A stretch of DNA of 46,359 nt, taken from IMG/VR virus record IMGVR_UViG_3300020202_000105, positions 1-46,359 of that record. One strand, 5' to 3'. Of the stretch, positions 1-46,359 are shown in pieces (position 1 is the first letter of the stretch; every line of letters begins with the position of its first letter). The position numbers were made by a program, and so were the translations under genes. This stretch comes from a virus. Below the pieces are notes generated by a model. The model saw only the letters and a program-made list of their open reading frames with translations. It ran no database searches and had not been told where the DNA came from.

Positions 1-127
1 AAAATCGCCTCTACCTTTTTTTCTTTCGGATAGTCATTTATCATTTTAACATTTATTTTTTCAGCCAAAACTATTAATGCTTCTTTTTTTACGATCTCTG
101 TATTTACAGATTGCTCTAATTTTATTT
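1..127. repeat. Terminal direct repeat, left copy (circular-assembly overlap)
   Basis: These 127 bases are identical to 46233-46359. The repeat lies inside an open reading frame that becomes whole only when the two ends are joined. An exact overlap of 127 bases, equal to a common assembler k-mer length, points to a circular or circularly permuted genome rather than a biological terminal repeat. The non-redundant genome is therefore 46,232 bp. Confidence 0.93.
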
Positions 128-131
128 CCAT
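1..131 (-). CDS. Small hypothetical protein, N-terminal part (gene split by the window ends)
   Basis: The ATG is at 131-129, just after the TAA stop of the upstream virion gene at 136-134. The frame runs off the left edge and continues at 46232-46118, giving 81 residues in all. The N-terminal half is predicted to be helical and charged (MEIKLEQSVNTEIVKKEALI). I do not recognise the family. Position in the late operon, between accessory virion genes and the lysis genes, suggests a virion or lysis accessory role, but that is inference only. Confidence 0.75.
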   Translation of the reverse strand, partial: MEIKLEQSVNTEIVKKEALIVLAEKINVKMINDYPKEKKVEAI

Positions 132-133
132 GT

Positions 134-529
134 TTATACTATGTTTGTTATTATTCCATTTGTTGCCGTGATTGTCTTTCCGTCCTGAGAGGTAAAAGTT
201 CCTGATGCTCCAGAATCTCCTGATGCCGAATAACTGGTAGCATCAACATTTCCATTTATTCCTGTAAGCCTTATTTTTATTTCTCCTACTCCATTATCTA
301 TATCTACTGTTCCGTTACTAGCAGAAGTTCCAATAGTAACCAGATTTTCAAATAAAGCATCTGCCTGAACATCTATTACCGCTCCTGTTCCTGCAAGAAT
401 TAATGTATTACCGCCATTATAACCAATGTTAATATTGGTAGTTAATTTTCGGCCTTTAGTAAATGTAATGAGATCATCTGCTGCTGGCTCGCTATCCCAT
501 ACTATGTTGTCTCTTATTATTTTTGTCAT
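134..529 (-). CDS. Putative virion surface / tail-associated protein
   Basis: This 131-residue protein is rich in Gly, Ser, Thr, Asn and Ile, and its strand-like repeats (NTLILAGTGAVIDVQADA, DIDNGVGEIKIRLTGING) are typical of beta-rich surface or fibre domains. No cysteine, signal peptide or catalytic motif is visible. Its start overlaps the stop of the upstream gene by 4 nt (ATGA), so the two are co-translated. It lies at the end of the virion gene run, next to another beta-rich protein. A decoration or fibre accessory role is inferred; no exact family is recognised. Confidence 0.65.
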   Translation of the reverse strand: MTKIIRDNIVWDSEPAADDLITFTKGRKLTTNINIGYNGGNTLILAGTGAVIDVQADALFENLVTIGTSASNGTVDIDNGVGEIKIRLTGINGNVDATSYSASGDSGASGTFTSQDGKTITATNGIITNIV

Positions 530-1080
530 GTTGTTTCGGTTATTTTAGCTGCTCCTGTTGCAGAAGCCCATATACCTGTTACTAATCCGTTATAATCGTC
601 AATTATTACCGTGTCGCCATTATTTAGTTTGTAACTATAATCTGTTGTCGTAGCCCCGCTTCCTTCTTTTACATAAAGTACAGCCGTGCTATCATTTACA
701 ACTACCAGTTTCACCCTTGATGTATTTGCTGCTTTTAATGTTTGTGCCGTAACTGCACCTGAAACAGAAGATGTCGTACTTGTTGTACCATCTTTTTCTT
801 GTACACTTGTTGGATTTGTAGATGGGTCTTTAAATGCTTCTATTAATGCGATAACAGCAGATGCACTTGCGCCTTCCGGACTTGTTATATCGGAGTATAA
901 AAAACGATAATGATTTTCGCCATCAACTATTATAACATCATTATCAATTGCTTTTAAGTCCAGGTCAGATTTATCAATAAAAACAGTTTGGGCATCTATT
1001 TTTTTATACCCTATTCTTTGGTAATCAGCAGTTATTTCTATTTTAATAGTGCTGCTTGAATCGGTAATGTTTATAGCCAT
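526..1080 (-). CDS. Putative phage structural (beta-rich) protein
   Basis: This protein has 184 residues. The C-terminal 70 residues have the pattern 'xxRxKLVVVNDSTAVLYVKEGxGATTxDYSYKLxxGDxVIIDDYxGxVTGIWASATGAAKITE', shared by many phage tail- or capsid-associated beta proteins that end in ...WASATG.A.VTE. The N-terminal half is a separate beta/alpha module. It overlaps the next gene by 4 nt. It is probably a virion accessory or decoration protein; the family resemblance is from recognition of the motif, not from a search. Confidence 0.7.
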   Translation of the reverse strand: MAINITDSSSTIKIEITADYQRIGYKKIDAQTVFIDKSDLDLKAIDNDVIIVDGENHYRFLYSDITSPEGASASAVIALIEAFKDPSTNPTSVQEKDGTTSTTSSVSGAVTAQTLKAANTSRVKLVVVNDSTAVLYVKEGSGATTTDYSYKLNNGDTVIIDDYNGLVTGIWASATGAAKITETT

Positions 1081-1085
1081 GATTT

Positions 1086-1259
1086 TTATTTCTTTTTCTT
1101 TTTATTGCTTTCAAAATAGTCCTTTTGCCACCTCCATACTGTATACCCTATTGCTGCCAGAAGGGAGATTATTTTTAAAAACTGTTCAACATTTGAAAAA
1201 GTAATACCTATTGCACTTATGTTGACCAGCCAGATATATAGTTCATTTTGGTATTTCAT
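1086..1259 (-). CDS. Small two-segment membrane protein, holin-like
   Basis: This 57-residue protein has two hydrophobic stretches (about residues 7-22 and 27-43), then WRWQKDYF and a basic tail of five lysines. Its ATG overlaps the TGA of the upstream gene (ATGA at 1259-1256), which supports the start and translational coupling. Size, topology and basic C-terminus resemble small phage holins. However, a better holin candidate is next to the lysis enzyme at 44880-45161, so this could be a second holin, an antiholin or a virion-linked membrane protein. Confidence 0.65.
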   Translation of the reverse strand: MKYQNELYIWLVNISAIGITFSNVEQFLKIISLLAAIGYTVWRWQKDYFESNKKKKK

Positions 1260-1528
1260 AAATTAGATTTTATATAATAATCAATCGGTTCGTCATTAAT
1301 TTGCGGTTCTTCCGGAACTTCTTCTTCCTCGATAACGTCAAATACATAGTCCAAAACGCCTAATTTGTTAATCTCCATTATAGGCTCTTCAACCATTTTT
1401 TTAACAGTCTTTTCTATAATCTCGATTCTCTCAATACCAGCTTCATCTTTGGTTATAACTTCTTCCTGTTCTATAACCTCTTTTTCAACTAGCTTCACTT
1501 TTTTTTTAAATACTTGTCTTTTTGCCAT
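1256..1528 (-). CDS. Hypothetical charged coiled-coil protein
   Basis: This 90-residue protein is very rich in Lys, Glu, Val and Ile. The basic N-terminus (MAKRQVFKKKVKLVEKEV) is followed by a long acidic helix and an acidic Pro-containing tail (EEEEVPEEPQINDEP). It starts where the tail-fibre gene stops and overlaps the following holin-like gene by 4 nt. No known motif is seen. A chaperone or small virion role would fit the position, but this is not shown by the sequence. Confidence 0.65.
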   Translation of the reverse strand: MAKRQVFKKKVKLVEKEVIEQEEVITKDEAGIERIEIIEKTVKKMVEEPIMEINKLGVLDYVFDVIEEEEVPEEPQINDEPIDYYIKSNL

Positions 1529-2436
1529 TATAGTAATGCTGATACCCTTAATTCTGCATAAGGGCAGTTGGTTGTTACTGGTTCTGATGTTGCCGCAGCC
1601 GGATAATTTGCTGGCATTGCTCCATAAGCACTTGCCACTCTATAAATATGATTAACTACAATTCCGGTAGATGGAGAGCCTAATAAACAAGGGGCAGAGT
1701 TTATAAAAGTAAATCCATTTAATGCGCTATTTATATTCATAGCTATCCATACTCTTTTTGATGTTCTAAAAAGATTTTGTGCAATTACTAATTCTTTTAA
1801 TCCGGTAGATGAACAATCAACTTCCCCCTCTTGAAGCAATGCTCCGGGATAACCAGAGCCATCATCTGAATAAAGACCTAATCTCGCCAATCCACCTACA
1901 GCCAGCGTAGATACGTTTATTCTTATTCTGTCTACTGACTGATCGACTCCTATAACATAGGGCATTGCCCTTAAAGAATTAATTGCAAATCCAGCAGATG
2001 TAGTTACTGTATTTCTTGGCATTCCGTAATATCTATTCACTATCCTTAGTGATTCATACGAAAGGCTTGTGTTATCCATTCCAGGAACAGTAATACTTCT
2101 GTCAGGAAAAGTATAGGTTCTGGAAGCAGTATTTGAGTTTGTAAAAAATGATGTGAATGTGCCGAGAACATTCTTGAAGTTAATTTTTAAAAGAGTAAGC
2201 CCTGCATATCCGCCCGAAGCATCCTTATTCGTTGTAACCTCTGCTCCTAATGTTGCCGCTGTTATTCCGAATGTATCATATGGAAGTGCATTCCAACCAG
2301 TAACACCATCCCCCTTTTTCCATTTATTTGTGTCGGTTTCGTACCCTTGTTGCCCTGCTAACAAAACAGGATTATTGGCTGTCCAATTGGCTGCAGTATC
2401 TCTCCTTCTTTGAATGCTTCCTGTTAATGCTGTCAT
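1528..2436 (-). CDS. Tail fibre / receptor-binding protein candidate
   Basis: This protein has 302 residues. The N-terminus (IQRRRDTAANWTANNPVLLAGQQGYETDTNKWKKGDGVTGWNALPY) is the short repeat widely found at the start of phage tail fibres and related to the N-terminal domain of the Bordetella phage Mtd protein. The rest is Gly/Ser/Thr-rich and beta-like, as expected of a receptor-binding head domain. It sits downstream of head and tail genes and upstream of small virion genes. No reverse transcriptase or template repeat accompanies it, so there is no sign of a diversity-generating system. Confidence 0.75.
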   Translation of the reverse strand: MTALTGSIQRRRDTAANWTANNPVLLAGQQGYETDTNKWKKGDGVTGWNALPYDTFGITAATLGAEVTTNKDASGGYAGLTLLKINFKNVLGTFTSFFTNSNTASRTYTFPDRSITVPGMDNTSLSYESLRIVNRYYGMPRNTVTTSAGFAINSLRAMPYVIGVDQSVDRIRINVSTLAVGGLARLGLYSDDGSGYPGALLQEGEVDCSSTGLKELVIAQNLFRTSKRVWIAMNINSALNGFTFINSAPCLLGSPSTGIVVNHIYRVASAYGAMPANYPAAATSEPVTTNCPYAELRVSALL

Positions 2437-3107
2437 GATTCTACTATTGAATTTGTATAAACTGTTGAACTATTTCCTTCGTCAATTCCGCTAAATACCA
2501 GAACAGTATAATCAGTACCACAAGCCGGCTGTGCTATTACATTCCCATCCTGATCTTTGATGTTTACAGCACCGCCTCCAAATTCGTTCTCCAGGCATTC
2601 AATTTGTTCATCTGTAAGACTGTTGATTACATCCTCATCACAAAAATCATATTCTGGTAAAATGCAAGTGTTTAACTTATTCTCATTTAAACTATCTAAA
2701 AGAAGTTCGCAAGGTGTTGGTACAACTTCTTCTGATTCAGGGTCGCAGCATTCCACTTCCGGAGGTGTATCAACAAAATTAAGAATGATGCAATTGTATG
2801 TTAAATATCCAAATGTTAATGTGGCCTTAGTTGTATAGGTATTGCTTGTATAAACAATTACTTCAAAATCTCCCGCATGCTGATTAAACAATCCGGAAGG
2901 AAGTGTTGCATAGTTTAGAATAAAATCCCCATCCGCATCGGTTATAACAGTCTGTTTATAAGTATTGGCAAACTTGTCAGTTATGATAATATAATAAGTA
3001 GTTAAAGGCGTTAAGCCTCCTGCTATTATTAGCGTATCACAAACTTCAAATTCTAACTCATAACACTCTTCACATACTAAAGCGGGTAAATCACAGGCTA
3101 CGATCAT
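2433..3107 (-). CDS. Cysteine-rich putative virion protein with Ig-like domain
   Basis: This 224-residue protein has an N-terminus dense in Cys (C5, C12, C15, C23), followed by a beta-sandwich-like stretch (LTPLTTYYIIITDKFANTYKQTVITDADGDFIL) resembling an Ig or fibronectin-type domain. A second cysteine cluster (ECCDPESEEVVPTPCE) precedes an acidic helix. It overlaps the tail-fibre start by 4 nt and lies just after a terminator-like hairpin. It probably connects fibres to the tail or decorates the virion. The function is inferred from position only. Confidence 0.6.
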   Translation of the reverse strand: MIVACDLPALVCEECYELEFEVCDTLIIAGGLTPLTTYYIIITDKFANTYKQTVITDADGDFILNYATLPSGLFNQHAGDFEVIVYTSNTYTTKATLTFGYLTYNCIILNFVDTPPEVECCDPESEEVVPTPCELLLDSLNENKLNTCILPEYDFCDEDVINSLTDEQIECLENEFGGGAVNIKDQDGNVIAQPACGTDYTVLVFSGIDEGNSSTVYTNSIVES

Positions 3108-3111
3108 TTTT

Positions 3112-3140
3112 GTAAAAAGTAGCCCCGGTTAAAGGGCTAC
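3112..3140 (-). terminator. Intrinsic terminator / attenuator inside the late operon
   Basis: On the minus strand a 7-bp stem GTAGCCC/GGGCTAC encloses an 8-nt loop and is followed by five Ts (3118-3114). It lies in the 40-nt gap after the 181-residue protein gene, just before the cysteine-rich virion gene. Partial termination here would give the upstream, probably abundant, structural proteins more mRNA than the fibre and lysis genes. Confidence 0.65.
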
Positions 3141-3147
3141 GTTATAA

Positions 3148-3693
3148 TTATTGAACTTGTGTACAATCAAATACATCAGGAGCGGTATATGAACATGGCA
3201 AGTTCTTACTTGTCCATTTCACATCCACCGACCAAACCACTTTAGATTTAACATCTTGAGCGATTGGAAACTTAGGTAATATTGTTACTGTTTTATCAGA
3301 CAGATAAATCAACGTTTCCGTTCTCCAGGAAACTTTATAGGCATTTCTTGCATTTTTTAAGTTGTCGTAAAAATCGCAGTTGCCGTTAAAGTTCGGGTCA
3401 GCATAGTTTAACAGGAAGTCGTATCCATCCAAAGAAGTTGGACTATCTCCAAAACCTTGTCCTTCCTGTGGTACGCCTCCGTCAAAAGTTCCATAGGTTA
3501 AAGGAATAATGATTATCTGTCCTGCTAAAATTCCTGTATTCCATTCGGAAGCAGAAGCAGGGTTAGTGAAGGTAAAATCCTCCTCTATAAAGGCAACTGA
3601 ACGAATCCCGCCTAACTCAATGGTTAAACATGGGTCGCACAAATGCTCTGGTACGTTGTCTTGGCAGTTGTTGCCAGGGTAATAAATTGCCAT
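3148..3693 (-). CDS. Putative major tail (tube) protein
   Basis: This 181-residue beta-rich protein has Cys at 10, 19 and 22 near the N-terminus and a Cys-containing tail (SYTAPDVFDCTQVQ). It follows the connector genes and precedes a terminator-like hairpin and the fibre genes, where a tail-tube protein would be expected and where strong expression would be useful. No diagnostic motif is visible. A head-tail joining or decoration protein is the main alternative. Confidence 0.5.
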   Translation of the reverse strand: MAIYYPGNNCQDNVPEHLCDPCLTIELGGIRSVAFIEEDFTFTNPASASEWNTGILAGQIIIIPLTYGTFDGGVPQEGQGFGDSPTSLDGYDFLLNYADPNFNGNCDFYDNLKNARNAYKVSWRTETLIYLSDKTVTILPKFPIAQDVKSKVVWSVDVKWTSKNLPCSYTAPDVFDCTQVQ

Positions 3694-3708
3694 AGTTTTT
3701 TTAGTTTT

Positions 3709-4278
3709 TTATGTGCATATATCAATACATGATCTGTCGTATTCGCTAACAATCGTATAGGGAATAGAGAATAAAATGCTATTGGGTTTTAAATTGTATT
3801 CCACTCCAGCATATTCTCCTCTAAAAACTAAAACGCTGTCAAGATTTACATCACCTGTCTTGATTTCGCAGCTTCGTAAATTGTATAATTGTTTTTGTGC
3901 CTTGGTCAATTCTTGTGGGAATCCGGCCTCAACACCTGCAACTAATTGTTCTTTGGTTATTTGTAAAATATTTCTATCACCGTAAACAACCATTATCATA
4001 TTAGCTGTTTCCTGTGTTATTTGATTGTCTCCGAAGTCGTCCGTTTTGTCGTATTTAAGATCAATAACCCTATGATAAATCATAAAGGCTTTTACATCAT
4101 CAATAGATAAGTCCGTACATTCTCCGTCATTATCAACAATTGCAGGAATAGTAACATCTTCTCTTGGCAAGAGATGGGCAATACTATTTATAGAAGCTTT
4201 CTGAAAACGCTTATCTGCAAGCGTTGACGCTCTTTCTTCTACATTAATAATATCTACTATCTCTTTTAAATAAGGCAT
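3709..4278 (-). CDS. Putative head-tail connector / tail terminator protein
   Basis: This protein has 189 residues. The N-terminal helix region (EIVDIINVEERASTLADKRFQKASINSIAHLLPRED) is followed by mixed alpha/beta sequence, and the C-terminus carries a C-x3-C pair (SCIDICT). Its ATG overlaps the stop of the gp10-like gene. The gene order capsid, connector, gp10-like protein, this gene, tube candidate is that of siphovirus neck genes, so a tail-terminator or joining role is likely. No family was recognised from sequence alone. Confidence 0.5.
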   Translation of the reverse strand: MPYLKEIVDIINVEERASTLADKRFQKASINSIAHLLPREDVTIPAIVDNDGECTDLSIDDVKAFMIYHRVIDLKYDKTDDFGDNQITQETANMIMVVYGDRNILQITKEQLVAGVEAGFPQELTKAQKQLYNLRSCEIKTGDVNLDSVLVFRGEYAGVEYNLKPNSILFSIPYTIVSEYDRSCIDICT

Positions 4279-4736
4279 TACTTTAAAATTTTATTCATTT
4301 CAAATTGCGCTATTTCTGTGGCTTGCTTCCTCTCTGCTGATGTCAGTTTCCATATTTCTCCGTACTTCTCTTCCATGTATTTAGAGATTTCGAAATTCTT
4401 ATCGTTCTTAAATCCTAATCCCCATCCACCGGATGTTTTTATAGGGTCTTTAGCACCGATAGCAAAATCATTTTCAAGTTTCCTTGTAAGCGATATAACT
4501 ACCTTTGAATCAGAATTACGGTTGTATTTCTTCTGTCTTAGCTTTAAATAATCAGGGTCATAATCTCCTATTTGCTGACCGTTTGCATTTAGACCGCTTT
4601 CGTGAATTCTTTCTCTCACCTCCGCACACATGGTAGTTGCTACTGTTCTAAGGATTTTGTCTTTATCCTTAACAGTCAATAGCTTTTTTTTAAGCTCTTT
4701 TACTACCGATGGTATGTTGGTTTGCACATTTATCAT
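4278..4736 (-). CDS. HK97 gp10-like / virion morphogenesis (tail completion) protein
   Basis: This 152-residue protein contains the stretch CAEVRERIHESGLNANGQQIGDYDPDYLKLR, which resembles phage virion-morphogenesis and HK97 gp10-like proteins: a helix with conserved R-I-H, then 'G..IG.Y'. It is basic and helical at both ends. It sits between the 332-residue head protein and the connector candidate, where a neck or tail-completion protein belongs. It overlaps the upstream micro-gene by 4 nt. Confidence 0.6.
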   Translation of the reverse strand: MINVQTNIPSVVKELKKKLLTVKDKDKILRTVATTMCAEVRERIHESGLNANGQQIGDYDPDYLKLRQKKYNRNSDSKVVISLTRKLENDFAIGAKDPIKTSGGWGLGFKNDKNFEISKYMEEKYGEIWKLTSAERKQATEIAQFEMNKILK

Positions 4737-4783
4737 CTTTTACCCTTTGGTCTTGGCGGTTTTCCGCAGCATGATTTATTCAT
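4733..4783 (-). CDS. 16-residue Cys/Lys-rich micro-protein
   Basis: The product is MNKSCCGKPPRPKGKR. Its ATG overlaps the TGA of the 332-residue gene (ATGA, 4783-4780), and its own TGA overlaps the ATG of the gp10-like gene (ATGA, 4736-4733). Linked overlaps on both sides make it unlikely that the gap is non-coding. It may serve mainly to couple translation of its neighbours, or encode a small Cys/basic peptide. No homologue is recognised. Confidence 0.5.
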   Translation of the reverse strand: MNKSCCGKPPRPKGKR

Positions 4784-5778
4784 GGCATATTTTCTTTTAT
4801 GATTACCTGATTATGGCACTCCAAACAACAATCGCATAGATTTAAGTCAATACCATCAATTGCGTTCATTAGCTCCTCTTGAAATATGATCTCAAATTCT
4901 GATCGTAATTCTTTGGCTTTAGCAGCGTTAATGGTGGTATAGAAATTAATTCTAGGTGAATGAGAAAGCTCAAACAAAAGCTCAGAGCCTAATAAGTACC
5001 ATAGAGCATTAGCAAACGTTTCTTTATTAGCGCATATAAAAGCGTTGTAAGAACATTGAATTGAGAATACACCGGAAAGCCCGAATGTATTCTGACCTCT
5101 TGTTACACCGGAATTAAATACCGTAGTTGTAATATTACTTTCACCGCCTTTTATTATTGCCTGACAATCATTGCAGAAACATGAACCTTCATTTAAAAGG
5201 TCTAGCTCCACACCATTAACAAGCGTGGCGTTATAAGCAACAAATAGTTTTCTTGCTGTATACTTAGTATTTACTTGTACTGTATTCCACCCTATCGCTC
5301 CGGTTACTGAAAAACTATCTTCTTCAACCCCTGTATTGAGGTTGAAGATTTTGATAGTTGTATTTACAGCAGCGGGGAGGTATAACATTAGATGCTGAAT
5401 ATTGATCTCCTGAAAGTTGCTTGCTACATAACCGTCCGTGTTTTCAAAATTGTCGAGGTCTATTATAAAGCCTCTATATTTAGCAGCAAGAGCAGTTAAT
5501 GAAGCAGTATCAATTCCTTCTAACAGATCAACACTTTGAGTAACATTCTTTATTCTATACCTTTTAGAAAACTCGGCTTTAATCTTAGTGAATAAACGCC
5601 TTGTAGCCCTAACTTGCACATCGTCCCAAACTCCTTGATAGTTCACTTGTTCAGCATCGGCAGTATTGTCGATGCTTTTAAGTGAAATCCCTGGAAGTGA
5701 GTTAACGAATAGTCCGCTAGGCGGGTCTACTACGCTACATCCCTGTAAGCCGATATAATCTATAAGGCATTCGCTCAT
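4780..5778 (-). CDS. Cysteine-rich head-associated structural protein
   Basis: This 332-residue protein begins MSECLIDYIGLQGC and carries the phrase SGLFVNSLPGISLKS, which I associate with a structural protein common in Bacteroidota siphoviruses. Cysteines cluster at C4/C14, C200/C202/C205, C242/C249 and C315/C317/C318/C321. The gene directly follows the major capsid gene. A head-completion, connector or decoration role is likely. The clustered CxC and CxxC motifs suggest metal binding or disulfide cross-links in the particle. Confidence 0.6.
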   Translation of the reverse strand: MSECLIDYIGLQGCSVVDPPSGLFVNSLPGISLKSIDNTADAEQVNYQGVWDDVQVRATRRLFTKIKAEFSKRYRIKNVTQSVDLLEGIDTASLTALAAKYRGFIIDLDNFENTDGYVASNFQEINIQHLMLYLPAAVNTTIKIFNLNTGVEEDSFSVTGAIGWNTVQVNTKYTARKLFVAYNATLVNGVELDLLNEGSCFCNDCQAIIKGGESNITTTVFNSGVTRGQNTFGLSGVFSIQCSYNAFICANKETFANALWYLLGSELLFELSHSPRINFYTTINAAKAKELRSEFEIIFQEELMNAIDGIDLNLCDCCLECHNQVIIKENMP

Positions 5779-5808
5779 TTGTTTTTAAATTATGGCTGTA
5801 AGCCGTTA

Positions 5809-6927
5809 TTAATCACAAGTTTCGCAATCGTTACTTATAATATATCTCAATGTTCCTCTGTTTCCAGTAAGATCATCAGCGGCTTTATAAGCATTTGTTG
5901 GAATGTTATATAATCCAAACTGTTTGGACAGAATCAGGTTAAAGCCTTTTCCAAGTTCTCCTAAAGAATTACCTGAATAAGCATCGAAAAACTCCTGGGG
6001 GCAATCGTTGTATCTTAACTGAAAGTCAAAGTTTACCGCCTTAACATCGTTAGCCATTACCAAAGGCAAAGGAAGAACTCCGAAAGTTGAACCGCCCGGT
6101 TTAACTCCTGCTTTAAATCCTTGATAGCGTAGATATTCAACAATCTGAACTGCATCTTTTTCGAACACTCCGATTTGATTTGCAGCCCATTGTGTTGAAG
6201 AATCTTCATCATGGAAATAATCAAAAGCACCAGCCATTAATTTTGAATCAATACCAGCTTGGTCAGCTTGTTTGGCGAATTGCTGTAAAACATAGTTTAA
6301 CATTAATCCGTTACCAACTATTTGAGGACGACCTGAAAACTGGTTACGCTTGAAATCTGTTAAGATTTGAGTGATACCATCGTTCAAAGGATTTATTGTT
6401 GAATCCTTATTGATGTTTATTGTATCAGCAACGTTATTTCCTGTTCTTCGGTTTACACCAAATCGACCAGCTTGAAGTTGAAGCAAATCTCTGTTTACAG
6501 CGCCTATCAAGGAGTTTGAAGCAGTCATAACACTATCAATGAACTCATTCATCATTGATGTAGCAGGTTTACCTACACTAACTGTTTTACTTGCATCTTC
6601 GCAGTATTCAGCGATTGTTTCATCTTCGATATGAATTGCAATTTGTCTGTAACTTCCTACGGTTACAGTATCTTCTGTGTAAGAAGGTACAAGTGTATTA
6701 TCGCAACTTGCTACTGTATCAGTATCAGCTATGATAAACCGTTGTTTCTTTTTGATTTGAACAGTCTTCAAATGACCGTTGTAAGAATCATTTTTAATTA
6801 CACCCGGAGACATGCTTGTTAAAAGCATATTCGTAAATCCGTTGGGTTCTATTTTGTATTGTGGTGTCGCTTCTTTGGCGATCTCTCTTATATGTTGTAA
6901 TAAGTAGGGACAAAATCCATTAGCCAT
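5809..6927 (-). CDS. Major capsid protein
   Basis: This 372-residue protein is of major capsid size and is placed directly after a coiled-coil scaffold-like gene. An N-terminal helical/basic region is followed by long mixed alpha/beta sequence without enzyme motifs. The middle (GRPQIVGNGLMLNYVLQQFAKQAD) and the C-terminal segments look like an HK97-type capsid fold, but that cannot be proved by eye. The C-terminus ends in a CxxC pair (C368, C371). A short stem (GGCT/AGCC) follows the stop. Confidence 0.75.
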   Translation of the reverse strand: MANGFCPYLLQHIREIAKEATPQYKIEPNGFTNMLLTSMSPGVIKNDSYNGHLKTVQIKKKQRFIIADTDTVASCDNTLVPSYTEDTVTVGSYRQIAIHIEDETIAEYCEDASKTVSVGKPATSMMNEFIDSVMTASNSLIGAVNRDLLQLQAGRFGVNRRTGNNVADTININKDSTINPLNDGITQILTDFKRNQFSGRPQIVGNGLMLNYVLQQFAKQADQAGIDSKLMAGAFDYFHDEDSSTQWAANQIGVFEKDAVQIVEYLRYQGFKAGVKPGGSTFGVLPLPLVMANDVKAVNFDFQLRYNDCPQEFFDAYSGNSLGELGKGFNLILSKQFGLYNIPTNAYKAADDLTGNRGTLRYIISNDCETCD

Positions 6928-6960
6928 TATTTTTGAGTTTCCTAAACTCTTTCGTTACCG

Positions 6961-7839
6961 TTAGCTTTCGGCAACTCTCGACATGCTTTCAACAGAAGTA
7001 TTTATAGCAGCTTCGAATGAAGATGTATTTCTTTTGCTCGTTGACGGAGTTACCACTATTGGCGTTGCAGGAGTATTGTTATTTCCGCTAACAACCAATA
7101 ATTTGTTTTGTGCTAAAACCGAATCGGCAAAGTCCTTAATGGTAACAGGCTTATTATCTACATAATAATCTGTGTCGGTTGACGTTTTCAATTTTAGTTC
7201 ACCGTTTTCCCGTACTATTTTCACACCTTTTTCTTTCAAAGAATTTTCTAAAGCTATTTTTGCTGTACTTAATTTAAGTTCCTGTGCCATTTCTTTTGGT
7301 AAAGAATAGTTGTAGTCGCTTAAAATAGAGTTCAACTTAATATTAGTGAGTTCCGATTCGTGCTTATTTAATAAAGCATCGTATTCAGATTTGGCTATTG
7401 TACTGGATTTAAGCGTAGCTATTTGACCATTTAAGTCAGCTATCTGCCTGTCTAGTTCAGCTTTCTCACCGGGGGCTTTAGAAGCCTTTGACTTTTCGAG
7501 TTCTGCTACTTTTTTAATAAGTTGCGAAGTTCGTTTGTGAGTTGATTGCTCGCTTAACAATTCTTGTTTAACAGTATCTTCTAGTTGAAGGTCTGTCATA
7601 ATTTTGTTAAGTTCTGAATCAACACCGTTTAAAGCCTGTGCAAAGAAGTGTGATTTTAACGTGGGATTGTTTTTCGCAGAATCAAGAGTAAAATAATTAC
7701 TATTGATCTTTGACGCAATCGAATCAGGAATGTCTATACTAGCCAATTCCTTATTTTGAAGCAAAGACAAAAGCCCTGCATCATCTTTTGGTGTTCCGCT
7801 ATTAACGGCAAACGTGTTGAGAAAGTCTCCGATTTTCAT
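6961..7839 (-). CDS. Capsid scaffold-like coiled-coil protein
   Basis: This protein has 292 residues. The central part (about residues 95-180) is a long heptad-like coiled coil rich in Lys, Glu, Leu and Ala (KKVAELEKSKASKAPGEKAELDRQIADLNGQ). A Thr/Ser/Asn-rich linker leads to a short helical C-terminus (FEAAINTSVESMSRVAES) of the type that docks to coat protein. It lies directly upstream of the major capsid gene. This combination is characteristic of phage scaffolding proteins. No protease triad is visible. Confidence 0.7.
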   Translation of the reverse strand: MKIGDFLNTFAVNSGTPKDDAGLLSLLQNKELASIDIPDSIASKINSNYFTLDSAKNNPTLKSHFFAQALNGVDSELNKIMTDLQLEDTVKQELLSEQSTHKRTSQLIKKVAELEKSKASKAPGEKAELDRQIADLNGQIATLKSSTIAKSEYDALLNKHESELTNIKLNSILSDYNYSLPKEMAQELKLSTAKIALENSLKEKGVKIVRENGELKLKTSTDTDYYVDNKPVTIKDFADSVLAQNKLLVVSGNNNTPATPIVVTPSTSKRNTSSFEAAINTSVESMSRVAES

Positions 7840-7876
7840 ATGTGTAAATTATGTTTCAAAAATACTTTGCAAATTA

Positions 7877-7907
7877 TTTGGAAGTACTATGTAAATCAAT
7901 ATGTTTG
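7877..7907 (+). promoter_or_regulatory. Consensus Bacteroidota promoter of the plus-strand moron
   Basis: TTTG at 7877-7880 is followed after 19 nt by TATGTTTG at 7900-7907, an excellent match to the TTG-N17-23-TAnnTTTG promoter. Transcription should begin near 7914, and the first ATG is at 7933. It points rightwards, against the surrounding head genes. Confidence 0.75.
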
Positions 7908-7922
7908 TTATATTATATAACA
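7906..7922. promoter_or_regulatory. Perfect 17-bp palindrome, putative operator at the moron start site
   Basis: TGTTATATTATATAACA is a perfect inverted repeat, with 8-bp arms and a one-base centre. It covers the end of the -7 box and the predicted transcription start. A protein bound here would block the promoter. The half-site TGTTATAT also occurs at 41213-41220, just before the repressor ATG, so control by a phage or host regulator is plausible but unproved. Confidence 0.55.
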
Positions 7923-7932
7923 AGAAATAAGC

Positions 7933-8073
7933 ATGACAGCAAAACGTAAGAAGTGGAAAAAATGGCAATGTGCAATAATGAATTTAATTGATTTTAGATA
8001 TTGGAATTGTGATTGCCACTACCATGCCCCTTATGGTAAGGCTATAATGCTCGGATGCTCAAAACACGACTAA
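7933..8073 (+). CDS. Small Cys/His-rich protein of the moron
   Basis: This 46-residue protein has a basic start (MTAKRKKWKKWQC) and a C-terminal Cys/His pattern (NCDCHYHAPYGKAIMLGCSKHD) that could bind zinc. It is the first gene after the plus-strand promoter, with a leader of about 20 nt. The stop is followed at once by the next ATG (TAAACATG). The function is unknown. The compact CxCHxH...C..H arrangement argues for a real protein rather than chance. Confidence 0.6.
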   Translation: MTAKRKKWKKWQCAIMNLIDFRYWNCDCHYHAPYGKAIMLGCSKHD

Positions 8074-8075
8074 AC

Positions 8076-8279
8076 ATGAAAGAAAAACTTAAAAAAATTG
8101 TTTTATCAAGTGTAATGCTATTAATAGTCGCAATTATATTCTATTTACTAGGAGCATTTTGGGAATTATCATTTGATGTAACTATTTGGAAAGAGCGTAC
8201 ACGTGAAATAATAGCTGCAATATTCATTCTTCCAATGGTGTTTTGCGTTGTTGTCACAGCAATAATAATAACTGACTAA
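8076..8279 (+). CDS. Small two-helix membrane protein of the moron
   Basis: Starting at the ATG at 8076 (MKEKLKK) gives 67 residues. The ATG at 8055 would overlap the previous gene by 19 nt and is less likely. Two transmembrane segments are clear (VLSSVMLLIVAIIFYLLGAFW, then IIAAIFILPMVFCVVVTAIIITD), joined by a charged loop (WKERTRE). Small membrane proteins in prophage-expressed morons often act in superinfection exclusion. That role is only inferred here. Confidence 0.65.
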   Translation: MKEKLKKIVLSSVMLLIVAIIFYLLGAFWELSFDVTIWKERTREIIAAIFILPMVFCVVVTAIIITD

Positions 8280-8320
8280 TGAAATCGAAAAAGGTTAAAA
8301 AGAAATAAAAAGGATTTAAT

Positions 8321-8506
8321 ATGGCAATACCGCGTAAACCATTAGATGAGTGCAATACTGTACAAATAACCCTTTGCGGGGAAGCAAAGAAAAAGGTTGT
8401 TGAATTTCAGGACAGGTACAAAACAAAAACAGGGAGAGTGTTAAGCTATCCCTTAGCAATAATTAAAATGATTTTAGGATGCGATGAAAATAAAATACTT
8501 GAATGA
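8321..8506 (+). CDS. Small hypothetical protein, possibly ribbon-helix-helix-like
   Basis: This 61-residue protein contains TVQITLCGEAKKKVVEFQDRYKTKTGRVLSYPLAIIKMIL, with a short strand followed by two helices. This resembles the layout of CopG/Arc-type small DNA-binding proteins, where the strand 'VQITL' would pair in a dimer. It could regulate its own operon through the 7906-7922 palindrome. This is a pattern-level suggestion. Its stop overlaps the next ATG (ATGA at 8503-8506). Confidence 0.55.
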   Translation: MAIPRKPLDECNTVQITLCGEAKKKVVEFQDRYKTKTGRVLSYPLAIIKMILGCDENKILE

Positions 8507-8607
8507 ATCAGAGCGAAATACTTTGCGATAAATGTGGAACTAAATTAATTTCTAAAGGAGAAGAAGCTGTTGATGATATGCTTTTTGAATTGGGTATACC
8601 GTACTAA
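8503..8607 (+). CDS. Very small Cys-containing protein, end of the moron
   Basis: This 34-residue protein starts MNQSEILCDKCGTKLISKGEEAVDD. The CDKCGTKL motif is a typical half of a zinc ribbon. The ATG overlaps the previous TGA by 4 nt. Its TAA overlaps the stop codon of the convergent minus-strand MuF-like gene, so the two transcripts meet exactly here. The function is unknown. Confidence 0.5.
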   Translation: MNQSEILCDKCGTKLISKGEEAVDDMLFELGIPY

Positions 8608-9515
8608 GCAGCCCTTTTCCAGCCCCTAAATTTATCTCTTAATACTTGTGGGACTACCGCCTCTGATACTGGCATTAATTGATGTCCGCATCCGTAACCA
8701 CCTCTGTTTATAAAGAAATTAGTAGCATCAGTTCCTTCTATCAATCCTGATAAGCTTACTATTTTACCGTTAATTAAACCTTCTGTTATCTCTTTAAATT
8801 GTGAGATGTGAATATATTCCATTCCTTCTCCTTTGGCGTGAATTAAGGCTGTGCAAAATGGTCTGGAAGTTTTAATAAGTGAACCTACATACTTAAACCA
8901 TTCTAAGCCTAAATCATCTGTTACCGCTTTGTTATATTGTGCGGAATAGATATTTAAAGCATCAGTAGTTATTTGCTTAGTGTATCTACTTAATGCTCCC
9001 GGTTTCTTTTCTGTGCCTATTAAAAATGCTCTCATATCCTCCACAAGATCAGCATAGCTTCCTCCTGTTGTAATGTTCCTGTAAAGAATATCTCTTGTTT
9101 TTTCGCTTACATTTACACTTATTCCATTCTCAGTTAATTTTTCAATAGTTAGATCAATAGAGGTTTTTTTAATTTCTTTGAGCAGATTAAAAGGCTTGAA
9201 TTCTGTTGAAATAGCAGCGAAATAACTTGATTGAATTTTTGTAACCTCATCAAATGAATTAACAAAGTCCGTTACTTTGTCAGTATAGCTATCATTTAGA
9301 ACAATAGAATCTATTTCTCCTTTTATTTTTCCGATTAGCTTTAGATTTTCGGCTTGCTGCTGAACAGTCTTGGCGGGGATATGAAAATCCCTGCTCAACT
9401 CTAATATCCGTTTGTAAATCTGTTTCTGAATAGCAGGAATACCGCTATCAAAATCATCAATAGAATCTTCAATAGCTTTTACTAAATCGGAAATTATCTT
9501 ATCGCTATTCGGCAT
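8604..9515 (-). CDS. MuF-like (SPP1 gp7-type) minor head protein
   Basis: This protein has 303 residues. A helical N-terminal half is followed by a MuF-like C-terminal region: 'ITTDALNIYSAQYNKAVTDDLGLEWFKYVGSLIKTSRPFCTALI' then 'INRGGYGCGHQLMPVS'. The aromatic/Cys pattern with the final G-Y-G-C-G-H block is typical of phage Mu gpF / SPP1 gp7 proteins, which bind the portal and help DNA ejection and head assembly. It overlaps the end of the portal gene by 11 nt, the usual order. Confidence 0.75.
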   Translation of the reverse strand: MPNSDKIISDLVKAIEDSIDDFDSGIPAIQKQIYKRILELSRDFHIPAKTVQQQAENLKLIGKIKGEIDSIVLNDSYTDKVTDFVNSFDEVTKIQSSYFAAISTEFKPFNLLKEIKKTSIDLTIEKLTENGISVNVSEKTRDILYRNITTGGSYADLVEDMRAFLIGTEKKPGALSRYTKQITTDALNIYSAQYNKAVTDDLGLEWFKYVGSLIKTSRPFCTALIHAKGEGMEYIHISQFKEITEGLINGKIVSLSGLIEGTDATNFFINRGGYGCGHQLMPVSEAVVPQVLRDKFRGWKRAA

Positions 9516-11262
9516 CGACAGAAGGTTCTAATTTTTCTTTTACTTTTTCTGCTGCTGAACTTTTTTTGGCAATCTCCTGAGCATACTTTCTTAATACTTC
9601 CAGTTTTTCAGCATATGGCTTATTTAGAAAATCATTATCCTCTTCAACTGCCCTGCGAACAAAAGGTACAATATAACAACTAATAATATAATCCTCTTGT
9701 AAAATCCCTTTATTCATTAGTCTTACAAGCTTTTCGTCTTCGCTTAATGAAGGCAAAGGGTCAAGCTCTAAAGAGGTTTTAACCAAGTCCCTTATTCCTG
9801 CATCGGTGTTAAACTTCTTATTCGCATACTCTATTTCTAGAGCGTTAATTATAAAAGGGTTTGACTTACTCTTTTTTGCTTTTTCTATCTGATCTGCCAA
9901 ATAAGTTTCTGAAATAATATCGAACTTTTCAGGAACAGAAATTTTAGGTAATTGCTTTTCTCTTTCTTCGGGAGACAGAATAAATTTATATCTCCATTCG
10001 TTAGTGAAATAGTAAATATCATCAAGAATGCTTATTATGTCCTCGGCTATATCATAAACAAAGGCATTAAGCTCGCTTCTGTCCAATTCCTTTGCTACGC
10101 CAGACTGATTAAGATTAGCGGCTAAGAACTCAAAGTTAATAGCACTCAGAGCGCGATATAAATGTTTATCAATTCTTTCGTCCTGTATTTTAATTATGCC
10201 TGTGTCTTTATCAATATAATAAGCTACCGGAGTGGGCAAGGGTTGTTCACTTGCCATTGTTGGCCTTATAACAATATCTTCGTAAGGACTTGTTGGTATT
10301 CCCCCATCCCCCTTACAAACTCCACATACTTGAGTAACCGCTTCTTTACCTTCTCTTACCAACACCTTGCCCGTTCCGTTACAGGTTTTACATTTGGCGT
10401 TAGTATGAATAACCATTGTAGGGAACATATGTTTACATACCGAAGCTTGCATATCTGAATATTCTCTTGCTGCTTCATTCCAAGAGGCCACACATGGATA
10501 GATGCGGCTTTTGTATACAAGATGGTCTCCTATTTGTTCAGAAAATACTCCTCGCATCTTTCTACAAGGAAGGAATCCTAAATCATGTTTATTAATAAGC
10601 TCTAGTTTGTATTCTCCTTTGGCGTTATACTCTTTTGCTACCCAAAATTCCTCAGTAGTGTATATGTATATTATATTCCCTTCATATGTTTTTTTATTTT
10701 CTACAAATACATTCTTTTCTTTACTTAACAAAACTGCATACTGATTATAGGCATAATCCAATACCTGTGATGAATTATAAATAATGGGTACTGGTGTTAA
10801 ATAGGAATTATCTACCGGAAAATAAGAAGGAGAAACAGCTATAATAGCGTTTGAATCTATCGTATACTCTCTTAGTCCGAGAGAAAAAAACCAATTTGTT
10901 ATAGAGGTATAATTAGGAAAATTTAATTCCGTATAGCTTTGCAGGCTTTCTTCTTCCGGAACTCGTTTTGTTATTTCTTTAGGATGTTGGATAGACCAGT
11001 CTTGTGATTTTCTTATCTTGCCCAAAGATGTAGAAATCTTGCTAAATGGCTGCTCTGTTTGGGATTCAAATATTTCCTTTCTGTACTCAAATAGTTTTTT
11101 GCTTTCGCTAGGCCGTCTTTCTCCAATTAGCTTTTTAGGAAATTCGCCATCTGCATGAACTCTTAATTTTTCTTCTAATTCAACTGTTTTTTCGTAAGCT
11201 TTGTGTCTTACTTTGTCAAAAACATACTGACCTAAAAAGTCAGCGTTTATTTTTATTGCCAT
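9505..11262 (-). CDS. Portal protein with an inserted zinc finger
   Basis: This 585-residue protein is portal-sized and lies directly upstream of the MuF-like gene. The first 280 residues include the mixed clip/wing-like region, and residues 370-480 are helical (EFLAANLNQSGVAKELDRSELNAFVYDIAEDII), as in portal stems and wings. At 291-294 and 313-316 are two CxxCxGxG-type motifs, as in DnaJ zinc fingers, forming a likely Cys4 zinc site. This is unusual for a portal. The C-terminus is helical and charged. Confidence 0.75.
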   Translation of the reverse strand: MAIKINADFLGQYVFDKVRHKAYEKTVELEEKLRVHADGEFPKKLIGERRPSESKKLFEYRKEIFESQTEQPFSKISTSLGKIRKSQDWSIQHPKEITKRVPEEESLQSYTELNFPNYTSITNWFFSLGLREYTIDSNAIIAVSPSYFPVDNSYLTPVPIIYNSSQVLDYAYNQYAVLLSKEKNVFVENKKTYEGNIIYIYTTEEFWVAKEYNAKGEYKLELINKHDLGFLPCRKMRGVFSEQIGDHLVYKSRIYPCVASWNEAAREYSDMQASVCKHMFPTMVIHTNAKCKTCNGTGKVLVREGKEAVTQVCGVCKGDGGIPTSPYEDIVIRPTMASEQPLPTPVAYYIDKDTGIIKIQDERIDKHLYRALSAINFEFLAANLNQSGVAKELDRSELNAFVYDIAEDIISILDDIYYFTNEWRYKFILSPEEREKQLPKISVPEKFDIISETYLADQIEKAKKSKSNPFIINALEIEYANKKFNTDAGIRDLVKTSLELDPLPSLSEDEKLVRLMNKGILQEDYIISCYIVPFVRRAVEEDNDFLNKPYAEKLEVLRKYAQEIAKKSSAAEKVKEKLEPSVDAE

Positions 11263-12126
11263 TTAGATTTTACTTCTTTCGGTGAGGTATTTGCTTTTGT
11301 TTTGGGCAGGAAAGAATGAAGGTTTCAGCCCCAATTTATTATGATAGTATACCATCATATTGTCATAAAATTCTTTTTGATTTTTTGAAGCATGAGCACC
11401 TCCCATGCTATAACCATAATAATTTTCATTAATATATGGGTCAATTTTTTTTACATATCTTTTTTCCGCATGAGACCAGTAAACAGGTGTAAAATTCTCC
11501 ACATGAGGATAAATATTATTAATTATACAACTTAATCCAAATGCAAGCTCATCAGCCATTCCATCTGCAAATAAATTATAATCTGATTTTGGATTATCGT
11601 AAATTTCTTTTGCGGTATCAAAGAACTGCTTTACTCTTTCTGTTTTTTTAAAATAAATAAATTCACTACTCAGTTGAAACCATTTACCATCTAACTTATA
11701 GACTTCTCTGAACTTTCTTAGGTCTGCCCATTGGCTTGTTTTTTCATCTGCTATGGATATATCAGAGCTTCCCCTGTTTGCAATAGTTAATTCAACGTTT
11801 TTAAGCTCATCGAATAAATAAGATATTTTCTTCTGATTAAGAACAATCATATCCGCATCCAGGAATATAGTTTCATCAAAAGGCGAGAAATCATAAATAT
11901 AGGTTTTGGCTTTTATAGGCTGAATGGTATTGTTTTTGCTGTATTTATCTAGTGAAGGTTCTTCTATACTATCAAAATATCTTTTTTGATAACCTTCTAA
12001 ATAGTGGACATTATTAGTAACAAGGTGAATAGGGATATTCTCATTTGCTTTTAATGATAAAGCTAACTGGTGAGCCATCCTTATATAGTAAGGATTTCCT
12101 AATGATATTAGAACTATTCCTTTCAT
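11263..12126 (-). CDS. GT8-like glycosyltransferase
   Basis: This protein has 287 residues. It begins with a Rossmann-like segment (GIVLISLGNPYYIRMAHQLALSL), has a DXD metal motif at 90-92 (FLDADMIVL) after IYDFSPFDETI, and later an acceptor-side region (WFQLSSEFIYFKK). This resembles nucleotide-sugar transferases of the GT-A fold near family GT8. It lies between tail and portal genes, apart from the main glycan cassette, so a role in glycosylating a virion protein is attractive but unproved. It abuts the portal start and overlaps the previous gene by 4 nt. Confidence 0.65.
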   Translation of the reverse strand: MKGIVLISLGNPYYIRMAHQLALSLKANENIPIHLVTNNVHYLEGYQKRYFDSIEEPSLDKYSKNNTIQPIKAKTYIYDFSPFDETIFLDADMIVLNQKKISYLFDELKNVELTIANRGSSDISIADEKTSQWADLRKFREVYKLDGKWFQLSSEFIYFKKTERVKQFFDTAKEIYDNPKSDYNLFADGMADELAFGLSCIINNIYPHVENFTPVYWSHAEKRYVKKIDPYINENYYGYSMGGAHASKNQKEFYDNMMVYYHNKLGLKPSFFPAQNKSKYLTERSKI

Positions 12127-12497
12127 TTTATTTCTAGTTCTTTTTGAGTTAAAGCAAAGTGTAAGTTTTGTAGCTGGTGGACGTATTGGCAGTTAGCAGT
12201 AAGGCTTTTTAAATTTATTGTAATCTCGCCAAATTCTGTATCTAGTTTTAATCTGCTTATCGCCTCTCCTTCATGGCTAAACCCAAACTTCACTAACCAT
12301 TCTTCGGTTAGGGGGATGTGGCTTATGTCATTAAATGTATACAGCACTTCATTACTAATAATATCATAGTTAATACCAAATTCAGTTATTGATTTTACAA
12401 TAACTTCTTGTTGAGTAGTTATGAATGCGCCACGTAAATATTCATTCTTTTTACCTGTAACAACATTCCCTATTCTTAATTCGTTAGACCGTATCAT
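12123..12497 (-). CDS. Conserved phage protein, paralogue of 23199-23522
   Basis: This 124-residue protein has the layout MIRSNELRIGNVV...SHIPLTEEWLVKFGFSHEG...YVHQLQNLHFALTQKEL. The same order of blocks (FELRLGNFV, VPLPINEFWKKRFN, VHELQNFYFFQTGEEL) is present at 23199-23522, so the two are paralogues. Both are directly next to, and overlap, a glycosyltransferase gene. The biochemical role is not known to me. Confidence 0.7.
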   Translation of the reverse strand: MIRSNELRIGNVVTGKKNEYLRGAFITTQQEVIVKSITEFGINYDIISNEVLYTFNDISHIPLTEEWLVKFGFSHEGEAISRLKLDTEFGEITINLKSLTANCQYVHQLQNLHFALTQKELEIK

Positions 12498-12667
12498 ATT
12501 TTATTATTCAATTTATCGTTTAAAAAATCACCTATTCCGCAATCGAATAAGTTATGAGTAACAACCATATCCCCATTTTCCAAAGTATCTACACTTGGGT
12601 CGCAAGCGCAGGTCATTTTCTTTTCGTGAGGCTGCAAATCTTCTTCCGGTATTACATGGTAAATCAT
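12494..12667 (-). CDS. Small conserved phage protein (MIYHVIPEEDLQPHE type)
   Basis: This 57-residue protein has Cys at 20 and 22 in a MTCACDPSV motif and a C-terminal VVTHNLFDCG. It resembles a short protein found in many Bacteroidota phages ('vIP.nDl..He.s..C.C.P.v....gd..v.HN..D'). Its ATG overlaps the stop of the 503-residue tail gene (ATGA) and its TGA overlaps the next ATG, so it belongs to the late operon. The function is unknown. Confidence 0.65.
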   Translation of the reverse strand: MIYHVIPEEDLQPHEKKMTCACDPSVDTLENGDMVVTHNLFDCGIGDFLNDKLNNKI

Positions 12668-14175
12668 GAACAGCTATTATTTACATTATAATCTATTAAT
12701 TTTTGTACTTCTATCTGGCTTTGCGCAAATCGCTGTCTACCCCTCCATTCTGGCTCGTAATCCCCCTCCAAGCAATAATATTCAACTCCATCAATATAAA
12801 ATCTATCGTGAATTTTAGCCAGTCTTATTGCATCATGTATGTACTCTGGCACGTAATCAATACGCAATTCCCATACCTTTTCTGATTGAGCAAATATAAT
12901 CTTATTTCTTCCATTGGAAAAGCGTAGCCTATTTGATTTTTCCGGGTATTTTGGGTTTCTTAATTCAGCATCTAACCTCAAAGAATGTACGAGTGTTGAT
13001 TCAAATTCGCTATAAGCTAATCCAAAGGCATCATCATCGTTATCCCATGTTAATAATTTAGTACATGGATAATCTGCCCGAAGATCATAACATCCAGTAC
13101 AGGCATCAATTGTATAAGGATAGATTGTTATGGATACCGGGTCTGGATTCATAACGTTTCCTGCAAAATCTTCTAAAGCTGAAATAGAAATTTGTGTGTT
13201 ATATTCATTGTAAATAGTAAAGGCAGTAGTTAAGATCACATAATAACGTGGCGCCCCCCCTTGTGAATCGGTGGAAGAACAATAAACCGAAGTCGTAGGA
13301 AAATCAACTTCAAATGCTTGTGTTGCGGGGTTAAAATAGGTAATAGTATAGTTAAATATATCTTCTACTGTTGCTTCATTCATTTCTTCTCCAAAACATA
13401 CCAGAAGACTATTTCTACCAAGCCAGTAAGCATTTTGAACAACAGGAGGGGTAGTATCCGGCTCGTCTTGTGTTATGGTAGAACAATCTAAATCATAATC
13501 ACATCCATCTATAAGGCAAAATTTATAACATCCATCACTTAGCCCAAATTGCGACCATGTTTTGTTTATATAAAAGACACCATATTTTACGTCTGTCCAA
13601 AAGTTAATCGCACATTCTACCTGCTCATAAATTATTTTAACCATATTTCCATCACAATCCGTTATTCCAACTCTATACGCTGTGTTTACCTCAAATACAC
13701 TAACATCATCAATTGCGCCATTAAAATCGGTAGTGGGAGTAAAATCTAAGTTCACGCTATTTACACCAAAGTATATAGTGTATTCTCCCGGACTATCAAT
13801 TGAATCTCCCCCAGGAACAACAAAACTGCCAGCAAAATCGTCATTTGCATTATTCTTATGTACTGTAAAAGTTAATTTACAATATCTTCCTACTGTTAAT
13901 ATTGATGCTTGCCTTAACGGAGATGTAGAACCTGCTGTATGTTCTGCTCTTCCATTGGATGAAGACCAATTTGTTCCAGTCCATCCTGCAAGTGTAGCAA
14001 AGCTTCCGTTTGTAACAAGCTCACTCCCGCATTGACTTCCTTCCCAGGGAATAAAAATCCTATCTGATTGTTCTGCCTTTTGAACATATTCTCTCTCGTC
14101 AAAAGTGTTACAATCGTCTGAATTATCAGAAAAGTTTACAGGGAAATTAGGTAGATATTGTATTCCTTGTGCCAT
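12664..14175 (-). CDS. Tail protein with Ig-like domain
   Basis: This protein has 503 residues. The first ~180 look beta-rich and carbohydrate-binding-like (SGGELVTNGSF-type jelly roll: CGSELVTNGSFATLAGWTGTNWSSSNGR). Residues ~245-350 carry an SbsA/Big_5 Ig-like domain (DTTPPVVQNAYWLGRNSLLVCFGEEMNEATVEDIFNYTI). The C-terminal ~150 residues form another domain. It follows the 582-residue tail protein, so it is probably a baseplate- or tip-associated protein that may touch host glycans. Confidence 0.65.
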   Translation of the reverse strand: MAQGIQYLPNFPVNFSDNSDDCNTFDEREYVQKAEQSDRIFIPWEGSQCGSELVTNGSFATLAGWTGTNWSSSNGRAEHTAGSTSPLRQASILTVGRYCKLTFTVHKNNANDDFAGSFVVPGGDSIDSPGEYTIYFGVNSVNLDFTPTTDFNGAIDDVSVFEVNTAYRVGITDCDGNMVKIIYEQVECAINFWTDVKYGVFYINKTWSQFGLSDGCYKFCLIDGCDYDLDCSTITQDEPDTTPPVVQNAYWLGRNSLLVCFGEEMNEATVEDIFNYTITYFNPATQAFEVDFPTTSVYCSSTDSQGGAPRYYVILTTAFTIYNEYNTQISISALEDFAGNVMNPDPVSITIYPYTIDACTGCYDLRADYPCTKLLTWDNDDDAFGLAYSEFESTLVHSLRLDAELRNPKYPEKSNRLRFSNGRNKIIFAQSEKVWELRIDYVPEYIHDAIRLAKIHDRFYIDGVEYYCLEGDYEPEWRGRQRFAQSQIEVQKLIDYNVNNSCS

Positions 14176-15923
14176 TATGCAGTGATTAGTTTAAACTTTG
14201 TTTCGTTTGTATTTATATTGATTTCTACTTCATCAATCCATCCATCTATATAATTGAACCTTATAAACTGAGTGTTATTAGCAATAAGATCATCTATCTG
14301 TGTTCCAGTTAAGGCATAATTAAAATCAAAAAGTCTTTTTAAATCCGGTGCTTTATCATTAGTTATTGTTCTGGTTTCATTATTTATGTCTCCATTTATA
14401 TTGAGAAGCCAGTTAGTAACTTTCCAGTAATTAGTGAGGTGTGCATTCATAGCATAGGCGCTTACACTTGTTCCGGAAGTGTTCGTATAAAACCTATTCT
14501 CATAAGCACGGGTATTATTAACATCGCATTCGAGTAAGTAAATCTTATCGTCATTTTTATCATCTCCCACCAATGCCTTTTGAATGTTTATATCTTGCCA
14601 GTCAGAATTAAACTTGCTTCTTAAATCTATTTTTTCTGATGTACAGGTTCCGGCAGCAACCCAGTCTTTTTCACCATTTAAACCCTTAACCCTATCTGTT
14701 TTGTCTCCTCCTTGACCAACTTTAACAAGGTCTTTCATGAAATCTCTGGAAACAGAGTAGCTTAATCCGTCAACATTTTCCAATTCAATTGCCTGTGTGC
14801 TTTGTATCAACTCTGATAATGGCAATATCTCAAGTTCAGGCCCAGTAGCTGTTCTGGTTAATCTTATTCCCAGGTCAAAATGTTTATTCATTTCAGCAAA
14901 TAGATCATCAAAGCTTAATTCGGGAATAACTGTACTTGAAGCGTCCCTTAATTGTCCTCCGGTAAGAAGAGAAAGGTATATCATTCCATTATCAGGAAGG
15001 GAAGACTCAAATAAAGAAGCAGCGGTAACGGCTGCACCCGTTACAGAAATTATTTTAAAAGGAAGGTCATTAACTAAAGTGATTGTATCGGTATTATTGT
15101 GTGTTACCAGTGCAAATCTTGTATAATCTTTATCATAATACTCTTCTAATTCATTTACTAGTCCTGCTGTGCTGTTAAACCTGAATAAAAGGTCATTTAA
15201 AGTAGCCAGAACAGTTGATTTCTTTACCGTTGTTACTGTATGTTGATTTCCGAAATAATCTTCATAAACTATATCTATATCCCCAGCTCCAAAATCACTA
15301 TCTAAGTCAACAGTAGGGTTAGTAAAAACTATTGTACCTGTAACCCTGCTAACCGTATCTGTCTGAAAAAAGTCGCTTGTAAAGCTTATCTCCCCATCAC
15401 TTATATAGTCTACTATAAAATCGAAAATATCTCCTACCCTGTAACCATATCTAGATATACTATAAGCGCCTGTGTTATAATCATGAAGAAGTAATGCACG
15501 TGTGATAATTGAAATAGAAATAGTCCCGCTAATTGATTTAGTGGCATCTAGCCGAACATTAACATCCCCTCTTTCTGAAAGTAGTCTGCTTAGTAAGTTA
15601 TCTTCTATGTTTGCGGTTATCTGGCAATTCTGAATATCATGTTTTATCTCTCCAAGGTTTACTCGTCCTTCGAAAAAATCGGTTATAGTTCCATCTCCAC
15701 AACTCTTTCTTATTGTAATTAATACTTCACCGCAAAATCCATCTGTTTCAATTACCGTGTTAATTAAGTCATATCCATCTCCGTAGAACGTTAAGTTTCC
15801 GATATATTGAACAAATAACCCCCTGTATTTTTTCGACCTTACTATTTTTAATTTGGCCTCATCCCATCCTATGGGTTCATCTTCTATTATCGTGTTATTA
15901 ATAAGAAACTGGAATCTTGCCAT
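14175..15923 (-). CDS. Tail tip / baseplate hub protein candidate
   Basis: This 582-residue protein directly follows the tape-measure gene, where distal-tail and hub proteins usually lie. The N-terminus (MARFQFLINNTIIEDEPIGWDEAKLKIVRSKKYRGLFVQYIGNLTFYGDGYDLI) matches a tail protein I have seen repeatedly in Bacteroidota phages. The central part is beta-rich, and the C-terminus ends FIRFNYIDGWIDEVEININ. No hydrolase motif is visible. The hub/tip assignment rests mainly on position. Confidence 0.6.
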   Translation of the reverse strand: MARFQFLINNTIIEDEPIGWDEAKLKIVRSKKYRGLFVQYIGNLTFYGDGYDLINTVIETDGFCGEVLITIRKSCGDGTITDFFEGRVNLGEIKHDIQNCQITANIEDNLLSRLLSERGDVNVRLDATKSISGTISISIITRALLLHDYNTGAYSISRYGYRVGDIFDFIVDYISDGEISFTSDFFQTDTVSRVTGTIVFTNPTVDLDSDFGAGDIDIVYEDYFGNQHTVTTVKKSTVLATLNDLLFRFNSTAGLVNELEEYYDKDYTRFALVTHNNTDTITLVNDLPFKIISVTGAAVTAASLFESSLPDNGMIYLSLLTGGQLRDASSTVIPELSFDDLFAEMNKHFDLGIRLTRTATGPELEILPLSELIQSTQAIELENVDGLSYSVSRDFMKDLVKVGQGGDKTDRVKGLNGEKDWVAAGTCTSEKIDLRSKFNSDWQDINIQKALVGDDKNDDKIYLLECDVNNTRAYENRFYTNTSGTSVSAYAMNAHLTNYWKVTNWLLNINGDINNETRTITNDKAPDLKRLFDFNYALTGTQIDDLIANNTQFIRFNYIDGWIDEVEININTNETKFKLITA

Positions 15924-18422
15924 TTATACAGCCCTCCTCATTCTAAGTTCCATTTCACTTGAATTACGTTCGCTTACTGCTTTTTTAACTTCATATAAAG
16001 CAGTTACCACATCCTTATTTGTTCCCTTCATTGCCCTTTTAAAGTCATAGGGGTTAAGCTCTGCATCAACTTTTATTTTCTTTTCCTTCTCATTCATCTT
16101 GCCCAAAGCCACAAGTCTCGGAAGGTCTTTATTTGAAATTCCTGAAAGCTGTTTATTAATATCAGTAGGTACTATTCTTTCACCTTCATTCGCTAGTATT
16201 GGAATAGTATCTTCTCCGGCAGGATTATTTCCGCGTTGTAAAAAGTCTGTACCTTTTTTAAATTTAGGAAGAGGTTCTGCTACAATTGCCGCAAGCGCTC
16301 CGGTAGCTGCTATAATCTTAGTCACATTCTCCTCTGCGATAGCCAAAAAGAGTTCTATACTTGCTCTAAAAACAGCAGCATTTTTTTCGTCAATAGCTAC
16401 TTGTCTTTTAATTGCTTTTTCAGCTTTTAAAGAATCTTCATTGATTTGTTTTTTTCTTTTTTCTAACTCCTCACGGCTTATTTCTTCGTTCTCAAATTGC
16501 AATTCCAAAGCTTCTAATTCTGCATCCCTTTGTTCTTCTATTTTTCCTAACTCATCATCTAATCTATCTTGTAAGGCATCTCTTCTTATTTGATCTACCG
16601 TGCCAATAACACTCTCTACACCGCCTATAAATATTTCATCTTGCTCTTCCTGTTTTCTGCGTAGTTCCTCTGCTCTTTTATCCTCCAGTTCTAATTCTCT
16701 TTCGACCTGATCGTTATATAGGTCTGTTCTTTCTTTGGCTGCTTTTAGCCTGTTAGCCAAATCATCATCTATTAATTTTTTCTTCCTTTCATTCGCCTCG
16801 GCCTGTATATTATAGATAGTATCTTCTAAAAGCTTCTCGTTTTCTATTTCAAATTGAGCGTGTTGAATTTTTATATTTGTTTCATCATCTATCAAATTAA
16901 TTTCTGCCTGCAATCTTTTGCTTGCGTTATCTTTTGCTTCAAATACTTTCCTTCTGCCTGATTGCCTTATAACATCTTCATTTTCTTTGAGCATTTCTTC
17001 CGCAATCTTATTGGCTTCCTCTTGCGCTTCCTGACCTGCTTTGAATCTATCGAGGTCTTGTTTTTTTCTTAAATCATTTAGCTTTTTAGCTCTTTCATCT
17101 TCTTTTCCTAAAGCCCTATCTATTTCGGCTTCTAAATTTTCTATCTCTGTTTTTGTTTTGTTAAAAAGATCGCTTCCAATTTCTAATCCGCTGAATATTT
17201 CTTTTAATTCTTGCAGCTTTTGTTCTAAAGCAAAAAGAGATTTAACTGTACCTGTTTGTGCGCCTTCGTTTAGTTTCTTTTGTAATTTGTCCAGTTCTTT
17301 TGTTAGTTCTTCAATACCTACGGTTGTTCCAGACTTATTCAATAAGGCAATCTGATCGTTTAATTGCTGTATTCTTAGGTTGGTAGTAATTTGTTCGAAT
17401 CTCTTTAACTGCTCGTTGCTATGCCCTAAGCTATCTGTAAAGTTATCCACCTCATCACCAGTAGCCCTGAATCCATTTAAGGCAAAACCTAGCACATCAA
17501 CTATTCCTGTTCCTATGTCTACAAATGGTTGTCCTGCTTGGGTTATAAATCCACCTACCTTTTCTTTAAGGTTGTCGAAAGAAGCGGAAAACTGAGCATT
17601 TCTATCTGCAGTAGTTTCAGCAACTTCTCCAATTTCAGCAAGTCTTTTAGTTATTGAATTAGAAACAGCGGTATTAAAATCTCCGGTCTTTTTTATCTCA
17701 ACTTGCAGCTCAGCGATATTTAACTGTAAGTTATCGAGTATTCTTATCGACTTACGACCAAGACCATCAACAAAAGAATTAGTTAGGTAAGTAACATCTT
17801 GTCCTGTTTGCCTTGAAACCTTTCCTGCAAGCTCTAAACCTTTTGCCAGAAGATCGGTTGAAATACCAAAATTAGCACCCCTTAAAGCTGCTGCCATAAG
17901 GTCAATGTCAGAAGTAGCACCCCTTGTTGCAATTCTTAGTTTTTGCAGCGCAGCATCATCTCCTATTCGTGCAAATGCGGTTCTTATACCTTCTCCCTTG
18001 GCAGCCAAAGCAGCCGCCTCTCTGCCAAATTGAATTATCTGTTGAACACCAAAAGCTATTCCTATTGCAGCGCCTACATCTTTTAAAGTTCCTGTCAACT
18101 TTTTTAACCCGCCATCAGTTTTATCAACTTCTCCTTTAAGTAAAGCAATTCTTTTTTTGCTTTCGTTGATAGCTGCATTAAAAGACTCTATGTCTTTTGG
18201 GTCAAATGCTTTTTTTAATTTCTCTTTGGTTTTTTCAAGGGCAGCAATTTCAATATCCAGTAATTGTTTTCTCTTTCTTGCTGCATCCTGGTATTCCTGA
18301 TTTGATTTCTTGAATTGATCGGCATTGGCTTTATCAACCTTGCCCATCTTTTCAAGCTTTTCGATAGCGGTATCTATCTCTTTAGTTTGAGAACTAAAGT
18401 CTATAACAACATTGTCTGCCAT
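15924..18422 (-). CDS. Tail tape measure protein
   Basis: This protein has 832 residues. It starts with a coiled coil, followed by an Ala/Gly-rich hydrophobic region (ALAAKGEGIRTAFARIGDDAALQKL), very long charged coiled coils to ~650, hydrophobic residues ~690-720 (VTKIIAATGALAAIVAEP), and a C-terminal FKKGTDFLQRGNNPAGEDTIPILANEGERIVP segment. Size, composition and order match phage tape-measure proteins. At the usual ~0.15 nm per residue it predicts a tail of roughly 125 nm, i.e. a siphovirus. Small reading frames overlap its start. Confidence 0.85.
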   Translation of the reverse strand: MADNVVIDFSSQTKEIDTAIEKLEKMGKVDKANADQFKKSNQEYQDAARKRKQLLDIEIAALEKTKEKLKKAFDPKDIESFNAAINESKKRIALLKGEVDKTDGGLKKLTGTLKDVGAAIGIAFGVQQIIQFGREAAALAAKGEGIRTAFARIGDDAALQKLRIATRGATSDIDLMAAALRGANFGISTDLLAKGLELAGKVSRQTGQDVTYLTNSFVDGLGRKSIRILDNLQLNIAELQVEIKKTGDFNTAVSNSITKRLAEIGEVAETTADRNAQFSASFDNLKEKVGGFITQAGQPFVDIGTGIVDVLGFALNGFRATGDEVDNFTDSLGHSNEQLKRFEQITTNLRIQQLNDQIALLNKSGTTVGIEELTKELDKLQKKLNEGAQTGTVKSLFALEQKLQELKEIFSGLEIGSDLFNKTKTEIENLEAEIDRALGKEDERAKKLNDLRKKQDLDRFKAGQEAQEEANKIAEEMLKENEDVIRQSGRRKVFEAKDNASKRLQAEINLIDDETNIKIQHAQFEIENEKLLEDTIYNIQAEANERKKKLIDDDLANRLKAAKERTDLYNDQVERELELEDKRAEELRRKQEEQDEIFIGGVESVIGTVDQIRRDALQDRLDDELGKIEEQRDAELEALELQFENEEISREELEKRKKQINEDSLKAEKAIKRQVAIDEKNAAVFRASIELFLAIAEENVTKIIAATGALAAIVAEPLPKFKKGTDFLQRGNNPAGEDTIPILANEGERIVPTDINKQLSGISNKDLPRLVALGKMNEKEKKIKVDAELNPYDFKRAMKGTNKDVVTALYEVKKAVSERNSSEMELRMRRAV

Positions 18423-18481
18423 CCGAACTGCTCTTTAAGTGAAAGTGCAATAGTATTCGGATTTACCGCGTATTTAAGCAT
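18401..18481 (-). CDS. Small overlapping reading frame before the tape measure (possible assembly-chaperone extension)
   Basis: This frame gives 26 residues, MLKYAVNPNTIALSLKEQFGWQTMLL. Its ATG overlaps the TAA of the 20-residue frame (ATGCTTAA), and it runs 22 nt into the tape-measure gene. The NPNTIALSLKEQFGW phrase looks protein-like. Its place, between the 219-residue protein and the tape measure, is where tail assembly chaperone extensions made by frameshift lie in other siphoviruses. Coupled translation or frameshifting are both possible. Confidence 0.4.
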   Translation of the reverse strand: MLKYAVNPNTIALSLKEQFGWQTMLL

Positions 18482-18536
18482 TGCTTTTTATTTTACTCAT
18501 TAACAACAAATAACTATCTAGTGTCAATTTTCTCAT
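18474..18536 (-). CDS. 20-residue leader-like reading frame, coupled to neighbours
   Basis: The product is MRKLTLDSYLLLMSKIKSNA. Its ATG overlaps the TGA of the upstream 219-residue gene (ATGA at 18536-18533), and its stop overlaps the ATG of the following 26-residue frame. A +1 or -2 frame change near AAAATAAAAAGC would fuse it to that frame. It could be one part of a small tail-assembly chaperone. Alone it has no known domain. Confidence 0.4.
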   Translation of the reverse strand: MRKLTLDSYLLLMSKIKSNA

Positions 18537-19192
18537 AGCGTAATATTCTTGGAAGCTTCTGCCTGAGATTTCAAAATCGTGTAAAATTCTTTTGTCGAGT
18601 GTGTTCTGAATAGCCGATGTAAAAGACTCTCCGACTGTTTCGCCTCCACTTTCATTGCTGTTTGAATATAAGACGGAATATCTTTCTCTTGCAAATCTGA
18701 ATGTGGAAGAAATTTCCTGATAGGCTCTCGCAAAAAAAAAGCTTCAACCCCTTCTTTTTTCCATCTTAAAATCTTTTCATTAGCATATTTAAAATTATAC
18801 TCCTCCGGTGATTCGTTTTCATCAAAATAAACAACAGAAGCGAGCTTATAGATAGTTTCCGGTGAAGCAATCCAATTAATACGCTTGTCTAGCTCATCAT
18901 ATAATTTACTTAATTCAAGAATATTTATTTTTTGAGGGTTGCTTAAAATTTCAAGAACTGCTGCAATATGCCCTTGTAAATATTCTTTTGTTACACGCAT
19001 ATTTACTTCTTCATAAATACTTCCGGCAGCCAATCCTCTTTGATAAGGAATATTAAAAACCCCTGGTATTTCGTAATACTGAACACCACCAGAAATAAAA
19101 GCAGGAACAATAGCATAATCTGAATTACCTTGCCAAACAGGCTTTTTGGTTACTTTGGTTTTAAGTTTTAAAAATTCAGTTTTTAAGTTCAT
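18533..19192 (-). CDS. Putative tail assembly protein
   Basis: This 219-residue, mostly helical protein starts with a basic stretch (MNLKTEFLKLKTKVTKKPVWQG) and has no membrane segment or enzyme motif. It lies directly upstream of small coupled frames and the tape-measure gene, the usual position of the first tail-assembly chaperone gene. It overlaps the upstream zinc-finger-like gene by 17 nt. The assignment is from synteny only; another tail morphogenesis role is possible. Confidence 0.5.
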   Translation of the reverse strand: MNLKTEFLKLKTKVTKKPVWQGNSDYAIVPAFISGGVQYYEIPGVFNIPYQRGLAAGSIYEEVNMRVTKEYLQGHIAAVLEILSNPQKINILELSKLYDELDKRINWIASPETIYKLASVVYFDENESPEEYNFKYANEKILRWKKEGVEAFFLREPIRKFLPHSDLQEKDIPSYIQTAMKVEAKQSESLLHRLFRTHSTKEFYTILKSQAEASKNITL

Positions 19193-19391
19193 TAAGCGTG
19201 CTTTGTAGTTCGGTTATACTTCCTTTTTTTACTTTTCTGTTATTTCTTATTACTAAAAAATACCCTGACTTTGAACTGATTTTTATTTTATAACCTTCAA
19301 TATTTGGATTAGCCCATGTTTCTGCATTTCCCCCACAAACCTTGCAGCTTGATTCAAAACACCAGCCATTATTGCCCAAGATTTCTCTCAT
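19176..19391 (-). CDS. Small CxxC protein
   Basis: This 71-residue protein has WCFESSCKVCGGNAETWANP near its N-terminus, giving C12, C17 and C20 (a half zinc-finger or a redox CxxC) before a short beta-rich basic segment. It overlaps the genes on both sides (23 nt and 17 nt), so it is clearly part of the packaging/tail operon. No specific family is recognised. Confidence 0.6.
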   Translation of the reverse strand: MREILGNNGWCFESSCKVCGGNAETWANPNIEGYKIKISSKSGYFLVIRNNRKVKKGSITELQSTLNELKN

Positions 19392-19683
19392 AGGCCAGAT
19401 AAATTATTCCGCTTATTAAAGTGTTTATTCCTGCAACAGTTAATATGAATATGATATAGTGTAATGGATTATAGCACAACCAGAAATGCTTTAAGTAAGA
19501 TAATGTTCCCCATAAAGAAGCCATACATATTACACAAGAATAGATTGGCTTTTTCCAAAAATCATTAAAAATGTTATCTAATACATTTGCCCTAAAATTG
19601 CCTAATACCATATCATCCCAAAAAGAAGCATGAATAGCGGTTATTACAAGCGAAGTTTTTAAAGCAAAAATCAAATCAATCAT
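19369..19683 (-). CDS. Conserved small membrane protein
   Basis: This 104-residue protein has two to three hydrophobic segments: the N-terminal LIFALKTSLVITAIHASFW, a central VICMASLWGTLSYLKHFWL, and a C-terminal YIIFILTVAGINTLISGIIYLAY. A conserved-looking KPIYSCVICMASLWG motif contains a CxxC. It sits directly after the large terminase gene. I have seen similar proteins in Bacteroidota phages, but the role is unknown to me. Confidence 0.65.
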   Translation of the reverse strand: MIDLIFALKTSLVITAIHASFWDDMVLGNFRANVLDNIFNDFWKKPIYSCVICMASLWGTLSYLKHFWLCYNPLHYIIFILTVAGINTLISGIIYLAYERNLGQ

Positions 19684-19756
19684 ATGTACAAAATTATAGT
19701 GTATTAATATTTAACACATAGTTATATGGTATATACTTTGTAACATTTTTAAAACA

Positions 19757-20983
19757 TTATGTTAGGTTAATAAACCACCCGAAGAAATTGTCAAATAAAT
19801 ACCTATTCCCGTCAAGTAAATCTGCTTTTCTTGTTTCGCTCTTTCTGTCTTTGATTATATCCCCATCTCCGTCAACCTCTACATATTTCAAGTCGTTTAT
19901 TAAGAAGGAGCAATTCTCTTCATCATAAATCACGTTGTAATTTTGAAGAATGCTATTCATTAAAACCCTTGAATCACTCACTTGCCTATTAACAGTTGGC
20001 TGTCTCATTTGTCCATCAGAAAGGTTTAACGACTGCTGAATAACTGTATAATAGTTAATGTTACCTTTAGTTAAAGCGCTTCTATTATGCCCTGTTGCAT
20101 CACCTGTAACAAGGAATAAAGCGCTAGGAAAGTATGCCTTAATTCTATCGCATAATTCATAAATATCGCTATTTGGAAGCCTGAACTCTTTAATAAATTT
20201 TATCGTATTATCGTAATGCTGGGCAGCCACGCAAGTAATAGGGTCTACGTTAAAATCAAAAGAAAGCATTGTTTCGTGCAAGGGGCTGAACTCTGCTTTT
20301 CCAATGTGTTTATTTGGATTAAAAGCGTATGCAAATGGCCTTAAAGTAACATCAACGTCCTCGGCAAGATACTCACACCGAAATACCAATTCATCATATT
20401 TTCTTGCTTCTTCAATCTCTTTTGGGTCTAAATACGGATTGTCGAATGAAGTAAATCTCCACGACATCCAATTATCAAACTTATCTTTATTGTTAAATAT
20501 TTCTTTAAAATACGTTTGTCCGAATTTTGGAGTGCTCATGAACCACCCATCACCCTTATAATCCATTAATGTTGCTCTTATTGTTTTCTCCCAAGCTTCT
20601 TTGAAATTTCTTGCTTTTTCAGCCTCGTCAATAATAGCTCTTTTATATTTTCTTCCCCTTCCAGAATTAGGGTCATCCATACTCCACATATCAATCTTGC
20701 CACCTGTAATTAAAGTAATTTGCTTTACCTGTTCTTCTTTGGTTTTGATAATAGGATATAAAGTATGTTTTAATTCACTCCAAACTTCATGTAAGTCTTT
20801 ATAGGTAGGACACCAATACCCAACAGGGAAGCCGTCAAGCATTGGTTGAATAGCAAGCTCTTTTGTTAATTCCGTTTTACCAAACCTTCTTCCGCATTTA
20901 AGAACATTGAATTGCTTTGCTTCGCTTATGATCTGTTTTTGCGCAGGATGTAAATTTTTTAATTTAACCTCGATCAGTTTCAC
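19757..20983 (-). CDS. terL: Terminase large subunit
   Basis: This 408-residue protein is the packaging motor ATPase/nuclease. A Walker A-type motif CGRRFGKT is at 30-37 and Walker B AIIDEAE at 116-122. The coupling motif STPK is at 150-153, and nuclease-domain acidic residues include SFDFNVDP at 241-248 and later VTGDATG and KADLLDGNRY. It overlaps the small terminase by 20 nt. It cuts and pumps phage DNA into the prohead through the portal (9505-11262), which here is unusually far away, beyond the tail genes. Confidence 0.92.
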   Translation of the reverse strand: MKLIEVKLKNLHPAQKQIISEAKQFNVLKCGRRFGKTELTKELAIQPMLDGFPVGYWCPTYKDLHEVWSELKHTLYPIIKTKEEQVKQITLITGGKIDMWSMDDPNSGRGRKYKRAIIDEAEKARNFKEAWEKTIRATLMDYKGDGWFMSTPKFGQTYFKEIFNNKDKFDNWMSWRFTSFDNPYLDPKEIEEARKYDELVFRCEYLAEDVDVTLRPFAYAFNPNKHIGKAEFSPLHETMLSFDFNVDPITCVAAQHYDNTIKFIKEFRLPNSDIYELCDRIKAYFPSALFLVTGDATGHNRSALTKGNINYYTVIQQSLNLSDGQMRQPTVNRQVSDSRVLMNSILQNYNVIYDEENCSFLINDLKYVEVDGDGDIIKDRKSETRKADLLDGNRYLFDNFFGWFINLT

Positions 20984-21392
20984 GTATTATTTTTATTCCA
21001 ATCTCACCTGAATTATTATTGTTATTATCTATCTCTTTTTTATCAATCCATCCCATGTTTTTAAGTGCAAAAATAGCTCCTGTTGTATTGCCATAGCTTA
21101 GCTGCTCCTCATATTCCTGCTCTATAAATAGCCTTGCTCTTTTAACCGTGTAAGAAAACTCTGGTATCTTTTCATAGTCATAAAACGATTGCCTGCTTTC
21201 AAATCCAAGAAAATAACATAGGCCGGTTATTGTTGGAACTGGTATTTCAACTATCTGTTTATTGTCTGCCTTCCCTATAACTATAATTCTTTTTTTTACA
21301 CCATTATTAAAATACAAATCAATAGCTTCTTGCATTTTAATTTCATTTTCAAAAAGTGGAGGGCGACCTCCTTTATTTTTTTCTTCTGACAT
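20964..21392 (-). CDS. terS: Terminase small subunit
   Basis: This 142-residue protein starts with a GRPPLFE motif typical of small terminases. It then has a helix-turn-helix-like region (VPTITGLCYFLGFESRQSFYDYEK), an oligomerisation helix (FSYTVKRARLFIEQEYEEQL) and the phrase TGAIFALKNMGWIDKKEID seen in Bacteroidota phage small terminases. It binds the packaging start site and delivers DNA to the large subunit, whose gene it overlaps. Confidence 0.88.
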   Translation of the reverse strand: MSEEKNKGGRPPLFENEIKMQEAIDLYFNNGVKKRIIVIGKADNKQIVEIPVPTITGLCYFLGFESRQSFYDYEKIPEFSYTVKRARLFIEQEYEEQLSYGNTTGAIFALKNMGWIDKKEIDNNNNNSGEIGIKIIRETDRG

Positions 21393-21738
21393 TTTTTTTA
21401 GTTTTTCTTTCGATTAAACACAAATAATTCTCTTTCATCACTTGTATATCTGAACTGTCCTTTTCACTCTGAATATTATATTGATGTACGTATCTTCCCC
21501 ATTCGCTTTTATGTGATTCATGATAATCAGATTGTATGGGACTATCTTTTGTTAAAGAAAGTATCCTATAATTTCCAGAACTACTATAGTTATAGCAAAC
21601 AATATCCCCCTCTTTGAATTTCGGCTTGACCCTTAAAAGAAAAAGTTGCCTTTCCAATACATTAATCCTTTCTTCTAGTTTCTTAGTTTCATCTGTCATT
21701 TTTGGCTTTTTATTTAAAAAATTTAAAAAGTTGAACAT
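21373..21738 (-). CDS. Hypothetical protein upstream of the terminase
   Basis: This 121-residue protein has an N-terminal coiled coil (TDETKKLEERINVLERQLFLLR) and a small beta-domain (FKEGDIVCYNYSSSGNYRILSLTKDSP) like the SH3-type barrels of many small phage proteins. It then has a charged basic tail (CLIERKTKKNVRRKK). It overlaps the small-terminase start by 20 nt. A DNA- or protein-binding accessory in packaging is conceivable; no family is assigned. Confidence 0.6.
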   Translation of the reverse strand: MFNFLNFLNKKPKMTDETKKLEERINVLERQLFLLRVKPKFKEGDIVCYNYSSSGNYRILSLTKDSPIQSDYHESHKSEWGRYVHQYNIQSEKDSSDIQVMKENYLCLIERKTKKNVRRKK

Positions 21739-21856
21739 TATTTATTTTTTTTATTTGATTTTTATAACGATTCTGCCAATTACGCGGGCATAATTTGGAA
21801 TCTTTTTTTCTTCCACATGACACACATCTATTATCGTTACTCCATGGGTCTTTCAA
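21710..21856 (-). CDS. Small zinc-finger-like protein, TTG start or amber-interrupted
   Basis: In one frame the text NRCVSCGRKKDSKLCPRNW gives a likely Cys-type zinc site followed by a basic helix. A TTG at 21856 would start a 48-residue protein. In the same frame an ATG at 21889 begins MNWAQRTDR and is then stopped by TAG at 21862-21860, two codons before the TTG. It may be a gene with a mutated N-terminus, or a TTG-started gene. It overlaps the next gene by 29 nt. Confidence 0.4.
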   Translation of the reverse strand: MKDPWSNDNRCVSCGRKKDSKLCPRNWQNRYKNQIKKINNVQLFKFFK

Positions 21857-21904
21857 AAACTATCTATCTGTTCTCTGTGCCCAATTCATGCCTTTTCCTT
21901 TCTT

Positions 21905-22711
21905 TTAGTTCCAGCCACTTAATAAATTTTTTATTCCTGTTTCTAAATCAACTTTATGTTTTATAAAAGGTTTATCGCATTTGCTGTGAATAATCTCTCC
22001 TGATCTTGAAGGTTCGTAATTAACTTTAATTTCCTTTCCTGTTACTTTTTTCATTATTTCTATCAGCTCATTTACAGAAGTGCTTATTCCTGTACCTACA
22101 TTATGAATACTTAATTGTGCTTGTGTTGCAAAAATCAACGAATCCACTACATCGCTAACGTGAATAAAATCCCGTGTTTGATTTCCATCACCATAAACCG
22201 TTAATGATTCTCCTTTCTTTATTTTACTCAGGAACTTTGGAATAACTGCGGAATATTCAGAGTCGGGGTTTTGTCTTTCTCCATAAACATTAAAAAACCT
22301 TAATCCAACATCTCCATATCCACGATTCAATTCATTTATGAATTTTGAATATCCATAAATTGAAACAGGATTAATAGCAGCGCATGAAGAAGCGTAAATT
22401 ACTTTTTTACTGCACCACCTTAACACATTTTCAAAGCCTTTTACATTCACGCTAAAAATATCTTCCGGTTTTCCAAAGACGTTTGAAATAGCAGCCAAAT
22501 GAAAAACAAAATCAAATCCTGTTATTTTAGGCAAATCATCTCTTATGTCCTTTTCAATAAAATCAATGTCCTTTCCTTTAAGATTATCAATATTACCAGA
22601 AGATAGATTGTCAATTACAGTAACCTTATTTTCAAGAAGTAAAAGTTTATCCACTAAATGAGAACCTATAAATCCTGCTCCTCCGGTTACTAATATTTTA
22701 CTTTTCTTCAT
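21905..22711 (-). CDS. NAD-dependent sugar-nucleotide epimerase/dehydratase (short SDR)
   Basis: This 268-residue protein has the Rossmann motif GGAGFIG at 10-16 and the catalytic YxxxK at Y119-K123 (YGYSK). It also has SSCAA before it and the late motif GDGNQTRDFIHVSDV. These identify an extended SDR acting on nucleotide sugars, as in GalE or WbpP. It is ~40 residues shorter than typical GalE-type enzymes, with gaps in the substrate domain. It is the last gene of the glycan cassette, where it could supply the donor sugar for a glycosyltransferase. Confidence 0.85.
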   Translation of the reverse strand: MKKSKILVTGGAGFIGSHLVDKLLLLENKVTVIDNLSSGNIDNLKGKDIDFIEKDIRDDLPKITGFDFVFHLAAISNVFGKPEDIFSVNVKGFENVLRWCSKKVIYASSCAAINPVSIYGYSKFINELNRGYGDVGLRFFNVYGERQNPDSEYSAVIPKFLSKIKKGESLTVYGDGNQTRDFIHVSDVVDSLIFATQAQLSIHNVGTGISTSVNELIEIMKKVTGKEIKVNYEPSRSGEIIHSKCDKPFIKHKVDLETGIKNLLSGWN

Positions 22712-22769
22712 AGTTTTTAATTCCTTAATTTTTGTCTTAAGCCGAGAAAATCGTTCATTTTCGCACTTT

Positions 22770-22904
22770 TTATATTGCCCTATATCTCAAAACACCTGAT
22801 TCAAATTCTCCTTTTCTATCCGATGGTGTTGTTATTAACTTAAATGAATATTTTGCCTCAGAAATAAACATTGGTTTTTCTATTTCTTCTTTTTTCACAT
22901 TCAT
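22770..22904 (-). CDS. Small hypothetical protein
   Basis: The ATG at 22904 gives 44 residues (MNVKKEEIEKPMFISEAKYS...). It is preceded by a purine-rich stretch (GGATGGAAGAAG) that could be a ribosome-binding site. A longer form from 23030 (86 residues) would overlap the previous gene out of frame by 83 nt, so it is less likely but cannot be excluded. No domain is recognised. Confidence 0.45.
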   Translation of the reverse strand: MNVKKEEIEKPMFISEAKYSFKLITTPSDRKGEFESGVLRYRAI

Positions 22905-22947
22905 AAACTTCTTCCATCCATCCCCATAAAATAATCTTAACTTCTGG

Positions 22948-23214
22948 TTATGATTCTTGCGTATTGTTTTCAATAGGTGTTTCTCCTGTGGAGTTTTCCT
23001 GAATGTCCACTCTAGTCTGTTTGTTTTCATTTTTAAATTGATTGTTCCATTTAATCTCTGAGTCTCTTACAAATTCATAAACACGGCTATAAGCTGCAAT
23101 TTTATCTTTGTTGGTTGTTCCGTGCCTTGCTTTTATAATCTGTTCTTTAATTAGTCCGAAATATTCTTTAAGGGCTAAATCAGCTATTTCCATAGCGGTT
23201 AAGTATTCGGCCAT
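22948..23214 (-). CDS. Small hypothetical helical protein
   Basis: This 88-residue protein is helical in its N-terminal 60 residues (EYLTAMEIADLALKEYFGLIKEQIIKARHG) and has a Glu/Asn/Thr-rich, probably disordered tail. It starts 16 nt before the stop of the previous gene, so it is translated in the same operon. It lies inside the glycan cassette but shows no carbohydrate-enzyme motif. Confidence 0.6.
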   Translation of the reverse strand: MAEYLTAMEIADLALKEYFGLIKEQIIKARHGTTNKDKIAAYSRVYEFVRDSEIKWNNQFKNENKQTRVDIQENSTGETPIENNTQES

Positions 23215-23522
23215 AATTCCTCCCCTGTTTGAAAAAAGTAAAAATTTTGTAACTCATGTACGCTTCCTGGTTCTTTCAAAGCAACAAACTCTACGATCAA
23301 GGCATCTATTCCGATCTCTATTTTAAACCCCCCAAAATCCAAAGGAGTTGATTTGTAGCTTATATTAAAACGTTTTTTCCAAAACTCATTTATTGGTAGT
23401 GGAACATTGGTTTCTTTTAAATCTTCAATGTCCCATCCCTTTTTTATTCTCTTAAACTCCCTATAATCTCCTGGGTCAATACCTACAAAATTCCCTAGCC
23501 TTAACTCAAACTTATTTATCAT
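23199..23522 (-). CDS. Conserved phage protein, paralogue of 12123-12497
   Basis: This 107-residue protein contains the blocks FELRLGNFV, NVPLPINEFWKKRFN and SVHELQNFYFFQTGEEL in the same order as in the protein at 12123-12497. Both copies are next to a glycosyltransferase; here the start overlaps the end of the GT2 gene at 23512-24219 by 11 nt. The protein has no catalytic motif. Its repeated association with these genes is notable. Confidence 0.7.
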   Translation of the reverse strand: MINKFELRLGNFVGIDPGDYREFKRIKKGWDIEDLKETNVPLPINEFWKKRFNISYKSTPLDFGGFKIEIGIDALIVEFVALKEPGSVHELQNFYFFQTGEELWPNT

Positions 23523-24219
23523 TTTTATTTACCTTTTCCTGTAAAATATTTATCAATGAATTTATTCTCTCTGTATGATCTTCTGAATTATTCCAGTTTG
23601 AAGCGTTTACAAAGTGCATAAACATTCCATCGTTTATCATGGAATAAAAGTTATAAAAGCTTTTATTGAAGTGTGGGTTTTGGTGATGAACTTCATTAAA
23701 GAACACGCATTTATCTAATCCGTAATTCTCAACTACTTTAAAAAGATTTCCCCCTGTATCAAGCTTTAAATCGTGATTAGGACTAAAATCTATTAGCTTT
23801 TTATCTATATTAAAATTGTCAAACATGACACATCCTGCCCAAAAGTATGGATGCTTGTCTCCCTGTCCTAAGCCACCGATTATTTTATCAGTCAGAATTT
23901 GTTTTACTGAAAAATCTTTAATAGGGAAATTATCGTGATCGAGGTATAAGATATACTGGTATGTGTCCTTAAACTTAGTATAGGCCAGGTTACATGCAAA
24001 AGTATGGCTTTCACTTCCGTTACTTGAAGCAGAATTTGTTTTAATATACTTGCAACCCATTGCAGTAGAGTGATATTTTATTGCTTCCGGATAACCTTCT
24101 TTATCAGAATTGTCAATTACAATTATTTCAAACTCATCTTTGCAAAATTGCTTAATACATTCTACCTGAAATCTTATAAGGTCTGATAAGTTGTAAACAA
24201 CTATTATGATTCCTATCAT
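23512..24219 (-). CDS. GT2 family glycosyltransferase
   Basis: This 235-residue protein starts with GIIIVVYNLSDLIRFQVECI. It has a nucleotide-binding IDNSD at 35-39 and a DXD-type motif DHD at 94-96 (YILYLDHDNFP), as in rhamnosyltransferase-like GT2 proteins. No membrane segment is seen, so it acts in the cytoplasm on a soluble or lipid-linked acceptor. It is one of the transferases in the glycan cassette. Confidence 0.8.
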   Translation of the reverse strand: MIGIIIVVYNLSDLIRFQVECIKQFCKDEFEIIVIDNSDKEGYPEAIKYHSTAMGCKYIKTNSASSNGSESHTFACNLAYTKFKDTYQYILYLDHDNFPIKDFSVKQILTDKIIGGLGQGDKHPYFWAGCVMFDNFNIDKKLIDFSPNHDLKLDTGGNLFKVVENYGLDKCVFFNEVHHQNPHFNKSFYNFYSMINDGMFMHFVNASNWNNSEDHTERINSLINILQEKVNKNDK

Positions 24220-24383
24220 TTTACTAATTTTAATTCGCTTTTAACTTCAAATTCTTTCTTAATAGAAAATATTTCGTCTCCTGTATTAAGTCCTCCGTTT
24301 TCTAAAAAACAATCCAATTCAGATTTGTCGCCTATTATCTGCAACTCCCTGTTTTGTCTTACAACCATATATTCTTTAGCCAT
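24216..24383 (-). CDS. Small hypothetical protein
   Basis: This 55-residue protein (MAKEYMVVRQNRELQIIGDKSELDCFLENGGLNTGDEIFSIKKEF...) overlaps the following GT2 start by 4 nt (ATGA). It also begins before the end of the upstream methyltransferase gene, so it is in the operon. The compact beta/alpha composition has no recognised motif. It is probably real because of the overlaps on both sides. Confidence 0.5.
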   Translation of the reverse strand: MAKEYMVVRQNRELQIIGDKSELDCFLENGGLNTGDEIFSIKKEFEVKSELKLVK

Positions 24384-24960
24384 TTTTCTCCTTTCTTAAA
24401 GCAAATGCAATGCGTGTATTAATAACTCTATATAAATCGTAATCGTTGTTCCATTGAAAAGCATCATTAATAGCGTTGTAAACTTCCGCTATGTCTGAAT
24501 CATGCCAGATAATTAATTTAGCACCGCTTTTAATAGCTTCTTTGCTTTCGTGATAAGGATTTGAGTAATTATGCTCACCATCAATAAACCACCCTTCAAT
24601 AGGGTAGTGTTGGCTATAATCGTACTTCATTGAGTCTCCCCAAACTTGGGTAAATGGAAACTTGCAATTTCTGCCCGTGTTCATTCCCTTTCCTTCGCTA
24701 ACCGGACTTTGTAAGCTTACGTGAGCCAAATCATAAGGAAGGTCTAAGCTAATTACTTTCATTCCCGGGTTAGCATTACAAATTATGTTAGTGCCTGTAC
24801 CCATGTTAGTGCCCACCTCAAATAATGTTTTCGGACTATGTTTTTTTATAAGACAATGTATAACAAGATAGTCCTCTTTGAATCCTGTAAACTCTTCGTT
24901 TAAAATTGCTCCTTTGACTAATTCAGGAGTTACTATTTCTTCAAATGATGTTTGTTTCAT
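24376..24960 (-). CDS. SAM-dependent class I methyltransferase
   Basis: From the ATG at 24960 (MKQTSFEEIV) this protein has 194 residues. A start at 24999 would overlap the upstream gene by 32 nt. It has the motif I-like FEVGTNMGTGT (47-57), a later acidic strand (KVISLDLP) and WFIDGEHNYSNPYHESKEAIKSGAKLIIWHDS, as in small Rossmann-fold O-methyltransferases. Inside the glycan cassette it may methylate a sugar. Confidence 0.7.
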   Translation of the reverse strand: MKQTSFEEIVTPELVKGAILNEEFTGFKEDYLVIHCLIKKHSPKTLFEVGTNMGTGTNIICNANPGMKVISLDLPYDLAHVSLQSPVSEGKGMNTGRNCKFPFTQVWGDSMKYDYSQHYPIEGWFIDGEHNYSNPYHESKEAIKSGAKLIIWHDSDIAEVYNAINDAFQWNNDYDLYRVINTRIAFALRKEKNG

Positions 24961-24967
24961 ATTAATA

Positions 24968-25156
24968 TTATTTGTGCGTCCAATGAAATGCCATGCCAAA
25001 AATTATCCATCCCCCCGTTATATTTAATTTTAAACACCCTATACTTGTTTCCCCCTCATATTTATACCATTGAATGTTTAGGTAAGGAAATACAGAGATT
25101 GCATTTTTATATTTCCAGATAATAAATTTTGGTTTATTAAAAATCATCTTTCTCAT
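24968..25156 (-). CDS. Small hypothetical protein of the glycan cassette
   Basis: This 62-residue protein is rich in aromatics and Ile (MRKMIFNKPKFIIWKYKNAISVFPYLNIQWYKYEGE...) with a hydrophobic C-terminal segment (GGWIIFGMAFHW). It overlaps the end of the acetyltransferase gene by 20 nt. Its size and hydrophobicity could mean a peripheral membrane or partner protein. No family is recognised. Confidence 0.45.
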   Translation of the reverse strand: MRKMIFNKPKFIIWKYKNAISVFPYLNIQWYKYEGETSIGCLKLNITGGWIIFGMAFHWTHK

Positions 25157-25655
25157 GTTTTCTTATAAAATCATGAATATTCGCCTTCATTAGCAAGTCA
25201 ATATTTTCTTTAATCTTTTCTTCTTCCCAATCCCACCATCTTATCATTAATAGCTTGTGAATTATCTGTCGACTGAATCTCTTTCTTATCTGAAGAGCAG
25301 GAGCACCAGCGACAATAGAATAAGGTGATACGTCTCTTGTTACCACAGACCTTGCGCCTATTACAGAGCCACTATGTATAATCACACCGCTCATTATAAC
25401 CGCCCCTTCTCCTATCCACACATCACTTCCTATGTGTATATCTCCCTTGCTTTTAGGATGAGAGGTAATATGCTTTGCTTCTTCATACATCTTATTAAAA
25501 GGATAAGTCGATATGAAATTTGTATTATGATGCCATCCGCAATCCATTATTACATTTTGGGCAATAGAACAGAAATTACCAATGTAAACATTAGATATAT
25601 CGCCTCTTAAAATAGGCTCTCCGTAACTCCTTCTACCCATTATTAATTTACTCAT
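25137..25655 (-). CDS. Left-handed beta-helix (hexapeptide) acetyltransferase, CatB/xenobiotic type
   Basis: This 172-residue protein has hexapeptide repeats, as in VYIGNFCSIAQNV and DIHIGSDVWIGEGAVIMSGVIIHSGSVIGARSVVTRDV. These form a trimeric left-handed beta-helix. The WHHNTNF segment (41-47) supplies the His expected for acetyl transfer. The C-terminal AGAPALQIRKRFS tail is typical of CatB-like enzymes. It is likely to O- or N-acetylate a sugar of the glycan made here. Confidence 0.85.
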   Translation of the reverse strand: MSKLIMGRRSYGEPILRGDISNVYIGNFCSIAQNVIMDCGWHHNTNFISTYPFNKMYEEAKHITSHPKSKGDIHIGSDVWIGEGAVIMSGVIIHSGSVIGARSVVTRDVSPYSIVAGAPALQIRKRFSRQIIHKLLMIRWWDWEEEKIKENIDLLMKANIHDFIRKHEKDDF

Positions 25656-25963
25656 GCTTTTGATAGAATAATTTTAGTACCTATTTCCTGGCTCATTAGA
25701 TCATGCCAGGCTTCGTTAAAATCTTCTTTAGTTTTTCCTTCTTTTAAAACAGGCTTTCCTTCGTGAAGCTTTATTTTATCTTCTTCAATTACACAATAAA
25801 GCTCTTGTAGCGATTTTATTTCTTTTGAAAGGCTTTCTATTCTCATTCCATATTCCTTATAGAAATCGTTTATCCTGCTACGGTTAAACATTAGTAAAAC
25901 GCTTCCTGTTTGTTGCCATTTCTGTATTTCAACATGATAGGCATACATTACTCCTTTTTTCAT
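25652..25963 (-). CDS. Hypothetical helical protein (recurrent in Bacteroidota phages)
   Basis: This 103-residue protein has the pattern RINDFYKEYGMRIESLSKEIKSLQELYCVIEEDKIKLHEGKPVLKEGKTKEDFNEAWHDLM, seen in small phage proteins of Bacteroidota. It is helical with no cysteine cluster or membrane segment. It overlaps its neighbours by 4 nt on each side. No function is known to me. Confidence 0.6.
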   Translation of the reverse strand: MKKGVMYAYHVEIQKWQQTGSVLLMFNRSRINDFYKEYGMRIESLSKEIKSLQELYCVIEEDKIKLHEGKPVLKEGKTKEDFNEAWHDLMSQEIGTKIILSKA

Positions 25964-26679
25964 TTATATTGTTCTGGTCTGTTATTATTTTTTCCTGCAC
26001 TTGGTTCTCCCGGTACTCTGTATTTTGCGTTTTTGAAATAAAAATCCATTTCTGAATTAACTATCACCGGATGCTGATACCATCCCAAGTGAAAAGCATC
26101 AAATATTCTTAGACAATTTCCCCAATCTTTTCCGTTCATTGGTGCGCTCCAGCCTCCATTCGATTTTTTATAAAGACAAAAAGTAGTGTCAATGGGCGCT
26201 TTAAATCCTGCATACCATTTGCCATCGAAATCAATATTTACAGGATTGCTTTTTAATTCCGCTTCGTTACCTATTATCATAGCTCTTTCATTTAACCACT
26301 CTGGAAGATCGCTTGTTATTAATCCAAACCCTGCCCTATGAAATCCATCTACGTCAATAGCCTTTTTGAATATTTCTAAAAAGTTAGCAGGTGTATTAGG
26401 ATGAGGCATTATATCAGGGTCGGAGATAACATAATAATCAGTACCTATAAAATTTTGTATTACAGCCCTTAAATTATCTATGCAATTATTTTCCTCCCTC
26501 ATGTATATTAGAGCCTCTCCATTTAATTTACCATAATATTCTAATAACGGTTCGTATGTAGAACCATTATCTACAATAACAATAGGATTTTCCGGATAGT
26601 ACCATTTCCACCAGTTAATTATATTTTTTAAATAAGTTAATTGGTTGAATACAGGAATTATAATAGGTATGTTATTCAT
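25960..26679 (-). CDS. GT2 family glycosyltransferase
   Basis: This 239-residue protein has the GT-A start IIIPVFNQLTYLKNIINW. VDNGS is at 36-40 and the metal motif DPD at 87-89 (YYVISDPDIMPHP). A later acidic DFDGKWYAGF and WGNCLRIFDAFHL may contribute acceptor or catalytic residues. It overlaps the GT6 gene by 4 nt. It probably adds one sugar to the same glycan as its operon neighbours. Confidence 0.82.
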   Translation of the reverse strand: MNNIPIIIPVFNQLTYLKNIINWWKWYYPENPIVIVDNGSTYEPLLEYYGKLNGEALIYMREENNCIDNLRAVIQNFIGTDYYVISDPDIMPHPNTPANFLEIFKKAIDVDGFHRAGFGLITSDLPEWLNERAMIIGNEAELKSNPVNIDFDGKWYAGFKAPIDTTFCLYKKSNGGWSAPMNGKDWGNCLRIFDAFHLGWYQHPVIVNSEMDFYFKNAKYRVPGEPSAGKNNNRPEQYK

Positions 26680-27398
26680 GATCTTATTTCTTTATGTTCT
26701 TTTTTTAATGCGATTAACTTTGGTGATAAATGATCTATCCCCCACAACACCCTTAAATCTTCCTGCTCTACCATACAGTAAGAAGGGTCTAGTATTTTTA
26801 TTGGTCTATATGACACCCATTTATTCCAATGTGATTCGTCATGCCATTCAGCCATTATATGATGCTCGTAGTCAATTGAAATATTCTTCGCCAATTGTTG
26901 ACAGGCCATTAAATAATCAACTTTCTTTCCTCCCTGAAATCCTCCTGCGTAATATTTTTTTCTGTATTCTGGCTGCACATAAGCATTGCTTCTCACGTCT
27001 GTACACCAGCTACCGCCACCTTTATAAAATCCGGGGTGAAGCGTAGCTGTTAGGCCATTTATTCCAAATTGCTCATCTGATGGCAATATTTCCTCTCCTA
27101 CATGGTCAACAAAAAGCATATCCACATCAGAATAAAAAATGTAATCTGTTTTTATTAAATCTGCTGCTTCGCTAAATATTTTATAGCGATACAATGTAGC
27201 GTATGGAAACTTATAAGAAGGGATTATCGATTGAACAACATTCACTCTTTCGTCCCCGTGTAGATCATTTATAGAATCAGTAAACAGATAAATAGTTACT
27301 TCATTATTTACAAAAAAATACTTCTTTATACTGTCAATTAATGGTTGTAAAAAGACGTGATACTTGTTTGTGCTGATTAATAAAATACCTATTTTCAT
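26676..27398 (-). CDS. GT6 family glycosyltransferase, ABO / alpha-1,3-Gal(NAc) transferase-like
   Basis: This 240-residue protein has the hallmarks of GT6. FPYATLYRYKIF is at 64-75; the metal motif DVD at 91-93 lies in FYSDVDMLFVDHVGEEIL; TLHPGFY is at 119-125; YYAGGFQGG at 149-157; and WHDESHWNKW at 185-194, where E188 matches the key acid of mammalian enzymes. GT6 enzymes add Gal or GalNAc in alpha-1,3 linkage, and ABO members need an alpha-1,2-fucosylated acceptor. The GT11 gene is two places upstream. Keeping DXD is unusual for bacterial GT6. Confidence 0.88.
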   Translation of the reverse strand: MKIGILLISTNKYHVFLQPLIDSIKKYFFVNNEVTIYLFTDSINDLHGDERVNVVQSIIPSYKFPYATLYRYKIFSEAADLIKTDYIFYSDVDMLFVDHVGEEILPSDEQFGINGLTATLHPGFYKGGGSWCTDVRSNAYVQPEYRKKYYAGGFQGGKKVDYLMACQQLAKNISIDYEHHIMAEWHDESHWNKWVSYRPIKILDPSYCMVEQEDLRVLWGIDHLSPKLIALKKEHKEIRS

Positions 27399-28027
27399 CT
27401 GTTATTGCTTTTACACACAGCTCCTTCGTGTACACGATGAAGCAATAAATTATCTTCTATTATTATGAATCTATTCTTTTTAAATTCCCTTTTCCACATC
27501 TTTAAATCCTCGTATGGTATCTCATTAGGGTTATATCCTTTAGTGTTTAGCCAAAACTTTCTTGAATAGGCCACAGAAGGGTGAGCTATAATATTATGAT
27601 TTCTGCCTAGCTCGCTTCCTAAATTTAACTTATCAAAATAATGCCTGTGCACCTCTTTATCGTTTTCATCTATTAATGAAAAATTTGATGAAACTAAATC
27701 ATAACCATCTTTTAGAAATTTCAATTGCTTTTCTATTCGATTGGTAGCATAGAAGTCGTCAACATTAGTATTAAATACATAATCATATCCAAGTCTTTTA
27801 AAACACTTGTCAAGCAAGTAATTCATCGCATAAACGAAGTTTTCAAACGGTCTTGATTCGTAAATGCTGTTTTCAAAAATCCTGTTTTCACCACCTCCAT
27901 ATTCAACTTCATAAATATCAAATTCAGAATAAGTTTGATTCAAAATACTGTCCCTAAACTTATCTATCCATTCTTTAGGATAAATCTTATCAATGTTCTT
28001 GTGATATGCTATTAAAGCTATTCTCAT
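27395..28027 (-). CDS. GT2-like glycosyltransferase
   Basis: This 210-residue protein has an N-terminal strand-helix (RIALIAYHK) and a GT-A metal motif NVDD at 88-91 (YVFNTNVDDFYATNRIEKQLKFL). It also has the acceptor-side phrases HPSVAYSRKFWLNTKGYN and EDLKMWKREF, typical of GT2 proteins. It overlaps the GT11 gene by 4 nt upstream and the GT6 gene by 4 nt downstream, so the three are strictly co-translated. Confidence 0.75.
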   Translation of the reverse strand: MRIALIAYHKNIDKIYPKEWIDKFRDSILNQTYSEFDIYEVEYGGGENRIFENSIYESRPFENFVYAMNYLLDKCFKRLGYDYVFNTNVDDFYATNRIEKQLKFLKDGYDLVSSNFSLIDENDKEVHRHYFDKLNLGSELGRNHNIIAHPSVAYSRKFWLNTKGYNPNEIPYEDLKMWKREFKKNRFIIIEDNLLLHRVHEGAVCKSNNR

Positions 28028-28770
28028 ACTAAAATCCAGCTATCTAAATAAAGATCATTAACACTATGATTCTGCTTTGCTCCAAACCAACAATCCTTTC
28101 GCGGAGCTATTACCATTTTACTCTCATCAGCATTAAGGTAACTAGCCCACCAGCTAAAAGAACTGTTAGCTATGATATGATTCTTGCATTTACTCATTAA
28201 ATAAAAATCAACTACATCTTTTTCCCCTTCAATAAATATTATGTTTTTTGCCTTTAAATTTTTCTTGCACCATTCAATATCATCACTAAAAACAACGAAT
28301 GTGCAATAGTCTATTAATGGCATTGCTTTGTTATAGTAATCTAGTCCAAGATTATAGTGATAATCACAGAACTCTAAATAGTCAGTTCTTCTTACGTGAA
28401 TAGAGCAGGTGTTTTTAATTAAAAGCTCTGAATACTTTTCATTAATATAATTTTCTATTTCTGAATTAGGTTTAAATATCTCCCTTATATAATCTTTGCA
28501 ATTGTCAAAATATTTTTCAGACTGAAAATATCCTTCAAGGTCAATATCTCTGGTTAATGGAATAGGTGTAAATGCAAATCTTCGCTCCATATAACTATAA
28601 CTCGAGCCTACCATTCCAGTATTGAACTTGTGGTTTAAATGAGTAAATCCTTCCCATTCAGGGAACAGGTAATTCACTTTATGCCTCTGAGAATAGCCAA
28701 TAGTAGCAGCTATTTGAAACAAACAGTTTCCCCATCTTCCATATTTTCCTAGTTTCCCAAAGCTTACCAT
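28024..28770 (-). CDS. GT11 family glycosyltransferase, alpha-1,2-fucosyltransferase-like
   Basis: This 248-residue protein has GRWGNCLFQ at 11-19, corresponding to the GRLGNQLFQ start of GT11. The GDP-fucose motif HVRRTDY is at 125-131, FSDDIEWCKKNL at 161-172 and NSSFSWWA at 202-209. These are the conserved blocks of bacterial alpha-1,2-fucosyltransferases. The product would be an H-type Fuc-alpha-1,2-Gal end, the substrate class for ABO-type GT6 enzymes such as the one at 26676-27398. Confidence 0.85.
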   Translation of the reverse strand: MVSFGKLGKYGRWGNCLFQIAATIGYSQRHKVNYLFPEWEGFTHLNHKFNTGMVGSSYSYMERRFAFTPIPLTRDIDLEGYFQSEKYFDNCKDYIREIFKPNSEIENYINEKYSELLIKNTCSIHVRRTDYLEFCDYHYNLGLDYYNKAMPLIDYCTFVVFSDDIEWCKKNLKAKNIIFIEGEKDVVDFYLMSKCKNHIIANSSFSWWASYLNADESKMVIAPRKDCWFGAKQNHSVNDLYLDSWILV

Positions 28771-29381
28771 TTGTTATAATATTTGTGATAATCAACATTC
28801 ATTTCTTCTATATCTGAAAATCCCCTTTGTTGAGTTACCAGGTTGGGATAAAAACAATAAGCATTTATATTTGGATGGATTTCATTAACATAGTATAAGT
28901 CTAAAATGTTTTCGGCCTTTTCTAAAGTATTTATAATCGTGTCGTATGCTGTATTATTAACTGCATAGCAAATTGTTGATAGGCTGGTAACGCATCTTCC
29001 AATATTAGAGCTAACCATTCTAAGTTTTCTAAAATTGTGAGCACCGAAATAAAGCATATCCCAATCTTTTGGAATTTGTTTTGATACATTACTCAACATG
29101 AGGTTAAATTGAGAACAGAAATCCGCATCATCCTCTATGATAACTACGTATTCTAAATTATCTTCTTTGGATTTTTTAATAATATTTAAGTGGGACAGGA
29201 GGCAAGCGATTTGGGTACTTTTTATTTCTCCTTTTGATAACTTTTCTTTCTTCCCGTCAATGGCTTCGTAAAACTCGTAATTAGTTATTCCTAGTCTGTT
29301 AAACTGTTGAATCATCTGGCGCTTCCTGTCGGGTCGCCTTTTGAGATTAGGGATATATTTTTTTGCCTGATCGAAGTTCAT
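28764..29381 (-). CDS. GT25 family glycosyltransferase
   Basis: This 205-residue protein starts with YIPNLKRRPDRKRQMIQQFNRLGI. It has ACLLSHLNII (59-68) and the metal-binding EDD at 83-85 (YVVIIEDDADFC), which define GT25 (the LPS beta-1,4-galactosyltransferase family). GT25 members often add galactose, the acceptor sugar for fucose in H-type structures. It is the first gene after the promoter at 29396-29426. Confidence 0.85.
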   Translation of the reverse strand: MNFDQAKKYIPNLKRRPDRKRQMIQQFNRLGITNYEFYEAIDGKKEKLSKGEIKSTQIACLLSHLNIIKKSKEDNLEYVVIIEDDADFCSQFNLMLSNVSKQIPKDWDMLYFGAHNFRKLRMVSSNIGRCVTSLSTICYAVNNTAYDTIINTLEKAENILDLYYVNEIHPNINAYCFYPNLVTQQRGFSDIEEMNVDYHKYYNKW

Positions 29382-29395
29382 TTTTGATCGTAGGC

Positions 29396-29426
29396 CAAAA
29401 GTATATCTACTTTATTCTGTCAGCAA
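29396..29426 (-). promoter_or_regulatory. Consensus promoter for the glycan cassette
   Basis: On the minus strand TTG at 29426-29424 is followed after 20 nt by TACTTTTG at 29403-29396. This fits the Bacteroidota pattern TTG-N17-23-TAnnTTTG. The start site should be near 29390, only ~9 nt before the GT25 ATG. The cassette can therefore be expressed independently of the early operon, possibly also from the prophage. Confidence 0.65.
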
Positions 29427-29455
29427 TTATTTAAAAACCTCGTTTGTAACATATT

Positions 29456-29830
29456 TTAAACATTACCGGATATGTATGCCTGTAATTCAAATACCCGTGC
29501 TTTAAAATATTTATCGGAATATATTTTATTTAAAACCGCTCTTCTTGCATTGATAACAGCACTATGTCTTGAATCTCCGGTGTATCCAAAATATTCTGCT
29601 ATATCTTTTAAAGTAAGATTCGTAAATTTTTCAGTAAGAAACATGATAATATGTTTAGGTTCAGAAACCTTTCTATCCTGTCTCTTGGTGTGAAGCCCGC
29701 TTGCGTCTATATTGAATCTTTTGCAAACTATTTCTTCGATATAGGTTATTGTTATTTCCTTTTTAAAAACCTCTTCCGATTTTCTCATTACAAAAAAATG
29801 CAGAAAACTAATTGGTAAAGTTTGATTCAT
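29456..29830 (-). CDS. DnaA domain IV-like DNA-binding protein
   Basis: This protein has 124 residues. The C-terminal half (ITYIEEIVCKRFNIDASGLHTKRQDRKVSEPKHIIMFLTEKFTNLTLKDIAEYFGYTGDSRHSAVINARRAV) aligns with the DnaA-box binding domain: helix, basic loop, HTH 'LKDIAEYFG' and signature 'GDSRHSAVINARR'. There is no AAA+ domain. It could bind phage DnaA-box-like sequences as an origin, or act as a regulator or decoy of host DnaA. It is the last gene of the early block. Confidence 0.75.
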   Translation of the reverse strand: MNQTLPISFLHFFVMRKSEEVFKKEITITYIEEIVCKRFNIDASGLHTKRQDRKVSEPKHIIMFLTEKFTNLTLKDIAEYFGYTGDSRHSAVINARRAVLNKIYSDKYFKARVFELQAYISGNV

Positions 29831-29874
29831 ATTCTATTCATGTTTTGTTTTTATCTCGTTAGAGGTTGATTAAT

Positions 29875-30315
29875 TTATTCATAGATTGCTAATCCTGCTT
29901 CCTGTAATGTTTTTCCACCAAGTAAATACTGTGGCAAGTCATAGCCCTTAGATTGTAAGAGTTGGTAAATTTTCCAGACCATAGAGAAATAGGGCTTTAT
30001 CTTCATTTGAACACTACCAAAACCATCAATCAATTCAGTTTTTAAAATATCAACCCAAGCTCTTTTTTCAGTTTCATTAGAATACCAATCTTCCGCTAAA
30101 CAAATATTTAAACATTCAATAGCATCTTCATCTGTTATTGAGGAAAGGGGTTTAAGAATTAATTTAACTTCACCGAATTTATTAAGTACCATTCCGTAAT
30201 GAAGTCGATGGACATTTAATATTAGATTCTCGGCTTGTCCCTCTTTTTTTAGATTTATTTTTTGCCCCAAATACTGCGCGAAAACCCTTGCTTTGATTTC
30301 GTTTGTTATTTCCAT
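29875..30315 (-). CDS. Hypothetical early protein
   Basis: This 146-residue protein resembles a family common in Bacteroidota phages, with a strand-rich N-terminus, 'LKPLSSITDEDAIECLNI', and a C-terminal KIYQLLQSKGYDLPQYLLGG. A related sequence style appears in the small frames next to it. No catalytic motif or membrane segment is seen. It lies directly downstream of other small unknown early genes; the role is unknown. Confidence 0.6.
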   Translation of the reverse strand: MEITNEIKARVFAQYLGQKINLKKEGQAENLILNVHRLHYGMVLNKFGEVKLILKPLSSITDEDAIECLNICLAEDWYSNETEKRAWVDILKTELIDGFGSVQMKIKPYFSMVWKIYQLLQSKGYDLPQYLLGGKTLQEAGLAIYE

Positions 30316-30319
30316 TTAG

Positions 30320-30406
30320 TTATTTATTAAGTTTTGTTTTGTCAATGGCTAAACCTGATTCTATCCCAAGATACAGGTGCAAGTAATCTTCTAATTTCTT
30401 TTCCAT
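30320..30406 (-). CDS. 28-residue early protein
   Basis: The product is MEKKLEDYLHLYLGIESGLAIDKTKLNK. 'LEDYLHLYLG' is a recognisable opening of small early phage proteins in this phylum, which are often longer. It fills the gap between two longer genes, 2 nt after one stop and 5 nt before the next ATG, so it is probably translated. It may be a shortened family member. Confidence 0.45.
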   Translation of the reverse strand: MEKKLEDYLHLYLGIESGLAIDKTKLNK

Positions 30407-30408
30407 AA

Positions 30409-30717
30409 TCAATCAAATTTTGTGTTTAATATTTTAATGAATTGTCTTAGTTTATTAGGGTCTCTAAAGTGTGCAATAGGTACTTCATAATGCAAAGTAA
30501 TTTGCGCACTACCTTTTTTGAACTTGTTGTATAGAACAAACAGATTCATTAGTGGTTTTATGTATATATTTACTTGTTGATAAAGCACGTAGGCGTACCC
30601 TTCGTAGCTTAGCTTATAAAACCGGGTTCCATTATAAAATTTATAATTATAACCATCACGGTCTAATCTAAATCCAAGTTCTTTTATAGTTTTTTCAAAT
30701 TCATCAATCTTTTCCAT
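30409..30717 (-). CDS. Hypothetical early protein
   Basis: This 102-residue protein is helical at both ends, with a strand-rich centre (NYKFYNGTRFYKLSYEGYAYVLYQQVNIYI). The ending HFRDPNKLRQFIKIL is similar in style to other small early genes nearby. No zinc site, membrane segment or enzyme motif is seen. It belongs to the leftward early operon. Confidence 0.55.
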   Translation of the reverse strand: MEKIDEFEKTIKELGFRLDRDGYNYKFYNGTRFYKLSYEGYAYVLYQQVNIYIKPLMNLFVLYNKFKKGSAQITLHYEVPIAHFRDPNKLRQFIKILNTKFD

Positions 30718-30758
30718 TCTTATTTATTCTAAAGGTTGTTTTATATATTAGTTAGTGG

Positions 30759-31133
30759 TTATTTTAAACTTTTGCCAGTTGTACTGTAGTATTCGTCTTT
30801 CGTTATATCAATGTATTCCTTATCATCACAAATGGAGCATATCATTATCTTTGTGTATTGCCATTTATCTTCTGGCAAGTCAGTCCAAATACCGTTTTTA
30901 TAATCTCGCTTACTCATAAACACGCTTTCAAATTGGTATTCGTGCTGGGTTTTATTTTCTTCACAGTCAATTCTACTTGTGCTGTAAGTAACCGAGACTT
31001 CCCTGAATACATTAAATTCTTTGTCGCAGCTAGCACAAGTATCTGTTCCGCTTTCTTCGGTAAACTCCCAACTATCTTGATCTTCCCAACCGCAGTAAGG
31101 ACATATGATTTCATTTTCGTTTCTGTGTTCCAT
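30759..31133 (-). CDS. Zinc-ribbon protein
   Basis: This 124-residue protein has CPYCGWEDQDSW (C11, C14) and CASCDKEF (C33, C36), a classical four-Cys zinc ribbon. A further CxxC is in a C-terminal ICSICDDKEYIDI segment. It is otherwise acidic. Small zinc ribbons in early phage operons may bind DNA or host transcription proteins. The partner cannot be read from the sequence. Confidence 0.65.
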   Translation of the reverse strand: MEHRNENEIICPYCGWEDQDSWEFTEESGTDTCASCDKEFNVFREVSVTYSTSRIDCEENKTQHEYQFESVFMSKRDYKNGIWTDLPEDKWQYTKIMICSICDDKEYIDITKDEYYSTTGKSLK

Positions 31134-31138
31134 CTTAT

Positions 31139-31465
31139 TTATATTGTATTATTATTTACCCTTTTCATTTTGTATCGAAAATGCCTACATCTTGCATAAG
31201 CTGAGTTTGTGCTGTTAAGGTTGAATTGTTTTACTATTTCTTGGTAAGTAGGCGGATAACCATTTTCTGTTATGTATTTATCAACATATTTTTCCGTCTC
31301 CTTTGTTTTCTTGGTTGGTTTTTGGCGAGGTAATGATCCTCCAGCATCAAGAAGTCCTAATTTGACTGCCTTTTTAAGCATTTTGACGAGTGTTTTTACA
31401 GCAGGGCTATCTATTGGCTGTGGCTTGCATCCAAACCCCATATCAATTAGTATTTTCTTTTTCAT
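31139..31465 (-). CDS. Putative LexA-like winged-helix protein
   Basis: This 108-residue protein ends in KYVDKYITENGYPPTYQEIVKQFNLNSTNSAYARCRHFRYKM. It resembles the LexA DNA-binding winged helix ('y..eNGypPTyrEI...') in its helix-turn-helix. There is no peptidase domain. It may regulate early genes or bind the LexA-type operators of the host. Confidence 0.6.
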   Translation of the reverse strand: MKKKILIDMGFGCKPQPIDSPAVKTLVKMLKKAVKLGLLDAGGSLPRQKPTKKTKETEKYVDKYITENGYPPTYQEIVKQFNLNSTNSAYARCRHFRYKMKRVNNNTI

Positions 31466-31466
31466 C

Positions 31467-31859
31467 TTATTTATATTTAACTGTTACTAAAGTATTTCCC
31501 CAACCTGTTATTCCGTGTTTTTCTTTTAATGATTTATAAGATTCGAGGGCTGTTTTAAAAGCATCTTTGGAAAAGTTGGTTACATAATTAGCGAAACCAT
31601 GAAACTCATTATTGTAAATAAACACATCCACCACCTTCTTAGCCATCTCCTCTGTCATGTCTTTGTCAAGGCCGATAATTACAGGTGGATGAAGCATATC
31701 TTTTTCTAGTTTTAATCCAGAAAACTCCCAGTGATTATTGACCACATATTTAAAGTCTATATAATCATAAAAATATGCTATGCCTATTTCAGTTGCCCCC
31801 TCTAGCAATTCCTGAAAGATGATTGTTCTGTCTTGTAGTTCTATTGTCTTTTGTTTCAT
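31467..31859 (-). CDS. Hypothetical early protein
   Basis: This 130-residue mixed alpha/beta protein (MKQKTIELQDRTIIFQELLEGATEIGIAYFYDYIDFKYVVNNHWEF...) has a predicted amphipathic C-terminal helix. It overlaps the upstream gene by 4 nt and is followed at once by the LexA-like gene. No domain is recognised. Confidence 0.55.
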   Translation of the reverse strand: MKQKTIELQDRTIIFQELLEGATEIGIAYFYDYIDFKYVVNNHWEFSGLKLEKDMLHPPVIIGLDKDMTEEMAKKVVDVFIYNNEFHGFANYVTNFSKDAFKTALESYKSLKEKHGITGWGNTLVTVKYK

Positions 31860-32113
31860 AGCTTATTAATTTCTTCTTTAACTTCTTGCCAGTAATTCAT
31901 TTCTTTATTCATGCCTTCATCGAAAGCCATTATAGCGTTTTGAATTTCATCTACTAGTATTAAAGCGCATTGCTTTGCCGAATCTATCGTCATATTATTA
32001 TTTATAATACATGGATTGCCCCCATCGTTACAACCAATGGTTTGTACTTTAATTCGCATGAAGGATTTTACCAATTTATCTGCTAACTCATTTGCTTTTT
32101 CTTTTGCTTTCAT
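31856..32113 (-). CDS. Small hypothetical early protein
   Basis: This 85-residue protein is mostly helical (KAKEKANELADKLVKSFMRIKVQTIGC) with two Cys near the middle (GCNDGGNPC) and a C-terminal helix (EGMNKEMNYWQEVKEEI). It may be a small protein-interaction helix bundle. No family is recognised. It overlaps the next gene by 4 nt. Confidence 0.55.
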   Translation of the reverse strand: MKAKEKANELADKLVKSFMRIKVQTIGCNDGGNPCIINNNMTIDSAKQCALILVDEIQNAIMAFDEGMNKEMNYWQEVKEEINKL

Positions 32114-32137
32114 TTCTCTTTTTGTTGGTTATACCAG

Positions 32138-32308
32138 TTAATACATTTTTTCACATATATAATATTTCTTTATAGTTATCCACCACAAGCCTACTTTAAC
32201 CTGAATACGGCATTTTGATATACTTGGAAGTGGGCTTATTAATCCAGATCGTAATTTTACCACATAATCAATTCCGTCTGGTTTTTCGTGTGTTCTTCTA
32301 AATTTCAT
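32138..32308 (-). CDS. Small basic hypothetical protein
   Basis: This 56-residue basic, hydrophobic protein (MKFRRTHEKPDGIDYVVKLRSG...VGLWWITIKKYYICEKMY) has an ATG (32308) that overlaps the upstream stop (ATGAAATTTAG), which supports translation. A Trp-rich C-terminal segment could contact DNA or membrane. The function is unknown. Confidence 0.45.
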   Translation of the reverse strand: MKFRRTHEKPDGIDYVVKLRSGLISPLPSISKCRIQVKVGLWWITIKKYYICEKMY

Positions 32309-32630
32309 GTTTGTTTTTTAAGTAGGTTTCTAAAGCTTCTTCAGAAGTCAACAGCTCTTTTCTAGTCAATGCAAATGGGCTAGAATATGAATGCCAATAT
32401 CCATAATATTTTGTACACATCCATTCTGCAAACCCTATCATATCCTCCTTAGTGAAGGGATGGGATTCTTTTGCCTCCTCTACATGAAGCTGGGCAAATT
32501 CTTCCATTGCAGAAATAATCTCGTCTTTTAGTGTATTTTTTGTTTTTAATTCAACTTCGTTTTCTCCCATTTCTTCCTCCGAAAAATGAACGTTAAATAT
32601 TTCTTCTGCTGTTGGTGTTTTCTTTTCCAT
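32298..32630 (-). CDS. Hypothetical early protein
   Basis: This 110-residue acidic helical protein contains MEEFAQLHVEEAKESHPFTKEDMIGFAEWMCTKYYGYWHS, an arrangement seen in small phage proteins of unknown function ('F..eW...ny'). It overlaps the following small gene by 11 nt. No enzyme motif is visible. Confidence 0.55.
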   Translation of the reverse strand: MEKKTPTAEEIFNVHFSEEEMGENEVELKTKNTLKDEIISAMEEFAQLHVEEAKESHPFTKEDMIGFAEWMCTKYYGYWHSYSSPFALTRKELLTSEEALETYLKNKHEI

Positions 32631-32632
32631 GT

Positions 32633-32953
32633 TTAGTTTAAATCAATATTATATTCATCTAATATGGCATGATTAAATAAATATTTTAATACATTAGCAT
32701 CTGTACCATCTATCATGCAGTATTCGTATTTTTTCTGCGCCTCAATTAAAGCTGTTCTTATTTTTCTTAATTCCTGTATATTCAGCTCCTGATAGGTGCG
32801 CCTAGCATAGTTCATTATATCGCTTGCTAGTTTATGTTTTTGAGAAATGAAGTTATCTTTCATATTTTCTCCCCATCTTACTGCAATTTCTCTAGCCTCG
32901 TCTGTTATTTCAGACATGGGAATCAATTTATAATCATTGTCTATATTTTCCAT
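32633..32953 (-). CDS. Hypothetical early protein
   Basis: This 106-residue helical, charged protein contains MSEITDEAREIAVRWGENMKDNFISQKHKLASDIMNYARRTYQELNIQELRKIRTALIEAQKKYEYC. The regular helices suggest a small helix bundle. It has no zinc or membrane motif. Its place just downstream of the helicase genes may mean a replication accessory, but that is a guess. Confidence 0.5.
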   Translation of the reverse strand: MENIDNDYKLIPMSEITDEAREIAVRWGENMKDNFISQKHKLASDIMNYARRTYQELNIQELRKIRTALIEAQKKYEYCMIDGTDANVLKYLFNHAILDEYNIDLN

Positions 32954-32999
32954 GTGTTGTTTTCATAATTTGTTGTTTTAATTTATTATTTCGTTTAAT

Positions 33000-33197
33000 T
33001 CAGTTCCGGTTTATTCGCTTTCTTAGCCTACTATAATCGCTGTTAAATTCTACACAAACGCCTTGCTGATTGTCTATGTATTCTTTAACATGTTTTTCAA
33101 ATACATCTCTGTCGATAGGTTTTACTATTCTATCTATAACTACTATTTTATTAGGCTCCAGTTTGTTAAGCCACTCTATTACTTTCTGTTTCTGCAT
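33000..33197 (-). CDS. Small basic hypothetical protein
   Basis: This 65-residue protein (MQKQKVIEWLNKLEPNKIVVIDRIVKPIDRDVFEKHVKEYIDN...) ends in a basic region (YSRLRKRINRN). It overlaps the end of the coiled-coil gene upstream by 32 nt. The basic tail could bind nucleic acid. No family is recognised. Confidence 0.5.
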   Translation of the reverse strand: MQKQKVIEWLNKLEPNKIVVIDRIVKPIDRDVFEKHVKEYIDNQQGVCVEFNSDYSRLRKRINRN

Positions 33198-33522
33198 GGA
33201 TTATTTTATTTAGTTTTTCAATTTCATTTTCTTTTTTTAAACATTCTTCTGATAAATTTTGAAGCTTTAATTCCAAGTCTGTACATCTTGCACGATAGTA
33301 ATCTGAATCAAAATAAAACCTTGAGTAAGCGTTATGTATATTTAATAAATCGTCTATTGTCTTGGTTCTTTCCTGTATATCTTCGTTAGGATTATTTAAT
33401 TTATACTTCATTAATTTGGCTTGCATATCAGCTATGATTAACCCAAACTGATAAAGCAAAAGTGAATCATGTTTTACTGCCCCGTTTTCAATAAATCCTG
33501 TTTCTTTGTATAAACTTTTCAT
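33166..33522 (-). CDS. Hypothetical coiled-coil protein next to the helicase
   Basis: This 118-residue protein has a C-terminal half that is a coiled coil (DLELKLQNLSEECLKKENEIEKLNKIIHAE). It begins a few bases after the helicase stop. It could be a helicase partner or loader, because no other loader gene is evident, but nothing in the sequence proves this. Confidence 0.55.
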   Translation of the reverse strand: MKSLYKETGFIENGAVKHDSLLLYQFGLIIADMQAKLMKYKLNNPNEDIQERTKTIDDLLNIHNAYSRFYFDSDYYRARCTDLELKLQNLSEECLKKENEIEKLNKIIHAETESNRVA

Positions 33523-33524
33523 TC

Positions 33525-34517
33525 TTAAAAAGGCATTTCTGTTTCTGACTGGATATACTTGTCTGGATTATATTCGATTTTAGGCACTAAATCTTTCGTC
33601 TCCTTTGCTTTCTCCTCCTCCATGGCATAACAGTCCAAACCAGCATATTTTTCGTAATAACGGCTTCTTTTCCAATCCCAAAATAATTTAGCTATTCCGT
33701 TCCTTCCGATTCCTTTGGGTTTTGATTTTTGGATAATAACCTGTGTTTCATTGTTCTCATAAGGCTGTCCGTTTTCATCATTGAGTCCTGCCGGAGGGCG
33801 GTAAATACAAACCATTGCCATTCCTTTTCTGAACCAAGCTTGCCCTCCTGCATAATCTCTTGCAGTAGGGGGAGGAAAGTAAGTCACCCCGTCATGTGTT
33901 ATAGGCTTTTGATCTCGGCAATGTGTTACGATAAAATTATGCCTGTTCTTTGCTTTGGCGTTTTTCCTTACGTCTCCCAAAATCCTTTCGATATACAAAT
34001 CCTGTCTGCCTTCATCCTTGCTGAAATTATGTTTAAACTCATTGAAAGGGTCGCCAACGGTAGTCTGGATAGTAACCCCGTATTTATTCTCGATCTCGTC
34101 AACAAGCTTATAAAATTCAGGTATGGCTAAATCTTTGTCGTCCGGGTCGATGATAAAAAAATACTCATCTAGCCATGCCTCAGCTTTGTATCGTTCCATT
34201 TCGGTCATTCGGTACTCACCGTAAAATGGTTTCTCGATGTACTTATGGCACAACTCGGCAACGATTTCTTCTTTAGAGCCTGATTCCGGGGAAAACAGGG
34301 CATGCTTCCAACCGTAGAACAGAGAAAGATTAATCAAAATTTCATACATGAATTCCGTCTTTCCAGAGTAGGGCGCGCCAACAACGTAAGTGGTATAACC
34401 TAACTTAACAGAATACAAGTCCTTCAAACATTCAAAGCCTACATAATTGCCCTTTTGTATGCCTCGTTCGTATAGGTCGCATACGCTTTTTCTTATTTCG
34501 CTTACCCTGTAAAACAT
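33525..34517 (-). CDS. DnaB-like replicative helicase (RecA-fold ATPase)
   Basis: This protein has 330 residues. The Walker A motif is GAPYSGKT (47-54), and the DnaB H1a-like acid is in FSPESG (76-80). The central THCRDQ and the motif ARDYAGGQAWFRKGMAMVCIYRP (219-241) correspond to the DnaB H4/arginine region. There is no N-terminal primase-interaction domain. It unwinds DNA at the fork, probably with host primase and polymerase. The gene abuts the DnaD-like gene. Confidence 0.8.
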   Translation of the reverse strand: MFYRVSEIRKSVCDLYERGIQKGNYVGFECLKDLYSVKLGYTTYVVGAPYSGKTEFMYEILINLSLFYGWKHALFSPESGSKEEIVAELCHKYIEKPFYGEYRMTEMERYKAEAWLDEYFFIIDPDDKDLAIPEFYKLVDEIENKYGVTIQTTVGDPFNEFKHNFSKDEGRQDLYIERILGDVRKNAKAKNRHNFIVTHCRDQKPITHDGVTYFPPPTARDYAGGQAWFRKGMAMVCIYRPPAGLNDENGQPYENNETQVIIQKSKPKGIGRNGIAKLFWDWKRSRYYEKYAGLDCYAMEEEKAKETKDLVPKIEYNPDKYIQSETEMPF

Positions 34518-35182
34518 TAGTTTGCTGTTAATCCGTTAGGCCTTTCTGTTTTCTTTTCTGTTTGAAATTCTCTTGATCTGCTAATCCATTGGTTAATCGC
34601 TGCCTTCCAATCCTTCATAGAGTTTTTACCAACCTTCCAACCATTAGCCGAGTAGTGGTTAAAGAACTTTCCGGCTTCTAACTCTGTTGATTTTTTTTCT
34701 AAGAAATAGTTTTTAACCATTTCCAAAGAAGGACGCGAGAACCTCTTACTCTCCTCTCCTTTCCTCTCCTTATCCAGACAAGAATGTTCTTGGAATATTC
34801 CAGTAACGTTCTTGGAATTATCGTCGAATTGTTCAAGAATGGTATTTACAACTGCGCTAGGAATCTTAGAATCTTGTGGTTTATCAATCCTTTGATGCTT
34901 TCGGAACGAGCGTATCACGTAGTAGCTTTCATTATTATAATTAAAAGGTACAAGGAAACGGGCATTCACTAAGGACTCAATCCATTGAGAAACTTGTTCT
35001 TTTCTTACATCCTCGCGTATTGGAAATACTTTTGATTTAATCCAATTGATATTTGATTTTATTATTCCTGTGTCATCGGCGTGATTCCATAAACCTATAA
35101 ACAACAAATTTGCTTGTAGCGATATATCGGATAGTTTTTCATCCTCCCAAAAATCAGGTTTTATGCTTCTAATTCTTGCCAT
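34517..35182 (-). CDS. DnaD-like / phage replisome organiser protein
   Basis: This protein has 221 residues. It starts ARIRSIKPDFWEDEKLSDISLQANLLFIGLWNHADDTGII, the common N-terminal winged-helix start of phage replication-initiation proteins. A variable linker with Lys/Glu is followed by a C-terminal helical part (EAGKFFNHYSANGWKVGKNSMKDWKAAINQWIS). Such proteins melt the origin and recruit the helicase encoded just downstream, whose ATG its stop overlaps. Confidence 0.8.
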   Translation of the reverse strand: MARIRSIKPDFWEDEKLSDISLQANLLFIGLWNHADDTGIIKSNINWIKSKVFPIREDVRKEQVSQWIESLVNARFLVPFNYNNESYYVIRSFRKHQRIDKPQDSKIPSAVVNTILEQFDDNSKNVTGIFQEHSCLDKERKGEESKRFSRPSLEMVKNYFLEKKSTELEAGKFFNHYSANGWKVGKNSMKDWKAAINQWISRSREFQTEKKTERPNGLTAN

Positions 35183-35212
35183 TTAGCTTAGTAATTCTTT
35201 CTTTGGTTAGTA

Positions 35213-36040
35213 TCAAAATAAAGTGGGAGCAATTTTTTCAAGTTGTGTTTTAGGAAATCCATATTGTTCAACATCTTTTTTTGTTTGAATTGTTTCGTTA
35301 ATCCATTTAGTTGCATCCATGTGAAATTTCTTTTTTATCTCAAACCCGTATGCCTTGCGATTAAGTTCAAGTGCTGCAACTATACTACTTCCGCTCCCTG
35401 CACATGGGTCAATCACTACATCACCTTCATCGGTAAAAATTTCAATTATCTTTTTAAGCAACGAAACTGGTTTTTGTGTCGGGTGTATTTTTTCGGTTTC
35501 GCCATCCCTTTCCCAATCCATGCAGTTAAAAATCATTTTCCCTTTGTTATTAAACTTAGGCAATCTATCACGATAAAAAAGCAATCCATATTCACAATTT
35601 CCCACTACTTTCATATTTGCTTTTAGCACTTGAGCCGAAAAGTTTTTTCTAAAAACCAAATTGATATATCTGTTAAGTCCGTATCTTTTACCAAGTTCAA
35701 TAAGTGAAAACTGTTGCTCAAACTCACAGAATACAAGCATACATGGTGCGTTACTTTTCATTCTCTTATTTTCATCTCCTTGCGTGCGTTGTCGATCTTC
35801 TTTCTTCAACATAGTTGAGCAGAAGTGCATAAACTCCGCAGGTCTAAAATCTTTATCTGTATCAAAAAATTCTTTTCCTGCCAATTCGCTTTCTCCATTG
35901 GAGTTGTCCCCGTCTTTATACCATGCAGGATTTGAGGCGTAAGCATTGTTCCCTAAGTTGTAAGGAATATCAGCAATGATTAGTTGCGCCTTTGGTATTT
36001 GATATACCTTGAAGTTTTGAAAGTGGTCGTGTATTAACAT
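35213..36040 (-). CDS. DNA (adenine-N6 or cytosine-N4) methyltransferase
   Basis: From the ATG at 36040 this protein has 275 residues. The ATG at 36064 would overlap the previous gene by 14 nt. It has a DPPY-type motif DIPYNLG (24-30) before HPTQKPVSLL and VVIDPCAGSGSSIVAALELN (SAM motif I). The order IV then I is that of beta-class DNA methyltransferases. No restriction gene is linked, so it probably protects phage DNA or modifies host DNA. Confidence 0.85.
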   Translation of the reverse strand: MLIHDHFQNFKVYQIPKAQLIIADIPYNLGNNAYASNPAWYKDGDNSNGESELAGKEFFDTDKDFRPAEFMHFCSTMLKKEDRQRTQGDENKRMKSNAPCMLVFCEFEQQFSLIELGKRYGLNRYINLVFRKNFSAQVLKANMKVVGNCEYGLLFYRDRLPKFNNKGKMIFNCMDWERDGETEKIHPTQKPVSLLKKIIEIFTDEGDVVIDPCAGSGSSIVAALELNRKAYGFEIKKKFHMDATKWINETIQTKKDVEQYGFPKTQLEKIAPTLF

Positions 36041-36050
36041 AAGTAAAAAA

Positions 36051-36494
36051 TTAAAAGTTACCATTCAAATTAGGATGCTCGTATATGTTGCCGATTATTT
36101 CAATATCTTTCATTTTTGTAGAATCATACCAAAGAGATGTATATTGATGATGTCCGTATATATCTAGCTCTGTTCTTTGTTCTTCCTCATTGAAATTAAA
36201 TACAACTACTAATTCAATATGAGTTCCGCAATACGGATATTTAATTTTAACTATATCACACTTAAAATAAATCTCTTTTCCGTTCTTGTCTTTTAAGCCT
36301 GTGTATTGCATCAAAATATATTGTTTTTGATTGCATTCATCTTTTGCATAAGAAAAATATTCATCACCTGTTCGTGTGTGGCCATAAAAAGAACCATCCA
36401 AGTCCATTGTATAGTAATCATCGTACCCGTCTCGACGGGATTTTGTTATCATTTTCTCTCCATCCCATGCTCTAAACTTTTTTTCTCTATTCAT
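36051..36494 (-). CDS. YopX family protein
   Basis: This 147-residue protein starts MNREKKFRAWDGEKMITKS. Later it has QYILMQYTGLKDKNGKEIYFKCDIVKI and the ending DIEIIGNIYEHPNL. This is the full pattern of the YopX family, common in phages of Firmicutes and Bacteroidota. The biochemical function of the family is not established. It overlaps the NinG gene by 4 nt. Confidence 0.85.
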   Translation of the reverse strand: MNREKKFRAWDGEKMITKSRRDGYDDYYTMDLDGSFYGHTRTGDEYFSYAKDECNQKQYILMQYTGLKDKNGKEIYFKCDIVKIKYPYCGTHIELVVVFNFNEEEQRTELDIYGHHQYTSLWYDSTKMKDIEIIGNIYEHPNLNGNF

Positions 36495-36883
36495 CTTTCA
36501 ATTTCCTTTATCTTTTGTTTGTACTCGTTTATTAAGTATTCGTAGGTGTATCGGTCTTTCTTGCAGGTCATTTTTGATTTATCGCTTAAATCTTTTGAAG
36601 TTCCTTCTCCCCATTTTTTGTCTATTCGTAGACTTTGTTCGTATTGATTTCCGTTTTCGAAACGATTACACTTTACACATTGGGCGTTAACATTTTTCTC
36701 ATCGTATTTTGTACATTCAAATCTTCTACTTATAAAATGTCCAGCATCAGATTCTTTCCATTTTACCCATCTTCCACAGCTTATACATATTATATAACCG
36801 TTATCGTCCGAATCTCTTTTTCTTATATACTCGCTAAATATTTTCCAGAGTTTTGCATCTAGGTTCACTCCTTTATCCTCCAA
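36491..36883 (-). CDS. ninG: NinG / Rap recombination protein
   Basis: This 130-residue protein has CISCGRWVKWKESDAGHFISRRFECTKYDEKNVNAQCVKCNRFENG. The CxxCG...AGHFISR...NV.AQC..CN pattern is that of lambda NinG (Rap), a structure-specific endonuclease with an HNH-like zinc-binding core acting on recombination intermediates. It lies among other replication and recombination genes. Confidence 0.85.
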   Translation of the reverse strand: MEDKGVNLDAKLWKIFSEYIRKRDSDDNGYIICISCGRWVKWKESDAGHFISRRFECTKYDEKNVNAQCVKCNRFENGNQYEQSLRIDKKWGEGTSKDLSDKSKMTCKKDRYTYEYLINEYKQKIKEIER

Positions 36884-37092
36884 ACCTTACTGCCATTAGC
36901 AGGGGGAATCCAGTATTTAGCTACTGACTTTTTCTTTACTCTTATCCTATCGGACTTAATAGGTATTCCATCTTCTTTTAAGAATCCTATTATTGCTGCT
37001 AATCTTGTTATCCAGTATCTACTGATAGCTTGGGCAGAAGTTATGCTTCCATGCCTGTTTAAGTGGTTTAGTATTATTTGTTTTTGGCTCAT
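36865..37092 (-). CDS. Winged helix-turn-helix protein (HTH_39-like)
   Basis: This 75-residue protein starts MSQKQIILNHLNRHGSITSAQAISRYWITRLAAIIGFLKEDGIPI. It is very close to the phage 'hlk.hGsITs.eA...ygi.RLaarI..Lr..Gy.I' winged helix of the HTH_39 type. It is probably a DNA-binding regulator or replication accessory. It overlaps the NinG gene by 19 nt. Confidence 0.75.
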   Translation of the reverse strand: MSQKQIILNHLNRHGSITSAQAISRYWITRLAAIIGFLKEDGIPIKSDRIRVKKKSVAKYWIPPANGSKVWRIKE

Positions 37093-37099
37093 TTTAGGT

Positions 37100-37468
37100 T
37101 TATTTAATATTTACTAATTCTGTTTTCAAATAACTTAACATTGACCGTAAAGATTCCAGGCAGTAATGAACATCTTTAGATTGCTTTTCAGCGAGCTGCA
37201 TTACATAAATTTCCTCACTTGCCAAAGAAGCAAATAGCATCTTCTTTTCTGTTGCTTGCATTGATTTGTATTCTTTTGCTAAGCATAGTTCCCCTAGTTT
37301 CTCATTGTAAAATTTTTCTGACAACGCCACACATTGAGCGTTTAAAGAAAGGAGGCTACTTAGATTATTTAGCTTCTCTAGTATTCCGTTAGGTTCGTCA
37401 ATTCCTACCCTTACGTCCATAGCCTCCTTTATTTCTGCCAGCCATGATTTTAGTTCTTTGATGTTCAT
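37100..37468 (-). CDS. Hypothetical helical protein
   Basis: This 122-residue protein is all-helical by composition (MNIKELKSWLAEIKEAMDVRVG...LNNLSSLLSLNAQCVALSEKFYNEKLGELCLAKEYKSM). It overlaps the nuclease gene by 4 nt. Sitting between a RecB-like nuclease and recombination genes, it could be a partner of either. No domain is recognised. Confidence 0.5.
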   Translation of the reverse strand: MNIKELKSWLAEIKEAMDVRVGIDEPNGILEKLNNLSSLLSLNAQCVALSEKFYNEKLGELCLAKEYKSMQATEKKMLFASLASEEIYVMQLAEKQSKDVHYCLESLRSMLSYLKTELVNIK

Positions 37469-38229
37469 AGTTTTATTCTATCTGGATAAATTTTATTCAA
37501 AGGTTTATAGGTCGGGTTTTCTTCTTCCCAAATAGCCTGAGCGTGTTTGAATATTTTAAAGGCATCAGAATAATGTCTTTCAAAAGTCTTTACCTGCCAT
37601 CCAATGCCTTGAAAAATGTTCTTTTCTACATCTATTTTGTCGGTTCTGGTGTTTGCTTTTAACCAAAGTATTCCCGTTTCTTCTATTGGAATTGAAGGAT
37701 TAAACAAGTTCCACATTTCGGCATACGCTGATAGTTGAAGTTCATAAGACTTGTGTAGGTAGTTCGAAGTCTTAACATCTATTAACCATCTTTTACCTGC
37801 GATCATTACCACCCTGTCAAGTGTTCCTCCAAATCTTAGTTCATCAGAACAAAACATTGTTTCGTTAGCGATTAATTCAGGCTGGCATTTCGTCCAGAAC
37901 TCTTTGTATCTTAAGATCATTTCCCATTCCTGAAAGGTGTAGTTAGGCAGCCCGTGTTCGTTTGCCCAAAGTATCTCAACTCCTTCGTGAAAAAATTCTG
38001 TTGCTGAGTGAACCTTACTTCCTGATTCTGCTGCGCGGTTAGCAATTTCAGAGGCGTTACTTCCTACATCTTTTAACCATTGTTCAAAACCAAATCCCTT
38101 TGGAAATACCTCCAGTATTGTTGTTACAGAAGGGTAGTAAGTTTTTTCGTCAAGCGTATAATATCTATTGTCTAAATAGTTTATCTGCTTTGCTTCGGTG
38201 TTATGGAATACGGTTCTCATTGTAGCCAT
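37465..38229 (-). CDS. PD-(D/E)XK nuclease (RecB/Cas4-like exonuclease)
   Basis: This 254-residue protein has FGGTLDRV (D138), the catalytic D-x-K at D151-K153 (WLIDVKTS) and QLSAYAEMW (Q165, Y169). These are the core of RecB-family nucleases. The N-terminal YYPSVTTILEVFPKGFGFEQWL phrase is also typical of phage members. It is likely to be a 5'-3' exonuclease for recombination, working with the small protein at 38217-38552. Confidence 0.85.
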   Translation of the reverse strand: MATMRTVFHNTEAKQINYLDNRYYTLDEKTYYPSVTTILEVFPKGFGFEQWLKDVGSNASEIANRAAESGSKVHSATEFFHEGVEILWANEHGLPNYTFQEWEMILRYKEFWTKCQPELIANETMFCSDELRFGGTLDRVVMIAGKRWLIDVKTSNYLHKSYELQLSAYAEMWNLFNPSIPIEETGILWLKANTRTDKIDVEKNIFQGIGWQVKTFERHYSDAFKIFKHAQAIWEEENPTYKPLNKIYPDRIKL

Positions 38230-38552
38230 GTTAAGTATTTGTTAGCACTCGCAATTACTTGTTCTGGTGTGTCGTTTGGCTGACAGGTCACCCTAGCGGT
38301 TTCTAAAGCCACGCGCTTTTTTTCAAAAGACCAATCCTTTTGAGGAAATTTTTTCTTGTCCTCGATTAAGTTTAGGATAAGGTCTTTTTTTCCTTTGAAC
38401 TCTTTTCCTTCTACTAGCTTTACAGGAATCTCTTGTCCTATAAACTCTTTTACCTTTTGGTCGAAGGCTTTTACTTGTCTGCCATCTTCCAAGTCAACAA
38501 GGATTATTTTACCATTGTCGACTGCTGATTTGATTTTTACTTTTGTTTCCAT
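38217..38552 (-). CDS. Putative OB-fold / single-strand DNA-associated protein
   Basis: This 111-residue protein has a beta-rich N-terminal half (MQTKVKIKS-type start: VKIKSAVDNGKIILVDLEDGRQVKAFDQKVKEFIGQEIPVKLVEGKEF) that looks like a small OB barrel. A helix at the C-terminus follows. It overlaps the nuclease start by 13 nt, so it may be the nuclease's DNA-binding partner. The fold is a visual guess. Confidence 0.5.
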   Translation of the reverse strand: METKVKIKSAVDNGKIILVDLEDGRQVKAFDQKVKEFIGQEIPVKLVEGKEFKGKKDLILNLIEDKKKFPQKDWSFEKKRVALETARVTCQPNDTPEQVIASANKYLTWLQ

Positions 38553-38591
38553 TATATTTGTTTTTTCGATTTCGATTTAGTTTTAGTGATT

Positions 38592-38613
38592 AGCCTCCTT
38601 TGGTCGGGAGGCT
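38592..38613. other. Stem-loop between early genes
   Basis: AGCCTCC at 38592-38598 pairs with GGAGGCT at 38607-38613 (7-bp stem, 8-nt loop). A T-run follows only in the plus direction, so as an intrinsic terminator it would stop rightward transcripts, not the early operon. It may block antisense transcription or act as an RNA processing or stability element. Confidence 0.4.
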
Positions 38614-38620
38614 TTTCTAT

Positions 38621-38992
38621 TTATGTTAAAGCGATTATTGATACTTTGTGAATTGCCTTTAGAAACTCTTTGTTAAAATCCTCCTGCAATATTTCTTCTA
38701 CAACTTCTGATTCATCAGGGTCAATGAAGTTTGTAAGTAGATGCCCTCTGGATTCTTCAAGAAGGTTTTCATTGTATTTATAGTGCTGAATAGTTGCACC
38801 ATATACATAAATACCCTCTGATTTGCTTATTATCATTGCATAGGAACAGTCCTCCCCATTTACATCATCTATACTATGTTCTTTGTAAAAGATTGGATAT
38901 TCTGTTACTTTTTCTTTGATTAAGTTTTCTATTCTTAATCTTTCAATAGCCTCGGCATTTTGCGCTGCTATCATGGTCTGTTTTTCGGTCAT
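38621..38992 (-). CDS. Hypothetical early protein
   Basis: This 123-residue protein has an N-terminal helix (QTMIAAQNAEAIERLRIENLIKEKVTEY) and a mixed central part with CSYAMIISKSEGIYVYGATIQHY. It ends in an acidic helix. No known motif is visible. It is in the early operon, upstream of the stem-loop at 38592-38613. Confidence 0.5.
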   Translation of the reverse strand: MTEKQTMIAAQNAEAIERLRIENLIKEKVTEYPIFYKEHSIDDVNGEDCSYAMIISKSEGIYVYGATIQHYKYNENLLEESRGHLLTNFIDPDESEVVEEILQEDFNKEFLKAIHKVSIIALT

Positions 38993-39012
38993 CGTTTTTT
39001 AGTTTTAGTTAA

Positions 39013-39297
39013 TTATTCTGTTGCTTTTTTGATTGCGTTGTAGCATAACATATGAATCTGATACTCTTTAGAGCCAATAGGAGAACCTTTGGTGTACTTA
39101 AATATTTCCTGCAACGCATTTAGTAATTCAGGTGCAGCTGCTATTAGTTTGGCATCCGCCTCGCCCCCATCGTGCCCTTGATTTATATCTCTTGCTATAT
39201 AAGTAGTTCCTATAGGTATTCTTTCATTGAGAACAACTACCCATCCTTCATATTTTTTTTCTATGGCTTTCCATTCTCCTTTAGTGTGTTTTGTCAT
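39013..39297 (-). CDS. Small conserved phage protein (AKLIAAAPELL type)
   Basis: This 94-residue protein begins TKHTKGEWKAIEKKYEGWVVVL and later has GGEADAKLIAAAPELLNALQEIFKY. 'H..G.W.a' at the start and 'A.AkLIAAAPELL.AL' in the middle define a very common small phage protein family of unknown function. It is a reliable phage marker but says little about activity. Confidence 0.75.
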   Translation of the reverse strand: MTKHTKGEWKAIEKKYEGWVVVLNERIPIGTTYIARDINQGHDGGEADAKLIAAAPELLNALQEIFKYTKGSPIGSKEYQIHMLCYNAIKKATE

Positions 39298-39313
39298 TGG
39301 TCGTTAGTTTTAG

Positions 39314-39679
39314 TTATATAAGTGTAAATGCTTCTTCTATTGCTTTGTTGAGGGCTTCGTAGTATGTTGGCTCATAATCATTAGACTCCATTTCCTGCAT
39401 AGAATCTCCTATTGCTTCCAGCACTCGAAAAATTGAAAAAAACCAGTAGCCAGAAATTAAGTCTATTGAAATATAAATTTTATGCTCCTCTCTAAACCAA
39501 TCAATGATTTGCTGGTAAAGAGGAAGTTTAATCCATCCTTTTGCTATGCGACTTTTATATTTCACATATTCATGGAGAATTTCCCTGGATTCTATTTCTA
39601 TTAGTGCTAAACAAGGTTCATTAAATCCCTTTTCTTTAGCCAATGCAGCTATTTTATATGGTACGAATAAGTGTTTCAT
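39314..39679 (-). CDS. Hypothetical early protein (conserved in phages)
   Basis: This 121-residue protein starts KHLFVPYKIAALAKEKGFNEPCLALIE. It has LPLYQQIIDWFREEHKIYISI in the middle and ends YYEALNKAIEEAFTLI. This order is shared by a set of small Bacteroidota phage proteins ('...yqqvidWfrekhgi.i...Y...l..ai..al.li'). The function is unknown. Confidence 0.65.
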   Translation of the reverse strand: MKHLFVPYKIAALAKEKGFNEPCLALIEIESREILHEYVKYKSRIAKGWIKLPLYQQIIDWFREEHKIYISIDLISGYWFFSIFRVLEAIGDSMQEMESNDYEPTYYEALNKAIEEAFTLI

Positions 39680-39702
39680 TTTTTTAGTTTAGTTTTTAAT
39701 AA

Positions 39703-40386
39703 TTACCATCCTTCCATAGGAAATTCTAAATACACTTGTACCTGTGTTCTTATTTCATTTGTAATCCTGTTTAATCTATCGGTATTTCTACTTACTCTAC
39801 CAAACCATCTCCATCCGTTTAATAAAGCCTTATCTCCAGTATGAAAGCATTGCCAATTAAAGTAAACAAGCTGTTTGTCAGGACATTTAAATACTTCTAT
39901 TTTATTATTTTTAATAAGTTCCATAACCTCTAAATGCCAATTTCTATAAATCAATTCACCATCAGGTATTGCAGGCATTTTACATTCTCCTATTATAAAT
40001 TTTGTAGGGCATATTTGAGCATTTACAAGTGCCATTATATGTTCAGCTTTGTACCTTGGATTCTCATAGTCAGGCTGTCCTGCTGTAATAAAATGCTGTC
40101 CTACCGGGATTAATGGGCGAGGTGCGTCATCATGATGATACCCAGGTATTGATGGATACCACCCAGGCATTAGCATATGAACCCTGCTATCAAATACAAG
40201 CGGCTGTTCCTTCCATTCATCTGGTAATGCATGTAGAAATGATTTTGTTATTTCTCCTCCATTTTCCATAGCAAACTCGAAATCAGAATTAAAAAACATA
40301 GGCTCTTTTCTTACTTCATCATTATTGCATTTGAATTGGTTCAGTAATTTAACCTCAGACTTAAAATTTTTTTCTGTTGTTACCAT
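39703..40386 (-). CDS. Putative 2-oxoglutarate/Fe(II) oxygenase-like protein
   Basis: This protein has 227 residues. HHDD at 84-87 follows the phrase MLMPGWYPSIPGY and would give a H-x-D metal pair. A distal His at 182 (NWQCFHTGDKALLNGWRWFGRVSR) is followed by Arg 193 and 197, as in the distal H...R of double-stranded beta-helix oxygenases. The spacing of about 97 residues fits. No exact family is named; the assignment is from motif reading only. Confidence 0.5.
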   Translation of the reverse strand: MVTTEKNFKSEVKLLNQFKCNNDEVRKEPMFFNSDFEFAMENGGEITKSFLHALPDEWKEQPLVFDSRVHMLMPGWYPSIPGYHHDDAPRPLIPVGQHFITAGQPDYENPRYKAEHIMALVNAQICPTKFIIGECKMPAIPDGELIYRNWHLEVMELIKNNKIEVFKCPDKQLVYFNWQCFHTGDKALLNGWRWFGRVSRNTDRLNRITNEIRTQVQVYLEFPMEGW

Positions 40387-40391
40387 TAGTT

Positions 40392-40532
40392 TTAGTTTTT
40401 AAAAGCCCCTTCTCTGGATTCTGCGCTACCGTTAGAAGGATTCATGCGAGTTGTCCATTCCTTCGGGGCTTTCTTTATGTATAATGCTGTTATCAATGCT
40501 GCTCCAAATAATATTATCTTGTAAGTCTTCAT
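40392..40532 (-). CDS. Small membrane-anchored protein
   Basis: This 46-residue protein has an N-terminal hydrophobic segment (YKIILFGAALITALYI), then a basic, polar tail. Its ATG overlaps the stop of the upstream 57-residue frame (ATGA at 40532-40529). The DNA at 40401-40470 can also fold, with AAAGCCCC pairing with GGGGCTTT, so the stretch may act as RNA too. Confidence 0.4.
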   Translation of the reverse strand: MKTYKIILFGAALITALYIKKAPKEWTTRMNPSNGSAESREGAFKN

Positions 40533-40702
40533 ATGCACGTGTACACATATATCTTTTGTAATGAACTTATTTCCTTTTGCAAAACTTTTCTAACACTAAA
40601 ATCTTTCTCTGTCATTTCCTGAAATATCAGTTCAAATAATCTTGCTTCAACCATTCTTATATAATCTAGCTTGTCGCTTAATAATGATTGATAGTCTTTC
40701 AT
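40529..40702 (-). CDS. Small hypothetical helical protein
   Basis: This 57-residue charged, helical protein (MKDYQSLLSDKLDYIRMVEARLFELIFQEMTEKDFSVRKVLQ...) has an ATG that overlaps the stop region of the excisionase-like gene, and an end that overlaps the next small gene. It is too short for a clear domain. It is in the early operon, the third gene after the switch promoter. Confidence 0.5.
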   Translation of the reverse strand: MKDYQSLLSDKLDYIRMVEARLFELIFQEMTEKDFSVRKVLQKEISSLQKIYVYTCI

Positions 40703-40896
40703 TTGTGCGTAAATAATTGTTCCCTCAATTCCAGTATCTCTTCCAAATCAAACAAGTATGATTTGCGCCTTACATATTTTGTTATTCTCTTTTCTATAAT
40801 TAATTCTTTTAACTTCTTGTTCTTCCAGTCTTTTGAACCGAAGTAGCCTAATATCTCACAAGCTTTATCTGCTGTTATTGTTGTTGGGAGTTTCAT
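40699..40896 (-). CDS. Small helix-turn-helix (excisionase-like) protein
   Basis: This 65-residue protein begins TITADKACEILGYFGSKDWKNKKLKELIIEKRITKYVRRKSYLFDLEEIL. The 'a..A...Lg....' helix pair, followed by a basic wing with YVRRKSYLF, is the pattern of MerR/Xis-type DNA-binding proteins. It could be the excisionase or a Cro-like regulator. It abuts the previous gene. Confidence 0.6.
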   Translation of the reverse strand: MKLPTTITADKACEILGYFGSKDWKNKKLKELIIEKRITKYVRRKSYLFDLEEILELREQLFTHK

Positions 40897-41123
40897 TATT
40901 TAGTCCTCCATACTCTTAAATGATTATCGACCTTTCTGGCGGTAAACCTTTTTTCAGGATGCTTCTTTATATAATATGCTATCGCTGCCGTTATTCTTCT
41001 GGCTAATTCAGGAGAGTATCTTCCTGCTATGAAAGAATTCTTTACTTCCATCGCATCAAATGGGTATGAAGATTTAGACGGAATTGGTACGCCTTTTTCG
41101 ATTTTTAATTTTTTGTTAACCAT
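40896..41123 (-). CDS. First early gene, possible Cro-like regulator
   Basis: This 75-residue basic protein (MVNKKLKIEKGVPIPSKSSYPFDAMEVKNSFIAGRYSPELARRITAAIAYYIKKHPEKRFTARKVDNHLRVWRTK) is divergent from the repressor. The basic C-terminal FTARKVDNHLRVWRTK could bind DNA. It is the first gene behind the leftward promoter at 41186-41155, the position of Cro in lambdoid phages, but no HTH is clearly seen. Confidence 0.55.
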   Translation of the reverse strand: MVNKKLKIEKGVPIPSKSSYPFDAMEVKNSFIAGRYSPELARRITAAIAYYIKKHPEKRFTARKVDNHLRVWRTK

Positions 41124-41138
41124 TTTTATATATATTTG
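41112..41138 (+). promoter_or_regulatory. Putative repressor-gene promoter
   Basis: TATATTTG at 41131-41138 matches the -7 consensus in the plus direction. The best -33 match, TTTG at 41112-41115, is 15 nt away, shorter than the usual 17-23, so it may be weak or need help. The transcript would start near 41145 and cross the operators before the repressor ATG at 41221. Confidence 0.45.
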
Positions 41139-41154
41139 TCTATAATTTTCTATG

Positions 41155-41186
41155 CAAACATATATAGAAATCTATATTTAAACAAA
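41155..41186 (-). promoter_or_regulatory. Leftward early promoter (PL/PR equivalent)
   Basis: On the minus strand TTTG at 41186-41183 is followed after 20 nt by TATGTTTG at 41162-41155, an excellent Bacteroidota promoter. It would start transcription near 41149, ~26 nt before the first early ATG. Two repeated operators cover it, so repressor binding would silence the lytic operon. Confidence 0.72.
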
Positions 41187-41197
41187 GAAATCTATAT
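41166..41197. promoter_or_regulatory. Two direct operator repeats overlapping the early promoter
   Basis: AGAAATCTATAT occurs at 41166-41177 and at 41186-41197, 20 bp apart (two helical turns). Each contains an imperfect palindrome TATAGA-AA-TCTATA or the palindrome TCTATATAGA. The copies cover the spacer and the -33 box of the leftward promoter, as expected for CI-like repressor sites. Confidence 0.6.
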
Positions 41198-41220
41198 AGA
41201 GTTATTAACAATTGTTATAT

Positions 41221-41937
41221 ATGACTGAAAATCAAAGATTTAAAATTATCAGGGAAGAACTGGGTCTAGACCAATCAGTTTTTGGTGGGTATATCGAATT
41301 GAAGCAAGGAACGGTATCTGATATAGAGAGGGGCAAGGCTGGAGTGTCTTCAAAGGTTTTAAAAAAACTGTTAGATAATTTGGGGGTTAATCCAGAATAT
41401 ATTAAGGAAGGGAAGCTCCCTAAATTTATAGATGAAAGTAAAAAAATCAGTATAAATACGGATTTTTCGAATGTTAAAAGTTACGACATTAGCGACGGGA
41501 AAAGGAACATGTATATAGTGCCATTGAAGGCAGTAGGAGGATTTTTGAACGGATACGAAGACACAGCATTTTTAAATACTTTAGAAAAGGTTAGTAATCC
41601 TAATGTAAAAGGAGAATCATTTCAATTTGAAGTTACTGGATTCTCTATGGTAAAGAAGGGTAACTCAAGGGAAAGTTATTATCCGGGAGATAAAATAGTG
41701 TGTACTATTATTGAAAAAATAGAATGGCTGCAAAAAGGAAAAATATATTTATTTCAGGCAAAAAAATCAATTGGTGATGGTGACGGACTTTCATTAAAAC
41801 GATTTAATGGTATGGAAGGTAATCATCTTATATTGGTTGCAAATGACCCTGAGTATGGAACAATAAAGCTACATGCAAAAGATTTAGTGCGGGTTTATTA
41901 CATAGAAGAACATTCTTGGAATCCCAATAGTAAATAG
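41221..41937 (+). CDS. CI-like repressor (HTH_XRE plus S24-type domain)
   Basis: This 238-residue protein starts at the ATG at 41221; the TTG at 41212 is less likely. Residues ~5-60 form an XRE helix-turn-helix (LDQSVFGGYIELKQGTVSDIERGKAGVS). The C-terminal half is S24/LexA-like, with Ser142 in VTGFSM and Lys193 in LSLKRF. The usual Ala-Gly cleavage site is not obvious; AVGGF at 104-108 is the nearest. It represses the leftward promoter from the operators at 41166-41197. Confidence 0.85.
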   Translation: MTENQRFKIIREELGLDQSVFGGYIELKQGTVSDIERGKAGVSSKVLKKLLDNLGVNPEYIKEGKLPKFIDESKKISINTDFSNVKSYDISDGKRNMYIVPLKAVGGFLNGYEDTAFLNTLEKVSNPNVKGESFQFEVTGFSMVKKGNSRESYYPGDKIVCTIIEKIEWLQKGKIYLFQAKKSIGDGDGLSLKRFNGMEGNHLILVANDPEYGTIKLHAKDLVRVYYIEEHSWNPNSK

Positions 41938-41964
41938 AGACCTTTAACTTAAAAAATTAACTCC

Positions 41965-42345
41965 GTGAAAAAATTACTAATTATCTTATTATTCATTTCC
42001 TTCAATTCATTTGCTCAGGATAGCATTCAGGATTTATTAGACGACAGGGATTATTTGGTTACTAAAGTAAGTGAGCTTGATTACAAGTTGAAAAAGATAG
42101 ACGAATACCAAAAGAATAATATTTATACCTCTGGAACGTATTTAAAAAAAGCTGCTAGTAGTTATTATACTTCTTTGGGAATATCAGCAGGCAGTATTTT
42201 GCTTACCGGAATAGGCATAGGGGTAAAGAGTAATTTTCTAACAGTAGTTGGTGCAGGATTAGGCGTAGTCTCTTTTGGATTTAAAATTAACGCATGGAAT
42301 AATGTAGGTAAATCGGGTAAGGCATTAAATAATGAAATTGAGTAA
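41965..42345 (+). CDS. Secreted/periplasmic protein downstream of the repressor
   Basis: This 126-residue protein has a GTG start at 41965. A clear signal peptide MKKLLIILLFISFNSFAQ ends in an A-Q cleavage-like site. A coiled coil follows (DDRDYLVTKVSELDYKLKKIDEYQK), then two Gly-rich hydrophobic segments (YTSLGISAGSILLTGIGIGV, FLTVVGAGLGVVSFGFKI). It is transcribed with the repressor, so it is likely to be expressed in lysogens and to alter the host envelope. Confidence 0.65.
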   Translation: MKKLLIILLFISFNSFAQDSIQDLLDDRDYLVTKVSELDYKLKKIDEYQKNNIYTSGTYLKKAASSYYTSLGISAGSILLTGIGIGVKSNFLTVVGAGLGVVSFGFKINAWNNVGKSGKALNNEIE

Positions 42346-42448
42346 AAGAAAAAGCACCTATATTTCACAATTTTACCTTGGATTATTTATAAGCGGAATC
42401 GTTCTTTTATATTACCTATTTGAGTATTTGTTCAAACTTCTCCTTTGA
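42332..42448 (+). CDS. 38-residue single-span membrane peptide
   Basis: The product starts MKLSKRKSTYISQFYLGLF and continues into a single transmembrane helix (GIVLLYYLFEYLFKLLL). Its ATG is inside the end of the previous gene, and the stop of that gene is 11 nt further on (ATGAAATTGAGTAA), so translation is probably coupled. It may be a partner of the secreted protein in a lysogenic-conversion module. Its 3' end contains the first copy of the TATTTGTTCAAAC repeat. Confidence 0.5.
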   Translation: MKLSKRKSTYISQFYLGLFISGIVLLYYLFEYLFKLLL

Positions 42449-42492
42449 AAGCCTTTAGAATCAATACCTAAAGTATTCCCAGCGGGATCACT

Positions 42493-42521
42493 AAGGCGAA
42501 ACTAACCATTTCGCCTTTTTT
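42493..42521 (+). terminator. Intrinsic terminator downstream of the repressor operon
   Basis: AAGGCGAAA at 42493-42501 pairs perfectly with TTTCGCCTT at 42509-42517 (7-nt loop) and is followed by a T-rich run. It would end the repressor/secreted-protein transcript in the plus direction. If the attP core is real, this hairpin may instead mirror the terminator that follows the host tRNA gene. Confidence 0.7.
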
Positions 42522-42584
42522 ATTTCAAATACGCACAAAGCCACTGAAATTACTGACCATTCAAGAGATTCTGCAAACAGCTTT

Positions 42585-42604
42585 TTACAGTTCATTACAG
42601 TTCA
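42585..42604. repeat. Tandem 10-bp repeat upstream of the integrase
   Basis: TTACAGTTCA is present twice head to tail at 42585-42594 and 42595-42604, about one DNA turn apart. It lies between the attP core and the integrase promoter, so it may be a binding site for the integrase, an excisionase or another regulator. No other copy was noticed. Confidence 0.55.
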
Positions 42605-42621
42605 TAATAAGACATTATTAG

Positions 42622-42629
42622 TATATTTG
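42622..42629 (+). promoter_or_regulatory. Putative integrase promoter -7 box
   Basis: TATATTTG at 42622-42629 matches TAnnTTTG, and transcription would start near 42636, ~34 nt before the integrase ATG at 42670. No clear TTG lies 17-23 nt upstream, so the promoter may be weak or assisted. The TTCAAAC repeats overlap it, which would let the integrase regulate its own gene. Confidence 0.45.
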
Positions 42630-42669
42630 TTCAAACCTAATTCAAACCATACCCTAAAATGTTCAAACC

Positions 42670-43776
42670 ATGACAATCAAACCTGTATTGTGGTATAAAA
42701 AAAAGTCTGACGGAACAAAGCACATTAAAATATGTCTCATTAAAGACCGTGATAAAGATTATTATTCTCTTAATATTTATACGTATGCAGACAAGATAGG
42801 AAGCGATTATATGCAATGGATTGACGGACGGGTATCAAACGCAATACATATTAATCTAAAAATTAAAGAAGCATTAGATAAGTTTCAGTTGCTCTATCTG
42901 CAAAACCCTAATATCTCAATTAAAGAAATAAAAGAACTATATGACAGTGAGCCTATAAATGATTTTTATGAATTTTATGAGAATCAACTCGACCTGCAAA
43001 AGAAAAAAATATCAAAAAGCACTATAAAGACATACGGACAACTAAAGGAAAGCCTTAAAAGCTTTTCTCCTAAACTTGGTTTTGAAAAAATAGATTATGA
43101 ATTTCTTTCTCGTTACGAAGGGTTTTTAAAAGAATCAGGACTACGCCAAACCACGGTATATAAGCGGATGAAAATATTTAAGATGTACGTCAATGAAGCT
43201 TTTAAAATGGGAAGGATTAAAGCAAACCCTTTTCAATCCTATAAACTAAAAGACGGGACAAGTAACCGTACATTTTTGGACAAAGTTAGTTTGCAAAAGA
43301 TTGTTGATTGTGATAAGCTTAATAAATACGAGGACGAGGTTAGAAAGAAGTTTTTATTTCAATGTTATACAGGGCTTTCTTTTTCAGACCTTATATCTTT
43401 AAGATGGTCTGAGATAAGAGATAACGCCATATACAGAGAGAGAATAAAAACCAAAGAACCTATAATCATCCCTCTTATACCCGAAGCACAACAGATTTTA
43501 AAGAACCAGAAAAAAGAAGGGGAATATATTTTTTCTAAAATTTCTAATCAGAAGTATAACGAATTCCTTCATTGTATAGAAGATAGACTTGAATTTTCTA
43601 TACCTCTCACCTCTCACGTAGCAAGACATACATTTGCTACTTTAGCTTTGGATTCAGGAGTTAGTATAGCTGTTGTTAGTTCTGTACTTGGGCATTCTAA
43701 TATAAGAACTACACAAATTTACGCTAAGATTACCAAAAGATTAAAAGTAGAGGAAATGCAGAAGCTAAGGTTTTAA
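42670..43776 (+). CDS. int: Tyrosine recombinase / phage integrase
   Basis: This 368-residue protein has an N-terminal arm- and core-binding region (EFYENQLDLQKKKISKSTIKTYGQL) typical of Bacteroidota integrases. The catalytic domain has H316, R319, H342 and the nucleophile Y351 (SHVARHTF, LGHSN, TQIYAKI), and a candidate Lys at 260 or 262. The position usually holding the first catalytic Arg, in TGLSFSDL, is Ser237, as in IntDOT of the CTnDOT element. It integrates the phage through attP, which lies just upstream. Confidence 0.9.
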   Translation: MTIKPVLWYKKKSDGTKHIKICLIKDRDKDYYSLNIYTYADKIGSDYMQWIDGRVSNAIHINLKIKEALDKFQLLYLQNPNISIKEIKELYDSEPINDFYEFYENQLDLQKKKISKSTIKTYGQLKESLKSFSPKLGFEKIDYEFLSRYEGFLKESGLRQTTVYKRMKIFKMYVNEAFKMGRIKANPFQSYKLKDGTSNRTFLDKVSLQKIVDCDKLNKYEDEVRKKFLFQCYTGLSFSDLISLRWSEIRDNAIYRERIKTKEPIIIPLIPEAQQILKNQKKEGEYIFSKISNQKYNEFLHCIEDRLEFSIPLTSHVARHTFATLALDSGVSIAVVSSVLGHSNIRTTQIYAKITKRLKVEEMQKLRF

Positions 43777-43938
43777 AAACTCTCTTTCAATAGCTGAGTA
43801 ACATATCTCTTTCAGCTTTTCCTCTCCTATTTTATTAACTCTTGAAGTAAGTACGTATAATTGTATTTGCAGCTTTTTATCGGCTACTGGCTTTCTTCCT
43901 GCTTTTTTTCGCTTGCCTCCGTGTGTTTTATTTTTCAT
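43765..43938 (-). CDS. Small basic HGGKRKKAGRKP-type DNA-binding protein
   Basis: This 57-residue protein begins MKNKTHGGKRKKAGRKPVADKKL and continues QIQLYVLTSRVNKIGEEKLKEI, probably a strand-helix-helix. The basic GGKRKKAGRKP tail is common in small phage and plasmid regulators of this phylum, together with a ribbon-helix-helix-like body. It overlaps the upstream gene by 11 nt and meets the integrase end-on with a 12-nt overlap. Confidence 0.65.
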   Translation of the reverse strand: MKNKTHGGKRKKAGRKPVADKKLQIQLYVLTSRVNKIGEEKLKEICYSAIEREFLKP

Positions 43939-44263
43939 CTATAAATTCGCAATAAAGATTTTCAAAATCATTCCATGCTGCATTAGTCATGTACTCAATT
44001 TTAAATTGTTTTTCATCTTCTTTTATAACCCTTGCTTCACAGAAAATTGAACCATCTTGGTTTATCATGAACCATCCAGTTAAACCATCTATTCTTGTAG
44101 CAATAGGGTTATAATGCCCTGAATTATTGCTATCTAAATTTATTGCTCTTAAACATTTATCCATATTGTCATGGATAGTATTCCCAACCCATTTAGTTTG
44201 AGCAATTTTTTTAAGTGCTTTGATTTTGGCGTTGTTTTCTTTTGTAGATGCTATCGTTTTCAT
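43928..44263 (-). CDS. Hypothetical protein with its own promoter
   Basis: This 111-residue protein is read from the ATG at 44263 (MKTIASTKENNAKIKALKKIAQT). The longer frame from 44326 would start upstream of the promoter and is unlikely. It contains KWVGNTIHDNMDKCLRAINL and a C-terminal WNDFENLYCEFIDEK. No domain is recognised. It is isolated from the lysis genes and carries its own consensus promoter, so it may be expressed in lysogeny. Confidence 0.6.
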   Translation of the reverse strand: MKTIASTKENNAKIKALKKIAQTKWVGNTIHDNMDKCLRAINLDSNNSGHYNPIATRIDGLTGWFMINQDGSIFCEARVIKEDEKQFKIEYMTNAAWNDFENLYCEFIDEK

Positions 44264-44284
44264 ATCTGTTTGTTTTTGTTGATA

Positions 44285-44314
44285 CAAATATACGTACTTA
44301 TTTTGAATTATCAA
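44285..44314 (-). promoter_or_regulatory. Consensus promoter of the 111-residue gene
   Basis: On the minus strand TTG at 44314-44312 is followed after 19 nt by TATATTTG at 44292-44285. The start site should be near 44279, 16 nt before the ATG at 44263. This also decides in favour of the shorter protein. Confidence 0.7.
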
Positions 44315-44338
44315 GTATTTTATCAAGATTATTTCAAG
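44311..44338. promoter_or_regulatory. Three phased TCAAG repeats at the promoter
   Basis: TCAAG occurs at 44311-44315, 44323-44327 and 44334-44338, spaced 12 and 11 bp, about one helical turn. The first overlaps the -33 box. This phasing suggests a bound regulator, either an activator from the upstream sites or a repressor at the promoter. Confidence 0.45.
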
Positions 44339-44374
44339 ATAAAATATAACTAACTGAAAATCAAATAGGAAAAA

Positions 44375-44917
44375 TTAAAGCAGATGCACCTTTTTTAAGA
44401 GAATAAATAGAATAAAGGCTAAGGTTATACCAGCCAACCACCTTGCAGCCATATCATACCAATGTATCTTATATTCTGTTTGAACGGGGTTAACTGAATT
44501 AACAATTGTTGGAATTTTTATAGTGGTACTATCTGCATCTTTATTAAATACATATTTTAATTTTCCACCTGATTCAAATAATCTGAAATGAAAACCTGCT
44601 GTATCAATACGAATAGTATCATTCAAAATAGGTTTATTGATAATATAATTTTTTATCTCGGTTTTTAATTTGCCCGATGTAACACTATCAAGTCTATCTT
44701 TATATCCATCAATCAATAAAAGTAAATCCGAATAGTTTTTATCAATTTCAGATTCTCCCTTAACCTCCACAGCTGGTTTTACAATTGTTGTATCTTTATA
44801 AATAGTATCTCTACTAATTAATTCCGGATGCCTCTTTATTAAGTTTGAAAGTCTCTTTTGAGGGGAACAGGAAAATAAACTACTTAGGAGTATCAGAAGT
44901 ATTATCCGAATTACCAT
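44375..44917 (-). CDS. Single-molecule spanin (u-spanin) candidate
   Basis: This 180-residue protein has an N-terminal lipoprotein signal with Cys17 in LSSLFSC, so it should be anchored in the outer membrane. A long helical periplasmic part follows (RLSNLIKRHPELISRD; DLLLLIDGYKDRLDSV). A C-terminal transmembrane helix (ARWLAGITLAFILFILL) should sit in the inner membrane. Both anchors in one protein is the u-spanin design, as in phage T1 gp11. It comes directly after the holin and lysis enzyme. Confidence 0.75.
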   Translation of the reverse strand: MVIRIILLILLSSLFSCSPQKRLSNLIKRHPELISRDTIYKDTTIVKPAVEVKGESEIDKNYSDLLLLIDGYKDRLDSVTSGKLKTEIKNYIINKPILNDTIRIDTAGFHFRLFESGGKLKYVFNKDADSTTIKIPTIVNSVNPVQTEYKIHWYDMAARWLAGITLAFILFILLKKVHLL

Positions 44918-45161
44918 TTTTTAATTTTAAAATCGTTTCTACCGTTGTTAATCCTAATGCTACTGCTACAAAACAAAAGTCTATCACTAAAATAGTAGGC
45001 AGGTATTCATAATTACCTTCTTGTTTAGCTTGGTATCTGAAATAACTGATGTGCAGAAATGTAATTAACATTACTATCCAAAATGCAGTTAGTTTCCTTG
45101 CGCTTGCGCCTTGGCTATGGGTATCGAATGAACTTTGTATGTAGGAGATAGCTTTTTTCAT
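44880..45161 (-). CDS. Holin
   Basis: This 93-residue protein has two clear transmembrane segments (LTAFWIVMLITFLHISYF and YLPTILVIDFCFVAVALGL). A charged loop separates them (RYQAKQEGNYE), and the C-terminus is charged and polar. This class II-like topology, and its place between the lysis enzyme and the spanin, support a holin. It overlaps the spanin start by 38 nt and the lysis enzyme by 4 nt. Confidence 0.75.
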   Translation of the reverse strand: MKKAISYIQSSFDTHSQGASARKLTAFWIVMLITFLHISYFRYQAKQEGNYEYLPTILVIDFCFVAVALGLTTVETILKLKNGNSDNTSDTPK

Positions 45162-45583
45162 ATTATCTTAATTTCAATTTCTTGATATTTTTTTAGCTCG
45201 ACTACCAAGTCATTGCTTGCGCTTCCTTGAATACGCCCTTCTTTTTCATAAGCGTTATAAGCTACAAGAATACAACCTAAAGTATCTTCTACTGTATTGC
45301 CTCCATGTATTCTTATCCCTTCAAATCCTGCTACATTTAAAAGCAATGGAAGTTCTTTCTTAAAGCGGTTACTCATGGTTATCTGAACCTTATAAGTTCC
45401 TCTAGGTATGGCTGTTTTACCATATACCTTGACTTCTCCTGCATCGCTCAAATCTCCATCATAGTTTAAATCCCGAATTTGATCTTCAAGAGTGTTGCAA
45501 AACTTTTTTCCGTTTAAAAACAATTCACCCATTGTAAAGTTGGGCATCTTAATTTTTCTTTCTACAATCAGGCTTGCTTTCAT
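45158..45583 (-). CDS. DUF5675-like peptidoglycan hydrolase / L,D-transpeptidase-like protein
   Basis: This 141-residue protein starts LIVERKIKMPNFTMGELFLNGKKFCNTLED, and a later TAIPRGTYKV precedes GIRIHGGNTVEDTLGCILV with H93, D100 and C104. This is the pattern of DUF5675, whose His...Cys motif recalls YkuD L,D-transpeptidases. It is next to the holin and spanin and is therefore the probable lysis enzyme. No classical endolysin is found elsewhere in the window. Confidence 0.75.
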   Translation of the reverse strand: MKASLIVERKIKMPNFTMGELFLNGKKFCNTLEDQIRDLNYDGDLSDAGEVKVYGKTAIPRGTYKVQITMSNRFKKELPLLLNVAGFEGIRIHGGNTVEDTLGCILVAYNAYEKEGRIQGSASNDLVVELKKYQEIEIKII

Positions 45584-45596
45584 TTTTTCTTAGAAT

Positions 45597-46121
45597 TTAA
45601 ATGTGCCATAATATCAATAGTGTTAAACCTATAACAAACCAAATAGTACGGGCAATAGGTGTAAAAAAATGAGTTGTTAAAGCGGTAGATGTAGTACTTT
45701 GGGCAAACCATCTCTTTGAATAAATGCCAGATAAATTATTTCTGGTAGTATAATATTGCCCATCGTGCAAGAAAGGAAATAAGCAGATAAGACAGATAAC
45801 AACTTTCCAAGAGCTAATAATCCACAATGGAATTAGTACACACAAGCGTATTCCAACGAACAAAGGATGCTCGTTAAAGTTTTCTTTGAATGAACTGCTA
45901 ATCTCATGCTGATAATAATGTGCTTCAAAATGTGCCGAAAGAATAGTGAATGCAACCCATATTAACGTACAGTATACCCACTCGTTTGATATGATATAAT
46001 TACCTATCGGTTCGCCTGAAAGATACCCTCCCCCTATAATTGGAAGCATCACAAATAAACACCATTTTAGTACGGATTTTAGTACCTTTTTAATGGCTTG
46101 CTTTTCCTGGGCTGTTTTCAT
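45597..46121 (-). CDS. Multi-pass membrane protein
   Basis: This 174-residue protein has about four hydrophobic stretches, among them VYCTLIWVAFTILSA, VVICLICLFPFL and IARTIWFVIGLTLLILWHI. Its basic N-terminus KTAQEKQAIKKVLKSVLKW suggests a cytoplasmic start. It sits directly upstream of the lysis genes and overlaps the split gene by 4 nt. It could be an antiholin or exclusion protein. No family is recognised. Confidence 0.6.
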   Translation of the reverse strand: MKTAQEKQAIKKVLKSVLKWCLFVMLPIIGGGYLSGEPIGNYIISNEWVYCTLIWVAFTILSAHFEAHYYQHEISSSFKENFNEHPLFVGIRLCVLIPLWIISSWKVVICLICLFPFLHDGQYYTTRNNLSGIYSKRWFAQSTTSTALTTHFFTPIARTIWFVIGLTLLILWHI

Positions 46122-46359
46122 GAAAATAATTCTATAATTCTTTCTTTGACCTGTTCATTAGTCCAATTTCCGATCAGATCATATCCCTCACCAGACCATA
46201 ATGTTTTTTTGATAGCATAACCGCTTATTTCTAAAATCGCCTCTACCTTTTTTTCTTTCGGATAGTCATTTATCATTTTAACATTTATTTTTTCAGCCAA
46301 AACTATTAATGCTTCTTTTTTTACGATCTCTGTATTTACAGATTGCTCTAATTTTATTT
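46118..46359 (-). CDS. Small hypothetical protein, C-terminal part (continues at 131-1)
   Basis: These are the remaining residues of the 81-residue protein whose ATG is at 131-129; bases 46233-46359 repeat the N-terminal part. The C-terminus reads EAILEISGYAIKKTLWSGEGYDLIGNWTNEQVKERIIELFS and looks like a small alpha/beta domain. Its TGA overlaps the next ATG (ATGA at 46121-46118). No function is recognised. Confidence 0.75.
   Translation of the reverse strand, partial: IKLEQSVNTEIVKKEALIVLAEKINVKMINDYPKEKKVEAILEISGYAIKKTLWSGEGYDLIGNWTNEQVKERIIELFS
46233..46359. repeat. Terminal direct repeat, right copy (circular-assembly overlap)
   Basis: This is an exact copy of bases 1-127. Removing it and joining base 46232 to base 1 restores one continuous minus-strand gene across the junction. 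True phage terminal repeats are also possible, but they would not be expected to cut a gene in this way and to match an assembler k-mer so neatly. Confidence 0.93.

Follow-up and report, generated by a model that had tools for sequence, protein, structure and literature searches.

The locus under study raises the question of why four short open reading frames (ORFs) should run against the late genes in the middle of a phage head module, and of whether they represent an accessory gene set with a control of its own. The window, by which we mean the whole stretch of DNA analysed here, is the complete IMG/VR record IMGVR_UViG_3300020202_000105 (46,359 bases) and, judged by its gene content, is from an uncultured temperate phage of Bacteroidota. 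Nearly all genes of the window are located on the minus strand, with a CI-like HTH/S24 repressor (41212-41937, plus strand) and a tyrosine integrase (42670-43776, plus strand) among the exceptions. The head module is arranged on the minus strand in the order portal (9505-11262), MuF-like minor head protein (8604-9515), scaffold-like protein (6961-7839) and putative major capsid protein (MCP; 5809-6927), and the MuF-like and scaffold-like genes border a gap of 764 nt.

The four plus-strand genes that the first-pass annotation had placed in this gap, opposing the late operon, are present as described, their ORFs (46, 67, 61 and 34 aa) filling 94% of positions 7933-8607. The lead ORF (7933-8073) specifies a basic, Cys/His-containing protein of 46 aa for which no relative was found. 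It is followed, 2 nt past its stop codon, by the 67-aa ORF (8076-8279), whose start was set at 8076, the program-made ORF list beginning it at 8055; hydropathy analysis of the product predicts two TM stretches (residues ~8-27 and 45-66) and thus bears out the earlier designation of a two-TM membrane protein. The third ORF (8321-8506) encodes a 61-aa protein, probably an RHH-type DNA-binding protein, and the start of the fourth (8503-8607) overlaps the stop of the third in an ATGA sequence. The 34-aa product of this last ORF contains a single CxxC motif, and the name “zinc-half-ribbon” previously given to it could not be established by sequence search. Its stop codon is interleaved with that of the MuF-like gene on the opposite strand (8604-8607), and the same 4-nt stop overlap between the last reverse gene and MuF was observed at two other loci (L005 and L055).

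Considering that short frames may open by chance in an AT-rich spacer, the chain formed by these ORFs (657 nt) was compared with that obtained from dinucleotide shuffles of the same stretch, where it had a mean of 107 nt and a maximum of 495 nt, none of 2,000 shuffles reaching the observed value, while the minus strand of the gap contains no ATG-initiated ORF of at least 33 aa. The 61- and 34-aa ORFs resemble genes in their codon usage, which is close to neutral in the 46- and 67-aa ORFs, and the GC content of the cassette is 0.309 as compared to 0.341 for the whole window. Family searches with the four proteins in Pfam, PHROGs and PADLOC gave nothing usable, and database searches found no homologues. 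A spacer with fortuitous open frames would agree with this lack of homologues and with the neutral codon usage of the first two ORFs, yet such an origin is very improbable in view of the length of the chain, its restriction to one strand, the tight spacing of the ORFs with their ATGA overlap, the predicted promoter in place ahead of them and the recurrence of the architecture in relatives (see below).

This promoter was assessed using the consensus published for Bacteroidota (TTTG/TAnnTTTG; PMC7366714 and PMC9723704). By consensus match, a TTTG corresponding to the -33 element of a Bacteroidota sigma-A-type promoter is located at 7877-7880 (plus strand) and is followed, after 19 nt, by the predicted -7 element TATGTTTG at 7900-7907. 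The combination TTTG-N19-TATGTTTG (7877-7907) is the sole exact match to the pattern TTTG-N19-TANNTTTG on either strand of the window and is the predicted promoter proposed in the first-pass annotation. The predicted -7 box and start site are overlapped by a perfect 19-bp palindrome, TTGTTATATTATATAACAA (7905-7923), which reads TTGTTATAT-T-ATATAACAA, is 1 bp longer on each side than first reported, and represents a candidate operator. No other perfect inverted repeat in the window has arms of at least 9 nt and a loop of up to 3 nt; however, shuffles lead one to expect about 1.5 such repeats genome-wide, and therefore only its placement over the -7 box is noteworthy (local shuffle p = 0.01). 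The idea that it is a copy of a CI operator, or a site for a repressor that it has in common with the CI region, was rejected since the window holds no second copy with up to three mismatches. Other cassettes show neither an enrichment of palindromes nor this particular sequence. The operator proposed earlier thus stands as a perfect palindrome at the predicted start site of the window, but not as a feature of the family.

Searches for cultured-phage relatives of the window gap, the 61-aa protein, the portal and the capsid protein yielded none, only distant terminase matches being obtained, and a comparison of the portal of L021, the MuF protein of L055 and the RHH protein of L035 with cultured phages gave no relative beyond one weak partial match. 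The window portal, used as a query, retrieved two contigs (L003 and L004), and a portal alignment retrieved one contig from a Bacteroidota MAG (L005); searching for the portal across the phylum led back only to this known MAG. Single-protein scans of viral contigs for MuF and MCP were unsuccessful, and an alignment of MuF proteins used as query produced 80 viral contigs. Based on profiles of the portal, MuF, scaffold and capsid proteins, the order portal-MuF-gap-scaffold-MCP was recognized in approximately 75 loci. The MuF-scaffold site is syntenic across these loci and its contents vary from phage to phage: the gap measures between 248 nt and about 10 kb, its commonest content is a single late-strand ORF, and one locus (L031) carries, instead of a reverse RHH block, an insertion on the late strand that includes an HNH-like gene. 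The nearest kin of the window in the MuF tree (L010, L011, L014 and L015) possess gaps of 248-336 nt without a reverse gene block, and because of this the window block is read as an addition relative to these four phages, which are themselves distant from the window (MuF identity of only ~42-47%).

Reverse-strand blocks with a small RHH-like gene occupy the same junction in about 23 other lineages, and range in size from one gene to about 10 kb. Almost every reverse block includes the small RHH-like gene, frequently in the lead position, and RHH-bearing reverse blocks are found in 15 of 29 MuF clusters, the window included. When an RHH profile was run against all ORFs of the loci, matches were confined to the MuF-scaffold gap, apparent exceptions in L032 and L035 being due to very long gaps. 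The same profile matched only two genomes in sets of 148 and 395 Bacteroidota genomes, both at the MuF-scaffold junction, and one RHH-bearing junction in a Bacteroidota genome (L093) was reached by the RHH profile alone. A second survey started from other MuF proteins and provided 24 contigs new to the analysis, eight of which contain an RHH gene that in all eight cases is reverse-oriented and located within the gap, downstream of MuF. From this comparison of loci, the MuF-scaffold junction is a recurrent cargo site with predicted control of its own, rather than a one-off oddity.

The cargo that accompanies the RHH-like gene is diverse. The gap of L005 holds four small reverse genes and that of L055 three, while glycosyltransferase, FkbM methyltransferase or epimerase genes are present in the reverse blocks of L004, L019, L028, L032 and L035, such glycan-modifying operons extending up to about 10 kb. 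The cargo families identified include FkbM methyltransferase, GT25 and epimerase, and orphan genes occur as well. One reverse block (L066) lacks an RHH gene; the MuF-scaffold gap of this locus contains a reverse-strand gene for a Gly-rich, tail-fibre-like protein of 557 aa (L066:1279-2952). Separately, one RHH-like protein (L026:11455-11739) was seen to carry an N-terminal Cys-rich, zinc-finger-like extension. The gap of L103 (10900-12160), and the same stretch in L102, consists of irregular tandem repeats rich in CATATG/TGCATA; open frames within it read as His/Cys/Met-rich peptides, and it is probably repetitive DNA rather than genes.

The 61-aa protein of the window is the positional equivalent of the RHH gene of the relatives, and the term “RHH-like” that had been applied to it, which could not be established by sequence search, is plausible, although the protein is missed in a leave-one-out profile test. 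In leave-one-out tests, all members of the RHH family were recovered (E 0.0075 or better) except the window protein (E 170), whereas hhalign aligned the latter in register with the family (E 0.037). An AlphaFold2 model built with the family alignment predicts an extended segment (residues 11-18) followed by two helices (20-37 and 43-52) at a mean pLDDT of 79; modelled alone, the protein gave a less certain prediction (pLDDT 67, helix 13-37). The weak structural matches obtained with VIA-align include the RHH proteins TraM (Z 3.9) and MazE-mt1 (Z 2.8). Neither this protein nor its counterparts matched RHH families of Pfam, PHROGs or NCBIfam, and PDB profile searches and Foldseek with the RHH family returned no significant match. 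With moderate evidence from fold agreement and profile alignment, we consider the 61-aa protein to be probably an RHH-type DNA-binding protein. A further locus found with this protein as query (L002) was discarded, the match being fortuitous and internal to a 239-aa frame.

Antitoxins are commonly of the RHH type, and the RHH-type gene together with a neighbour might accordingly stabilise the cassette or the prophage as a toxin-antitoxin or addiction module. The MazE-mt1 antitoxin among the structural matches and the position of the RHH gene beside small orphan genes in some cassettes would fit such a module, but the RHH gene is the sole reverse gene in L057 and L110, its partners change from phage to phage and the window proteins match no toxin family, so that we regard this explanation as unlikely.

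A different role is suggested by the fact that the cargo site abuts MuF, which in temperate phages may carry a polymorphic toxin with small ORFs of putative immunity function behind it (PMC5576092; Bxa, PMC11699363). These loci resemble the window in being downstream of portal and MuF, in occurring in temperate phages and in having small ORFs beside MuF, and an ADP-ribosyltransferase domain (PF03496, E 5e-6) was detected at the C-terminus of the MuF protein of L055 (9998-11518). In contrast to the toxin loci, however, the small genes of the window are reversed and have their own predicted promoter, and the window MuF is short (303 aa), aligning end to end with other short MuF proteins and lacking a C-terminal toxin extension; a short MuF is also found in many carriers. 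It is therefore hardly credible that the block provides immunity to, or control of, a MuF-linked toxin. C-terminal MuF extensions without a Pfam match were also noted in L005, L018, L034, L035 and L057.

The control of the cassettes was examined across lineages. In 11 of 15 cassettes the element TANNTTTG lies no more than 75 nt upstream of the reverse lead gene, as compared to 1.5 expected, none of 1,000 shuffles reaching this number; ahead of late genes it occurs in 0-3 of 13 cases. This promoter test, and a TTGT-N9-11-ACAA dyad that had been noticed post hoc in four lineages (and that accompanies 13 of 1,146 background TANNTTTG sites), were set down before the second survey was performed. 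In that survey seven of eight cassettes had TANNTTTG ahead of the lead gene at a distance of up to 75 nt (0.54 expected), and none of the eight had the dyad, which was dropped as a shared operator rule for the family. The lead genes of the cassettes thus carry a predicted promoter motif of the host housekeeping type.

Our preferred reading, which we hold to be rather probable, is that the MuF-scaffold junction is a recurrent cargo site of a large lineage of uncultured Bacteroidota phages, and that the four genes of the window represent one reversed cargo set, driven by a host-type promoter and tuned by its RHH-type protein. The host RNA polymerase would transcribe the cassette from a promoter belonging to the cassette itself and outside late-gene control, which in the temperate phage of the window would happen mainly during lysogeny. 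This promoter would be tuned or repressed by the RHH-type protein, for which the palindrome over the -7 box may be the site of action in the window. Late transcription, being antisense to the cassette, would later override it. A consensus scan detected no intrinsic terminator on the plus strand after 8503, although such scans miss other terminators, and cassette transcripts may for this reason continue antisense into MuF. The earlier proposal of a moron with local control is accordingly upheld as to an added reverse cassette with its own predicted promoter, now with counterparts in about 23 other lineages, but the palindromic operator is not borne out as a feature of the family.

The temperate gene content of the window phage agrees with an expression of the cassette in the lysogen. 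Integrase genes were detected among RHH carriers in the window and in the contigs of L055 and L057, and among non-carriers in L087, and no clear link between the RHH cassette and a temperate lifestyle, as indicated by integrase presence, was observed. Since most RHH-bearing contigs have no detectable integrase, the description “lysogeny-expressed” cannot be generalised to all cassettes. The reverse block could instead be an early-infection operon, whose host-type promoter fires at genome entry so that host surface or virion glycans are remodelled before late transcription. The long glycan-modifying operons of L019, L032 and L035 would suit this role, as would the scarcity of integrase and S24 repressor genes among carriers; however, many contigs are fragments, which weakens the argument from missing integrases, the three integrase-bearing carriers point the other way, and L005 and L093 derive from host assemblies. 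We regard an early-infection operon as possible, though not as the favoured explanation.

Under the preferred reading of a host-promoter-driven cargo set, the two-TM protein and the two tiny Cys-containing proteins that make up the cargo of the window most likely have the host cell as their target, and the leading guess is an effect at the membrane, for instance exclusion of superinfecting phages; the function of the cargo is a guess because none of the four proteins has a relative. In relatives with recognisable cargo, an effect on the cell surface or the virion is reasonable, given that this cargo consists of glycan-modifying enzymes. More speculatively, and with considerable doubt on our part, the tiny RHH-type regulators may be a fixed part of a modular cargo bay within the capsid operon, holding varied cargo under the control of one shared type of host-like promoter, and transcription that runs on into MuF and portal in antisense may help to silence the head genes until the late phase.

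Reverse-oriented morons in late regions are already known, the clearest parallel being pid of P22 (PMC3573128), which comprises only one gene, has a Rho-independent terminator and belongs to another phage and host, whereas the window cassette contains an RHH-like gene and a predicted Bacteroidota promoter, shows no terminator by scan, and occupies a site that recurs lineage-wide. Accessory loci of Salmonella prophages likewise possess their own promoter (predicted in the case of the window) and are antisense to lytic genes, which is called characteristic of prophage morons (PMC7067206). Expression is demonstrated for the Salmonella loci and predicted for the window cassette, and the passages considered do not mention a small conserved DNA-binding gene that accompanies those loci. 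What is new, as far as the compared loci indicate, is that one site is kept throughout a lineage for cargo that changes, together with a small putative DNA-binding gene that recurs. A single odd spacer thereby becomes a rule: accessory genes of this lineage can be collected straight from the MuF-scaffold junction, among them genes for glycan modification and possible exclusion factors, with the RHH-like gene as a marker of such cassettes. The window cassette in turn offers a testable case of two opposed transcription programmes within one capsid operon.

Further observations concern the remainder of the window. The portal-like protein contains a zinc-ribbon-like insert with the pattern CxxC...CxxC (residues ~291-316) that is conserved across the lineage. 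The portal gene is adjoined by a putative glycosyltransferase-like gene (11263-12126, minus strand), counterparts of which (31-42% identity) are located at the equivalent place in L003, L004 and L005; because this position is kept, the late-strand sugar-transfer-like gene seems to belong to the core head module in this lineage. Finally, a gene directly after the CI-like repressor (41965-42345, plus strand) encodes a 126-aa protein with a signal-peptide-like start, and is a candidate for a second lysogeny-expressed accessory gene.
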